This document shows, piece after piece, positions 1 through 35,107 of a stretch of 35,107 bases of DNA. Where the stretch lies: positions 1 through 35,107 of the IMG/VR virus record IMGVR_UViG_3300044568_000303. One strand, written 5' to 3'. Source of the stretch: a virus. Each line of letters opens with the position of its first letter. Within the stretch, counting starts at the first letter, position 1. Made by a program: the position numbers and the translations under genes. Under the pieces are notes generated by a model. The model did no database searches, was not told the DNA's origin, and saw only the letters and a program-made list of their open reading frames with translations.

Positions 1-676
1 CGTTATGAGCAGCCAAACCAGTGATCTGGTCAGCACCATTAGGCCAAACATTGTTGACATTCAACGAGCCAGCAGTACCTGTAGACCAAATATGGCCTGC
101 AATCAAGTCGCTAAAGTAAACAGTAGCGTTGTTTGATGTTGTATCTGCCGCCCATAAACGACCAAAGGCTGAAATGCAGATGTTGGCATCAGGAACAGTG
201 GCTTGATAACCAGTCTTCTCAGATACCCTACGATAAGTCGTGGTGCTAACAGCAGGGTCATAGATCAAAGGATTGTGACCAGACTGAAAGAAGTATGTGA
301 TGCCATTCAAGGAAGCACATTGCCAGTTGCTTGCAGTAATGGTAGGAGCAGTACCACCCCCCCCATACGTCAACTCAACAACAGCATTAGAGCCATCCAA
401 CTTGAATAACTTGTTGTTGCCAGCAAACAACACAGTGTATGTACCATCAGCAACAACTAACTCATGGATAACCTTAACGTCATTTGCGCCAAGGTTTCCA
501 GAAGAAGAATTAACTCTAGCCCAACCCTTGCGTGAACCAATACGTCCATACTGGTCAATGATGCAGTTTGTTGCAACCAAAGCATATCCAGCCGCAAGAT
601 CAAGAGGCGAGTCTTGCGTATTCAACCCATAAAAGCCTGGGGCTGAGATGCTGAATGTTTGAATTGCTTGGCTCAT
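1..676 (-). CDS. Tail stabilisation / tail needle-hub protein, N-terminal part (cut by window edge)
   Basis: This is the first 225 codons of a leftward tail gene that runs off the left edge. The start ATG at 676 overlaps the stop of the upstream adaptor gene in an ATGA arrangement, which fixes the start. The N-terminus (MSQAIQTFSISAPGFYGLNT) and the following glycine- and aromatic-rich beta-propeller-like sequence resemble phage stabilisation proteins of the P22 gp10 type, which close the head-tail channel. The protein breaks at ...QITGLAAHN. It should continue in the fragment at 34004-35107, which begins ...VYQGATSP in the style of the same family. Joining the window ends exactly would shift the frame and hit a stop after about 15 codons, so some bases (2 modulo 3) are missing between them. 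Confidence 0.7.
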   Translation of the reverse strand, partial: MSQAIQTFSISAPGFYGLNTQDSPLDLAAGYALVATNCIIDQYGRIGSRKGWARVNSSSGNLGANDVKVIHELVVADGTYTVLFAGNNKLFKLDGSNAVVELTYGGGGTAPTITASNWQCASLNGITYFFQSGHNPLIYDPAVSTTTYRRVSEKTGYQATVPDANICISAFGRLWAADTTSNNATVYFSDLIAGHIWSTGTAGSLNVNNVWPNGADQITGLAAHN

Positions 677-1320
677 ACTGGAATGAACTCCTGATTCTCA
701 GGATAGCGAGTGCCTTCCAACGCAATGTAGTCAGACAACATAGCTTTGTACAAGGAATAAGCCTCAGAGGATGACAAACCACCATCTTCACCACGCTCAA
801 CCAATGCACGAGCATAAGCATTCTGGACAATCAAAACGTCAGGAACGGCTACAACAGTCGAGTCACTAGACAAAGTGGCTTGTGGCACTGTCAGGCTAAA
901 TGGGATGCTATACACGCCATCAGGACGAGGATAGATAGTTACTTTGGTGTCATAGCTACCATCAACACCATCAAAGGCATAGTAGGCTGGAATACCGTTA
1001 ACAGGAGTTGAGAAGTTCTGATAGCGATTCATCGTAGCAAAGTCCACATTTCTCATGCGGAGGTTGCTAGTGACGTTCAACACATCAAGAACTTGGAATT
1101 TCTGACCAGCACCAGTTAAGGCGTAGGAGTATGTTCCTGAAACAGTAGACAAGGTGATTGTTGTGCCAAGGACATTCCAAGCAAAAGCATCTTCAATCTG
1201 ACGCTTTGCATCATTGACAAACTTGCCAATCAAGGAAGAATAAGATGTTTCTGTAACGGTAGAAACAGTTGTTTCACGCAACCTTACAAGGACATCGTTT
1301 ACAAGTTCTAAGTATGTCAT
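673..1320 (-). CDS. Head-tail adaptor / tail accessory protein
   Basis: A 215-aa protein. The N-terminal helical stretch (MTYLELVNDVLVRLRE, then a segment with FVNDAKRQIEDAFAWN) is followed by beta-rich sequence. This pattern is typical of podoviral head-completion or tail-tubular-A-like adaptors (P22 gp4 / T7 gp11 functional class) that sit under the portal ring. It overlaps its neighbours by ATGA at both ends (1317-1320 and 673-676), so it is translationally coupled to the tail protein that follows. The family assignment rests on the N-terminal pattern and on its position between capsid and tail genes. The structural role is likely; the exact family is less certain. Confidence 0.65.
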   Translation of the reverse strand: MTYLELVNDVLVRLRETTVSTVTETSYSSLIGKFVNDAKRQIEDAFAWNVLGTTITLSTVSGTYSYALTGAGQKFQVLDVLNVTSNLRMRNVDFATMNRYQNFSTPVNGIPAYYAFDGVDGSYDTKVTIYPRPDGVYSIPFSLTVPQATLSSDSTVVAVPDVLIVQNAYARALVERGEDGGLSSSEAYSLYKAMLSDYIALEGTRYPENQEFIPV

Positions 1321-1625
1321 CTGCTTTTAGCCTTTGCTTTGTTCCTTGCGGATATAGCTTGAGCTTTTGCCTTTGCGTCAGCTTTGGAGTTAGCACCCCA
1401 AGCCTTTAGCGAAAGAAGCAGTCTTGTTGGTTCACCATCCTTGTACTCAGCACCAGCCATATTGCCCATGCGAGCCAAGAAACTTGCTCTGCGGGGATTA
1501 TCCCCTGATTTCACTGGAGGCTTCAAATTGCCGCCAGTTTCTGCATTATAAGAGGCTCTGCCCTTGGCATTCAAGCCGCCTTTTGGATTTTGACCAGCTT
1601 TTGTTTGCCAAGTTGGAGATTTCAT
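1317..1625 (-). CDS. Small basic DUF6321-like virion-associated protein
   Basis: A 102-aa protein starting at the ATG at 1625, which overlaps the previous stop as TGATG. It is rich in Lys, Ala and Gly. The N-terminal half has a recognisable phage pattern (SPTWQTKAGQNPKGGLNAKG, then ASYNAETGGNLKPPV) and a later segment with FLARMGNM. This resembles DUF6321-type proteins found near phage capsid genes, but the C-terminus has drifted into a KAKAQA-rich tail. Function is unknown. The position in the structural block and the strong positive charge suggest a minor virion or DNA-associated protein; that is inference. Confidence 0.6.
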   Translation of the reverse strand: MKSPTWQTKAGQNPKGGLNAKGRASYNAETGGNLKPPVKSGDNPRRASFLARMGNMAGAEYKDGEPTRLLLSLKAWGANSKADAKAKAQAISARNKAKAKSR

Positions 1626-1783
1626 CACTTCACCTTTTTAGGCTTCTTTGCAGTCTTAGCCGCCTGTTTGAAGTCGGCGGCTGTAGGTGCGGCTTTAGAA
1701 CCTACCTTGTTCATCTTCTCGCCAGAACCAGCCTTGATACGAGCTTGTTTGGCGTTAATTGAGGCGTAGAGTCCAGCTTTCAT
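1625..1783 (-). CDS. 52-aa Lys/Ala-rich protein of unknown function
   Basis: An ATG at 1783 opens a 52-codon frame ending KKPKKVK, with its stop overlapping the next start (TGATG). It overlaps the 3' end of the DUF6496-like gene by 4 nt. The tight packing on both sides supports it as a real gene despite its size. It is highly basic and contains KQARIKAGSGEKMNKVGSKA and a Lys-Pro-Lys tail. I do not recognise a family. It is one of four consecutive tiny basic proteins in this part of the late operon. Confidence 0.55.
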   Translation of the reverse strand: MKAGLYASINAKQARIKAGSGEKMNKVGSKAAPTAADFKQAAKTAKKPKKVK

Positions 1784-1935
1784 TTCTTCTTAGCCTTTCC
1801 CGCAACTGACAATGCAATCGCAATAGCTTGGTCTTTGGACTTGACAACCTTGCCATTCTTACCAGAATGCAAAGTGCCTTCCTTGAACTCCCCCATGACT
1901 TTCTTAACCTTTTTCTGAGATTTAGTCATTTTCAT
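1780..1935 (-). CDS. DUF6496-like 51-aa protein
   Basis: The start at 1935 is chosen because AAGGAG lies about 8 nt upstream. The protein has a motif seen in DUF6496 phage proteins: KVMGEFKEGTLHSGKNG, then KVVKSKDQAIAIALSVAGKA and a terminal KKK. Its role is unknown. In phage genomes this family usually sits among capsid and tail genes, as here. The four-base overlap with the next gene (1780-1783) indicates co-translation. Confidence 0.65.
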   Translation of the reverse strand: MKMTKSQKKVKKVMGEFKEGTLHSGKNGKVVKSKDQAIAIALSVAGKAKKK

Positions 1936-1946
1936 AGGGTTTCTCC

Positions 1947-2231
1947 TTAGTACAGGACTTTGGCAGTGATTGAACCTGAAGTCCAAGCAGTGACGTTTGC
2001 CCGCAGATATTTAGGTGCATTTGCGATGGTGACGATGCCATTGGCAGTCAAAGCAGTTCCAATGGTTGACCAGTTAGTACCGTCAAGGCTACCTTCAAAA
2101 GCCACAGTAGCAGTGGTAATGCCTGAGACTTGCAAGAACGCTGGTTGACCAGCATCAGCCTGAACAGCCTTAGATGCGCCAGTAGCGCCAACTGCGCTCA
2201 GAAGGGTAATAGGTGCAGTTAAAGATGACAT
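1947..2231 (-). CDS. Putative capsid-decoration / Ig-like small virion protein
   Basis: A 94-aa protein whose ATG overlaps the previous stop as TAATG at 2231. It is almost free of Lys and Glu and rich in Ala, Thr, Ser and Val, with alternating beta-strand patterns (TTATVAFEGSLDGTNWSTIG, then YLRANVTAWTSGSI). That composition fits a small all-beta surface protein, for example a capsid decoration or fibre-base domain. No family is firmly recognised. It contrasts strongly with its basic neighbours on both sides. Confidence 0.6.
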   Translation of the reverse strand: MSSLTAPITLLSAVGATGASKAVQADAGQPAFLQVSGITTATVAFEGSLDGTNWSTIGTALTANGIVTIANAPKYLRANVTAWTSGSITAKVLY

Positions 2232-2419
2232 TATTTACCTCTTGAAGATTTTTTCATCATGTTTGTAGCGGTACGACCACCACGCATAGGCATTGCCTTC
2301 TTAGGCTTACCAATAGCAACCATGATAGTTACAGGAATACCCTTTTTCTTGCCGTACTCTTTGGCTTCTTTTTCGCCTTTTTCAGAGTAGGGAAACTTCT
2401 TTTTTCCAACCATAGGCAT
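2231..2419 (-). CDS. 62-aa basic protein of unknown function
   Basis: The start is set at the ATG at 2419 (MPMVGKKKFPYSEKGEKEAK), which has AAGGAG a few bases upstream. Upstream in-frame codons lack such a site. The protein is Lys-rich with a PMRGGRTATNMMKKSSRGK tail. Similar short proteins with a G-K-K-K-F-P-Y start are common beside capsid genes in phages of environmental bacteria, but I know no function. It is coupled to the following gene by TAATG. Confidence 0.6.
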   Translation of the reverse strand: MPMVGKKKFPYSEKGEKEAKEYGKKKGIPVTIMVAIGKPKKAMPMRGGRTATNMMKKSSRGK

Positions 2420-2429
2420 AGCGTTCTCC

Positions 2430-2633
2430 TTATTTCCAGATACGATCAACAATGAATGTAAACAGGCCACCAACAGCAGAAGCGACCATCATGCCGCCCC
2501 AAAAACCACCTTTACCCTTGTTGGCAAGTTCCAACAGGGATTTGACATCAGCACTCAACTGGTGCATCTCCTTCTGGAGAGCCTCAACTTGAGCTTCTAA
2601 TTTGCCAAAATCTCTGGCATCAATATCAGACAT
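2430..2633 (-). CDS. Small coiled-coil plus single-TM protein (XhlA/holin-accessory-like)
   Basis: A 67-aa protein. Residues 8-40 form a heptad-rich helix (FGKLEAQVEALQKEMHQL, then SADVKSLLELANK), followed by a Gly-rich turn and one hydrophobic segment (about 44-63, GGMMVASAVGGLFTFIVDRI). This layout matches haemolysin XhlA-like and other small membrane-anchored phage proteins that assist lysis. It sits far from the lysis cassette, within the capsid-proximal genes, so a role in membrane anchoring of virion proteins is also possible. It overlaps the preceding gene by 8 nt. Confidence 0.6.
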   Translation of the reverse strand: MSDIDARDFGKLEAQVEALQKEMHQLSADVKSLLELANKGKGGFWGGMMVASAVGGLFTFIVDRIWK

Positions 2634-2844
2634 TTGCTACCTTTCGGGGTCTACCCATACGCTTAATTGTGGGGATGACAGGCGCACGAAAGGCGGTATC
2701 TGTACGAACAGAATCATCAGATTCTATGGTTACTTCTGGTTCATCTACCCTCACATAACCCTGATGACCCTTCATGGAATCAATGTCATGTTGCAAGGTG
2801 AAAGTCACGGTATTACCCGATTGGAGACAACGAAAAGTAGCCAT
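2626..2844 (-). CDS. 72-aa capsid-proximal conserved hypothetical protein
   Basis: The ATG at 2844 is preferred over an upstream in-frame ATG because an AAGGGG site precedes it by a few bases and the sequence from there (MATFRCLQSGNTVTFTLQHD) reads as a compact beta domain. The middle is acidic and the end is basic (IKRMGRPRKVANV), with a GRPRK patch like a minor-groove AT-hook. I recognise the general type from other phages (short proteins after the coat gene with a GNTVxF pattern) but not a function. Confidence 0.6.
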   Translation of the reverse strand: MATFRCLQSGNTVTFTLQHDIDSMKGHQGYVRVDEPEVTIESDDSVRTDTAFRAPVIPTIKRMGRPRKVANV

Positions 2845-2864
2845 AAAACCCCTTAAGTGAGAAA

Positions 2865-2882
2865 GGGGGAACAAGTCCCCCC
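2865..2882 (-). terminator. Candidate leftward terminator hairpin
   Basis: Read leftward, five or six G, a 7-nt loop and five C are followed by TTTCTC. The stem is G/C-only, but the U-run is short. It lies in the gap between the 108-aa gene (stop at 2887) and the 72-aa gene (start at 2844), so it would give partial termination within the late operon. Confidence 0.45.
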
Positions 2883-2886
2883 ATCA

Positions 2887-3213
2887 TTAAACTACAGCAC
2901 GACCAATGATAAGTTGCAATGTAGTTGAAGCCAAATTAACGTCACCTGCTGTTGGGTTGTAGCTAACGATAGTCACAGTGTTAGCGGCTGAAACATAGGC
3001 TCGGCGAACCAATCCTGCTTCACTCACACCCACGGACATACCAATAACCATGTCACCCAAAGCAACGCCCGGAACAGTTACTGTGTCTGTAGTTGTAGCA
3101 GTGGTGGCAATTAATGCCGTATCCAAAGTACAAGCTACATCCCATGTATCTGTAAACAGACCACGAAATTGATCGTTTCCACGGCGGGAAACTACTGCTG
3201 TTGCTGCTGCCAT
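2887..3213 (-). CDS. Putative minor capsid / head decoration protein
   Basis: A 108-aa protein immediately downstream of the major capsid gene. It is rich in Ala, Thr and Val with strict beta alternation (TATTTDTVTVPGVALGD, then NTVTIVSYNPTAG) and begins MAAATAVVSRRGNDQF. The position and composition match small beta-sandwich head proteins found directly after coat genes. AGGAG lies about 8 nt before the ATG. It is separated from the coat gene by a strong hairpin terminator, so it probably gets less transcript than the coat. The family is not identified. Confidence 0.55.
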   Translation of the reverse strand: MAAATAVVSRRGNDQFRGLFTDTWDVACTLDTALIATTATTTDTVTVPGVALGDMVIGMSVGVSEAGLVRRAYVSAANTVTIVSYNPTAGDVNLASTTLQLIIGRAVV

Positions 3214-3234
3214 TTGATTTCTCCTAATTAAGTT

Positions 3235-3265
3235 AAAAAAGTCCCCCCACCACTAGGGCAGGGGG
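3235..3265 (-). terminator. Strong rho-independent terminator after the major capsid gene
   Basis: Leftward, CCCCCTGCC pairs with GGTGGGGGG around a 5-nt loop (CTAGT), a 9-bp stem with two G-U pairs. It is followed by AC and six T (3240-3235). It sits directly after the coat protein stop at 3277 and before the 108-aa gene. Placement after the most highly expressed gene suggests it lowers transcription of what follows. Confidence 0.75.
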
Positions 3266-3276
3266 CGCAACTGCAA

Positions 3277-4260
3277 TTAGCTAGGAACAACCAAAGCAAA
3301 CATGGATGAAGACTTGGCTGCACCCACAGAAGCGGCATTACGCAAAGCGGCAACACCGTACAAAGTGTCAGAAGTGAACAGAGTAGCCAAATACTCTTGT
3401 TTGTACTGAACTTGTGAACGGACACCAACTTGCTCAACCAGAACCATAGAATCCTTGTGACCCATCAAGCAGACACGAGCAATAGCAGAACCAGAAGCAG
3501 GGAATGCTTCGGTTGCAGATGCAGAGTCAGCATTGCTGGAAGTAAACACAGGGATACCATACAGGTTACCGATTTCACCGTTGCGGATAGCATCGCCATT
3601 ACCAATAAATGCTTGTTCGGTGTAACGAGCCAGACCCATCAGGGTGTTGCGGCTTGATGGAGGAATGATGAAGAAACGACCATCCATAGGAGTATCGTTG
3701 TCATCCAAACGCTGAATGGTGCGGCGAATAGCCGAATCAGTCAGAGCAGAGGCGTTACCAGTGTTGGTGTTAGCTGTGTAGTCAAAGGTGGTTGTACCGT
3801 CACCGCCGATGAAGGCAGAGCCGTAACGTGCGCCAGAAGAACCACCGTTAGCAGTACGACCCAACTGAATCAAGTCGGTATCAACTTGACGAGCCAAGGC
3901 GTAACCAGCATCAGCAGTGTAGAACTGACGCATGGAGTTCAAGGCTTGGGCTTCCACAATGTCTTCGATCAAGCGGCTATATTCATAGTGCTTGTTGATA
4001 GACACGTTGACTTCGGACTCAGTAGCAGCAATCAAAGTAACTGCTGTCTCAGCGGCCTTGGCAGAAGCAGAACCACGAGTAGGTGCAGGAATGTGAACGG
4101 TGTCACCTTTCTTGCCCTTGAAGTTCATCTTCATAACGAGGTTAGCAAGAACCAAGTTTTTCTTGTAAGCCGCTACGATTTCATCTGACCAAATCTCAGG
4201 GATGAACGTTGCGCCAGTGGTGGTGGTCACTGAATTGGTGGGGGAAAATGATGTTGCCAT
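3277..4260 (-). CDS. Major capsid protein
   Basis: A 327-aa HK97-fold-type coat protein by context and pattern. The N-terminus MATSFSPTNSVTTTTGATFI leads into IPEIWSDEIVAAYKKNLVL and KGDTVHIPAPTRG, a signature common in coat proteins of podoviruses and cyanophage-like phages. Next come SINKHYEYSRLIEDIVEAQA and a long helix with ARQVDTDLIQLGRT, the spine region. The length is in the usual 310-350 aa range. It lies downstream of the scaffold gene, with an endonuclease gene in between, and ends at a strong terminator. There is no sign of an N-terminal protease-processed delta domain, consistent with a separate scaffold protein. Confidence 0.88.
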   Translation of the reverse strand: MATSFSPTNSVTTTTGATFIPEIWSDEIVAAYKKNLVLANLVMKMNFKGKKGDTVHIPAPTRGSASAKAAETAVTLIAATESEVNVSINKHYEYSRLIEDIVEAQALNSMRQFYTADAGYALARQVDTDLIQLGRTANGGSSGARYGSAFIGGDGTTTFDYTANTNTGNASALTDSAIRRTIQRLDDNDTPMDGRFFIIPPSSRNTLMGLARYTEQAFIGNGDAIRNGEIGNLYGIPVFTSSNADSASATEAFPASGSAIARVCLMGHKDSMVLVEQVGVRSQVQYKQEYLATLFTSDTLYGVAALRNAASVGAAKSSSMFALVVPS

Positions 4261-4291
4261 GTTTGTATCTCCAAAAAATCAAAAGTTAAGG

Positions 4292-4729
4292 TTATTTGAC
4301 CTCTGAAAACTCTCGTCCTCTTCCATTGAGTTCTCTGATATTTTTAATGATATCAAGTTGATGTTCTGTGTAAGGGCCACGCAAATCAAGACCTCGTGAC
4401 TCTATCCATTCAACAACTTTAACAGCTTGTTTCTGTTTTGCGATTAACAAATGTTGCACAATGCTCATAGCTTTGTACACCCTTGGTCTACCATCAATAC
4501 AGATTTCCCACTGATATTTACGATTACCTTTTTTATGCTTTCCATAACACTTGTGTGTAATATCTAACTTATCTAAAATTTCGCAGTATTTGTCTACTAG
4601 AAGTTTAGATGTGTTTGACATTTTTATGGTGGGAACATAAGTAGGGCCTCGCTTACAAACAGTGATACTGCCTTCTCCATCAATAATACCAGCCAACCAA
4701 CCAAGTTCAAACTGAGTTACAGAAGTCAC
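4292..4729 (-). CDS. LAGLIDADG-type homing endonuclease
   Basis: A 145-aa protein with one LAGLIDADG-like motif near the N-terminus (LGWLAGIIDGEGSITV, about residues 9-24), which carries the acidic catalytic residue in the family. The remainder is basic and helical, as expected for a single-motif enzyme that works as a dimer. It begins at a GTG whose last bases overlap the scaffold stop (GTGA) and is free-standing between scaffold and coat genes. Its codon use is more A/T-rich than that of its neighbours, which suggests recent arrival. Activity is inferred from the motif only. Confidence 0.75.
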   Translation of the reverse strand: MTSVTQFELGWLAGIIDGEGSITVCKRGPTYVPTIKMSNTSKLLVDKYCEILDKLDITHKCYGKHKKGNRKYQWEICIDGRPRVYKAMSIVQHLLIAKQKQAVKVVEWIESRGLDLRGPYTEHQLDIIKNIRELNGRGREFSEVK

Positions 4730-5487
4730 TTGACCCTCCCGTCAGCATATGCTTGCATGATCTCGTCACTTAAAGCATCGTATCGGTTCGGGTCTTGCAT
4801 CTTCAGCCGAATAAGGTCAGCCCTTCGGTAAACTCGTTTTCCAGATTCACCAGTACCCCCTACATCTACAGATGCGGCTTTGAGATTAGTCTTGCGTTGG
4901 GCTTCCCCTGCATCACTAGTCTGTTTAGCCTTAACACCCTTCAACTGCTTGTAGGTACTGAGCAGTTCGTTAGCACTGTCATAGTCATACTCACCATCAG
5001 CTTTAGCGTACAAACCAATGCGAATAGGAGAAGATTTCACCCAATTCACAAAGTCTGCATCCTGAGCAATCTGACCGAAATCAGGGTGTTCAGCCGCCAG
5101 CTTTTGCTGAATCTGCATCTTTTTAAACTCAAGAGCCGCTTGGCGACCCGCAAGTACATCAGGATGGTTATCAACAGTCTTACGAACAGCCGCCTGTGGA
5201 TTCTCGAAAAAATCTACTTCTGGCTCGTCCTCTTTAACAGGTTGAGACTTTCCCGCAAGGTTCTGCTTAATGAGTTCATCCGCTAATTTGCGTACTTCAC
5301 CCACTTCTTGAGCTTGCTTGCCAATCAGCTTTTCAGCCTCTTGGTGCATCTTGATAATGTCTGACAGTTCTTTACCCCGATACTTGTCGGGAATGTCATC
5401 ACTAACTTGCTCAACTGTGGAATGAAGTTTCTGCTTTTCAACGACTTCTAATTCACTTTGCAACTCGTCTGGGTTATCAATCAACAT
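4726..5487 (-). CDS. Capsid scaffolding protein
   Basis: A 253-aa acidic, helix-rich protein just before the coat gene. It has coiled-coil segments (EVVEKQKLHSTVEQV; IIKMHQEAEKLIGKQAQEV), a middle with FFENPQAAVRKTVDNHPDVL, and a basic C-terminus (YRRADLIRLKMQDPNRYDAL). This arrangement, with NP and HPD segments and a C-terminal coat-binding helix, is typical of podoviral scaffolds that direct procapsid assembly and are then released. Order and size support the call: portal, fibres, scaffold, coat. Confidence 0.78.
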   Translation of the reverse strand: MLIDNPDELQSELEVVEKQKLHSTVEQVSDDIPDKYRGKELSDIIKMHQEAEKLIGKQAQEVGEVRKLADELIKQNLAGKSQPVKEDEPEVDFFENPQAAVRKTVDNHPDVLAGRQAALEFKKMQIQQKLAAEHPDFGQIAQDADFVNWVKSSPIRIGLYAKADGEYDYDSANELLSTYKQLKGVKAKQTSDAGEAQRKTNLKAASVDVGGTGESGKRVYRRADLIRLKMQDPNRYDALSDEIMQAYADGRVK

Positions 5488-5543
5488 TGTTTTTTCCTTT
5501 TTCCTGCCACTTTTGGGTTCTAGGAGACACTACGGCGAAATGC

Positions 5544-5771
5544 TTATGTAGTGGTTTTGCGCTCTGCCGCTAACTTTTCACGGTGTTTATGGTCAAACTG
5601 CATATGTGCAGTTGGGAAATGACCTGACCACCCTTCCAATTTAACGCTAGGTGCGCTCATGATGCGACTGGCTGAACCACCGCACTCACACTGAACAGAT
5701 TGCGTCTCATAATTGCAATACCGTTCAATTTTGTGTCCATTTTCACAGACAAATTCATACATTCTTTTCAT
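5544..5771 (-). CDS. FmdB-like zinc-ribbon protein
   Basis: A 75-aa protein starting MKRMYEFVCENGHKIERYC and continuing VQCECGGSASRIMSAPSVKL. This is the FmdB-type regulatory zinc-ribbon layout: aromatic start, Cys near residue 9, then a Cys-x-Cys-Gly-Gly pair and the typical R-x-x-S-A-P end. Several phages place such proteins next to scaffold and coat genes. Their role is not known, though they may bind zinc to structure a minor head protein. The start may instead be the ATG at 5762. It overlaps the end of the 80-aa gene by 17 nt. Confidence 0.7.
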   Translation of the reverse strand: MKRMYEFVCENGHKIERYCNYETQSVQCECGGSASRIMSAPSVKLEGWSGHFPTAHMQFDHKHREKLAAERKTTT

Positions 5772-5997
5772 TCAATTCCTCGTAGGCTCGTTCGCTGACC
5801 TCTTTCAAGGTTTTCAGCCAAGTCAAGATGGAAAGTTCACCTTTTCTGAACATCAAGGTCTTTTCATCAGGAATCACGCTTATATTATTCAAGGACTCTA
5901 TCATATTGTCAATGTCAATAGTCAAGTCCTTCCAGCCCTCCATGCTCATCATGTCAAAGCGGGACTCGTAATAGCGTTGGAGTTCAGGTGTCACCAA
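5755..5997 (-). CDS. 80-aa conserved helical hypothetical protein
   Basis: It begins MVTPELQRYYESRFDMMSMEGWKD and is almost entirely helical, with acidic and aromatic residues. Short proteins with this ESRFxMMxxEGW start are commonly found beside scaffold genes in podoviruses; the function is not known. The start overlaps the stop of the upstream gene (5991-5997). Probably a minor virion or assembly factor, by position only. Confidence 0.65.
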   Translation of the reverse strand: MVTPELQRYYESRFDMMSMEGWKDLTIDIDNMIESLNNISVIPDEKTLMFRKGELSILTWLKTLKEVSERAYEELNEKNV

Positions 5998-6281
5998 GGC
6001 ACTCCAGTGGCAGTTGTTGGATTCTTCTGTGCTTCAATCTGTGCCGCCAAAGAAGCCTCGACAGCATCCTTGTCAACACCATTTGCCCAAATCCAACCCA
6101 ACACGGTTTCTTGTGTCAACTGGTCATAGGCAACAGTGGGAGTGCCATCAGACCATGAGCAGGTGGCATAGGTGGATGCTGAGTAGTCACCATCAACTGC
6201 TGTGGCTTGCCAGTGGGCAGTGGTTACAAATCCATCAGATGTTTGACGGTCAAGTTGGGAGATTGTCCAAGTAGTTGTCAT
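5991..6281 (-). CDS. DUF7936-like small fibre-associated protein
   Basis: A 96-aa protein: MTTTWTISQLDRQTSDGFVT, a middle with YDQLTQETVLGWIWANG, and the ending QIEAQKNPTTATGVPW. The W-x-I-x-x-L start and the NPTTATGVPW end are hallmarks of a family found right after tail-fibre genes in many phages (DUF7936 as I recall it). The role is unknown. It follows the chaperone-domain fibre by only 10 nt, which fits an accessory of that fibre. Confidence 0.7.
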   Translation of the reverse strand: MTTTWTISQLDRQTSDGFVTTAHWQATAVDGDYSASTYATCSWSDGTPTVAYDQLTQETVLGWIWANGVDKDAVEASLAAQIEAQKNPTTATGVPW

Positions 6282-6291
6282 ATATTTCCTT

Positions 6292-7278
6292 TTAGCAAGC
6301 CATCAGCACACAAGGCACACAGAATGAACCGTCTGCGTATGTGCAAGTGACATGGGTTGATGTAACTTTAGCCACCGTCTTTGAACGAATGATGTCATCG
6401 CCTTGCGGCTTGGCAGTGCCATCACCAGCAGACATGAGCAAGTCACCACGGGCAACAGTCACGCCTTGAGCAATGCGGATAATCATGTCACCCGTCATCG
6501 CCATGTTGATTTCGTCTACGTTGTGGTCTTCATCGTGATCCCAGTTCACGAACACACCAGCCACGTTGAAGTCGCCCTCAACGTCAGAAACTTTGACCTT
6601 GTTGAGCTGTTCGTTGTTAACAGGGTTGCCATCAGCATCGGTGTAGACGTTCATCTCGTCCAAGTTAGACAGCACAGTGCCCTTGACCAGCGACTCGTCT
6701 TTGGGTGTGATCGTCTGTGCCCAACGAGACAAGTGACCACCGTTGTAGGACACGGTTGTGCCTGAGACGGAGATGGTTCCTTCGTTTGTGTTGGCTTGTC
6801 TGAACTCAATCAGTGTGCCGTCAGACGTTTGGCGGTTTATAAGAACAACCCTGTCACCAGAGTCCGCAGAGGTGTTTACCGCTGCAAAATAGTCATTTAC
6901 TTGCCATGAAATACCTGCTGTGGTATTACTAGCTACAGTTTTCTGAACAAGAAAGTCACCGCCGGAGGTGATACGCATACGTTCGGTGTCGTTAGTCCAA
7001 AGCCCAAGCTGGTTTGCCGCCCCATTGAGCAAAAAACCAGATCGCACTGTGGTTGCCGTTCCTCCATCATAAGAATAAAGGTAGCTCGATGTTGAAATTC
7101 TTACGCTGTTCCGAAAAGTGGAAAGACCATTTACATCCAATGTCGTTCCCGGCGAAGCAGTACCAATCCCCACATTCTGACTTGTGTCAATCGTGACAGC
7201 GGTAGTAGTTCCATTGCTCTGTAAAACCAGCGCACCGCTACTGGCTACGCCTGTTGAATTAAGTGTAATTTGTGCCAT
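6292..7278 (-). CDS. Tail or head fibre with C-terminal chaperone-like domain
   Basis: A 328-aa protein. The N-terminal 50 residues (MAQITLNSTGVASSGALVLQ, then NVGIGTASPGTTLDVNG) form a fibre-repeat module of the S-P-x-x-x-L-D-V type used in phage fibres. The C-terminal 150 residues (from GGHLSRWAQTITPK through NEQLNKVKVSDVEGDFNVAG to CTYADGSFCVPCVLMAC) match a widespread fibre C-terminal module that resembles auto-cleaving intramolecular chaperone (peptidase G2-like) domains. It likely forms a trimer. Together with the 685-aa collagen-containing gene it forms a two-gene fibre set between portal and scaffold, an unusual location. Confidence 0.68.
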   Translation of the reverse strand: MAQITLNSTGVASSGALVLQSNGTTTAVTIDTSQNVGIGTASPGTTLDVNGLSTFRNSVRISTSSYLYSYDGGTATTVRSGFLLNGAANQLGLWTNDTERMRITSGGDFLVQKTVASNTTAGISWQVNDYFAAVNTSADSGDRVVLINRQTSDGTLIEFRQANTNEGTISVSGTTVSYNGGHLSRWAQTITPKDESLVKGTVLSNLDEMNVYTDADGNPVNNEQLNKVKVSDVEGDFNVAGVFVNWDHDEDHNVDEINMAMTGDMIIRIAQGVTVARGDLLMSAGDGTAKPQGDDIIRSKTVAKVTSTHVTCTYADGSFCVPCVLMAC

Positions 7279-7290
7279 GTTTTATTTCCT

Positions 7291-9348
7291 TTAAGGTGTT
7301 CCATTTGCGACAATGTTTGTCGCAGAAGTGATGACTCCAGTTGAAGACATAGAAGCAATTGTCGTTGCTCCATACTTAAACAGCAATTTACCGCCAGATT
7401 CTTCAATTGTAAAGTTTGTGGTCAGCAACTTGGGTGTTGATGCGGCAGTCCCTGTTGTGTTCTGGTTCAACGTAGGAATATCAGCCGCAACAATCGCCCT
7501 GAATGTAGGCACTCCAGAAGAACCATTAGGTGAGGCTAAGACATAGTTTGCAGTCTTAGAAGCATAAGGGTTCTGAGTATCGCCATAGCTTGCAGACAAC
7601 GAAATGGCTGGAGTAGTGCCACCTGAAGACGCAATAGGAGAAGTACCAGTGACAGAAGTCACAGTCCCTGTAAAAGCATCATTTGAGGTGATGGTGAAGT
7701 TGGGATATGTACCACTGATAGACGTTGTACCAGCACCAGTCAATGCAACTGTTTGGTCAGGTGCAGAGTTGGTAATGGTAATAGTCCCCGCACCCTCAGT
7801 AATGCTGATACCTGTGCCATCAGTTAGGAAAGCATTTTCCCAAACACCAGCCACAGCATCGTAAATCAAGGTGTTGCCAGATGCTAACGATGTGAAATTC
7901 ACATTTCCATCTGTTCCACCCAATACAGAACCGTAGGTAGGGCGAACAAACAATACGCCATTTGAGGAGCCAACATGAACAACCGCCGCCACAATGCAAA
8001 TAGCGTTAGGCACTGATGGCTTGGTCTTGGTCAAACCACCTGTAACAGATGGGTTGTAGTAAAGAACATCACCTTGCGCCCAAGTCTCTGCGCCACCAGT
8101 CGTATTGATTGACTTAACTTCGCCAAAAGTGGTGACAAATATCCAATCGTTTGTAGCGCCAGTTTCAGCGGCAACACCAAGAATGTAGCTTGCTTGTTCT
8201 GGTTGCAACCCTGTAGCTGGTGCGGCAGTCAAACCACCACTAGCACCAAGAGTACCAGTGAACATCAACACTTGGCCTTTGGTTGCCGCAGAAGACAACT
8301 TAACCCTGTAATACAGTTCTTCACCAATGTGCTGAATCTGATTGCCATTCATCTGGAATGACAATGTTTGGAATTGATCGTCAGCGTTGTAATACAACTT
8401 GCCAGTTGCATTGGTAACAGTTGCCGCAGTGTCAAACTGGATGAAATCAGGTGATGAAATACCACCTGTGATGCCAGTCATGGAAGTGATGTTGTCGTTA
8501 GCGCCAGCAATAGCCCAACTTTGGTCAATCTTCTGCCAAGTAGAGCCATTGAAGATCAGCCAATCCCCTGCTTTCCAGTCAGTGATACCGTTTAGGTTGG
8601 TAGAACCAGCAATGTCAACAACATAGTAGTGACCATTTGTTCCAACACTAGAGGTAAGCGTAGGTGTATTGGTAGAAGCGTTCCAAGTTCCCTGATAACT
8701 CAATCCACCAGCAACAGAAGCCCATGAAAGAGCAGAACCATTGGTAGTTAAGAACTTGCCTGAGTTTCCTGTTTGACTAGGAATCAGATTGTTGATCTGG
8801 GTTTGGAGGGAAGCTAGAGTATCAAGAACAGACTGAGAAGTGCCGCCACCATTAGTAATGACTTTGATGCGTTCTGCAAGATCAGGAGCAACAACTTCAC
8901 CAACATTGAGTTCAATGCCAGAAGACAAGCTAATAATAAGGCTACCATCGAAATCAATGCGAGCAGCGGTAACAGAAACACCGTCAACACCATCCACTCC
9001 ATCACGCCCATCTCGACCAGAGTCACCTTTATCGCCTTTAGCTCCATCTTTGCCTGATCTTCCATCTTTTCCATCTCGTCCATCCTTGCCGTTGATACCA
9101 TCACGACCATCTTTGATGGATGCCACACGCTTTTCAATGGAATTACCCACATCATCAAAACGTGAGCGAATGTCAGATTCAATCTTCTTTAGAGCCTGAA
9201 CAACTAAGTCAACATTCTCACCAATCTTGCGCTTTTGCACTTCTTTGGCTTGAGCAACAGAGGCACGAACAGAATCTAGAACAGCCATCTGCTGTTCAGG
9301 AGTCATATTCTTAAGGATTAGCTCCTTGGCAAGATTTTCGACATCCAT
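7291..9348 (-). CDS. Collagen-repeat-containing virion fibre protein
   Basis: A 685-aa protein. Residues 1-78 are a coiled coil (MTPEQQMAVLDSVRASVAQA and following). Residues 80-124 are uninterrupted Gly-X-Y triplets of the G-K-D / G-R-D type. Next come beta-rich domains, including GNSGKFLTTNGSALSWAS and GLSYQGTWNASTNTPTLTS, a bacteriophage fibre repeat module. It ends with low-complexity Thr/Ser-rich sequence and another G-K-L-L-F-K-Y segment. It starts at TAATG overlapping the portal stop. Collagen-like triple helices in phages usually build trimeric fibre stalks. Sitting straight after the portal, it may be a head-attached or tail-attached fibre; the sequence does not decide which. Confidence 0.75.
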   Translation of the reverse strand: MDVENLAKELILKNMTPEQQMAVLDSVRASVAQAKEVQKRKIGENVDLVVQALKKIESDIRSRFDDVGNSIEKRVASIKDGRDGINGKDGRDGKDGRSGKDGAKGDKGDSGRDGRDGVDGVDGVSVTAARIDFDGSLIISLSSGIELNVGEVVAPDLAERIKVITNGGGTSQSVLDTLASLQTQINNLIPSQTGNSGKFLTTNGSALSWASVAGGLSYQGTWNASTNTPTLTSSVGTNGHYYVVDIAGSTNLNGITDWKAGDWLIFNGSTWQKIDQSWAIAGANDNITSMTGITGGISSPDFIQFDTAATVTNATGKLYYNADDQFQTLSFQMNGNQIQHIGEELYYRVKLSSAATKGQVLMFTGTLGASGGLTAAPATGLQPEQASYILGVAAETGATNDWIFVTTFGEVKSINTTGGAETWAQGDVLYYNPSVTGGLTKTKPSVPNAICIVAAVVHVGSSNGVLFVRPTYGSVLGGTDGNVNFTSLASGNTLIYDAVAGVWENAFLTDGTGISITEGAGTITITNSAPDQTVALTGAGTTSISGTYPNFTITSNDAFTGTVTSVTGTSPIASSGGTTPAISLSASYGDTQNPYASKTANYVLASPNGSSGVPTFRAIVAADIPTLNQNTTGTAASTPKLLTTNFTIEESGGKLLFKYGATTIASMSSTGVITSATNIVANGTP
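8977..9108 (-). repeat. Collagen-like Gly-X-Y repeat tract
   Basis: About 15 consecutive Gly-X-Y triplets inside the 685-aa fibre gene, mostly G-K-D, G-R-D and G-V-D. At DNA level this is a GC-richer nine-base-periodic stretch. Its antisense shows as a Pro/Ser-rich frame, which is only a by-product. Such tracts form trimeric collagen helices and vary in length by slippage. Confidence 0.85.
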
Positions 9349-11423
9349 TATTCAGTTCCAGTCTGAGCAGAACTCAATTGTTTTGAGAGTTGTTCCAGAA
9401 AGTCTTGTTCCATGCCAGCAACTTTGTTGTTTTTCTCTGCCATCTGCAATTCAACAATCTTAGACTTGTTTTTGATGTCAGCTTCCTTCAACATCAACTC
9501 AGCAATCTTAACCCTCTTGTCAAATTCACGAGATGCAGCTTCATCTTCATTAGGCAAATTCTTGGTAACCGCCGCCATGTTCTTGGCTTGCACTTCTTGA
9601 GGCATCAACTGAGCTTCAACCGACAGTTTTGTAGCTTCTGCACGATTTTGTTCAGCTTGAGTCGTGTTAACAGCAATCTGAGCCTGTGCCGCTTGCAATG
9701 CCAACTGTTGTTGAGCCTGTTCCATTTGTTGTTGTTCAGGATTTGGCTTCATCATCTCGTCCAAAGCCGCAATCAACTCAAATCTGTTGGTCAGACTAGA
9801 GTTTTGCATGATTCCCTTGAGAATCAAAGGCAGAACAGGGGTGTTCGGGCCAAGAGTCTGCAACAAACCGATGAATTGCTGTTGTTCGTACTCACGAGCA
9901 ATGATGCCCAAGGTGGCAGTAGGCACAAAATTCATGTCCACTGAAGGGTAACGCTCTGGGTCAAACTGCATATAGCGGAAAGCAGCCTTCTTGATGAACG
10001 GAATCAGGAAGTCTTCTTGGAAATTGACCAGTGTGCGCTTGTATTTCTTGATGATAGTGGCTACTGCTGTAGACATACCACCGCCATCCCTAGCGGAACT
10101 ACTGACCATGCCATTGGAGTCCAGTGTTCCAGTGGCTTGCAACAACATACGCTCAAATTCCTTGGCAGTATTGAGGTTGTTCAGACTGGTTTCACCAAAC
10201 TTAAAGGGGAAAATGATCTCAGAAGGTGCGCCATTAGTGAGCATGGCCTTGCCCGGCTTGACTTCAAACTTAGCACCACGAGGCAAACGAGTTGCATCCA
10301 TCGCAATCATGGGGCTAGTTGTCAGCGCCAAAGAGTCTAAGTGGCTACGAGTCTGGGCATCAATAGCTTTTTGCATATTGAAAGCCTTCTCAACTGTACC
10401 CCGACCCAACAAACGATTAGGAATCGTGTCATCTTGGTAACTCAATACAGGACGATCTTTCATCATGTATGGGTTTTCTTCAGCTTTCAGGAGCAAGCCA
10501 TCGTTGGCAATGACCACAATGGCCTCAACCATATCGGTGTAGTCTTCAGCGGCTGAATTCTCAGGAAACAACTCAACAATGTCCTTGTTTTCCTGCATAT
10601 TGTTCAAGTACTCACGAGGCACAAGACCGTAGTAGGTCAGCAAAAGCACCTTCTCGTCTTGGTACTGAGAGACTTCTTGGGTAGGCTCAAGATCAGTGTC
10701 TTCATAGGTAGGAGTGATGTCTACCTTGCGGTAGATGCCCTTCTCGATACCAGCCACAATCTTGTGGATTGAGACATACTTCTCAATAGCCACACCCATA
10801 CAGTCATCAATGGATGTGCCGTTAGGGTCAAACAAGAAGTTCTTGGGATTGATAGGCATGATCTTCACGCCAATACGGTCACGCTCAATCACACCAATAG
10901 CGGCTTGCCCAACTTGTCCAGGGATTGCTTGTGTGGCAGGGATGTATTCCTTCTCAGTCTTGACGATAATCTCGCCAATACCTGTTCCATAGATTTCAGC
11001 CATCAACTCGATCTGGTCGATAGATTTTCTGATTTTGTCTTTCTTGAAGTCTTCCATCAGTTGAGCCTTAATTAACTCAACGTCTATAGGGTTTCCACCT
11101 ATGTCTTGGATATTGTCTTCAATGTCGAAGAAGTCGCCTTGACCGAAGATAGCTTCCATGATCTCGGCGTGGCGGGTTTCTACGGCTTGTTGGGTAGCGG
11201 GGGTGACGATGCGGCTACGCTCAGATTCACGAGTTTTGTCTTCTGCCGCCCATTGACCACGGAAGATGCGTTCGTACTCTAGCCAGTCAGGAAGGAAGTT
11301 AACGTCACGGTAATCACGCCACCGTTGGCAGTGGTCAACAACAAATCCAGTTAGTTCTTTGTCAGCCTCTGTCGGCTCGTAGAACTCGTTTTGCTCTAGT
11401 TTCACTTGTTTGTCTGTTGCCAT
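9348..11423 (-). CDS. Portal protein
   Basis: A 691-aa protein next to the large terminase. The N-terminus has FVVDHCQRWRDYRDVNFLPD, then LEYERIFRGQWAAEDKTRES and RSRIVTPATQQAVETRHAEI, a pattern typical of P22-type and related podoviral portals. The body carries beta/alpha segments with IKVKIMPINPKNFLFDPN-like clip and wing sequence and a GRGTVEKAFNMQKAIDAQTR stem helix. The last 150 residues are a long Gln/Ala-rich coiled coil (MEQAQQQLALQAAQAQIAV), like the P22 barrel. Twelve subunits would form the DNA channel that docks terminase and adaptor. The length is close to P22 gp1 (725 aa). Confidence 0.9.
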   Translation of the reverse strand: MATDKQVKLEQNEFYEPTEADKELTGFVVDHCQRWRDYRDVNFLPDWLEYERIFRGQWAAEDKTRESERSRIVTPATQQAVETRHAEIMEAIFGQGDFFDIEDNIQDIGGNPIDVELIKAQLMEDFKKDKIRKSIDQIELMAEIYGTGIGEIIVKTEKEYIPATQAIPGQVGQAAIGVIERDRIGVKIMPINPKNFLFDPNGTSIDDCMGVAIEKYVSIHKIVAGIEKGIYRKVDITPTYEDTDLEPTQEVSQYQDEKVLLLTYYGLVPREYLNNMQENKDIVELFPENSAAEDYTDMVEAIVVIANDGLLLKAEENPYMMKDRPVLSYQDDTIPNRLLGRGTVEKAFNMQKAIDAQTRSHLDSLALTTSPMIAMDATRLPRGAKFEVKPGKAMLTNGAPSEIIFPFKFGETSLNNLNTAKEFERMLLQATGTLDSNGMVSSSARDGGGMSTAVATIIKKYKRTLVNFQEDFLIPFIKKAAFRYMQFDPERYPSVDMNFVPTATLGIIAREYEQQQFIGLLQTLGPNTPVLPLILKGIMQNSSLTNRFELIAALDEMMKPNPEQQQMEQAQQQLALQAAQAQIAVNTTQAEQNRAEATKLSVEAQLMPQEVQAKNMAAVTKNLPNEDEAASREFDKRVKIAELMLKEADIKNKSKIVELQMAEKNNKVAGMEQDFLEQLSKQLSSAQTGTE

Positions 11424-11432
11424 GTGTAGCCC

Positions 11433-12689
11433 TTATATCCCTGAAATTACGTCAAGTGGCTCCCACTCATCTTCATCATCATCTTGGAAGTATGAGGTGA
11501 CAGCCAGTTGGTCAATGTACGATAGGGCATCAGGTAAATCGTCATGAACACCTTGGGAAGGAAACATCAAGAGTTGATCTTTGAATTCATCCCAATCTTC
11601 CTCGGAGTTCAGCACAATACGCCCATGCTCAAACCGTCCTTGAAGTGACCAAATGATACGGTCGGCTTTTTTGCGATTGCCGTGGGTCAAGTCAACTATG
11701 TGTGAATATACATTATTCTTCCGCATCAAGTCACTCAAATACGGCAAAACTGCGTTTTTTAACGCTCCACGCTCAATTCCTACAGAAAGTGGGCGGTATT
11801 CCCGCATCTTGAGCAAAATGGTGGCAGCAGTCTCCCTGATGTCCCATCGCCCAAAAACGATCTCTTTGACGAACCATTTACCCTCGTCTGTCACCTTGAC
11901 CACAGCAATGGCAGTCTGGTCTAGCCGCTTCTTGGAGTTAGCTGCTTGCTTGGCAACCTCCTCAAATCCCGCTAAGTCACAGGCAATGTAGTAGCTACCA
12001 TACTCAGGCTCAGTACCGTATTTCAGCCATTCTTCCTTGAAAACGTCAGAACCAGCATTGTCAAAGGAGGCCATATATTCGGTCTTGAATGCAAAACTGG
12101 ACAAGGTTTTCTTTGCATTTTCGATTTCTTCTGGATCAATTAGTTCATTATCGTAAGTTGTAAAAGACCAAGACTTATATTCATTATTTTCTGCCTTACC
12201 AAGTTGATAAAGATCAAAAAAATGATTTCGCCCCTTTGGTGTTCCTATGAACATGGCATCACCTTTTCTGTCTGACAGAGAGGCTCGGATAACTTGCTCC
12301 CATACAGATGGCTTCATATCTGCATACTCGTCAAGGACAACATATGACAAGCTGACACCACGAAGCGTATCTGGCCTATCTGCCCCACGAATATAGATAA
12401 CAGCACCGTTGATTAGGGTTATCTCTTGATTGTTGATGTGGCTTGATGCAATGACATCTTTCCCAAGATCGGTCAAAACATTCCAAATAATGACCCTAGC
12501 CTGTCCCTGTGTTGGCGCAACGTACATGACACCAGAACCCTTTGGACAAACCAAGCCTTTGAGAAGCAAGGTAACTGCTGCAAGTCTTGATTTTCCACAT
12601 CGTCTACCAGCACAAATCACTTTAAAGCGACTAGGGTCAACGATCACCTCTTGTTGCCATTTCAAAAGTTGAAAGTTAAGGTCTGTCAT
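11433..12689 (-). CDS. terL: Terminase large subunit
   Basis: A 418-aa packaging motor. The ATPase domain has Walker A AGRRCGKS (27-34), Walker B VVLDEYAD (117-124) and the coupling segment FIGTPKG. The C-terminal RNase H-like nuclease domain carries the acidic residues of IACDLAG, VGIERGA and HDDLPDALSY. The enzyme pumps DNA through the portal and cuts concatemers. It overlaps the end of the endonuclease VII-like gene by 14 nt, so that gene is wedged between the two terminase subunits. Length and motifs are complete. Confidence 0.93.
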   Translation of the reverse strand: MTDLNFQLLKWQQEVIVDPSRFKVICAGRRCGKSRLAAVTLLLKGLVCPKGSGVMYVAPTQGQARVIIWNVLTDLGKDVIASSHINNQEITLINGAVIYIRGADRPDTLRGVSLSYVVLDEYADMKPSVWEQVIRASLSDRKGDAMFIGTPKGRNHFFDLYQLGKAENNEYKSWSFTTYDNELIDPEEIENAKKTLSSFAFKTEYMASFDNAGSDVFKEEWLKYGTEPEYGSYYIACDLAGFEEVAKQAANSKKRLDQTAIAVVKVTDEGKWFVKEIVFGRWDIRETAATILLKMREYRPLSVGIERGALKNAVLPYLSDLMRKNNVYSHIVDLTHGNRKKADRIIWSLQGRFEHGRIVLNSEEDWDEFKDQLLMFPSQGVHDDLPDALSYIDQLAVTSYFQDDDEDEWEPLDVISGI

Positions 12690-13164
12690 TTTTTAAGTAC
12701 CTGATTGCATTCTCTAACTTTGAAATGTCATCGTGAAACTTACCAATAGCTGTATTGCATAAGTCACACAAAATCCCACGAACCGTATTTGTTTTATGGC
12801 AATGGTCAACTACCATTCTTGTTTTTGGTACTCCAGCTTCAGCCTTAACACCACAAATAGCACAACCACCGCCTTGCGAAGCAACCATAGCATCAAACAT
12901 TTCAGTGGTCAATCCATAGGTTGATTTCAAATGCCACCGCCTTTGACTTTGTTGATGTCTTGCTTTGTGTTCTGGGTCTGTTCTTAGTTTTATAGCTTGT
13001 TTGCTAAGTTTTGACCAACGAAACTCATCATTCTCGCCATACTTCTTTTTCTCCAAAATCCTCATGCACTCTTTACATCTAGGACGAACACCTTTAATTC
13101 CATTGCCTACAGGATAGTATTCTGAAAGCGGCTTTTCTTTTTTGCAGTGGGTACATTTTTTCAT
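12676..13164 (-). CDS. Endonuclease VII / HNH-type nuclease, free-standing
   Basis: A 162-aa protein. The N-terminal zinc-binding segment is CTHCKKEKPLSEYY with a following RPRCKECM. The C-terminal nuclease core has GGCAICGVKA, VVDHCHKTNTVRGILC and DLCNTAIGKFHDD, the recombination endonuclease VII fold with its Cys-x-x-Cys zinc pairs and D-H-C-H catalytic stretch. In phages such genes are often mobile homing-type nucleases, and insertion between the small and large terminase genes supports that here. A role in resolving branched packaging substrates is the alternative. Confidence 0.82.
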   Translation of the reverse strand: MKKCTHCKKEKPLSEYYPVGNGIKGVRPRCKECMRILEKKKYGENDEFRWSKLSKQAIKLRTDPEHKARHQQSQRRWHLKSTYGLTTEMFDAMVASQGGGCAICGVKAEAGVPKTRMVVDHCHKTNTVRGILCDLCNTAIGKFHDDISKLENAIRYLKNDRP

Positions 13165-13199
13165 GTCTTAATTGTACTCTTGTTTGAGCAAGAATACAA

Positions 13200-13607
13200 C
13201 TATGATTTTGGCTCAACATCTTCAGCATCAACTGTATTGTCACCAATGGACACGCCACCAATACCTGAAATAGTTATGTTAACTGCCGATCTCTGTTTTC
13301 CTTCTTTTTCGAACAGGGAAACAGGGAGCATTCTGTCCATACAGAGTTTGATTGCTGCCATCTGAGCGGGGTGTTCGTCATTCATGGCAATCTCAACTGC
13401 CTTGTGGACAACATTAGAACCAGCACTGTTTATCAGGAGTTCTTTGAGTTCTTTGACTCTCTGAAGTTCAGTCTTGGGGAGTAGGGCAGGAGGACTATCG
13501 GCATAACGAGCCATAGTCATAGGTTTGGGAATAGCAACAGCTACAGGCTTTGGAGGACGGCCTCTAGGCTTTTTCAGTTTGTCAGGTAAAGCGTCAATTG
13601 CATTCAT
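13200..13607 (-). CDS. terS: Terminase small subunit (putative)
   Basis: A 135-aa basic protein and the first gene of the leftward late operon, upstream of the large terminase. It opens with MNAIDALPDKLKKPRGRPPK, whose PRGRPP core is an AT-hook DNA-binding motif. A helical middle follows (ELQRVKELKELLINSAGSN; VHKAVEIAMNDEHPAQMAAI, then KLCMDRMLPVS), resembling small terminases that oligomerise on pac or cos DNA. It ends in a beta-rich, acidic tail. The call rests on position and pattern. No strong Shine-Dalgarno site is visible before the ATG. Confidence 0.65.
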   Translation of the reverse strand: MNAIDALPDKLKKPRGRPPKPVAVAIPKPMTMARYADSPPALLPKTELQRVKELKELLINSAGSNVVHKAVEIAMNDEHPAQMAAIKLCMDRMLPVSLFEKEGKQRSAVNITISGIGGVSIGDNTVDAEDVEPKS

Positions 13608-13639
13608 CTTTTGTCCACAGGAGGGAAGTTAGCGATTAC

Positions 13640-13668
13640 TTTACATCAGAATAGGAATCTTGTATAGT
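13640..13668 (+). promoter_or_regulatory. Strong rightward sigma70-type promoter
   Basis: TTTACA at 13640-13645 and TATAGT at 13663-13668, separated by exactly 17 nt. Five of six bases match consensus in each hexamer. Transcription would begin near 13675, exactly where the structured leader begins, and drive the leader, the 74-aa gene and the downstream RNA-like element. Confidence 0.7.
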
Positions 13669-13676
13669 GGAGGCAA
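13648..13676 (-). promoter_or_regulatory. Possible leftward late promoter facing the terminase genes
   Basis: On the reverse strand TTGCCT (13676-13671) and TATTCT (13653-13648) are 17 nt apart, four of six matches each. It overlaps the stronger rightward promoter face to face, so the two would compete. It is the best candidate I can see for late transcription of the terminase-to-tail operon, but it is weak by sequence. Confidence 0.3.
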
Positions 13677-13769
13677 GTCTGATCGCACCAGACTAAAAGC
13701 CTTTTAGAAGTGGTACAGCCCTGAGGATTCTTGGGGGTGCGACTGTACTACTCCTAGAGGGCTTTTTTT
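13675..13769 (+). ncRNA. Structured leader / small RNA ending in a terminator-like hairpin
   Basis: After a small hairpin (AGTCT ... AGACT), positions 13695-13718 pair with 13743-13766 as a 24-position stem with a single A-C mismatch and a few G-U pairs, around a 24-nt loop rich in G. Seven T follow (13763-13769), as in an intrinsic terminator. The predicted transcript from the 13640 promoter would be about 95 nt. The ATG of the 74-aa gene comes immediately after the U-run, and the only Shine-Dalgarno-like bases (AGAGG, 13756-13760) are inside the 3' arm. It could be a small RNA, an attenuator, or a leader controlling that gene. Confidence 0.6.
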
Positions 13770-13994
13770 ATGGCTATTGAATTGACTCCAGAAGAACGAG
13801 CTAATCAGCGCAAGAAACAGGAGATGGCACAAGCACTTGAGACTTGGAAAAAGGGTTTAGCAGAGAAGATAGCGCAAGACACAATAACCAAGCGCAATGT
13901 CACCAATCCAAGGAAGATCAAGGCTTACAAGAAGGGTGCTAAACAAGAGGCAGGAAAGATTCTAAAAGCACTTGATAACGGCATGATCTTCTAG
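13770..13994 (+). CDS. 74-aa basic protein, first rightward gene of the control region
   Basis: It begins MAIELTPEERANQRKKQEMA and is helical and Lys-rich throughout (KGLAEKIAQDTITKRNVTNP, then IKAYKKGAKQEAGKILKALD). I do not recognise a family. The start codon directly follows the seven-T tract of the hairpin leader, so its expression would need read-through and opening of that hairpin. Its stop is followed after 4 nt by the multi-helix element at 13999. The charge and position suggest a nucleic-acid-binding early or control protein; that is inference. Confidence 0.55.
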   Translation: MAIELTPEERANQRKKQEMAQALETWKKGLAEKIAQDTITKRNVTNPRKIKAYKKGAKQEAGKILKALDNGMIF

Positions 13995-13998
13995 TACA

Positions 13999-14157
13999 GT
14001 GTCACCAAGGAGTGTCGGTTATGCTACCCGACTCAACAGAGGGCAATCCTGTAAACCCCTGTTATGACCGCTTGGAAGCTGGTGTGCCATCGTAGTGACT
14101 ACGCCGCACAGATAAACCAGAATAAGCCTAGAAGTAGGCTCTCCTTGTGGCAGACAC
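13999..14157 (+). ncRNA. Predicted multi-branched structured RNA element
   Basis: The ends close by a long stem: GTGTC (13999-14003) with GACAC (14153-14157), then CC-AAGGAG (14005-14012) with CTCCTTG-G (14141-14149), one bulge. Inside are four hairpins in series: 14014-14019 with 14026-14032; ACAG-GGG (14036-14043) with CCC-CTGT (14056-14062); CTGGT-GTGC (14079-14087) with GCAC-ACCAG (14106-14120), capped by CGTA/TACG; and AGCCTA/TAGGCT (14125-14140) with a 4-nt loop. Five helices around one junction is far more order than expected in spacer DNA. It resembles no RNA class I can name. The strand is assigned from the upstream promoter. Confidence 0.5.
14021..14095 (+). CDS. Possible 24-aa leader peptide inside the structured element
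   Basis: An ATG at 14021 has AAGGAG 8 nt upstream and opens a 24-codon frame (MLPDSTEGNPVNPCYDRLEA and four more residues). The Shine-Dalgarno bases are exactly those buried in the closing stem of the predicted RNA, so translation and folding would exclude each other. That may be accidental. No family is recognised and the coding evidence is weak. Confidence 0.2.
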   Translation: MLPDSTEGNPVNPCYDRLEAGVPS

Positions 14158-14682
14158 CCAATCAGCTTTCTGCTAAACAAAAAATTACCTATATCACCTA
14201 TCGGGTAGCCGCCTTGCGCCCCAATGAAACTTAAAGACACACCTTACTGATTACCCTTTTCTTCCAGCCAAGGTAGGCTTGTTTTGTCAAACAGTCTGAT
14301 TTAGCTTTTCGAGTGGGAGCGGGGCTACATCAATATTCTCTCTACTCACCCACCCCCTCCCCCCCCATAGTAAGTACTCACTCACACTAGGCGAAGTAAG
14401 CACTAACTAACATGGAGTGTTTCATAATGTGAAACTGCAAGATAGTGCGGATGGCATGAGAGGGCTATGCAGCATCATGCACACACTAAGAATACGAATC
14501 GTTCTCATCTACATAAAACTATCAGGTTAGGTTTTTCAATAGGTTATTTATATGGGCCAGGTTGGTGCAGAGTGATTACTAACAACACCAAGATAGTGCA
14601 GCATTTCACCATGCAAAACGACTTGCACCACATTGGTTCTTCCACATTATGAAATTCTATATAAATCAATGGGTTATACTGT
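14158..14682. other. Noncoding control region with repeats (origin candidate)
   Basis: About 520 nt with no convincing gene on either strand. It holds TGTCAAACA (14285-14293), a C-tract (14349-14366), the inverted repeat TTTCATAATGTG (14420-14431) with CACATTATGAAA (14643-14654), an 11-bp direct repeat CAAGATAGTGC (14438-14448 and 14589-14599), two TGCAGCAT-containing segments and an A/T-rich stretch (14650-14680) just before an early promoter. Such a set fits a replication origin or a regulatory hub, but nothing here proves either. Confidence 0.4.
14349..14366. repeat. C-rich homopolymeric tract
   Basis: CCC-A-CCCCC-T-CCCCCCCC on the plus strand, so runs of three, five and eight G on the minus strand. 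It could form a G-quadruplex or i-motif-like structure and is prone to slippage in replication and sequencing. Confidence 0.7.
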
Positions 14683-14711
14683 TTGACAATATGGCATGAT
14701 ACGTGCATAGT
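14683..14711 (+). promoter_or_regulatory. Early rightward promoter of operon I
   Basis: A perfect TTGACA (14683-14688), then 17 nt, then CATAGT (14706-14711). The -35 lies inside TGTTTGACA (14680-14688), the same 9-mer seen in the palindrome at 19909-19925, so a shared regulator could cover it. It drives the small-gene operon starting at 14752. Confidence 0.65.
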
Positions 14712-14751
14712 GTTTAGAGTCCAAAGTCGGACTACTTTGAGAGGCGTTGAT

Positions 14752-14991
14752 ATGAAACACTTAATTTGCTATGCATACCCTACTTCAGACCTTGCAAACA
14801 AGGTTGGAAAACATGGTTATGTTGTCAACGATACATACCAATTCGATGAGTATTCAGATGCATTGGCATTTGCTCAAACATTAGGCACAGACCCTGACAG
14901 ATGGTCAATAGACCATCCTGCAAACTCTACATTCTTGCAAGATGCACAACGACTGAAAGCCTACCATTCAAGAAACAAGGTGACAACATGA
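14752..14991 (+). CDS. 79-aa early protein of unknown function
   Basis: The start is chosen at the ATG at 14752, which has GAGAGG about 8 nt upstream; earlier in-frame codons lie within the promoter. The protein (MKHLICYAYPTSDLANKVGK, then DEYSDALAFAQTLGTDPDRW) is a mixed alpha/beta small protein with no family I recognise. It is the first gene of early operon I and overlaps the next gene by ATGA. Confidence 0.6.
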   Translation: MKHLICYAYPTSDLANKVGKHGYVVNDTYQFDEYSDALAFAQTLGTDPDRWSIDHPANSTFLQDAQRLKAYHSRNKVTT

Positions 14992-15077
14992 AAACAGATA
15001 AAACTGAGATTCTTTGGGGCATTGTTTGCGTGGTAGTGTTTGCCTTTATCGGCGTTTTATTGGCTTGGAGAGGCTAA
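14988..15077 (+). CDS. 29-aa single-pass membrane microprotein
   Basis: It starts at the ATGA overlap with the previous stop. Residues 8-26 (ILWGIVCVVVFAFIGVLLA) are one continuous hydrophobic helix, followed by WRG. The length, coupling and clean hydrophobic block make it a credible membrane microprotein. The function is unknown; early phage microproteins of this kind often act on the host envelope, which is inference. Confidence 0.5.
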   Translation: MKTDKTEILWGIVCVVVFAFIGVLLAWRG

Positions 15078-15146
15078 GAGTCCAAACCATTGCCTCACTT
15101 GTGGGGCTTTGGCCTGTGCTTTTGCAGGGTTCAATAGGTGTTAATC

Positions 15147-15440
15147 ATGAATGATACAAAATACAATGGGTGGACAAACTACGCCACTTGGCGGGTTAAG
15201 TTGGAAATATTTGACAACATACCAATTCAAGAATTGTCGGATGGTGTTGACGATGCACAACCCAACATCTATGAAATAAGTCTGTCACTCAAAAACCTTG
15301 CTGAATACTATATTGAATGTGATTCGACAGGGTTTGCTCGAGACTATGCACTTGCATTCTTGCAAGAAGTTAATTGGTACGAAATAGCTCAGCATTTGGT
15401 AAATGACTACATTGCCGAGAATCAAGAGGTGACAGAATGA
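15147..15440 (+). CDS. DUF7249-like early protein
   Basis: A 97-aa acidic protein starting MNDTKYNGWTNYATWRVKLE. The K-Y-N-G-W-x-N-Y-x-T-W-x-V start is the hallmark of a phage family (DUF7249 as I recall it), usually found among early small genes. The role is unknown. The chosen start has AGGTG about 8 nt upstream; an earlier in-frame codon at 15138 is less likely. It overlaps the next gene by ATGA. Confidence 0.68.
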   Translation: MNDTKYNGWTNYATWRVKLEIFDNIPIQELSDGVDDAQPNIYEISLSLKNLAEYYIECDSTGFARDYALAFLQEVNWYEIAQHLVNDYIAENQEVTE

Positions 15441-15601
15441 CTTATTACGATCAAGAGTTCACAAAACTAAACAACAGACAAGCAGACCTAAAACTTGTCA
15501 GTGTTGATGGTCAGACCCGTTGGTTGACAGTTTCACCCGAACAAGTCCAGGCCATCTTGGAAATTTTGAACGAAAAAGAAAAAGCAGCGGTGACAACATG
15601 A
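15437..15601 (+). CDS. 54-aa early protein, translationally coupled
   Basis: The frame begins at the ATGA at 15437 and ends at another ATGA at 15598, so it is coupled on both sides. It reads MTYYDQEFTKLNNRQADLKL, then WLTVSPEQVQAILEILNEKE. Mixed charge, probably a helix-beta-helix fold. No family recognised. The perfect fit between neighbours is the main evidence. Confidence 0.55.
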   Translation: MTYYDQEFTKLNNRQADLKLVSVDGQTRWLTVSPEQVQAILEILNEKEKAAVTT

Positions 15602-15819
15602 TAAAAGCCACTTATGAGTCCCAAAATTTCACTTTCACAGCCTACGGGGAAACCGAAACCTATGCAATAAATACCCTAAAAAGAGGGTTAGACCAACACA
15701 CAACAGACTATGACTTAGATGTTGGGTGGTGGCACAAATTTTCTAATGACATCTTTGTGGAAAAAATCGAATTAAACAAAGCCTACAGGGACAGCGAACT
15801 TTTAAAGGTGACAGCATGA
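15598..15819 (+). CDS. 73-aa early protein of unknown function
   Basis: Starts at the ATGA overlap (15598) rather than at upstream in-frame codons, which lie inside the previous gene. It reads MIKATYESQNFTFTAYGETE, then TLKRGLDQHTTDYDLDVGWW. It has a beta start and then a helix with paired aromatics. No recognised family. Coupled to the next gene at 15816. Confidence 0.55.
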   Translation: MIKATYESQNFTFTAYGETETYAINTLKRGLDQHTTDYDLDVGWWHKFSNDIFVEKIELNKAYRDSELLKVTA

Positions 15820-16028
15820 TTGATACGCATTGGTTGGAAAACCCTGTAAGGCTTGAAGTTGACCATAACAACCTGACAGCCGCATTGTTTGAGCTTTACG
15901 ACATAAAAGCAGCACTGTCGCAAAAAGTCCTAAAGCAAACATATAACGCTGATTTTGATGACCACACAGTCGAATCAGGCTTAGATTCTGTAATTGAATT
16001 CCTGCAAAGCCTAGAGGGTCAACTATGA
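15816..16028 (+). CDS. 70-aa acidic early protein
   Basis: It starts MIDTHWLENPVRLEVDHNNL and is acidic, with a helical end (SGLDSVIEFLQSLEGQL). Both ends overlap neighbours by ATGA. No family is recognised. A small acidic early phage protein could be a DNA mimic or host-factor inhibitor, but there is no direct evidence. Confidence 0.55.
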   Translation: MIDTHWLENPVRLEVDHNNLTAALFELYDIKAALSQKVLKQTYNADFDDHTVESGLDSVIEFLQSLEGQL

Positions 16029-16081
16029 TTTATGCCACAGTTGCCTTATTGCTTAGGATAATTTTTCGCAAACAAACTTAA
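16025..16081 (+). CDS. 18-aa hydrophobic microprotein (putative)
   Basis: ATG at 16025 overlaps the previous stop by ATGA, and the frame ends after 18 codons: MIYATVALLLRIIFRKQT. Nearly all of the first 14 residues are hydrophobic, with a basic end, like a minimal membrane peptide. Evidence is limited to the coupling and composition. Confidence 0.35.
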   Translation: MIYATVALLLRIIFRKQT

Positions 16082-16093
16082 AAGGTGTTAAAA

Positions 16094-16387
16094 ATGACAA
16101 ACGATAAAACATGGTGGGTTAGCGGATGCGGCCGAATTGAATTGCAAATTGATCTAATTGACGCTAAGGCTTGCAGTCATTCTGGATCATGTGATTCTGA
16201 CGTTGAATGGCTAAAGGGATGTCCTTACGTTATAGAGCAAACCAATAAATTAGATAAAACGGCGCTTGCTGATGTTTTGCGGGAATATGGCGCTTGGGAT
16301 GATGGGGATTTAGCAAACCATGACGCAAACATTGACCGCATTTTATGGATTGCTTGCTGCGATATTGTCGAATATGAATTTGAATAA
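16094..16387 (+). CDS. 97-aa conserved phage hypothetical with C-terminal D-H-D-A-N helix
   Basis: The start at the ATG at 16094 has AAAGGTG 7 nt upstream. The N-terminus (MTNDKTWWVSGCGRIELQID) is beta-rich with several Cys. The C-terminal half (DVLREYGAWDDGDLANHDAN, then RILWIACCDIVEYE) is a helix pair seen in many proteobacterial phage early proteins. The function is not known to me. It is the last gene of early operon I and is followed after 24 nt by a strong terminator. Confidence 0.62.
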   Translation: MTNDKTWWVSGCGRIELQIDLIDAKACSHSGSCDSDVEWLKGCPYVIEQTNKLDKTALADVLREYGAWDDGDLANHDANIDRILWIACCDIVEYEFE

Positions 16388-16411
16388 AGTTAGTGAGCAC
16401 TTTCCTAAATT

Positions 16412-16431
16412 AAGCCCTTCGGGGCTTTTTT
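16412..16431 (+). terminator. Rho-independent terminator of early operon I
   Basis: AAGCCC, a TTCG tetraloop, GGGCTT, then T to 16431. A textbook stable hairpin with a U-run, just after the last gene of the operon. It also separates the rightward operon from the converging leftward operon that ends at 16485. Confidence 0.88.
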
Positions 16432-16484
16432 CTTGTCTGCCTATACCCTACCCTTCCCAAGCCAAAAAACCCGCCTAAAACGGC

Positions 16485-16739
16485 CTATAAATCGTCTGCA
16501 AGGTCATCGTCAACAAACAAACAGATTCCGACATGGTTAAGGTCATGGTCAGGCCGCAAACCAACACGCCAAAAATGTGCCGCCCAACGCACAGAAACAC
16601 GTGCGCCTTCAGCTATCGAGCCGCTGCCAATGTGGGCAAGTGCCTCTTTTTCTTGGTCTGAATAGTAAACAACTTGGCCTTTTTTGCCTTGTGGGTTTCT
16701 AGGGTCAAATGTTTTTGGCTTGGATTCCATTGAGTTCAT
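16485..16739 (-). CDS. 84-aa hypothetical protein, last gene of early left operon
   Basis: The start is uncertain: the ATG at 16739 gives MNSMESKPKTFDPRNPQGKK; an ATG at 16757 would add six residues. It overlaps the RuvC-like gene by over 30 nt. The sequence continues YYSDQEKEALAHIGSGSIAE, then RVSVRWAAHFWRVGLRPDHD and an acidic end (FVDDDLADDL). The E-G-A-R-V-S-V-R segment looks like a DNA-contact or recognition helix region, but no family is recognised. Confidence 0.5.
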   Translation of the reverse strand: MNSMESKPKTFDPRNPQGKKGQVVYYSDQEKEALAHIGSGSIAEGARVSVRWAAHFWRVGLRPDHDLNHVGICLFVDDDLADDL

Positions 16740-17184
16740 GCCTGAGATATTCTGCAATTAGTAGGGCTTCGGCTTTGTTTATGTCCTTCTTTAACTTTAG
16801 TTTGGCTTCAGGCCACAGGTAACGTGCCATGTCTAACGATTCATTTTTGTCTGCTGTCAGGTGAAAGTGCTTTTTCCACTTCTGCGGGGTGACAAGATGC
16901 ACAGGGTATCGGGTCAACTGACAAACTGCTGAAATGACACCCACAGCACGCCCAAACGAAAAGGTAGAGCTAACCCCTTGATTCGGCATTGAATGGACTT
17001 GTTCCATGCAAATCTCTGCCCCTTCTTTGGGGTCAACTAGGCCAAGAATCCTGCTTTTGAAAACCAAGGCCAAGATGTGCTTGTCTTGGTGCTCGATGTT
17101 AAAGGCTTCCAAGTAATTGCCATGATGGTCAACTGCCCCAAGTGCGCCATTGATGCTGCCTGGGTCAATCCCGATATAAATCAT
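16705..17184 (-). CDS. RuvC-like Holliday-junction resolvase
   Basis: A 159-aa RNase H-fold nuclease. MIYIGIDPGSINGALGAVD gives the first strand with catalytic Asp7. EICMEQVHSMPNQG supplies Glu61. The last motif KKDINKAEALLIAEYL supplies Asp134 with Glu139, in place of the usual D-H-x-x-D. The length matches RuvC (about 170 aa). It would resolve branched or recombining phage DNA before packaging and complements the annealase/exonuclease pair in the rightward operon. It starts in an ATGA overlap with the gene upstream. Confidence 0.82.
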   Translation of the reverse strand: MIYIGIDPGSINGALGAVDHHGNYLEAFNIEHQDKHILALVFKSRILGLVDPKEGAEICMEQVHSMPNQGVSSTFSFGRAVGVISAVCQLTRYPVHLVTPQKWKKHFHLTADKNESLDMARYLWPEAKLKLKKDINKAEALLIAEYLRHELNGIQAKNI

Positions 17185-17420
17185 TGATTTTCCTTAACTT
17201 TTTGCAAAAACTCTGCTTGGATGCCGTTGTAATAGCCATAAATGTCATTCTCCAACTCTTTCACCCTGTGCCAAGCATGGTGTTTGAACCCCTGAGTTTT
17301 CGCCATCCTGACAAGATGCAATAAGGTCTGATACCGATGTTCCTCGAAGGTCGCCGCAAACCCATAAGGCTCTTGTGACTGCGAGATTGGAATAGTTGTT
17401 GATTCCATTTTTGATTTCAT
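17181..17420 (-). CDS. Small DUF7696-like helical protein (frame B)
   Basis: Ends in an ATGA overlap with the RuvC-like gene. From the ATG at 17420 it reads MKSKMESTTIPISQSQEPYG, then FEEHRYQTLLHLVRMAKTQG and a helix with YYNGIQAEFLQKVKENQ. The middle resembles short phage proteins with an E-x-x-R-x-x-x-x-V-R-x-V-L core (DUF7696 type). It overlaps the frame-A gene 17245-17451 for most of its length. The start is uncertain, because upstream in-frame TTG at 17441 also exists. Confidence 0.5.
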   Translation of the reverse strand: MKSKMESTTIPISQSQEPYGFAATFEEHRYQTLLHLVRMAKTQGFKHHAWHRVKELENDIYGYYNGIQAEFLQKVKENQ

Positions 17421-17451
17421 CAAGTAGTTGGTTTGCTTCAATTCTGGTCAT
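17245..17451 (-). CDS. Small phage protein with MTRxEAxxLLD start (frame A)
   Basis: An ATG at 17451, directly after a TAA (the stop of the overprinted frame across the methyltransferase), opens 68 codons: MTRIEANQLLDEIKNGINNY, then LAVTRALWVCGDLRG. This start is characteristic of short phage proteins of the M-T-x-x-E-A-x-x-L-L-D ... T-G-D-L kind. The tail (CQDGENSGVQTPCLAQ) looks less natural, as if the original C-terminus was lost where frame B took over. Confidence 0.45.
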   Translation of the reverse strand: MTRIEANQLLDEIKNGINNYSNLAVTRALWVCGDLRGTSVSDLIASCQDGENSGVQTPCLAQGERVGE

Positions 17452-18271
17452 TTAAGATTCTCCAAGCTGTTGCTGCACACAATGGAACTTGTCCATTTCC
17501 AATGGCTTTAAGTCTGTCCACTCTAGAGGCCATCCCATCAACCACTCTGTCCACGTTGGGTTCAGCTTCCCACCATTGTGCAGACCCGATACCTGCTCTC
17601 CAAGGTTTCCCTTGCCTCTGTCCCTCAAGGCATGACGAGAATCCTGTGCTTTTGGAGTTCCCCACATATTGCGACTTGGGTATTTCTGTGCAAATCCCGC
17701 TAGATTCATTGTGTACCTTTTCCCCGCCAATGTTGATGGGCTGTTGTGATTTGCGCCACCGGTGCTGCTTGTTGGGGTTGGAACTAGCGACAATCCAGAT
17801 TCGTTCTCGTTTGTGCTTTGCACCAATGTCGGCAGCAGATATAACTCCCCACCGACTGTCATACCCCATTGCGGTAAGGTCTGCAAGGACTCGTTCAAGT
17901 CCTCTAGTAACGAGCATTGGACTGTTCTCCACAAATGCATATCTTGGTCGAACCTCGCCAATAATCCGTGCCATTTCTCGCCACATTCCGCTTCGTTCTC
18001 CATCGAGTCCATCTCCATTTCCTGCAACTGAGATGTCCTGGCATGGAAATCCTCCAGATACAACGTCAACAATTCCTCGCCAAGGTTTGCCATCAAAGGT
18101 TTGTACGTCATCCCAAATCGGGAAAGGCGGGAGAAGTCTGTCATTTTGTCGGGCGCACAGTACGCTTGCGGGATAGGGTTCCCACTCGACTGCACAGACT
18201 GTTCTCCATCCAAGGAGTTTTCCCCCAAGTATTCCTCCACCAGCACCTGCGAAAAGAGCCAACTCATTCAT
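17438..18271 (-). CDS. dcm: DNA cytosine-5 methyltransferase
   Basis: A 277-aa enzyme with motif I LFAGAGGGILGG (6-17), motif IV GGFPCQDIS with catalytic Cys77, the ENx motif as FVENS (113-117, usually ENV), motif VIII AKHKRERIWIVA (151-162) and motif IX/X SRVDRLKAIGNGQVP (249-263). It transfers a methyl group from SAM to cytosine. The target-recognition part (about 165-235) is short. There is no cognate restriction enzyme, so it is an orphan, likely protecting phage DNA or regulating expression. The start overlaps the DUF1376 stop by ATGA. A second long frame lies almost fully inside it. Confidence 0.9.
   Translation of the reverse strand: MNELALFAGAGGGILGGKLLGWRTVCAVEWEPYPASVLCARQNDRLLPPFPIWDDVQTFDGKPWRGIVDVVSGGFPCQDISVAGNGDGLDGERSGMWREMARIIGEVRPRYAFVENSPMLVTRGLERVLADLTAMGYDSRWGVISAADIGAKHKRERIWIVASSNPNKQHRWRKSQQPINIGGEKVHNESSGICTEIPKSQYVGNSKSTGFSSCLEGQRQGKPWRAGIGSAQWWEAEPNVDRVVDGMASRVDRLKAIGNGQVPLCAATAWRILNDQN
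17452..18267 (-). CDS. Overprinted 271-aa frame inside the methyltransferase gene (putative)
   Basis: Same strand, different frame, open from ATG 18267 (the two starts share ATGAATG) to a TAA at 17452 that directly abuts the ATG of the next gene at 17451. The protein is Trp-rich: MSWLFSQVLVEEYLGENSLD ... LSRFGMTYKPLMANLGEE ... CGEKWHGLLARFDQ ... a Thr-Pro-rich centre ... LNPTWTEWLMGWPLEWTDLK. I recall similar Trp-rich sequences ending in N-P-x-W-x-E-W-L-M-G-W-P among phage hypothetical proteins, which suggests the frame is conserved, but I cannot verify that. Conservation of the methyltransferase motifs could produce it passively. Confidence 0.4.
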   Translation of the reverse strand: MSWLFSQVLVEEYLGENSLDGEQSVQSSGNPIPQAYCAPDKMTDFSRLSRFGMTYKPLMANLGEELLTLYLEDFHARTSQLQEMEMDSMENEAECGEKWHGLLARFDQDMHLWRTVQCSLLEDLNESLQTLPQWGMTVGGELYLLPTLVQSTNENESGLSLVPTPTSSTGGANHNSPSTLAGKRYTMNLAGFAQKYPSRNMWGTPKAQDSRHALRDRGKGNLGEQVSGLHNGGKLNPTWTEWLMGWPLEWTDLKPLEMDKFHCVQQQLGES

Positions 18272-19041
18272 ACCACCTTTCCTTTCAAACCATCACGAAT
18301 CATCCTGAGAATCTCAGGGTTAGGCTTGGCAGTCTTGTAATCTTCATCCAACTTTTGCAGGGCAGGGTCACGGGATGAGCTTGAGGGTACTGTCACCTTT
18401 GCAATGTCCGCAGGGTTTAAACGCTCTTGACGCTGATTCCTCACCCAATTACGCCATGTTGCTTGCCAGTCCAGCTTGACACCAGCAGCACCAGCTTTAG
18501 CAATCCAGAAGTCTTTGAACTGTTCGCCCACTTTTTGAGGATTTAGGTCAGGTCGTTCCTGTCTTGCCCAACTTTCCCAATCTTCTGGCAAAACCCAATC
18601 AGCAGAAAGGCGTGAGCCTTTGCTTGCTCTACTAATTGGTTTATGGTTATTGGTTATTGGTTCTTGGTTGCCTTTTGATTGGGTTTCATTTGGTAACCTA
18701 GAAGAAACCGAATGGGTTTTAGATGGCCTGCCACCTAGCTTTCCATTGCGTCTATTCTTTTCAGCATTCTCTTGGTAGTCCAGTATTTCGACCCTGATGC
18801 GCTTTTGAAAGTACCCATCATCAGACTTTTCAAAGAACTCTGACAACACATTTTCAAGAGCTTGTTGCTCATCAATAGAACCCAAACGTAACCGCCTAAA
18901 AACCACTTGGGTTTCCAATGGAATTGGCTTTTCATCTAGGTATTGCCAATCTATCAACTGCCTGTAGACACCATGCTCAAGGGTTGATAAGTGGCTTGTG
19001 TCTTTTCTGTAATCTGCGATGTTGAATTTATAATAGTGCAT
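18268..19041 (-). CDS. DUF1376 replication initiation / replisome organiser protein
   Basis: A 257-aa protein. The N-terminal 90 residues (MHYYKFNIADYRKDTSHLST, LEHGVYRQLIDWQYLDEKPI, then EFFEKSDDGYFQKRIR) are a classical DUF1376 domain, found in phage replication proteins. It is followed by a basic linker (RRNGKLGGRPS), an Asn/Ser-rich stretch, and a C-terminal module (WVLPEDWESWARQERPDLNP, then FWIAKAGAAGVKLDWQATWR and NWVRNQ), typical of phage replication organisers. No polymerase or helicase is in the window, so this is the main candidate initiator. It overlaps the 78-aa gene by 1 nt and the methyltransferase by ATGA. Confidence 0.8.
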   Translation of the reverse strand: MHYYKFNIADYRKDTSHLSTLEHGVYRQLIDWQYLDEKPIPLETQVVFRRLRLGSIDEQQALENVLSEFFEKSDDGYFQKRIRVEILDYQENAEKNRRNGKLGGRPSKTHSVSSRLPNETQSKGNQEPITNNHKPISRASKGSRLSADWVLPEDWESWARQERPDLNPQKVGEQFKDFWIAKAGAAGVKLDWQATWRNWVRNQRQERLNPADIAKVTVPSSSSRDPALQKLDEDYKTAKPNPEILRMIRDGLKGKVV

Positions 19042-19277
19042 TATTCAATCCAATCCGCATGACCAGCAATGAAAACGACCAAGTATCTTTCGGTCTTTTG
19101 CTCATCTCTTAATCGGATAGCTTCTTTGTAAGCAGAAGAATAGGAGTCATGTGCTGCGGTGAATCTAATGCTGTGCATATGTCTAGATTGCCGCATAACT
19201 GCAAATTTCCCTAAGAATTGCTCTAAGGGTCTGTCGCCAATCTTAAAATTTGGCTTCTTCAGTGTCAGTGTTGCCAT
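19041..19277 (-). CDS. 78-aa protein preceding the replication gene
   Basis: It reads MATLTLKKPNFKIGDRPLEQ, then FLGKFAVMRQSRHMHSIRFT and RDEQKTERYLVVFIAGHADW. Mixed alpha/beta, basic in the first half. No recognised family. It shares its stop base with the DUF1376 start, so the two are co-translated and may work together. A 113-nt gap with hairpin-forming sequence precedes it. Confidence 0.55.
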   Translation of the reverse strand: MATLTLKKPNFKIGDRPLEQFLGKFAVMRQSRHMHSIRFTAAHDSYSSAYKEAIRLRDEQKTERYLVVFIAGHADWIE

Positions 19278-19390
19278 TTTTAACCTTACGTCATCGGTTG
19301 TCGTTACAAAATAATGGCGGCAGGGCGGTAACGAATCGCCTTTTCGGAAGGGAGATCAACCCCTGTCCTAGCCGTGTTCTGAAAATTCTA

Positions 19391-19741
19391 TCACACGAAA
19401 CTGTTGCTGAATCGACTTTTATGCTCAAGAAAATCTAAAGCACCCCTACGATGAACAAGGTCTTTCCAGTTCCCTTGGACATAAGTCTCATGTGTCGTGC
19501 CATTGGCATGGCGTGGTGAATTCTCTGATTTAGTCTCAATCAACTTCATCCGACCAGAGTTGGTCAAATGCCACATATCGCCAATCTCCACCACCAAACC
19601 ATTCATTTCAAGGTTTTTCAGGTGGGTTAGGCAGTGATACGAGCCGGGCGAATAAGTCTCTGTTGTGGTGAACGAAACGCTACTTCTAGCTCCGTTTGTC
19701 AGACGTTTGAGGGTTTGCAGTTGTGGAATTGACAGTTTCAT
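19391..19741 (-). CDS. Winged-helix-like small protein
   Basis: A 116-aa protein: MKLSIPQLQTLKRLTNGARS, then GSYHCLTHLKNLEMNGLVVE and WHLTNSGRMKLIETKSEN. The layout (helix, then a helix with L-x-x-L-x-x-x-G-L-V, then a wing-like strand and L-T-x-x-G) fits a winged helix-turn-helix of the MarR/phage type. It could regulate early genes. It overlaps the ribbon-helix-helix-like gene by 56 nt. DNA binding is inferred from the fold pattern only. Confidence 0.55.
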   Translation of the reverse strand: MKLSIPQLQTLKRLTNGARSSVSFTTTETYSPGSYHCLTHLKNLEMNGLVVEIGDMWHLTNSGRMKLIETKSENSPRHANGTTHETYVQGNWKDLVHRRGALDFLEHKSRFSNSFV

Positions 19742-19889
19742 TGTTTAACTTCTTGTTGATGGATTGTGCCAACAGTTTACGCAACCAGTTGGCTCCTCCA
19801 AGGTTTTTGAACTCATCTCTGAGGCTTGCAGTGACTCTGACAGCAATTTGAATGCTTGAGCCTGTGATTTCTGAGGGTGGTCTTGGCAT
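19686..19889 (-). CDS. Ribbon-helix-helix-like DNA-binding regulator (putative)
   Basis: A 67-aa protein and the first gene of the leftward early operon. MPRPPSEITGSSIQIAVRVT gives a basic arm and a beta strand (IQIAVRVT), followed by ASLRDEFKNLGGANWLRKLL, two short helices, as in Arc/MetJ-like repressors and similar phage proteins. It sits next to a 17-bp palindrome, so autoregulation through that site is plausible. The C-terminus is a Thr/Asn-rich tail that overlaps the next gene. Binding site and dimerisation are inferred. Confidence 0.55.
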   Translation of the reverse strand: MPRPPSEITGSSIQIAVRVTASLRDEFKNLGGANWLRKLLAQSINKKLNNETVNSTTANPQTSDKRS

Positions 19890-19908
19890 AGTGCTAGGAT
19901 TGTAATAC

Positions 19909-19925
19909 TGTCAAACAGTTTGACA
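19909..19925. promoter_or_regulatory. 17-bp palindromic operator between divergent early operons
   Basis: TGTCAAAC-A-GTTTGACA is a perfect palindrome about a central base. It contains a TTGACA hexamer on each strand, so a bound protein would block both divergent promoters. The 9-mer TGTCAAACA / TGTTTGACA also occurs at 14285-14293 and 14680-14688. The adjacent ribbon-helix-helix-like gene is the likely source of the regulator. Confidence 0.65.
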
Positions 19926-19948
19926 CTAAGGGAAAGTCCCTATACCAT
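19920..19948 (+). promoter_or_regulatory. Early rightward promoter of operon II
   Basis: Perfect TTGACA (19920-19925), 17-nt spacer, TACCAT (19943-19948). The -35 is the right half of the palindrome. It drives the operon beginning at 20001. The leader before that gene (ACTTGAGAGGTGTCAACATG) resembles the one before 14752, hinting that the two early operons share a leader design. Confidence 0.6.
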
Positions 19949-20000
19949 CACAATCATTCTGTCTGACAATACAGATTCCAACAACTTGAGAGGTGTCAAC

Positions 20001-20210
20001 ATGGAAATCATTGAAAACTTTTATAGCGAAGAACTAGAGAAAGATGTCACTGTTGTTTTGACTTGGTACGACTATGACGTAGCTACCAATTACCTTGACT
20101 TTGATTGGGAAGCCCAAGACGAGACTGGCAAGGACGTTCGCAACGAATTGTCTGGCGCAGAAGAAGACGAGTGTGAACGCATTGCTCGCAGATATGCCAA
20201 GTCACTATGA
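20001..20210 (+). CDS. 69-aa acidic early protein
   Basis: The start at 20001 has GAGAGGTG about 8 nt upstream; the region before it is promoter. It reads MEIIENFYSEELEKDVTVVL, then YLDFDWEAQDETGKDVRNEL and ECERIARRYAKSL. It is very acidic, with a beta-hairpin-like start and a final helix. No recognised family. First gene of operon II and coupled to the next by ATGA. Confidence 0.6.
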   Translation: MEIIENFYSEELEKDVTVVLTWYDYDVATNYLDFDWEAQDETGKDVRNELSGAEEDECERIARRYAKSL

Positions 20211-20416
20211 CCTACGCACAAGCGTTTATCAGGATATTGTTGCTGGTGGCCTTGTCCATTAGCATCTTTATCCATACAGAGCCTCGCACAGAGCCTTTAA
20301 GCCCTCAAGAGATACGAGAGAAGGGTAAGGTTAGGTCGGCAGAGAAAGCCTGTTTAAACATGAAGAAAGCCAAAAGGAAAAAGCATGAACGATTCTGCTC
20401 AAAGTATCTGGCGTAA
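20207..20416 (+). CDS. 69-aa protein with N-terminal membrane segment
   Basis: Starts at ATGA (20207). Residues 7-23 (FIRILLLVALSISIFIH) form a signal-anchor or transmembrane helix, and the rest is basic (PLSPQEIREKGKVRSAEKAC, then KKAKRKKHERFCSKYLA). Two Cys in the tail could form a disulfide if exported. Unknown function. It overlaps the following gene by 32 nt. Confidence 0.55.
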   Translation: MTYAQAFIRILLLVALSISIFIHTEPRTEPLSPQEIREKGKVRSAEKACLNMKKAKRKKHERFCSKYLA

Positions 20417-20603
20417 ACGTCAGATTGAATCTAGGGTTGAAGTTGTTGAACAAGAGATAGGCCAGTTGAAGCAGCGGGTGGAGTCTTTGAACCCCTACCG
20501 AGACACAGTGATTGATGAAGTAGCTGATGCCATCTTGAAGATGGAAGGGTTTGGTCAAGATACGTTGCACAGTTTTGCTATTTACATTCGAGGTTTGAAA
20601 TGA
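20385..20603 (+). CDS. 72-aa coiled-coil early protein
   Basis: It reads MNDSAQSIWRKRQIESRVEV, then VEQEIGQLKQRVESLNPYRD, a heptad-repeat coiled coil over residues 14-36, and a helical C-terminal part. It starts inside the previous gene (32-nt overlap), with AAAAGG-like bases upstream, and ends in an ATGA overlap with the next. Probably a small oligomeric protein. No family recognised. Confidence 0.55.
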   Translation: MNDSAQSIWRKRQIESRVEVVEQEIGQLKQRVESLNPYRDTVIDEVADAILKMEGFGQDTLHSFAIYIRGLK

Positions 20604-20995
20604 CACAAGTTGAAGGAGATGCAAGCATGATTGAAGTATTGAAGCTGGCGCTTAAGGCGTTAAATGCTGGCGAACACGCTCATTTGATTATGAATACAGA
20701 TGGTATTAAAGACAAAGTGCGCCAAGCCATTGCAGAGTTGGAAAGCCAAGAACGTAACTTCTGCCCACGATGCGGCAAACGCACAAACGACATCCATACT
20801 TGCACACCACCACAGCGCACAGAGCAAGAGCCACAGATTGCAATTAACGCTCAAGTCGTTGGCTATGTTGAGCCACAACGCACATGGGTTGGGCTGACAA
20901 ATGAGGAGTTAACAGACCTTTTCTACAACGCCAATTTAGGCCAACAAAGTGCAGTTTCTCAAGCTGTTGCGTTGCTCAAGGAGCGCAATACATGA
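20600..20995 (+). CDS. Zinc-ribbon-containing 131-aa protein
   Basis: The N-terminal helices (MIEVLKLALKALNAGEHAHL) are followed by a zinc-binding ribbon CPRCGKRTNDIHTC (C-x-x-C and H-x-C) and a C-terminal helical segment (WVGLTNEELTDLFYNANLGQ). The C-terminal W-x-G-L-T-x-x-E motif is common in phage early proteins. The start at 20600 overlaps the previous stop by ATGA; an alternative ATG at 20627 also has GGAG-like bases upstream. Role unknown; nucleic acid or protein contact through the ribbon is likely. Confidence 0.6.
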   Translation: MTQVEGDASMIEVLKLALKALNAGEHAHLIMNTDGIKDKVRQAIAELESQERNFCPRCGKRTNDIHTCTPPQRTEQEPQIAINAQVVGYVEPQRTWVGLTNEELTDLFYNANLGQQSAVSQAVALLKERNT

Positions 20996-21801
20996 ATCCA
21001 AGAGTAGCAGATATGGCCTCCAAGGTTGGATTTGATGCGGCCAAATACACATGGTTTGACTTCTTTGATGTGCCAAACAGCATTGAGGAAGAATTAAAAA
21101 ATGTTGCTCACGAAAGTGGTTGGGACAATAAAGCGCTTGCGTTAAATGAATTTTATACACCATCAGAAAACATGGCTGTTTTACATCCTAGTATTGATAA
21201 TGCAATTTTCACTTATGATAAATCAATAACTATTGGTAAATATACAGGCGCAGCAGTAATGATGTGGGGTTGTGATGGAGATGAAGTTCCATTAGCTGTA
21301 TTAACTGCTTATCCAATTCAAGTGGTTGAAAATAAACCTTTGTTAAAAACAAATACTTTTATGAAAAAGCATTTTCTAAAATCGTTTTTAGATAAAGGCG
21401 ACACACAAGAATATGCCATGCAACAAATAACAAAACTTTGTATTAGTGCAGTTAACTTTGCTTGTTTAATAAATTTACGAGCGCACAAAACAGATGAAAT
21501 TCTATTGGCTCACAACGCAAAAGGTTTGGACTTTATCAATCGAAAAAGAAAAGCAAAACATCAGCCATTGCTTTATTCATGGAACACTATTGAACTTAAG
21601 CCAAGCGCACAAGTAAAGCAGGAACACAAGGGTGGTACTCATGCCAGTCCAGCAAGACATAAGCGTAGAGCGCACATAAGAAAAAAAAGAGATGGCAGTT
21701 TTATATGGATACCTGAGATGTGGGTGGGTAGCATAGAAAACGGATTGATCGTGCATGACTATGTAGCAGACAAACAATTAACCAAAGAAAGCATCAAATG
21801 A
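20992..21801 (+). CDS. 269-aa phage protein with C-terminal HASPxxHxRRxHxR module
   Basis: The N-terminal 190 residues are an unrecognised alpha/beta domain (MNPRVADMASKVGFDAAKYT ... CDGDEVPLAVLTAYPIQVVE). The C-terminal part has GGTHASPARHKRRAHIRKK, then GSFIWIPEMWVGSIENGLIV, a module I recall in phage and plasmid proteins of unknown function: a His/Arg-rich loop followed by an I-W-I/V-x-P-x-x-V-G strand. It is more A/T-rich than its neighbours, which suggests separate acquisition. The basic module could bind nucleic acid. Both ends overlap neighbours by ATGA. Confidence 0.6.
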   Translation: MNPRVADMASKVGFDAAKYTWFDFFDVPNSIEEELKNVAHESGWDNKALALNEFYTPSENMAVLHPSIDNAIFTYDKSITIGKYTGAAVMMWGCDGDEVPLAVLTAYPIQVVENKPLLKTNTFMKKHFLKSFLDKGDTQEYAMQQITKLCISAVNFACLINLRAHKTDEILLAHNAKGLDFINRKRKAKHQPLLYSWNTIELKPSAQVKQEHKGGTHASPARHKRRAHIRKKRDGSFIWIPEMWVGSIENGLIVHDYVADKQLTKESIK

Positions 21802-22058
21802 ACAAAGAAGTATTTAAAAATCAATCAGAAAACCTTGAATTAACTGAAAAAGAAAAATTTGATGTAGAAAATGCGTTAGACATTATGGAAAAAGTTTCAA
21901 AAGCAGAACTTGAGTTTGCTGGCAATGTTATTCAACAATTAAAGATAAAAACTATCCATACCACTATGGGCAAAGAGTGGGAGATGAAATATCCTAGTCT
22001 TGAAGAAGTCAAAAAGCTCCATGCGCTTGACAAGATATTTGAGATTACAAAACATTGA
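21798..22058 (+). CDS. 86-aa helical protein of unknown function
   Basis: It reads MNKEVFKNQSENLELTEKEK, then NALDIMEKVSKAELEFAGNV and MKYPSLEEVKKLHALDKIFE. Almost entirely helical and charged, A/T-rich in codons like the gene before it, with which it forms an ATGA pair. No family recognised. The shared base composition suggests the two travelled together. Confidence 0.55.
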   Translation: MNKEVFKNQSENLELTEKEKFDVENALDIMEKVSKAELEFAGNVIQQLKIKTIHTTMGKEWEMKYPSLEEVKKLHALDKIFEITKH

Positions 22059-22082
22059 AGTCAAAATCAAGGAACTCAACAC

Positions 22083-22277
22083 ATGACTGACAGCCCCTGC
22101 ATAGCAGTCTGTACGACCTTGTATGACGAGGTATGCAAGGGGTGTGGCAGAACTTACATTGAGGTTGCCAAGTGGAACGCTATGACAGAAGATGAAAAGC
22201 AAGGCATCTGGACACGCATAGACACTGAGGCAACGGCATGGAGATACAACATTTACAAAGACAGAGTGAAGACATGA
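22083..22277 (+). CDS. DUF1289 small Cys-rich protein
   Basis: A 64-aa protein: MTDSPCIAVCTTLYDEVCKG, CGRTYIEVAKWNAMTEDEKQ, then a short helix. The S-P-C-x-x-V-C ... C-x-G-C-x-R-T-x-x-E-x-x-x-W pattern is the DUF1289 signature, with four Cys probably binding a metal. The family is common in proteobacterial chromosomes and seems to have been captured by the phage. Function unknown. It overlaps the next gene by ATGA. Confidence 0.8.
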   Translation: MTDSPCIAVCTTLYDEVCKGCGRTYIEVAKWNAMTEDEKQGIWTRIDTEATAWRYNIYKDRVKT

Positions 22278-22459
22278 TTCAACAAATCCGCACTTTTTAT
22301 GGTCGCACAAAAGGACTCCACGGCAACAGACAAACCACTGTTGACCAAGGAATTGCATGGCTGTGCTTGAAATGCGGGAAAGTGTTCACTAACAAACGAC
22401 TGTCTGAAATACACAACTGCACTAGGGAAATCCCTATGGTCAATTACAATAATGTCTGA
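22274..22459 (+). CDS. Zinc-finger-like 61-aa protein
   Basis: From ATG 22274 (ATGA overlap): MIQQIRTFYGRTKGLHGNRQ, then AWLCLKCGKVFTNKRLSEIH and NC. The C-x-x-C-G-K-x-F ... L-x-x-x-H-x-C spacing is a C2H2/C2HC-type finger, unusual but known in phages. Possibly binds DNA. The mostly basic N-terminus supports that. Family not identified. Confidence 0.6.
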   Translation: MIQQIRTFYGRTKGLHGNRQTTVDQGIAWLCLKCGKVFTNKRLSEIHNCTREIPMVNYNNV

Positions 22460-22499
22460 CAGAATACACGCATTGATAGGTTTTTAACAGGAGTGAATG

Positions 22500-22829
22500 A
22501 TGATTGATATTAAGCACGAGACATGGGCAGCACTTCAGGATTTCACGCCTGATGATGTAGCAGATGCAATTTGCGATAGCAAAGCTATCCTTGAAGCCAT
22601 CCTTTGTAACGCATGGGCAGATGTTGCAGACATGGTGCGAGCCAGAGTCGAACTCAAAGCACAGCGTATGGCTGAAATCTCCCTAGAACTGCCCACAACA
22701 CCTTGGGTTGATGACGAGGAAGAACTCAACTTGTGGCGCTACTACCGCATGGAGAGACTGCAAGAGCAAATCAAACAAGAACAAGGTGCAATCCCTACAA
22801 TCAATCCCTACCACAAGCGAGGCCAGTAA
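22500..22829 (+). CDS. 109-aa early protein of unknown function
   Basis: MIDIKHETWAALQDFTPDDV, then ADAICDSKAILEAILCNAWA and WVDDEEELNLWRYYRMERLQ. Helical and acidic. The start lies in AGGAGTGAATGATGA: the second ATG (22500) gives 6-nt spacing from AGGAG, the first (22497) only 3, so the second is preferred. The stop overlaps the next start as TAATG. No family recognised. Confidence 0.55.
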   Translation: MIDIKHETWAALQDFTPDDVADAICDSKAILEAILCNAWADVADMVRARVELKAQRMAEISLELPTTPWVDDEEELNLWRYYRMERLQEQIKQEQGAIPTINPYHKRGQ

Positions 22830-23017
22830 TGAAAACCAAGCTCAACCTTGAAAGAATTATTGAGGAACACTCAAATGAAGAATACTGTGCTTATTGCATT
22901 GAGCCACGCATGGGAGTCGTGTCTTGTTGCGGTGAAAACCACTTTGTCCTATTTTCAGATTTGGACACCGATAGTCAACATGAAATCGCAGCGGAAATTG
23001 CGAGAAAAGAAGGCTAA
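22829..23017 (+). CDS. 62-aa Cys-rich protein (possible metal binding)
   Basis: It starts at the TAATG junction: MKTKLNLERIIEEHSNEEYC, then AYCIEPRMGVVSCCGENHFV and LFSDLDTDSQHEIAAEIARK. The C-x-x-C ... C-C-G-E-x-H-F pattern could bind zinc or iron. It has the look of a small conserved phage protein, but I cannot name a family. Confidence 0.5.
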   Translation: MKTKLNLERIIEEHSNEEYCAYCIEPRMGVVSCCGENHFVLFSDLDTDSQHEIAAEIARKEG

Positions 23018-23021
23018 AAAG

Positions 23022-23252
23022 ATGGCATACATAGGCAAATACCAAAGTGTTGCAGTGCCATCTAAACCAATCACCGACCCAGAATTTGGGTATGTGAATG
23101 CCGCACAAACAGATGTGGCGCAAACGTGGAAGAAGTTTAAACAAACAGGAGTTAATGATGATCGACTATGCACCCCTGCTGATACGAATCGAGCAGAACA
23201 CGAAGAAGTTGTCGGACAAGTGCCTTCACAAAAAATACGAAGGATACAGTAA
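23022..23252 (+). CDS. 76-aa MAYIGKY-type phage protein
   Basis: MAYIGKYQSVAVPSKPITDP, then EFGYVNAAQTDVAQTWKKFK. This start and the E-F-G-Y-V-N-A-A-x-T-D-V-x-x-T-W core recur in phage early regions as short proteins of unknown function, usually ending soon after T-W-x-x-F. Here the tail runs on for about 30 residues and overlaps the next gene by some 95 nt, so the last third may be recent read-through. Confidence 0.55.
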   Translation: MAYIGKYQSVAVPSKPITDPEFGYVNAAQTDVAQTWKKFKQTGVNDDRLCTPADTNRAEHEEVVGQVPSQKIRRIQ

Positions 23253-23352
23253 CGACATAGCCCAAATCCATGCTGACCTCACACTGTTAGCAATGTGGAT
23301 GGTTGCTCAAGAAACAAAAGATATTTTAGATGGCGTATATAGGAGTGAATGA
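23158..23352 (+). CDS. 64-aa early protein of unknown function
   Basis: The start is the second ATG of AGGAGTTAATGATGA, which has proper spacing from AGGAG. It reads MIDYAPLLIRIEQNTKKLSD, then HADLTLLAMWMVAQETKDIL. A helical pair with a moderately hydrophobic second helix. No family. Its end meets the start of the annealing-protein gene. Confidence 0.5.
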   Translation: MIDYAPLLIRIEQNTKKLSDKCLHKKYEGYSNDIAQIHADLTLLAMWMVAQETKDILDGVYRSE

Positions 23353-23987
23353 TGATTGAAACAACTAACAAGCGTGACCGTTTATACGAAAAAGAAACTG
23401 TGATTCTCAATCCATCTTTAATAGATAGACAGGTTCTTATAAAAGAGTTGTTGGCAAAGAATGTTAACGACCACACAGAGAAAAAAGCCAATCTTACCTA
23501 CCTCTCGTGGGCATGGGCATGGGCTGAAGCGCTAAAAGCCGATGGAAACGCATCTTACAAAGTCGAGATGTTTGGTGACAAGTGCTTCATGGACATCAAC
23601 GGCACAGCAATGGTGTTCGTCACAGTCACAATGTTTGGCAAACCAATGACTTGCCAGTTACCAGTGATGGACTTTCGTAACAAAGCAATCCTCAACCCAG
23701 ACGCATTTGCTGTCAACACTGCCATCATGCGGTGCATGACTAAGGCTTTGTCTCTGCATGGCTTGGGCTTGTACATCTATGCTGGAGAAGACTTGCCTGA
23801 AGGTGACCCTGCTTCAGATGTGGACGTAGGCGCAATGATTGACCACTTAGCGGCTATTGATGCGGCATCCAACATGGAAGAACTCAAGAATGTCTACACT
23901 GCTGCTTACTCTGCTTGCGGTTCTGATAAGGGCTGGCAAAAGAAAGTGATTGATGCCAAGGAAAAGCGTAAAGGAGCGTTGAAATGA
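23352..23987 (+). CDS. Single-strand annealing protein (DUF1071 / Sak-type)
   Basis: A 211-aa protein. After a 35-residue lead, NLTYLSWAWAWAEALKADGN is the DUF1071 hallmark. It is followed by VFVTVTMFGKPMTCQLPVMD, LNPDAFAVNTAIMRCMTKAL and HGLGLYIYAGEDLP, all typical of this annealase family. These proteins form rings or filaments on ssDNA and pair complementary strands, with the YqaJ exonuclease and SSB-like gene downstream as partners. The C-terminal 50 residues are a helical tail. It starts at the second ATG after AGGAG and overlaps the next gene by ATGA. Confidence 0.85.
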   Translation: MIETTNKRDRLYEKETVILNPSLIDRQVLIKELLAKNVNDHTEKKANLTYLSWAWAWAEALKADGNASYKVEMFGDKCFMDINGTAMVFVTVTMFGKPMTCQLPVMDFRNKAILNPDAFAVNTAIMRCMTKALSLHGLGLYIYAGEDLPEGDPASDVDVGAMIDHLAAIDAASNMEELKNVYTAAYSACGSDKGWQKKVIDAKEKRKGALK

Positions 23988-24397
23988 TGCAACAAAATCC
24001 ATTTGGCAAAAATCTATATTTAGATAGATATTCTTTGGGATTGTCTCAAGCAGCTATATCACGTGCTATTAATGTAAGTCAGCAAGCTCTAGCAAGATGG
24101 GAAAATGGACGCTCTATACCAAGATATGGTGTTTTAGATAGATTAAAAAATTTTCTAGAACAAGAATTTGAAAAAATCAATAGTAAATCCTTGGTTTGTT
24201 CAATGACTGATGACTTTACTCCAAGATCAAAAGAGCAAAAGCCAAAAATTGAATTACGTGATTACTTTGCGGCAAAGGCTATGCAAGCATTTATGTCTGG
24301 TTGGATTGGTCGTGACATTTATCCAGAAACAGATATGGTCATAGCTGAACACGCATATTCAATGGCAGACGCAATGTTGAAAGCGAGGGAAGCATGA
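23984..24397 (+). CDS. XRE-type HTH fused to a phage C-terminal helical domain
   Basis: A 137-aa protein. Residues 12-60 are a Cro/C1-type HTH: RYSLGLSQAAISRAINVSQQ, then ALARWENGRSIPRYGVLDRL, with the classical W-E-N-G-x-x-x-P. From about residue 85 there is LRDYFAAKAMQAFMSGWIGR, then IAEHAYSMADAMLKARE, a module found in many phage early proteins, usually without an HTH. The fusion is unusual. It could be a transcription regulator of the recombination operon. Its sequence is A/T-rich compared with the annealase gene. AGGAG lies 7 nt before the first ATG. Confidence 0.75.
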   Translation: MMQQNPFGKNLYLDRYSLGLSQAAISRAINVSQQALARWENGRSIPRYGVLDRLKNFLEQEFEKINSKSLVCSMTDDFTPRSKEQKPKIELRDYFAAKAMQAFMSGWIGRDIYPETDMVIAEHAYSMADAMLKAREA

Positions 24398-24894
24398 CTG
24401 AAATCGTACAAGTTTTAGATAGATTAAATTTTGATAAAGAAACAGGTCAATTCTTCTGGATTAAACCAAGCAAATATAATTCTCACCTAGTAGGTAAAAT
24501 TGCTGGCGGAGCTAGAGCTAGCACTACTAATAAAAATAAAAAATATTGGGTGATTAAGTTAAATGGGAAGGCATATAAAAGAGGAAGACTTGTTTATTTA
24601 ATAACTCATGGTAAATGGCCTGAGCCATGTATAGACCATATTAATGGTAATTCATTAGATGATAGACCTGAAAATCTTAGGTCAGCAACAATAACAGAAA
24701 ATAATTGGAATCATAAAGCTAGAAAAAAAAGAATAAATCTTCCAATGGGAATTCGTTCTAATCCAAATGGCTCTTATACGGCAAGAATTGCGGTTAATAA
24801 AAAACGAATTCATCTTGGATGTTTTAAAACAATAGAAGAAGCTAATTCTGTTTATCAAAAAGCAAGAAAGGAAATGTATGGACAATTTGCCTGA
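24394..24894 (+). CDS. HNH homing endonuclease with AP2-like domain
   Basis: A 166-aa protein. The N-terminal half holds the HNH core (KWPEPCIDHINGNSLDDRPE, then NLRSATITENNWNHKA). The C-terminal half has an AP2-type DNA-binding unit (GIRSNPNGSYTARIAVNKKR, then IHLGCFKTIEEANSVY). This pairing is typical of free-standing phage homing endonucleases. It is strongly A/T-rich, lies between the HTH gene and the exonuclease gene, and overlaps the exonuclease start by 17 nt, all signs of insertion. Confidence 0.87.
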   Translation: MTEIVQVLDRLNFDKETGQFFWIKPSKYNSHLVGKIAGGARASTTNKNKKYWVIKLNGKAYKRGRLVYLITHGKWPEPCIDHINGNSLDDRPENLRSATITENNWNHKARKKRINLPMGIRSNPNGSYTARIAVNKKRIHLGCFKTIEEANSVYQKARKEMYGQFA

Positions 24895-25507
24895 AATTAC
24901 TCAGCAATCGCCAGAATGGTTTGCACAGCGTTGTGGCAAGGCTACTGCTTCTCGTATCTCTGACATTGTTGCCAAGACAAAGACAGGATACAGCACCAGT
25001 AGAGCTAACTACATGGCTCAGTTGGTCGTGGAACGCATGACTCAGACTGTTGCTGAATCCTACTCAAATGCTGCGATGGAATGGGGTGTCGAGAACGAAA
25101 CCTTTGCTCGTGCCGCATACGAGGCTAAGACAGGCAATATGGTCGATCAGGTAGGTGCTATTGACCATCCTAGTATTCCTATGTCTGCCGCCTCTCCTGA
25201 TGGCTTGGTGGGTGACGATGGATGCTTGGAGATCAAATGCCCAAACACTGCAACCCACATTGATACTGTCTTGGGTGAAGAACCATCCAAGAAGTATTTT
25301 GACCAGATGCAGTGGCAGATGCGATGTGCAGACAGAAGTTGGTGTGATTTTGTGAGTTTTGACCCACGAATGCCTAGCCATCTTCAGTTGTTCATCAAAA
25401 GAATCGAGCGCAATGACTTGTACATTGCAGAACTCGAAAAAGAGGTTATCCAGTTTCTTGCGGAAGTGGACGACAAAGTTAAAAAACTCAATGAAATTAA
25501 GGTGTAA
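24878..25507 (+). CDS. YqaJ / lambda-type 5'-3' exonuclease
   Basis: A 209-aa nuclease. [16 protein letters not shown] (11-26) is the start of the YqaJ fold. Glu in WGVENETFA (about 72), Asp in SPDGLVGDD (108) and the pair in CLEIKCPN (Glu118, Lys120) form the PD-(D/E)xK site. [10 protein letters not shown] supplies the conserved Gln. It digests one strand of dsDNA ends to give the substrate for the DUF1071 annealase. It starts inside the endonuclease gene, with AAAGGAAA ahead of its ATG. Complete in length (lambda Exo is 226 aa). Confidence 0.88.
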
Positions 25508-25509
25508 AT

Positions 25510-25755
25510 ATGGAAACTAGGGACAATAGTGGCGTTTTGTTTAAATCAGATCGCAAAGAGAAGCCAAACCATCCTGATTATCGTGGGTCTATTGTTGTTA
25601 ATGGAGACAACTATTGGATTTCTGGATGGATTAAGGAAGGCAAGAATGGCAAGTTCATGGGTCTTGCAGTGACCAAAAAAGAAGATCAATCTCAAGCACC
25701 ACAAGCCAAGCCTAAAGCTGGCTTTGATGACATGGACGATTCGATTCCATTTTAG
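25510..25755 (+). CDS. Small SSB-like single-strand DNA-binding protein
   Basis: An 81-aa protein with a short beta core ([40 protein letters not shown], then [16 protein letters not shown]-like sequence) and a flexible Gln/Pro/Ala linker ending in the acidic-hydrophobic tip DDMDDSIPF, the hallmark of bacterial SSB tails that recruit partners. The N-terminal domain is shorter than an OB-fold SSB, so it may be a reduced form. It directly follows the exonuclease, completing a recombination set. Identification rests on the tail and on context. Confidence 0.7.
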
Positions 25756-25781
25756 AGTCTGACTGAATAAGAGGGAAAGTA

Positions 25782-25841
25782 ATGCTGGCATTCGATACGC
25801 AAGGCAATTGCACCAGTGTTACGAGTACCTCACCTTTTTAA
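25782..25841 (+). CDS. Possible 19-aa microprotein before the winged-helix gene
   Basis: GAGGGAAAG lies just upstream of an ATG at 25782 that opens 19 codons (MLAFDTQGNCTSVTSTSPF). It is the only candidate in the 100-nt gap after the SSB-like gene. The composition is not distinctive and there is no coupling, so this is weak. Confidence 0.2.
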   Translation: MLAFDTQGNCTSVTSTSPF

Positions 25842-25854
25842 ACAGGAGTGAATG

Positions 25855-26199
25855 ATGAGTAAATTAGACGATATACATTTTGGTGGTGGCGTGAAGAAGT
25901 TCTTTGACTTGCCTATCTTTGGTCGGGCAAGAGCTTCAGACCCTATCACTAGCTTTGAAGCAGCAGATTCAGCTAAAGACTTGGCCTCCAAGCACTTTGG
26001 CATCATTGTGGACTGTTTAAAGGCTCATGGTGCGCTTGGCAAGGATGGGATAGCCCAACATAGCGGCTTAGACTCAAATCAGGTTGCAAGACGTTTAAAC
26101 GAGTTGTCCAATATGGACTTAATTGAGTTGACAGGACGCACAGTCAAGTCAAAATCAGGACGCAACGAACGTGAATGGAAGGTCAAGAGTGCTGAGTAA
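25855..26199 (+). CDS. Winged-helix DNA-binding protein
   Basis: A 114-aa protein. RARASDPITSFEAADSAKDL is a phage pattern that often precedes a winged helix. Next come HFGIIVDCLKAHGALGKDGI, AQHSGLDSNQVARRLNELSN and MDLIELTGRTVKSKSGRNER, which together give the three helices and wing of a MarR/IclR-like fold. Probably a late-operon or replication regulator. The start is the second ATG of AGGAGTGAATGATGA, with 6-nt spacing. Confidence 0.72.
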   Translation: MSKLDDIHFGGGVKKFFDLPIFGRARASDPITSFEAADSAKDLASKHFGIIVDCLKAHGALGKDGIAQHSGLDSNQVARRLNELSNMDLIELTGRTVKSKSGRNEREWKVKSAE

Positions 26200-26287
26200 C
26201 GTCATCAACATCTTGCTTGTACTTGCATTGGGAGGAGCAGTGACGCTATTAGCTATAGTCGCCCTGCTCTTTTTCCTAGACGATTAG
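26189..26287 (+). CDS. 32-aa single-pass membrane microprotein
   Basis: A GTG at 26189 inside the end of the previous gene opens 32 codons: residues 4-29 are one long hydrophobic helix (NVINILLVLALGGAVTLL, then AIVALLFFLDD). GGAAGG precedes the start by 8-9 nt. It ends at TAG 26285-26287, overlapping the stop of the convergent endolysin gene. Possibly an early holin/antiholin-like or host-envelope peptide. Confidence 0.4.
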   Translation: MLSNVINILLVLALGGAVTLLAIVALLFFLDD

Positions 26288-26748
26288 GCCACCAAACCAT
26301 TCAAGTAGGTGGTCTTACCCGCAACCTTGGTGGCAGTCAATTCCTGCTTCTTCAGGTTATTTGGGTCATAAGACACATGAACCCAACCACTGTCAGGAAT
26401 GCCCGGAGTGTAAAACTCCAGAATCAACTGTGTGTACTCAAGGTTATCCATAATCCACTGAGCCAGATCAGCATTGGCAACACCAACAATCTCGATGTCA
26501 GCCGCCATGCCCTTGCAGTGGTCAGAAGTCTTAGAGCCACCAACGGCAGCATTGGACTCAGGACTGCGGTAGGCAGAGTTAACAGAAACAGACTTGCCAT
26601 AGTGTTCACGAACTGGTTGCAACACCATCTCGCAAAGGGTTTTCAAGTTCTCCAAAGCCTCGTCATCAGGGGTATTGTCCAATCCCAATCGGGTGGCAGT
26701 ATCTGATTTTGTGAGTTCTTTGAGGGTGAAGTTTGCTGACAGGTTCAT
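26284..26748 (-). CDS. Endolysin, M15-type peptidase
   Basis: A 154-aa protein with the Peptidase M15 (M15A_3-like) layout: NFTLKELTKSDTATRLGLDN, VNSAYRSPESNAAVGG, SDHCKGMAADIEIVG with zinc ligands His77 and Asp84, and DSGWVHVSYD with His124. It cleaves peptide cross-links in the cell wall. There is no signal peptide, so it needs a holin. It is the last gene of the leftward operon and overlaps the Rz gene by ATGA. Confidence 0.87.
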   Translation of the reverse strand: MNLSANFTLKELTKSDTATRLGLDNTPDDEALENLKTLCEMVLQPVREHYGKSVSVNSAYRSPESNAAVGGSKTSDHCKGMAADIEIVGVANADLAQWIMDNLEYTQLILEFYTPGIPDSGWVHVSYDPNNLKKQELTATKVAGKTTYLNGLVA

Positions 26749-27224
26749 TGTTTCTCCTTTAGGGTTTCGTAGATGGATTCGTAGGCTTGTTGACAGGCTG
26801 TGAGTTGTCTGATTGCTTCGTCTCCATCGTCTGTGATGGCGATAAGAGTTTGAGCAGTCGTTGCGTCAAGTTCGCCTCCCTCTTGACTGCTATCTCCTGT
26901 GGCAACGGTGGTATCTGAGGAGGTTTGTATGGGGCAACTGGTTTTGACAGGGAGCCGCAACCGCAAAGCACCAGAGGCAATAGCCAAATCACGCTCTTTT
27001 GAAATCTGTCTTGCTTTCTCATTTGATGTCCTTAGTGCCGTAGCTGTTGATGTCACTGCTGTTGCCAAAGCAACCTCTTTTGTCCTTGCAATAGCGTTTA
27101 AACGAGCAATCTCTAGTTGTTGAGAGACATTCTCATCATGCTTGCCCTTGAAGTAACCACCCCCAAAAGAGATGGTTACAGACAAGACAAACCCTAAGAT
27201 TACCCAAGGGTTAAAGATACTCAT
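26745..27224 (-). CDS. Rz: i-spanin (Rz-like)
   Basis: A 159-aa protein. The N-terminal membrane anchor (about residues 7-25, WVILGFVLSVTISFGGGYF) is followed by charged helix (DENVSQQLEIARLNAIARTK) and a periplasmic coiled coil. This is the Rz layout of the inner-membrane spanin subunit that bridges to the outer-membrane partner. An out-of-frame Rz1-like lipoprotein gene lies inside it. Start and stop overlap the holin-like and endolysin genes by ATGA. Confidence 0.8.
   Translation of the reverse strand: MSIFNPWVILGFVLSVTISFGGGYFKGKHDENVSQQLEIARLNAIARTKEVALATAVTSTATALRTSNEKARQISKERDLAIASGALRLRLPVKTSCPIQTSSDTTVATGDSSQEGGELDATTAQTLIAITDDGDEAIRQLTACQQAYESIYETLKEKQ
26759..27022 (-). CDS. Rz1: o-spanin lipoprotein (Rz1-like), nested in Rz
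   Basis: An 87-aa frame entirely within Rz in another register. It has a basic start (MRKQDRFQKS), a hydrophobic signal (VIWLLPLVLCGCG) with a lipobox L-C-G-C, and a Pro-rich mature part (SKPVAPYKPPQIPPLPQEIA). Lipidation plus Pro-rich sequence nested in Rz is the classical o-spanin. The C-terminus (about 25 Ser/Asn/Pro residues) is long for Rz1. Confidence 0.82.
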   Translation of the reverse strand: MRKQDRFQKSVIWLLPLVLCGCGSLSKPVAPYKPPQIPPLPQEIAVKREANLTQRLLKLLSPSQTMETKQSDNSQPVNKPTNPSTKP

Positions 27225-27544
27225 GGTGCGGGTGGCTCATCATTGTCATTGGCCTCTGCCTTGGCACTGGCATTGGCAATAGCCTTGACACCAGAACGAC
27301 CTGCTACACCACCCAACACACCAGTGATAAACACCATGATGGTGCTAATCTGTTGCGTGTAAACCTTGTCAATTGCCGCCATAGCGCCATTCATAGGCTG
27401 AGTGACAAAAGAGACTGAGTACAGGAACATACCCATAGAAGCCAACAGAATGGTCACCAAGACCACGATAACGAATGCCCATACCCTGACCTCGATCTCG
27501 TCTGCGGTCAAACGGTTGTTTTGCTTGTATCCAATGGTTGCCAT
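27221..27544 (-). CDS. Holin-like two-TM membrane protein
   Basis: A 107-aa protein with two hydrophobic segments, about residues 21-44 (VWAFVIVVLVTILLASMGMF and following) and 66-82 (ISTIMVFITGVLGGVAG), separated by a short loop, and a charged Ala/Glu/Asp-rich C-terminus. It is placed between the lipoprotein and Rz, just before the spanin and endolysin genes. A class II-type holin is the best guess; it may also be an antiholin. Confidence 0.65.
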   Translation of the reverse strand: MATIGYKQNNRLTADEIEVRVWAFVIVVLVTILLASMGMFLYSVSFVTQPMNGAMAAIDKVYTQQISTIMVFITGVLGGVAGRSGVKAIANASAKAEANDNDEPPAP

Positions 27545-27744
27545 TACTTTTTCTCCTCTGGTTTAACTAACATCTCTGGGCAAGTACCTGTAGCGGTACA
27601 AATCGGCGGTTTACAGTCTGCAATCTCCCAATTCATCGGGTCTTGGCACTTATAGCGAAATCTATCGTCACAGCCAACCAGTAACCCGCAAAGGATGCCA
27701 GCGCAAACAGTCAGCGCCAACAGTTTAAGTTCATGTTTTGTCAT
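27544..27744 (-). CDS. Small lipoprotein with Cys-rich mature region
   Basis: The start at 27744 (MTKHELKLLALTVCAGILCG) is preferred, since it overlaps the previous stop. The hydrophobic signal ends in a lipobox L-L-V-G-C, followed by DDRFRYKCQDPMNWEIADCK and further Cys. A second lipoprotein near the spanin genes is notable. It could assist lysis or block superinfection at the outer membrane. Family unknown. Confidence 0.6.
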   Translation of the reverse strand: MTKHELKLLALTVCAGILCGLLVGCDDRFRYKCQDPMNWEIADCKPPICTATGTCPEMLVKPEEKK

Positions 27745-27898
27745 TTTTGCGTTTCTCCTGTTCAATTTGCCGTCTTAACTTCTCTACCTTCTCAACCTGC
27801 TCTTTAACCTCGTGCTTGGCTTCCAAGATGTCCAAGTACAGCATCGCACCCAAAGGCAAGAGTAAGGCCACCAACACACAAGCAGCTATCCATCCCAT
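27731..27898 (-). CDS. Membrane-anchored coiled-coil 55-aa protein
   Basis: The ATG at 27898 overlaps the previous stop as TAATG, so an earlier in-frame start is not needed. It reads MGWIAACVLVALLLPLGAML (TM, residues 3-24), then LDILEAKHEVKEQVEKVEKL and RRQIEQEKRKNDKT, a coiled coil. The layout is spanin- or XhlA-like. Probably part of the lysis set. Confidence 0.6.
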   Translation of the reverse strand: MGWIAACVLVALLLPLGAMLYLDILEAKHEVKEQVEKVEKLRRQIEQEKRKNDKT

Positions 27899-28560
27899 TA
27901 TGCTTTCCCCCAACGACTCACGAGGAACAACCACAGCCACAGGTAGAGGAGGAATATAGTAGTTGCCGCTAGGTACGCTAGTTTTAGCTGGAAGTTTCTT
28001 TCTTCCTCCTTGCGTTGCCATACTTCTTGCCTCTTTTTCGCCTCTTGTTTCAGCCTAGCTTGATCTTGCTCCTCCTGAATGACCTCTTTCATGTCAAAAA
28101 CTGAACTGTACAAAGCACCCATCTCAGGTGGACTCTGGTAGACCATTGTTTCCCTGATCTGAACAACAAGCCTGTCCATCTCTTGTTGAGCCATCACCCT
28201 TTTGAGTGCAGCCTCCATGTGGTTTTGATCTGGGTCGTAGACTGTTCTAGACTTTTCTTCTTCTTCTCGTATGTGTGCCGCAAGTTGTTCTTGAAGTTTG
28301 AAGAACTCAGTGAGGTTCTTAACGATGTCCACTTTGACTTGAGTTTCGTCAACAGCAACATAAGCAGACTTTTTAGCCTTTGCAACAGGTTTAGCAGCTT
28401 TAGGCTTGGGACTAGAGCCAAAGAAACCGCTAAGTTTCGACCAGAAACCTTTAACCTCTCTACCAATAGCGATAACTTCATCCGCAGTGGCTTTAATCTC
28501 CACAAAAGACTCTTTAGCTTGTTTGTAAAGCTCACAGCCAGCTTGGATGTTTTTGACCAA
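27898..28560 (-). CDS. 220-aa membrane-anchored helical protein, probably lysis- or ejection-related
   Basis: Long helical segments (MVKNIQAGCELYKQAKESFV; VKVDIVKNLTEFFKLQEQLA, then HIREEEEKSRTVYDPDQNHM) with a Lys/Pro/Ala linker (PKPKAAKPVAKAKKSAYV), and one C-terminal TM segment (about 196-215, LAYLAATTIFLLYLWLWLFL). The tail anchor and coiled coil suggest a protein exposed to the cytoplasm and anchored in the inner membrane. It follows the 743-aa putative ejection gene by about 45 nt. No family recognised. Confidence 0.6.
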   Translation of the reverse strand: MVKNIQAGCELYKQAKESFVEIKATADEVIAIGREVKGFWSKLSGFFGSSPKPKAAKPVAKAKKSAYVAVDETQVKVDIVKNLTEFFKLQEQLAAHIREEEEKSRTVYDPDQNHMEAALKRVMAQQEMDRLVVQIRETMVYQSPPEMGALYSSVFDMKEVIQEEQDQARLKQEAKKRQEVWQRKEEERNFQLKLAYLAATTIFLLYLWLWLFLVSRWGKA

Positions 28561-28605
28561 GCCAGCCGCAAGTAAACAGATGCTGATAGGGTCAATTTTG
28601 TATCC

Positions 28606-30837
28606 TTATTCTTTTGTAATTTGAGAAATAGTTCCACGGGTAATTTGACTTTGTGTTGGTGTAGAAGCAGATATAAATGCTTTAAATTCTCTTTGCATTT
28701 CAGGACTCATTTTTGCCATTAATGCACTTGTGATTGATGAAGATTGTTGTTTTGGCATAACCTCTAAAAAATCTGCAAGTTTTTGTGGGTCAAGCATAAG
28801 ATCAGTCATCTTTGCATCCAACTGCTTTTGACTTCCTGTTTTTAATGTGTCTAAAATAGATTTAAGAATTGTTACCTTGTTACTAAGCATTGATGGAATT
28901 TGTTCGCCACCAGTAAATGCTTCTTCTCCCGCATCTTTAACACCTCTACCCATCTCAATTGCTTTCTGTGATCTTGCTAAATCAGCACGAACACTTTCAA
29001 CAGATTTAATTTGCTCTGGCGTAAGGAAGTCAGATAATGTTTCATACCTTTGAACTCCAGTAGTTCTTTTAATTAAGTCGGCTGAATTATCAACAGCCAA
29101 AGCAAATCTTCCAGCTTTTTCTGCATCAGTTAAGTTCAAACTCAATTTGTCAATCAGTTCTTGGCCAACTTCCATTTGATTGATTTTTTTGCTATGCCCA
29201 GCAAACTTAGTAAGGTAATCTGACCAAACATTATTCCCAGATGCTTTGTTAATTGCGTTATCAAGTATTTTTTTAATTGATGTTTCAACATTGGTTGCTT
29301 GCGCTCCAAATGATTGATTTCTTTGTGTCAAAAATGCTTTGATGTCATCACCAATTTCTTTTCTTACTTGATAGAGATCAAGGCTATTAATGATTCCATT
29401 AGAATCAGTTAAAGAACTAAGTTTGGTTTTTAAATTTTCCAAAGAATTTACAAGCAAACTGTTTGATCTTTCGCCAACACGACCAAGACTTTCATCAATT
29501 TTGCTAATTAATGGTTGTGTTGTTAATGGGTAAAAACCGTTATCAGTTACGCTTTTTAACTGAAATTGTTTAAAAGCAACTTCTGCTTTTCTTTGAGCAA
29601 TAGGGTCAGCAAATTCTTGAACTGCATCAGACAGACTTTTGGCAAGTTCGTAATTTTGGTTGTAACGTCCAGGGAATCTTGGTAGGCCAGGAACAGGTGT
29701 CCAAGTATTAGCTCTAACTAATGCTTGTGATTCTTCTGTAGCCGTCTTCCCTTGTGCTTGCAAATTTCTAATATACGCATTTTGTCTTTCGACAATATCT
29801 GCTTCTAATTTAGGAACAACTTGACCATAGACATTTGCTTGTTCAAGAGCAGTTTCACGCAATGGAGTAGTTTCCGCTGTTCTTGCTGCCCTTGCCGCCG
29901 CCAAATCTGCCTCAGTTCCAAATTGACCAACCAACTCCTGTTTACGAGCAGCAGCTTGTTCTTGCGATCTTTGAGCAAATTGTGGCTGTGTGCTGATTTG
30001 ACTTGCCAATCTTTGTTGTTCTTTTACAAGCCCTATGGCTGTAGGTGTATCTGATAATGCTTCAGCAGTTGTTGGCTTGCTCCCAGAAACAATTTCACCT
30101 GCACTTCTCAAAGCGGCAATTACTTTTTCTTTTTCAGAGCCAACCAAAGATTCAATATACCTTTTAGCAGCAGCTTCTTTGCTAGCGGCTGTAATTGGCA
30201 AATTAACCAATTGTTCTTTTATATAAGATAAAGCCTTTGAAGTTATAGGTATTGCACCACCTAAAAAAGCGCCAAGACCCATATTAAACAATTTATCAGA
30301 AACGTAAGAGCCATCTTCTTTGCCGCTAGGACTCAAACCACCTTGTATCAATCCACCAGACACCATGTTGCTAGATGGAATTAATTTATTAACTGGAGAG
30401 AATATTGCTCCTGTTATTTCAGGAACATCTATCCCTTCTCTGCCAACAGATGCTCGTCCTTTTTCATAAGCAGCCCTTTCTTGCATAACAAGAGCAGATG
30501 CTCCTTGTTTTATATCTTGACCAAATAATCCAGTCTTTGCCAATAGTTCATTTAAACCTAATGCTGGCTGAACAACTGCCCCTCTTAATAGGCTGTATGT
30601 AGGAGAACCAAACCCAATCATTCGACTTAAAAAATCAGGCGATTCTGTTGGTATATTTTCAGTTGGCTGATCTCCCATAAGCTGCAATGGCGCAGGAATA
30701 TTTTCTTGACTAACATTAGTGTTAGTTGATTCTTTTATAGATTGAGCAATTTTTGCCAATCTAACAGCATCTTCTTGATTGCCTTGAGCATCTGCTTTAC
30801 GCAGAGCTTGCATTACTTCATCATAAGTCGCAGCCAT
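28606..30837 (-). CDS. Large internal virion / DNA ejection protein
   Basis: A 743-aa mostly helical protein. MAATYDEVMQALRKADAQGN, then QEDAVRLAKIAQSIKES is a start seen in podoviral internal virion proteins. It then has hydrophobic Gly-rich segments (LFNMGLGAFLGGAIPITSKA) and long Gln/Ala/Glu helices. Such proteins form the ejection channel across the cell envelope. It is the third of three large genes after the tail fibre, and the most A/T-rich of the late genes. The call rests on position, size and pattern. Confidence 0.62.
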   Translation of the reverse strand: MAATYDEVMQALRKADAQGNQEDAVRLAKIAQSIKESTNTNVSQENIPAPLQLMGDQPTENIPTESPDFLSRMIGFGSPTYSLLRGAVVQPALGLNELLAKTGLFGQDIKQGASALVMQERAAYEKGRASVGREGIDVPEITGAIFSPVNKLIPSSNMVSGGLIQGGLSPSGKEDGSYVSDKLFNMGLGAFLGGAIPITSKALSYIKEQLVNLPITAASKEAAAKRYIESLVGSEKEKVIAALRSAGEIVSGSKPTTAEALSDTPTAIGLVKEQQRLASQISTQPQFAQRSQEQAAARKQELVGQFGTEADLAAARAARTAETTPLRETALEQANVYGQVVPKLEADIVERQNAYIRNLQAQGKTATEESQALVRANTWTPVPGLPRFPGRYNQNYELAKSLSDAVQEFADPIAQRKAEVAFKQFQLKSVTDNGFYPLTTQPLISKIDESLGRVGERSNSLLVNSLENLKTKLSSLTDSNGIINSLDLYQVRKEIGDDIKAFLTQRNQSFGAQATNVETSIKKILDNAINKASGNNVWSDYLTKFAGHSKKINQMEVGQELIDKLSLNLTDAEKAGRFALAVDNSADLIKRTTGVQRYETLSDFLTPEQIKSVESVRADLARSQKAIEMGRGVKDAGEEAFTGGEQIPSMLSNKVTILKSILDTLKTGSQKQLDAKMTDLMLDPQKLADFLEVMPKQQSSSITSALMAKMSPEMQREFKAFISASTPTQSQITRGTISQITKE

Positions 30838-30847
30838 AAGTACCCCA

Positions 30848-32125
30848 TTATTTGTATTTGTTTAACAAATCTTCATCAGACAAAGAATTTCCTTTGTAAA
30901 GCGGCTCTACTTTTGCAGCCTCTCTGCGCTTATCAATTCTTACTTGTGTTTTTTCTTTTGCTGTTTGTGCTGCTTTAACAAAATTATTTAATGCTTCAAA
31001 TGTTGTGTTGGTGTCATTTTTACCATAAGCAGCAAGAAACTCATTTGCAAAACGCAATACATCTTTGTCTGTTTGAACACCTTTCTCTGCGCTTACTTTT
31101 AAGTTTGTTGCCGCCTGAACAGCACGTTCTAAATTTGCATAAGCTCTACTTTCTGGAGTTGAGTTACCAGTTGCATTAGCAAGTTCATATTTACGATTGT
31201 TCAAAAATCCTAACTCCAAAGGAGCTTTGTTTGTTTTTGGGTCAATTACCAAATTTTTTATAACAGGAGCAAGAGCAGTAACTTGAGCATCTATGTTATC
31301 AATAAGTTCATTATCTTTAATTTCATCTTTAATTAATCCTGCTGACATTGGCTTGTTTGAGGCTTGAGATTGTTTGAACTCACTTTTTATTTGTTCAATT
31401 TCTTTTCTGCCATTAATCTCCATTGTCTTTAACATTGAAGCAGTAGCACCTCTTTCTTTGGCTGCTCTGGCTTCCGCATCTAGACGCTCTTGCAATCTTT
31501 CAAGTTTTGCTTCATTGTCTTTTTTAGCTTGTTCAGATTTAGCATCAAGACGCTCTTTTTGCTGTGATGCAAGTAAATCTCTTTGTGCAGCTTTATCTGA
31601 TGATTGTTGCAATGCTGTCAAAATTTTGTCTGGAGAACCATACTTGGTAACAATAGACAAAATATCAGCTTCTGTTGAATTTGGTGGCAATTTGGATAAT
31701 TCATCACGCAGGTTTTGTTCTTGTGTCAAAGACAATTCTGCTTTTTCTGCTTCAGCAGTAGTCTTTCTTTGAGTCAACAAGTTAGATTGCATTTGTCTAC
31801 CAGCATCAGCAATAGCCATAGCAAACTCAGGGTCTCCATTCTGAGCAGCCATTCGAGCTACTTGCATAAAAGATTCTGGTTTGCTTTGATCTAACTGACT
31901 AGCAAGTTGCTGTCTCATAGTAATCTTCTGTAACTGTGGGTCAACACCACCCAAAGCACCGCCAATAGCACCTGCCAAACCATAAGCACCTTGACCAATA
32001 GCAGCATTTGCTTGTTGGAAAGGGTCTAGTCTTGCAAACTCCATTGCTCTTGAACGAGCAAGGTCTTGTTGCTGTTGTTGGTACTGTTGTGGGCTTGTGA
32101 ATAAGCCTAAGATTTCTGATGCCAT
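30848..32125 (-). CDS. Internal virion / ejection protein with long coiled coil
   Basis: A 425-aa protein. The N-terminus is Gln-rich (MASEILGLFTSPQQYQQQQQ), followed by an Ala/Gly segment (GQGAYGLAGAIGGALGGVDP) able to insert in membranes. A highly charged coiled coil over about residues 190-250 (QKERLDAKSEQAKKDNEAKL and following) precedes a helical C-terminus. Composition and order match podoviral ejection proteins. No named family. Confidence 0.6.
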   Translation of the reverse strand: MASEILGLFTSPQQYQQQQQDLARSRAMEFARLDPFQQANAAIGQGAYGLAGAIGGALGGVDPQLQKITMRQQLASQLDQSKPESFMQVARMAAQNGDPEFAMAIADAGRQMQSNLLTQRKTTAEAEKAELSLTQEQNLRDELSKLPPNSTEADILSIVTKYGSPDKILTALQQSSDKAAQRDLLASQQKERLDAKSEQAKKDNEAKLERLQERLDAEARAAKERGATASMLKTMEINGRKEIEQIKSEFKQSQASNKPMSAGLIKDEIKDNELIDNIDAQVTALAPVIKNLVIDPKTNKAPLELGFLNNRKYELANATGNSTPESRAYANLERAVQAATNLKVSAEKGVQTDKDVLRFANEFLAAYGKNDTNTTFEALNNFVKAAQTAKEKTQVRIDKRREAAKVEPLYKGNSLSDEDLLNKYK

Positions 32126-32134
32126 GATCTCTCC

Positions 32135-33268
32135 TTATGGAACAAATGCTGTTGGTTGGTTGTAATAACCTGCATAAGCACTTGGGCTAATGTTGTATCC
32201 AGACGCACCAGATGGAGCGCCTCTACCAAATCCACTAAACAAGTTGCCAAAATCACTATATTCAAACGCATTTTGTAGTTGAGGATTCTGTGAACCTGAA
32301 ATCAATGCAGTCGCCAATGGGTTGTAAGCATCAGCCCGTCCTCTTAACTGAGCAGCAGACATTCCTCCCTCAAGCAAAGCATTGGCAGCACTAGGACTCA
32401 TACCTTTAGCGCCCAAGTTAATGCCAATATCCAAAGGCTGTTGTCCAAGTCCTTCAAGAGCCTTCTCTTGACCCATGTAAGCCTCAAATGGACGCAAAGC
32501 ACCAACTTGACCTAACTGATATTGGTTATACAAGTCAGAACCAACACCAAACAAACCAGCGCCAAACTTCAACTGCTCTTGTCCCGCAGTCTGAGCCTGA
32601 TTAGCCAACTGCAAGTCTTGTTGCGCTAATGCGTTGTAGTAGGCTTCCATTTCAGGATTAGAAGCACTCAAACCAAGGCCACCACCGGGGCGAATTCCTG
32701 TAGCACCTACAGACAATCCACCACGACCAGTTTGGAACAACTGATTCTGTAACTGAGCCATCTGACGCTCACGGCTAGGAGCCAACAAGTCTTGTTGACG
32801 AGCCATGTACTGTTGAGCTACTTGTTCAGGAGTCTGTTGAAGATACTGCTGACCAAGGCTATATAGATTACTAGCCGCACCAGTCAAAGGAGCATACTGT
32901 TGACCAGCCATCTCTGCCTGACTTAAAGCACCGCCAGCCATTCCTCTAAATCTATCTTGATAGGCTTGCAGTTCAGGGGCAAGGTTGTAAGAAGCACCAG
33001 AGACACGACCAGAAGGGTCAGTTTGGAACTGAGTGTTACTAAACCGTGTAGTTATTCCTACAGGTCGAAAACGAGCTTCTTCAGCCGCTAATTGAGATGC
33101 TTTAAGCGTTGCATCTGCTTGAGCACGAGCAGCATCTTCTGCACTATTACCGCCAAACAGACCTCCAAGAAATCCAATGCCGCCACCAATAGCTGCGCCA
33201 ACTGGCCCAAACATTGAGCCAGCACTAGCTCCAGAAGCGGCTCCAGATAAACCTTCTTGCAATGCCAT
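32135..33268 (-). CDS. Glycine-zipper internal virion protein (ejection)
   Basis: A 377-aa protein. The first 40 residues are an Ala/Gly-rich zipper (MALQEGLSGAASGASAGSMF, then GPVGAAIGGGIGFLGGLFGG) typical of membrane-inserting ejection proteins such as P22 gp7-like or T7 gp14-like. The rest is Gln/Leu/Tyr-rich (YLQQTPEQVAQQYMARQQDL; SRERQMAQLQNQLFQTGRGG). It probably reaches the host membrane first during DNA ejection. Family not firmly named. Confidence 0.68.
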   Translation of the reverse strand: MALQEGLSGAASGASAGSMFGPVGAAIGGGIGFLGGLFGGNSAEDAARAQADATLKASQLAAEEARFRPVGITTRFSNTQFQTDPSGRVSGASYNLAPELQAYQDRFRGMAGGALSQAEMAGQQYAPLTGAASNLYSLGQQYLQQTPEQVAQQYMARQQDLLAPSRERQMAQLQNQLFQTGRGGLSVGATGIRPGGGLGLSASNPEMEAYYNALAQQDLQLANQAQTAGQEQLKFGAGLFGVGSDLYNQYQLGQVGALRPFEAYMGQEKALEGLGQQPLDIGINLGAKGMSPSAANALLEGGMSAAQLRGRADAYNPLATALISGSQNPQLQNAFEYSDFGNLFSGFGRGAPSGASGYNISPSAYAGYYNQPTAFVP

Positions 33269-33298
33269 ATTAATCCCCTTTGATCAAAATAATTGTGT

Positions 33299-33994
33299 TC
33301 ATGCTGTGCGCCGCCACATATAGACAGTGATGTACGGTTGCAAGTTGGCATTCGTGCCACTAGAACCAGTGGTACTGTTGGCTAGTGTTCCCGCCCCGTG
33401 AGTGTGAGCTAGATTCGCAGAACTTGTAGTTGTTGAACCAAAATAACCAGCAAATGAATTTCCACCAAGAGACGCATCAACTGTGTATAGAGATACACCA
33501 ACAGTATGAGTGTGAGCTTCATTTGCGCTCATTGCACCAGTTGAGCCACTAATTGTGTGGGTGTGAGACACAGTAATAGCATCTTTGCTACCACCAGTCT
33601 CGCCAAGCGTATCAAATGCAGTGTCACCAGTATCAACACCAACCATGACACGACCAGCACCAAATGCAGTCCAAGTACCAAAGCCAAGCAATGTTGCAGG
33701 ATTTGTACTTACGGCGGCATTGGTGTAGATTGAGCCAACAGGATAAATAGCAGACAAAGCTGTTTGAACAAATGCTGTAGTCGCAACTGATGTGTCATTG
33801 TCACCAGTAGTAGGCGTTGGTGCAGTTGGGCTACCTGTAAAAGCAGGACTTGCTAAATCTGCCTTGGTCGCAACAGCAGTAGCAATGTTGTTGAACTCAG
33901 TGTCAATCTCAGTACCTTTGACAATCTTCAAAGGATTGCCAGAAGACAAATTGTCTTTAGTGGCGAAATTCGTACTCTTGGTGTAGTCTGTCAT
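33299..33994 (-). CDS. Tail fibre with collar domain
   Basis: A 231-aa protein. The N-terminal part (KSTNFATKDNLSSGNPLKIV, then KGTEIDTEFNNIATAVATKA) is a virion-attachment segment common in phage fibres. From residue 84, YPVGSIYTNAAVSTNPATLL, then GFGTWTAFGAGRVMVG is a phage tail-collar (T4 gp12-like) domain, and the Gly/Ser/Thr/His-rich C-terminus (TVSHTHTISGSTGAMSANEA; YITVYMWRR) is a short receptor-binding tip. Its shortness suggests a tailspike tip or a secondary fibre. Confidence 0.8.
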   Translation of the reverse strand: MTDYTKSTNFATKDNLSSGNPLKIVKGTEIDTEFNNIATAVATKADLASPAFTGSPTAPTPTTGDNDTSVATTAFVQTALSAIYPVGSIYTNAAVSTNPATLLGFGTWTAFGAGRVMVGVDTGDTAFDTLGETGGSKDAITVSHTHTISGSTGAMSANEAHTHTVGVSLYTVDASLGGNSFAGYFGSTTTSSANLAHTHGAGTLANSTTGSSGTNANLQPYITVYMWRRTA

Positions 33995-34003
33995 GGTCTT
34001 CCT

Positions 34004-35107
34004 TTAACTTATCTTGCCTTGTTTGGCTTGAATCTCAATCTTCTGAATCGACAATGGTGTTCCATTAATGTCAGACTCATATCCTGTTTGAACAACCTTA
34101 CCTGTGCCTGTTGCTGAAACAACCAGTGTTTGCAAAGCTACACCATCAGAGTATTGAGATATAGCAGTTGGAGATGTGTGTTCAAGAGTGTGTGTGCCTG
34201 AACCAGCACTACCAGTATTGATTGCAGAGCCACCAGATGATGCAGACAAATTACAAGTAGCGCCAGATGCATTCACAATGTAATAAGTAGTTCCAGTGCT
34301 TAAACCAGATGGCAAAGTACCTGTTGTTGTTAAAGTTACATTATTGTCATTTACAAAAGCAGAGCCATCAACAGATGTAATCACAGCAGGACTTGCATTT
34401 GTGATAGTTACAACTTGTCCATCTGGATTGTCATAAGAAGCAATTCCATAGTAAGACTCGCCTTGTGTAGGAATAGTGTCGTTGTCAGACAAGTAGTTTG
34501 TCTTGAAGTCAAAACCCCACTTGAACGTCACTGTCTGATTACTACCACCAATCACCACAATGGACAACTTCTTCAGAATTGAAGTCTGATTCTGGTTGCC
34601 AAGGTCAGCATGGTTCGTGTAATACAACATACGATATGCTGTTTGGTAATCTTGATGCGTGCTATACAAACCTATATAGCCATTCTTGCCAATCAAAAGA
34701 TTACCGTTGCGTCTAGAAAGGAAAGCTGTAGGCTCAATAGAGTCCCAAGTTGTCACTCTAGCCGCACCATCAGGCAAATAAGCCTTGGTATCAAAGCACC
34801 ACACAGCATCAATGCTAGGCGTAGTCAACAGATAAAAAGCCTCGTACTCAGAGTAAACAGACTTAACATTTGCCAATGTCTCGCCAGAAATAGTCGCCAT
34901 CAAGTCATTGCGAATGTTCTTAGACAAGTCACGTTCTGGTGCAGACTTCTCCTGAATAGTCCTCATCAACGATCTGACACCAGAGTTTGACAAGAACAAC
35001 ACATCAGTACTTGTGGTCTGAATACTATCTCTAGCAATGCAACCAATACCTTCAACAGTGTCACTCAATGACATAGTAGAGGGAGAAGTAGCACCCTGAT
35101 AAACCAA
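34004..35107 (-). CDS. Tail stabilisation protein, C-terminal part (continues from the other end)
   Basis: The frame is open through the right edge, so the first codons are missing. The sequence VYQGATSPSTMSLSDTVEGI, then TDVLFLSNSGVRSL and NIRNDLMATISGETLANVKS carries on the fold of the protein at 676 down to 1. Near residues 250-310 there is an inserted Ig-like unit (TLTTTGTLPSGLSTGTTYYI, then NASGATCNLSASSGGSAINT), a module found in many phage fibre and tail genes. The two parts together would make about 600 aa. Confidence 0.72.
   Translation of the reverse strand: MVYQGATSPSTMSLSDTVEGIGCIARDSIQTTSTDVLFLSNSGVRSLMRTIQEKSAPERDLSKNIRNDLMATISGETLANVKSVYSEYEAFYLLTTPSIDAVWCFDTKAYLPDGAARVTTWDSIEPTAFLSRRNGNLLIGKNGYIGLYSTHQDYQTAYRMLYYTNHADLGNQNQTSILKKLSIVVIGGSNQTVTFKWGFDFKTNYLSDNDTIPTQGESYYGIASYDNPDGQVVTITNASPAVITSVDGSAFVNDNNVTLTTTGTLPSGLSTGTTYYIVNASGATCNLSASSGGSAINTGSAGSGTHTLEHTSPTAISQYSDGVALQTLVVSATGTGKVVQTGYESDINGTPLSIQKIEIQAKQGKIS

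Follow-up and report, generated by a model that had tools for sequence, protein, structure and literature searches.

A structured noncoding RNA beside the terminase genes of uncultivated freshwater phages, one of several alternatives in an exchangeable slot

What does a stretch of 159 nucleotides without a convincing gene do between the terminase genes and the early genes of a phage? The stretch (13999-14157) lies in a 35,107-base IMG/VR virus record, analysed over its full length and called the window here, which derives from a phage of lakes and rivers. Terminase and structural genes extend leftward from about 13,600 and early genes rightward from 14,752, and the slot between them is flanked by a promoter divergent from terS on one side and an origin-like region on the other. 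An earlier note had described the stretch as a multi-branched RNA closed by a 13-bp outer stem. The folded RNA is real, while the edges and the outer stem assigned to it are wrong: the 159 nt make up the greater part of a noncoding RNA, here called type A, that is about 230 nt long. The slot is laid out as follows.

13640-13668, + strand: sigma70-like promoter of the slot (TTTACA-17-TATAGT), conserved upstream of RNA types A, B, C and D
13676-13769, + strand: structured leader RNA with a hairpin (13676-13681/13689-13694) and a long hairpin ending in U7
13683-13688 with 13737-13742, + strand: loop-bulge pseudoknot of the leader, 100% paired in 56 distinct sequences
13770-13994, + strand: p74, a basic protein of 74 aa, present in 60/61 type A loci
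13972-14000, + strand: promoter-like TTGATA-17-TACAGT in the 3' end of p74, expected RNA start near 14007
About 14007-14235, + strand: type A noncoding RNA, its 5' start placed from the promoter-like site and its 3' end from conservation
14223-14232, + strand: invariant 3' block AATGAAACTT, from the homologue alignment
14300-14366, strand unspecified: conserved C-tract element, the right border of the slot, also found in relatives without types A-D
14370-14412, strand unspecified: repeats GTAAGNACTNACTNAC, which probably belong to an origin or operator region

Homologous loci were gathered by scanning with terL, which gave at least 80 loci, and with p74, which gave 20. The element lies downstream of p74 in 19 of these 20; the contig of the twentieth, L101, stops at p74, and L087 and L093 stop within the element. 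A type A pattern scan of IMG/VR found 40 contigs besides the window, and the alignment used below (A1) holds 26 distinct type A sequences. With a looser pattern 74 stretches were obtained, the known 40 and 34 more, and a wider family was dropped when model R1 gave the 34 no support beyond the pattern itself; the best R1 match in that search, 19.1 bits, was located elsewhere in L324. Over 81 sources R1 scored convincingly on the window alone, so that by this model type A is not recognisable as either of the alternative types B or C described below. The phages carrying the slot are a clade of uncultivated freshwater phages: no cultured relatives were found by DNA, and the best terL matches were below 60% identity.

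The element is devoid of a conserved gene, as had been proposed, since the homologue alignment contains indels and the longest stop-free stretch varies from 33 to 59 aa on the + strand and from 40 to 74 aa on the − strand. It does begin 4 nt 3' of the p74 stop codon. The type A RNA is conserved better than the neighbouring p74 gene, with identities of 80.6-83.6% against 60.6-68.7% for p74 DNA in L086, L097, L120 and L123, and of 91.2% against 76.0% in L085. The RNA is larger than 13999-14157, and its invariant blocks continue to 14232.

The folding energy of 13999-14157 is −52.8 kcal/mol against −42.9 for shuffled controls (z −2.51; 1/200 shuffles as good), and the extended range 13999-14236 gives z −2.76. 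Although the minus strand folds better still (z −3.46), the + strand is taken as the RNA because of conserved G-U pairs. The description as a multi-branched structured RNA was right, with the following helices.

13999-14003 with 14236-14240, + strand: P0, doubtful outermost helix, which covaries
14012-14016, + strand: P1 5' strand, 100% paired in 26 sequences (outermost pair GC in 24, AU in 1, GU in 1)
14153-14157, + strand: P1 3' strand, partner of 14012-14016 in the same 26 sequences
14023-14031, + strand: pseudoknot 5' strand GCTACCCGA, pairing with 14201-14209, 9/9 pairs invariant in 26 sequences
14201-14209, + strand: pseudoknot 3' strand TCGGGTAGC, partner of 14023-14031 and outside 13999-14157
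14035-14063, + strand: P3 hairpin with a conserved 12-nt loop (closing pair AU in 16, CG in 4, GC in 3, GU in 3)
14079-14120, + strand: P4 hairpin, two pairs compensated GC/AU in 11 sequences each
14126-14139, + strand: P5 hairpin GCCTA-GAAG-TAGGC, invariant

In the model 97.9% of cells are paired over the 26 sequences. Two-sided changes occur in 8 of 40 pairs against 4.6 in shuffles (1/500), and covariation scores 0.129, compared with 0.044 in shuffles (0/500); further pair types number 12, which is not above shuffles (10.9; 159/500). Four of the eight two-sided pairs belong to P0, which is doubtful and may be spurious because its 5' strand overlaps the −10 box of the promoter-like site and changes by lineage. 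Three internal hairpins proposed earlier, now P3, P4 and P5, exist; P3 and P4 covary while P5, like P2, is without variation, and in P4 four to five rows are unpaired at three of four pairs and the distal part is absent in several lineages. Compensatory change was thus found in P1, P3 and P4 among the 26 distinct homologues, but not in the 13-bp outer stem, which is broken in relatives: pairing holds in 80.8% of cells for one half and in 74.4% for the other, and two-sided changes are absent. One strand of it, 14153-14157, pairs instead with 14012-14016 in P1. Nor is there a conserved ribosome-binding site buried in that stem, as the AAGGAG thought to be sequestered reads AATGGG, AATGAG or AAGGGA in relatives. 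The 9-bp pseudoknot shows no variation in 26 sequences, so covariation carries no information on its pairing; RNAalifold, which is unable to draw crossing helices, likewise predicts 14023-14031 to pair with 14201-14209, though at the expense of P1.

The motif TTGANN-17-TANNNT is present within the p74 end in 26/26 distinct homologues, 9-11 nt upstream of P1 in 22 and 28-29 nt in four, and occurs nine times in 70,214 window positions (both strands). Judged by sequence, this argues strongly for a promoter, yet not independently, because the −35 box is dictated in part by conserved Leu/Phe-Asp codons of p74. The earlier note had instead placed the element on a transcript from the promoter at 13640. 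That promoter site is kept in relatives and scores 10/12, in a scan whose yield of 4 promoter-like sites is below the 5.9 that chance would give; a terminator-like hairpin intervenes, however, and the element has the promoter-like site of its own, so that a transcript from 13640 would account for the RNA only in part. In L014 a stretch just upstream of the slot promoter (5480-5587) matches the Rfam tRNA model over 108 nt, longer than a normal tRNA, at 44.2 bits.

The intervening hairpin is part of the leader, which folds with z −6.25. Its pseudoknot joins a hairpin loop to a bulge in the long hairpin, the terminator-like one. The two strands occur in six different six-letter combinations, and 5/6 pairs have two-sided changes, in 62 cells where shuffling gives 12.4 (0/200). 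The U7 lies just 5' of the p74 ATG, and a stable hairpin followed by a U-run is the form of an intrinsic terminator or attenuator; in a simple terminator scan confined to short loops the leader hairpin was not among the sites. The leader adjoins the start of p74 or of the HNH gene of type C, and the strict leader pattern was found in 54/62 A, 37/54 C, 0/128 B and 0/9 D loci, some of which end early. For a new family of attenuators the leader is a promising candidate.

A regulator acting in cis on the early operon, be it a riboswitch, an attenuator or a processive antiterminator, might be suspected from these data, since early genes follow the RNA on the same strand and the leader resembles an attenuator for p74 or the HNH gene. 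The next gene, however, begins about 500 nt further on and has a promoter-like site to itself at 14683, and the slot holds several unrelated-looking types, with none recognised in some relatives; we consider this explanation improbable. A riboswitch proper, which would sit in the leader of the gene it controls and include an expression platform, was rejected on the same distance and promoter-like site. The earlier wording "riboswitch, ribozyme or regulatory RNA" is supported in part only: a free-standing accessory RNA fits better than a riboswitch in cis with the distance, the separate promoter-like site, the exchange of cassettes among near-identical phages and the absence of any recognised type from others. 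Palindromic TTTCATAATGTGAAA-like sites, which look like operators, are scattered over 14420-14660 ahead of the promoter-like site at 14683.

In relatives the slot contains type A with p74, type B with no gene, type C with an HNH endonuclease, or type D, a candidate RNA. Among 344 loci and the window, some of the loci being the same contig, 253 carried one of these (62 A, 128 B, 54 C and 9 D) and none carried two types. Type B comprises at least 120 stretches without an accompanying gene. Its hairpins mostly begin 8-9 nt downstream of a −10-like box (TATAGT in 54/77), and a pseudoknot from loop to 3' end is fully paired in 109 sequences; its two-sided cells number 46 where shuffling gives 17.3 (0/200), and all come from one of five pairs. 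Type C, with 49 stretches located 3' of the HNH gene, has a fold of 54 RNAalifold pairs, nine with two-sided changes, and in 23/25 of its upstream regions no site with at least 8/12 promoter matches was found. In A, B and C alike, pairing is possible between the loop of a 5' hairpin and sequence close to the 3' end, with covariation support in B only, and a 5' stretch is common to A and C (AAAGGGATGTCGG in L122 and C, judged by eye). A short B-like RNA in L065 (reverse strand, about 2550-2760 of the reverse complement) has an apparently compensated pseudoknot, CATCC/GGATG, again by eye. No bacterial genome matched the B and C patterns. RNAs A-C, and likewise the leader pseudoknot, make strong candidates for RNA families that would be new.

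Type D is a cassette of about 400 nt identical in eight contigs (L337-L344) in which the sequence upstream of the promoter differs, and this contrast suggests a very recent spread. Such identity in different backgrounds, the many swaps described below and the HNH gene in 53/54 C loci (and 1/128 B loci) would also be expected of a selfish mobile cassette, in which the C-linked HNH would home to the slot, with the RNAs as cargo or as the catalytic part of intron-like elements. Homing by this HNH could at least be an alternative mover of the cassettes. A, B and D have no linked endonuclease, however, the slot lies between genes and interrupts none, and no Rfam intron family was matched at E≤5 in the window region (13400-14760) or at E≤1 in a sample of six B and C loci, making the selfish cassette unlikely as an explanation for the slot. 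A group I or II intron or a ribozyme was rejected on the same intergenic position and lack of an Rfam match. The window also has an Endonuclease VII/HNH gene between terS and terL (12676-13164), which looks like a separate insertion because it is matched in few loci (5/61 A, 5/128 B, 3/54 C).

To what extent the types follow the phage backbone was assessed on a quick terL tree, in which 56/130 inner branches have support below 80. Its 133 rows comprise 21 of type A, 56 of B, 21 of C, one of D and 34 with none recognised. Type A requires 18 changes against 19.9 shuffled (as low in 37/500) and type C 19 against 19.9 (139/500), and the starred branches alone force eight changes each for A and C. 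Type B requires 30 against 42.9 (0/500), and the rows with none recognised cluster (7 against 30.5; 0/500). L082 (A) and L192 (B) are sisters on this tree. These counts indicate that the types switch repeatedly along terL.

The right border behaves differently from the types. Among 286 loci bearing terS, 219 have the C-tract (89 of type B, 52 of A, 41 of C and 37 with another or no type), and 44 of the 67 without a visible C-tract have a short contig there. Over 93 rows the C-tract flank follows terL distance with a slope of 0.92. A type mismatch adds 0.009 to the flank distance, a small effect reached in 0/500 permutations, and a weak co-adaptation of type and flank is possible. Since the types switch repeatedly while the flank tracks terL, the RNA looks like an exchangeable accessory rather than a fixed partner of packaging or origin.

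Both of those partnerships deserve consideration. An RNA that controls or primes replication at the adjacent C-tract and repeat region, as plasmid RNAs do, would suit the adjoining origin-like region, the DnaA-box-like TTATCCACA repeats downstream of the C-tract in L024, a locus whose slot holds a short hairpin with a U-run, and the predicted small helical hairpin of p74. On the other hand TTATCCACA has no match in the window, p74 has no significant Foldseek fold match, 34/133 rows have no recognised type, and the flank tracks the backbone rather than the type, so that an origin-linked role appears rather unlikely. A role in packaging together with the adjacent terminase, on the model of phi29 pRNA, would suit the observation that terS and terL are nearly always next to the RNA where the locus extends that far; relatives with similar terminases nevertheless lack a recognised type (the same 34 rows) and the types do not track terL, which leaves this role very improbable indeed.

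The partner protein of type A gives few further clues. p74 is predicted to form a two-helix hairpin (AF2 pLDDT 79.7) and had no match in Pfam, PHROG or PADLOC. A truncated HNH was ruled out (hhalign probability 1.3%), and a Rop-like protein was without fold support in Foldseek.

We tentatively favour, with rather less than even confidence, an accessory factor acting in trans: type A would be a free-standing, pseudoknotted RNA some 230 nt in length, and one among no fewer than four alternatives for the slot. RNA A would be made early from the promoter-like site at the p74 end, fold into a particle closed by the pseudoknot, possibly bind the basic p74, and act in trans as a type-specific factor. 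Loci for immunity, exclusion and counter-defence show this kind of pattern, with alternative types often exchanged among near-identical phages. By this analogy a function of that family is favoured here, again with rather less than even confidence; the most likely role, suggested by the swapping pattern only, would be the blunting of host defence or the exclusion of rival phages, and it would explain the frequent type swaps. One may speculate further, more doubtfully, that a near-constant promoter with exchangeable, sequence-unrelated but equivalent RNAs, with or without partner proteins, forms a dedicated landing slot for weapons against defence or rivals. If true, the slot would be the RNA counterpart of the swappable anti-CRISPR and moron loci. 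Most large phage RNAs are without known function, and near-identical phages that differ in the RNA carried, or have no recognised one, provide a natural comparison by which the role of such ornate RNAs becomes directly testable.

The earlier note could not match the RNA to a known class, and this has held: Rfam gave no match at E≤5 in 13400-14760, Rfam 15 gave none at gathering score over the whole window, GOLLD and ROOL models included, and the six sampled B and C loci gave two weak matches only, both under gathering score. In open-licence papers no report of the type A RNA or of the slot was found. HEARO, the omega RNA of IscB, is a structured RNA adjoining an HNH-domain gene, a likeness shared by type C only; the C RNA, however, lies downstream of a plain HNH without Rfam match, and A, B and D have no linked HNH. 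An omega RNA of IscB or TnpB was rejected, as p74 matches nothing and the 151-aa type C protein, with plain HNH models as best matches, is without the RuvC part. In ColE1, RNA II is a structured RNA upstream of the origin, accompanied by the small helical-hairpin protein Rop. The type A RNA, upstream of an origin-like region and beside p74, resembles this arrangement, but some relatives have no recognised type and p74 lacks a significant fold match. The cabRNA of staphylococcal phages, as outlined in PMC10686824, is likewise a structured phage RNA of the terminase region and meets a bacterial immune sensor; it derives from the terminase genes themselves, whereas the RNA here is intergenic with its own promoter-like site. 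The nearest kind is that of GOLLD and ROOL, classes included in Rfam and described in PMC12286853 as large structured phage-borne RNAs of unknown function. They measure about 660-800 nt or more and often lie near tRNA islands, whereas the type A RNA, at about 230 nt, sits next to the terminase genes in a slot where RNAs are swapped.

Follow-up and report, generated by a model that had tools for sequence, protein, structure and literature searches.

Two overlapping reading frames at a phage C5 cytosine methyltransferase locus: selection in both frames and a probable two-chain enzyme

The locus and its two nested reading frames

The window, by which we mean the whole stretch of viral DNA analyzed here (35,107 nucleotides, IMG/VR record IMGVR_UViG_3300044568_000303), carries on its minus strand an ORF of 277 amino acids for a C5 cytosine methyltransferase (hereafter α), which is overlaid almost throughout by a +1-frame ORF of 271 amino acids (hereafter β; Table 1). 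The preliminary description of this DNA had singled out these two long same-strand frames across the methyltransferase gene, and its account of them is borne out in each particular: the start codons are paired in ATGAATG, the TAA of β (17454-17452) abuts the ATG at 17451 that begins a further ORF, and the motif NPTWTEWLMGWP is found in the +1-frame protein. The long opposite-strand frame that it also mentioned is open in the window as well, but in relatives it holds about as many stops as expected. The ATG of β lies at +4 in 74 of the 95 non-redundant relatives of the window's group. Within the Shine-Dalgarno-like stretch upstream of the start pair, AAAGG is placed 9 nt before the ATG of α and AAGGTGG 5 nt before that of β. 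On the contig the methyltransferase locus is accompanied by genes for a major head protein, a portal, a Holliday junction resolvase and a primosomal protein. Directly downstream of β (17181-17451, minus strand) there are two more ORFs that overlap in different frames, of 68 amino acids (ATG at 17451) and 86 amino acids (TTG at 17441), neither of which has a match in PHROGs. Elsewhere on the minus strand of the window lie two large ORFs without a PHROG match (28606-30837, 743 amino acids; 30848-32125, 425 amino acids).

Table 1. Features of the overlapping methyltransferase locus, in coordinates of the window
Feature	Position	Strand	Basis
α, C5 cytosine methyltransferase with motifs I-VIII and X, without motif IX	17438..18271	-	PF00145, phrog_363, AF2 model against M.HhaI
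β, +1-frame protein, proposed target-recognition and motif IX subunit	17452..18267	-	phrog_1008, +1 openness, purifying selection
GAAAGGAAAGGTGG, Shine-Dalgarno-like stretch (use by ribosomes inferred)	18273..18286	-	sequence and purine-rich upstream profile in relatives
ATGAATG, pair of start codons 4 nt apart, one for each frame	18265..18271	-	sequence; β ATG at +4 in relatives
α residues 4-165, motifs I-VIII, catalytic core	17777..18262	-	profile matches; α-frame selection
α residues 166-236, mostly disordered by prediction, with selection on the β frame	17564..17776	-	pLDDT; substitution classes
α residues 253-274, RLKAIGNGQVPLCAATAWRIL, motif X	17450..17515	-	sequence, AF2 model, α-frame selection from residue 251
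β residues 160-234, proposed target-recognition region (motifs PTP...D and WGTPKAQDSRH)	17566..17790	-	sequence motifs, β-frame selection
β residues 235-253, LNPTWTEWLMGWPLEWTDL, motif IX	17509..17565	-	nearly invariant columns; in-frame stretch of single-chain relatives
Opposite-strand open frame, 247 amino acids, TTG start, judged chance	17433..18176	+	stop counts in relatives

The α protein matches phrog_363 (E = 3.2e-68) and, over residues 4-178 only, the Pfam profile PF00145 (E = 6.7e-32; 111.6 bits against a gathering cut-off of 22). It has the PCQ, ENV and RxR motifs, with P76 and C77, E115 and N116, and R155 and R157 invariant. The matches of both the PF00145 and the M.HhaI profiles to α end after motif VIII, and motif X is present. 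In the AF2 model of α (mean pLDDT 79.6) the core and the motif X helix are confident and residues 187-247 are predicted to be disordered (pLDDT about 40); its superposition on M.HhaI (Z = 24.0 over 191 residues) leaves out the small domain of the latter enzyme. As the profile matches stop at motif VIII and the following region is predicted to be disordered, the place of the target-recognition domain (TRD) and motif IX is empty in α.

The β protein matches phrog_1008 (E = 1.4e-24), as do its counterparts in all 92 of the 92 aligned relatives, and its C-terminus is formed by a nearly invariant, motif IX-like LNPxWxEWLMGxPxGWTD. In the single-chain methyltransferases of the actinophages Raleigh, 1191A and PFR1 a comparable stretch, RL[ST]ARFVEWMMGLPxG, lies in frame directly before motif X, and a profile alignment of the C-terminal motif of β with this in-frame stretch gave an hhalign probability of 97.9% over 23 columns. 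PF00145 crosses that region of the PFR1 protein (P0006) in one stretch (residues 3-327, profile positions 21-312 of 324), and the canonical enzyme of Streptococcus phage SpGS-1 has LTPKECWRLQGFPDWAF at the place corresponding to the motif IX-like stretch. The AF2 model of β alone was poor (mean pLDDT 54), and a fold search with it recovered no known fold. Pfam and NCBIfam have no model for β, apart from one stray T4SS_TraI match (E = 0.004) in one relative. Neither the β profile nor a profile of the IX-X stretch found a match among PDB sequences; the motif IX assignment thus rests on the single-chain relatives and on position, and not on a direct match to M.HhaI.

Openness and selection in the two frames

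To obtain the stop expectation the methyltransferase protein was held fixed and synonymous codons were shuffled within each gene. One set of loci (L081-L160, of which 70 remained after dereplication) had been picked by the methyltransferase frame alone, so that this sample is not biased toward an open second frame. Stops in the +1 frame are absent from 60 of these 70 non-redundant relatives, and 14 were observed in total against 416 expected. The gene in the window has none against 6.0 expected by shuffling (7.0 when the codon usage of the phage is applied), and in none of 5000 synonymous shuffles was its +1 frame free of stops. The avoidance of stops extends from the first codons of β onward, with 4 observed over motifs I-VIII against 485 expected. 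By contrast, stops in the +2 frame and in all three antisense frames of the relatives are about as frequent as expected or more so, which argues that the opposite-strand ORF is a chance occurrence; this frame has no family match and was rejected as a gene, with 4.13 stops per gene observed in relatives against 4.72 expected. In the canonical single-chain gene of SpGS-1 (L409, 848-1981) we observed an open +1 run of 161 codons over motifs I-VIII, longer than in any of 500 shuffles, which is either chance or a relic. The conservation of the N-terminal part of β is in part dictated by the methyltransferase motifs, as a comparison with this run indicates.

Substitutions likewise point to two constrained frames. 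Fourfold-degenerate sites read in the methyltransferase frame show a difference of 0.30 at 60-65% protein identity, whereas genes flanking it on the same contigs show 0.59; along the methyltransferase gene the value drops to 0.014 at α residues 242-253, under the IX/X part. The preliminary description had proposed overprinting, to be refuted by several second-frame stops in homologous methyltransferase genes or by an unreduced synonymous change in the methyltransferase frame; neither was encountered, and the proposal is supported. Its further suggestion that the two proteins might be functionally linked also gains support, as the second protein looks like the recognition and motif IX subunit of the same enzyme.

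To determine which frame is selected at each point, isolated single-base differences between relatives (50 disjoint pairs) were sorted according to whether they are silent in one frame or the other, with all possible mutations as the reference. Over α residues 5-130 changes silent in α predominate (46 pairs favoring α and 2 favoring β at residues 5-40), and residues 131-165 are constrained in both frames. Over residues 166-250 changes silent in β predominate, with β:α pair counts of 29:1 (residues 166-200), 19:2 and 32:3 (residues 236-250). From residue 251 on the α frame predominates again, with 34 pairs favoring α and 1 favoring β at residues 263-277. Taken over all pairs, 90% of the changes at residues 166-235 are silent in β only; at residues 166-236 β-synonymous changes are enriched 3.1-4.0 times, with α-synonymous changes at 0.1-0.5 times. 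The same switch was recovered in two further sets, 30 pairs taken from genome contigs of bacteria and archaea and 34 pairs of a Lacticaseibacillus-type group, each with 22:1 in the TRD and motif IX interval; as both of these sets were found by β searches, they provide replication rather than an unbiased sample. A set of 62 canonical C5 methyltransferases from phages, relatives of the SpGS-1 enzyme, served as negative control; in none of them is the +1 frame open, and they favor frame 0 throughout (25:2 in the TRD and motif IX interval). Hence, the +1 frame is a real second gene, with both frames conserved and under selection, and purifying selection swaps frame along the DNA, from α for motifs I-VIII to β for the TRD and motif IX and back to α for motif X. 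Along the DNA the selected frames alternate in step with the succession of domains in a single-chain enzyme.

Distribution, rearrangements and the two-chain proposal

In all 396 of the 396 scored loci β overlaps a methyltransferase on the same strand and in the same relative +1 frame, and stand-alone β genes were not found among these loci, which come from annotated phages, from viral contigs and from genome contigs of bacteria and archaea. The figure counts loci and not independent genes, as several are overlapping fetches of one contig; the sole locus scored without β, L237, is the window itself, whose copy most likely lay in opposite orientation, only plus-strand frames having been scored. 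Among the hosts or sources are Acinetobacter, Pseudomonas, Vibrio, Klebsiella, Escherichia, Porphyromonas, Bacteroides, Paenibacillus, Lacticaseibacillus, Mycobacterium, Streptomyces, Leptospira, cyanobacteria and archaea. In the Lacticaseibacillus-type group β starts about 160 nt into α, and 49 of 79 members have a Shine-Dalgarno-like stretch.

Two plasmid genes were also noted. On plasmid pAQ5 of Picosynechococcus PCC 7002 a divergent methyltransferase (L406, 1845-2657) has all 270 of its +1 codons open against 2.5 stops expected, and its +1 frame holds SPEAMAMYMGFP, a motif IX-like stretch; it is probably a distant member of the overlapping α/β layout. Plasmid pAQ5 was also considered as a possible source of M.AquI, but its gene looks like a different one. 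On the archaeal plasmid pMETHO01 of Methanomethylovorans a methyltransferase (L402, 1290-2081) has LNPVWTEWLMGLPTNWTALK in its +1 frame.

Several relatives have the motifs distributed differently between the chains. In a Streptomyces phage (L168), a Spirochaetia MAG (L293) and a close relative of the window on a metagenomic phage contig (L048), α breaks off behind motif VIII, and motifs IX and X are both found in the β ORF; in the last of these an open β ORF of 428 amino acids is paired with an α of 196 amino acids (1486-2784 and 1500-2090). L048 is a case of the layout of M.AquI having arisen inside the window's own family. Two other loci (L053 and L054, the α of the latter at about 1497-2258) have an in-frame stop in the α linker that leaves α without motif X and β intact, which could be decay, a sequencing error or another split.

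Taken together, position, sequence and these natural rearrangements suggest that β is the recognition and motif IX half of the enzyme, in the absence of direct structural proof. Accordingly, we consider it very probable that the locus encodes one two-polypeptide C5 methyltransferase, with motifs I-VIII and X in α and the TRD and motif IX in β; translation and activity are inferred here. Ribosomes would most likely start at either ATG of ATGAATG, and the two chains would be translated separately from one mRNA. Frame 0 would yield α, in which a disordered linker joins the core for AdoMet binding and catalysis to motif X, and frame +1 would yield β, in which the target-recognition region and then motif IX follow a tail that overlaps the core. 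Paired, the two chains could make up the large and the small domain, which enzymes of the M.HhaI type hold in one polypeptide, with DNA sequence recognition supplied by β, and the phage may use this two-chain enzyme to methylate its own DNA, for instance against host restriction. The translation of β, its pairing with α, its recognition role and specificity and the biological use are all inferences, and the want of proteomic or ribosome-profiling support for β translation counts against them.

It is improbable that β is instead a real overprinted protein outside the enzyme, such as a regulator, a restriction inhibitor or a DNA mimic, that became locked to the methyltransferase gene by chance. 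The lack of a solved relative and of a confident fold for β is compatible with such a protein, but selection leaves α exactly over the TRD and motif IX interval where α is predicted to be disordered, the β motif recurs in frame before motif X of single-chain methyltransferases, and β takes over motif X where α is cut short. We find it harder still to credit a single canonical I-VIII-TRD-IX-X chain made by two ribosomal frameshifts, from frame 0 to +1 after motif VIII and back before motif X: the selected frame does change in exactly that order, but frameshifting does not need the openness of β from its first codons, and the conserved ATGAATG pair as well as the internal start of the Lacticaseibacillus-type β, with its Shine-Dalgarno-like stretch, speak for separate initiation. 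That there is no second gene, the +1 openness being a by-product of the methyltransferase amino-acid sequence and codon bias, can practically be set aside, for C5 methyltransferase motifs do favor some openness, as in SpGS-1, but synonymous shuffles yield about 6 stops per gene, canonical methyltransferases are not open in +1, and the substitutions of the TRD interval are predominantly silent in β and not in α.

We put at even odds the wider reading that a large share of the C5 methyltransferases of tailed phages, with hosts from many phyla, are overprinted enzymes of two chains with the TRD and motif IX in +1. The overlap would in that case protect the tie between specificity and catalysis from recombination, and the α linker, being free of selection, would allow the specificity of β to diversify. 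Such methyltransferases, now annotated as complete enzymes of a single chain, would then be misannotated. As β is mostly unannotated or carried under the methyltransferase's name, cloning of the annotated ORF alone would be expected to give no activity for many of the phage genes called 'DNA cytosine methyltransferase'. The many natural α/β pairs with varying recognition regions would offer material for studies of DNA target recognition. More generally, the locus offers two same-strand frames that overlap almost completely, over about 800 bases, each backed by strong evolutionary evidence, and a concrete reason for the overlap if the products are two halves of an enzyme. It is a clear example of selection changing reading frame domain by domain, of interest for the study of both overlapping genes and DNA methyltransferases.

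Comparison with known systems

Among split C5 methyltransferases, M.EcoHK31I has the specificity YGGCCR and M.AquI the specificity CYCGRG. Lee, Kam and Shaw reportedly found in 1995 that the small subunit of M.EcoHK31I is read from a different frame within the gene of the large subunit, and both subunits are said to be needed in vitro. The window resembles this enzyme in that α has motifs I-VIII and X and motif IX lies on a second polypeptide from an overlapping frame, the precedent for the overlap being the reported one. The larger polypeptide of M.EcoHK31I comprises motifs I-VIII and X with the predicted TRD and the smaller one motif IX, whereas M.AquI is split into motifs I-VIII and IX-X (PMC3404938). 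Unlike in M.EcoHK31I, β of the window spans nearly all of α and starts 4 nt after it in ATGAATG, and selection places the TRD in β; the prediction of the TRD in the large subunit of M.EcoHK31I (PMC3404938) would by analogy count against this placement. By the same analogy the locus of the window may work like M.EcoHK31I, formal membership being unproven in the absence of homology or activity data. With M.AquI the window shares two chains that jointly hold one set of C5 methyltransferase motifs, and its three rearranged relatives with a truncated α have the M.AquI layout itself; it differs in that motif X lies in α and not in the second polypeptide, and in the almost complete overlap of the frames.

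Pairs of actinophage genes annotated as 'DNA methylase', such as gp92/gp91 of Blue7 and 34/35 of Sebastisaurus, have a β of the same family (phrog_1008), but these pairs overlap only partly and their β carries motif X. In Paenibacillus phage Bloom both nested frames (BLOOM_56 and BLOOM_57; L408, 575-1630 and 777-1481) are annotated as DNA cytosine methyltransferase; there β starts about 200 nt inside α, and the record makes no comment on subunits. Outside methyltransferases, lambda Rz/Rz1 are nested phage genes (PMC9409062). They are comparable in that a phage gene is nested in another frame of its partner gene and the products function jointly, but their function is unrelated and the overlap is much shorter. 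None of the open-access papers found by our searches describes overprinted C5 methyltransferases as a general arrangement of phages, although single records do annotate both frames, as in Bloom, or the partly overlapping pairs, as in Blue7.
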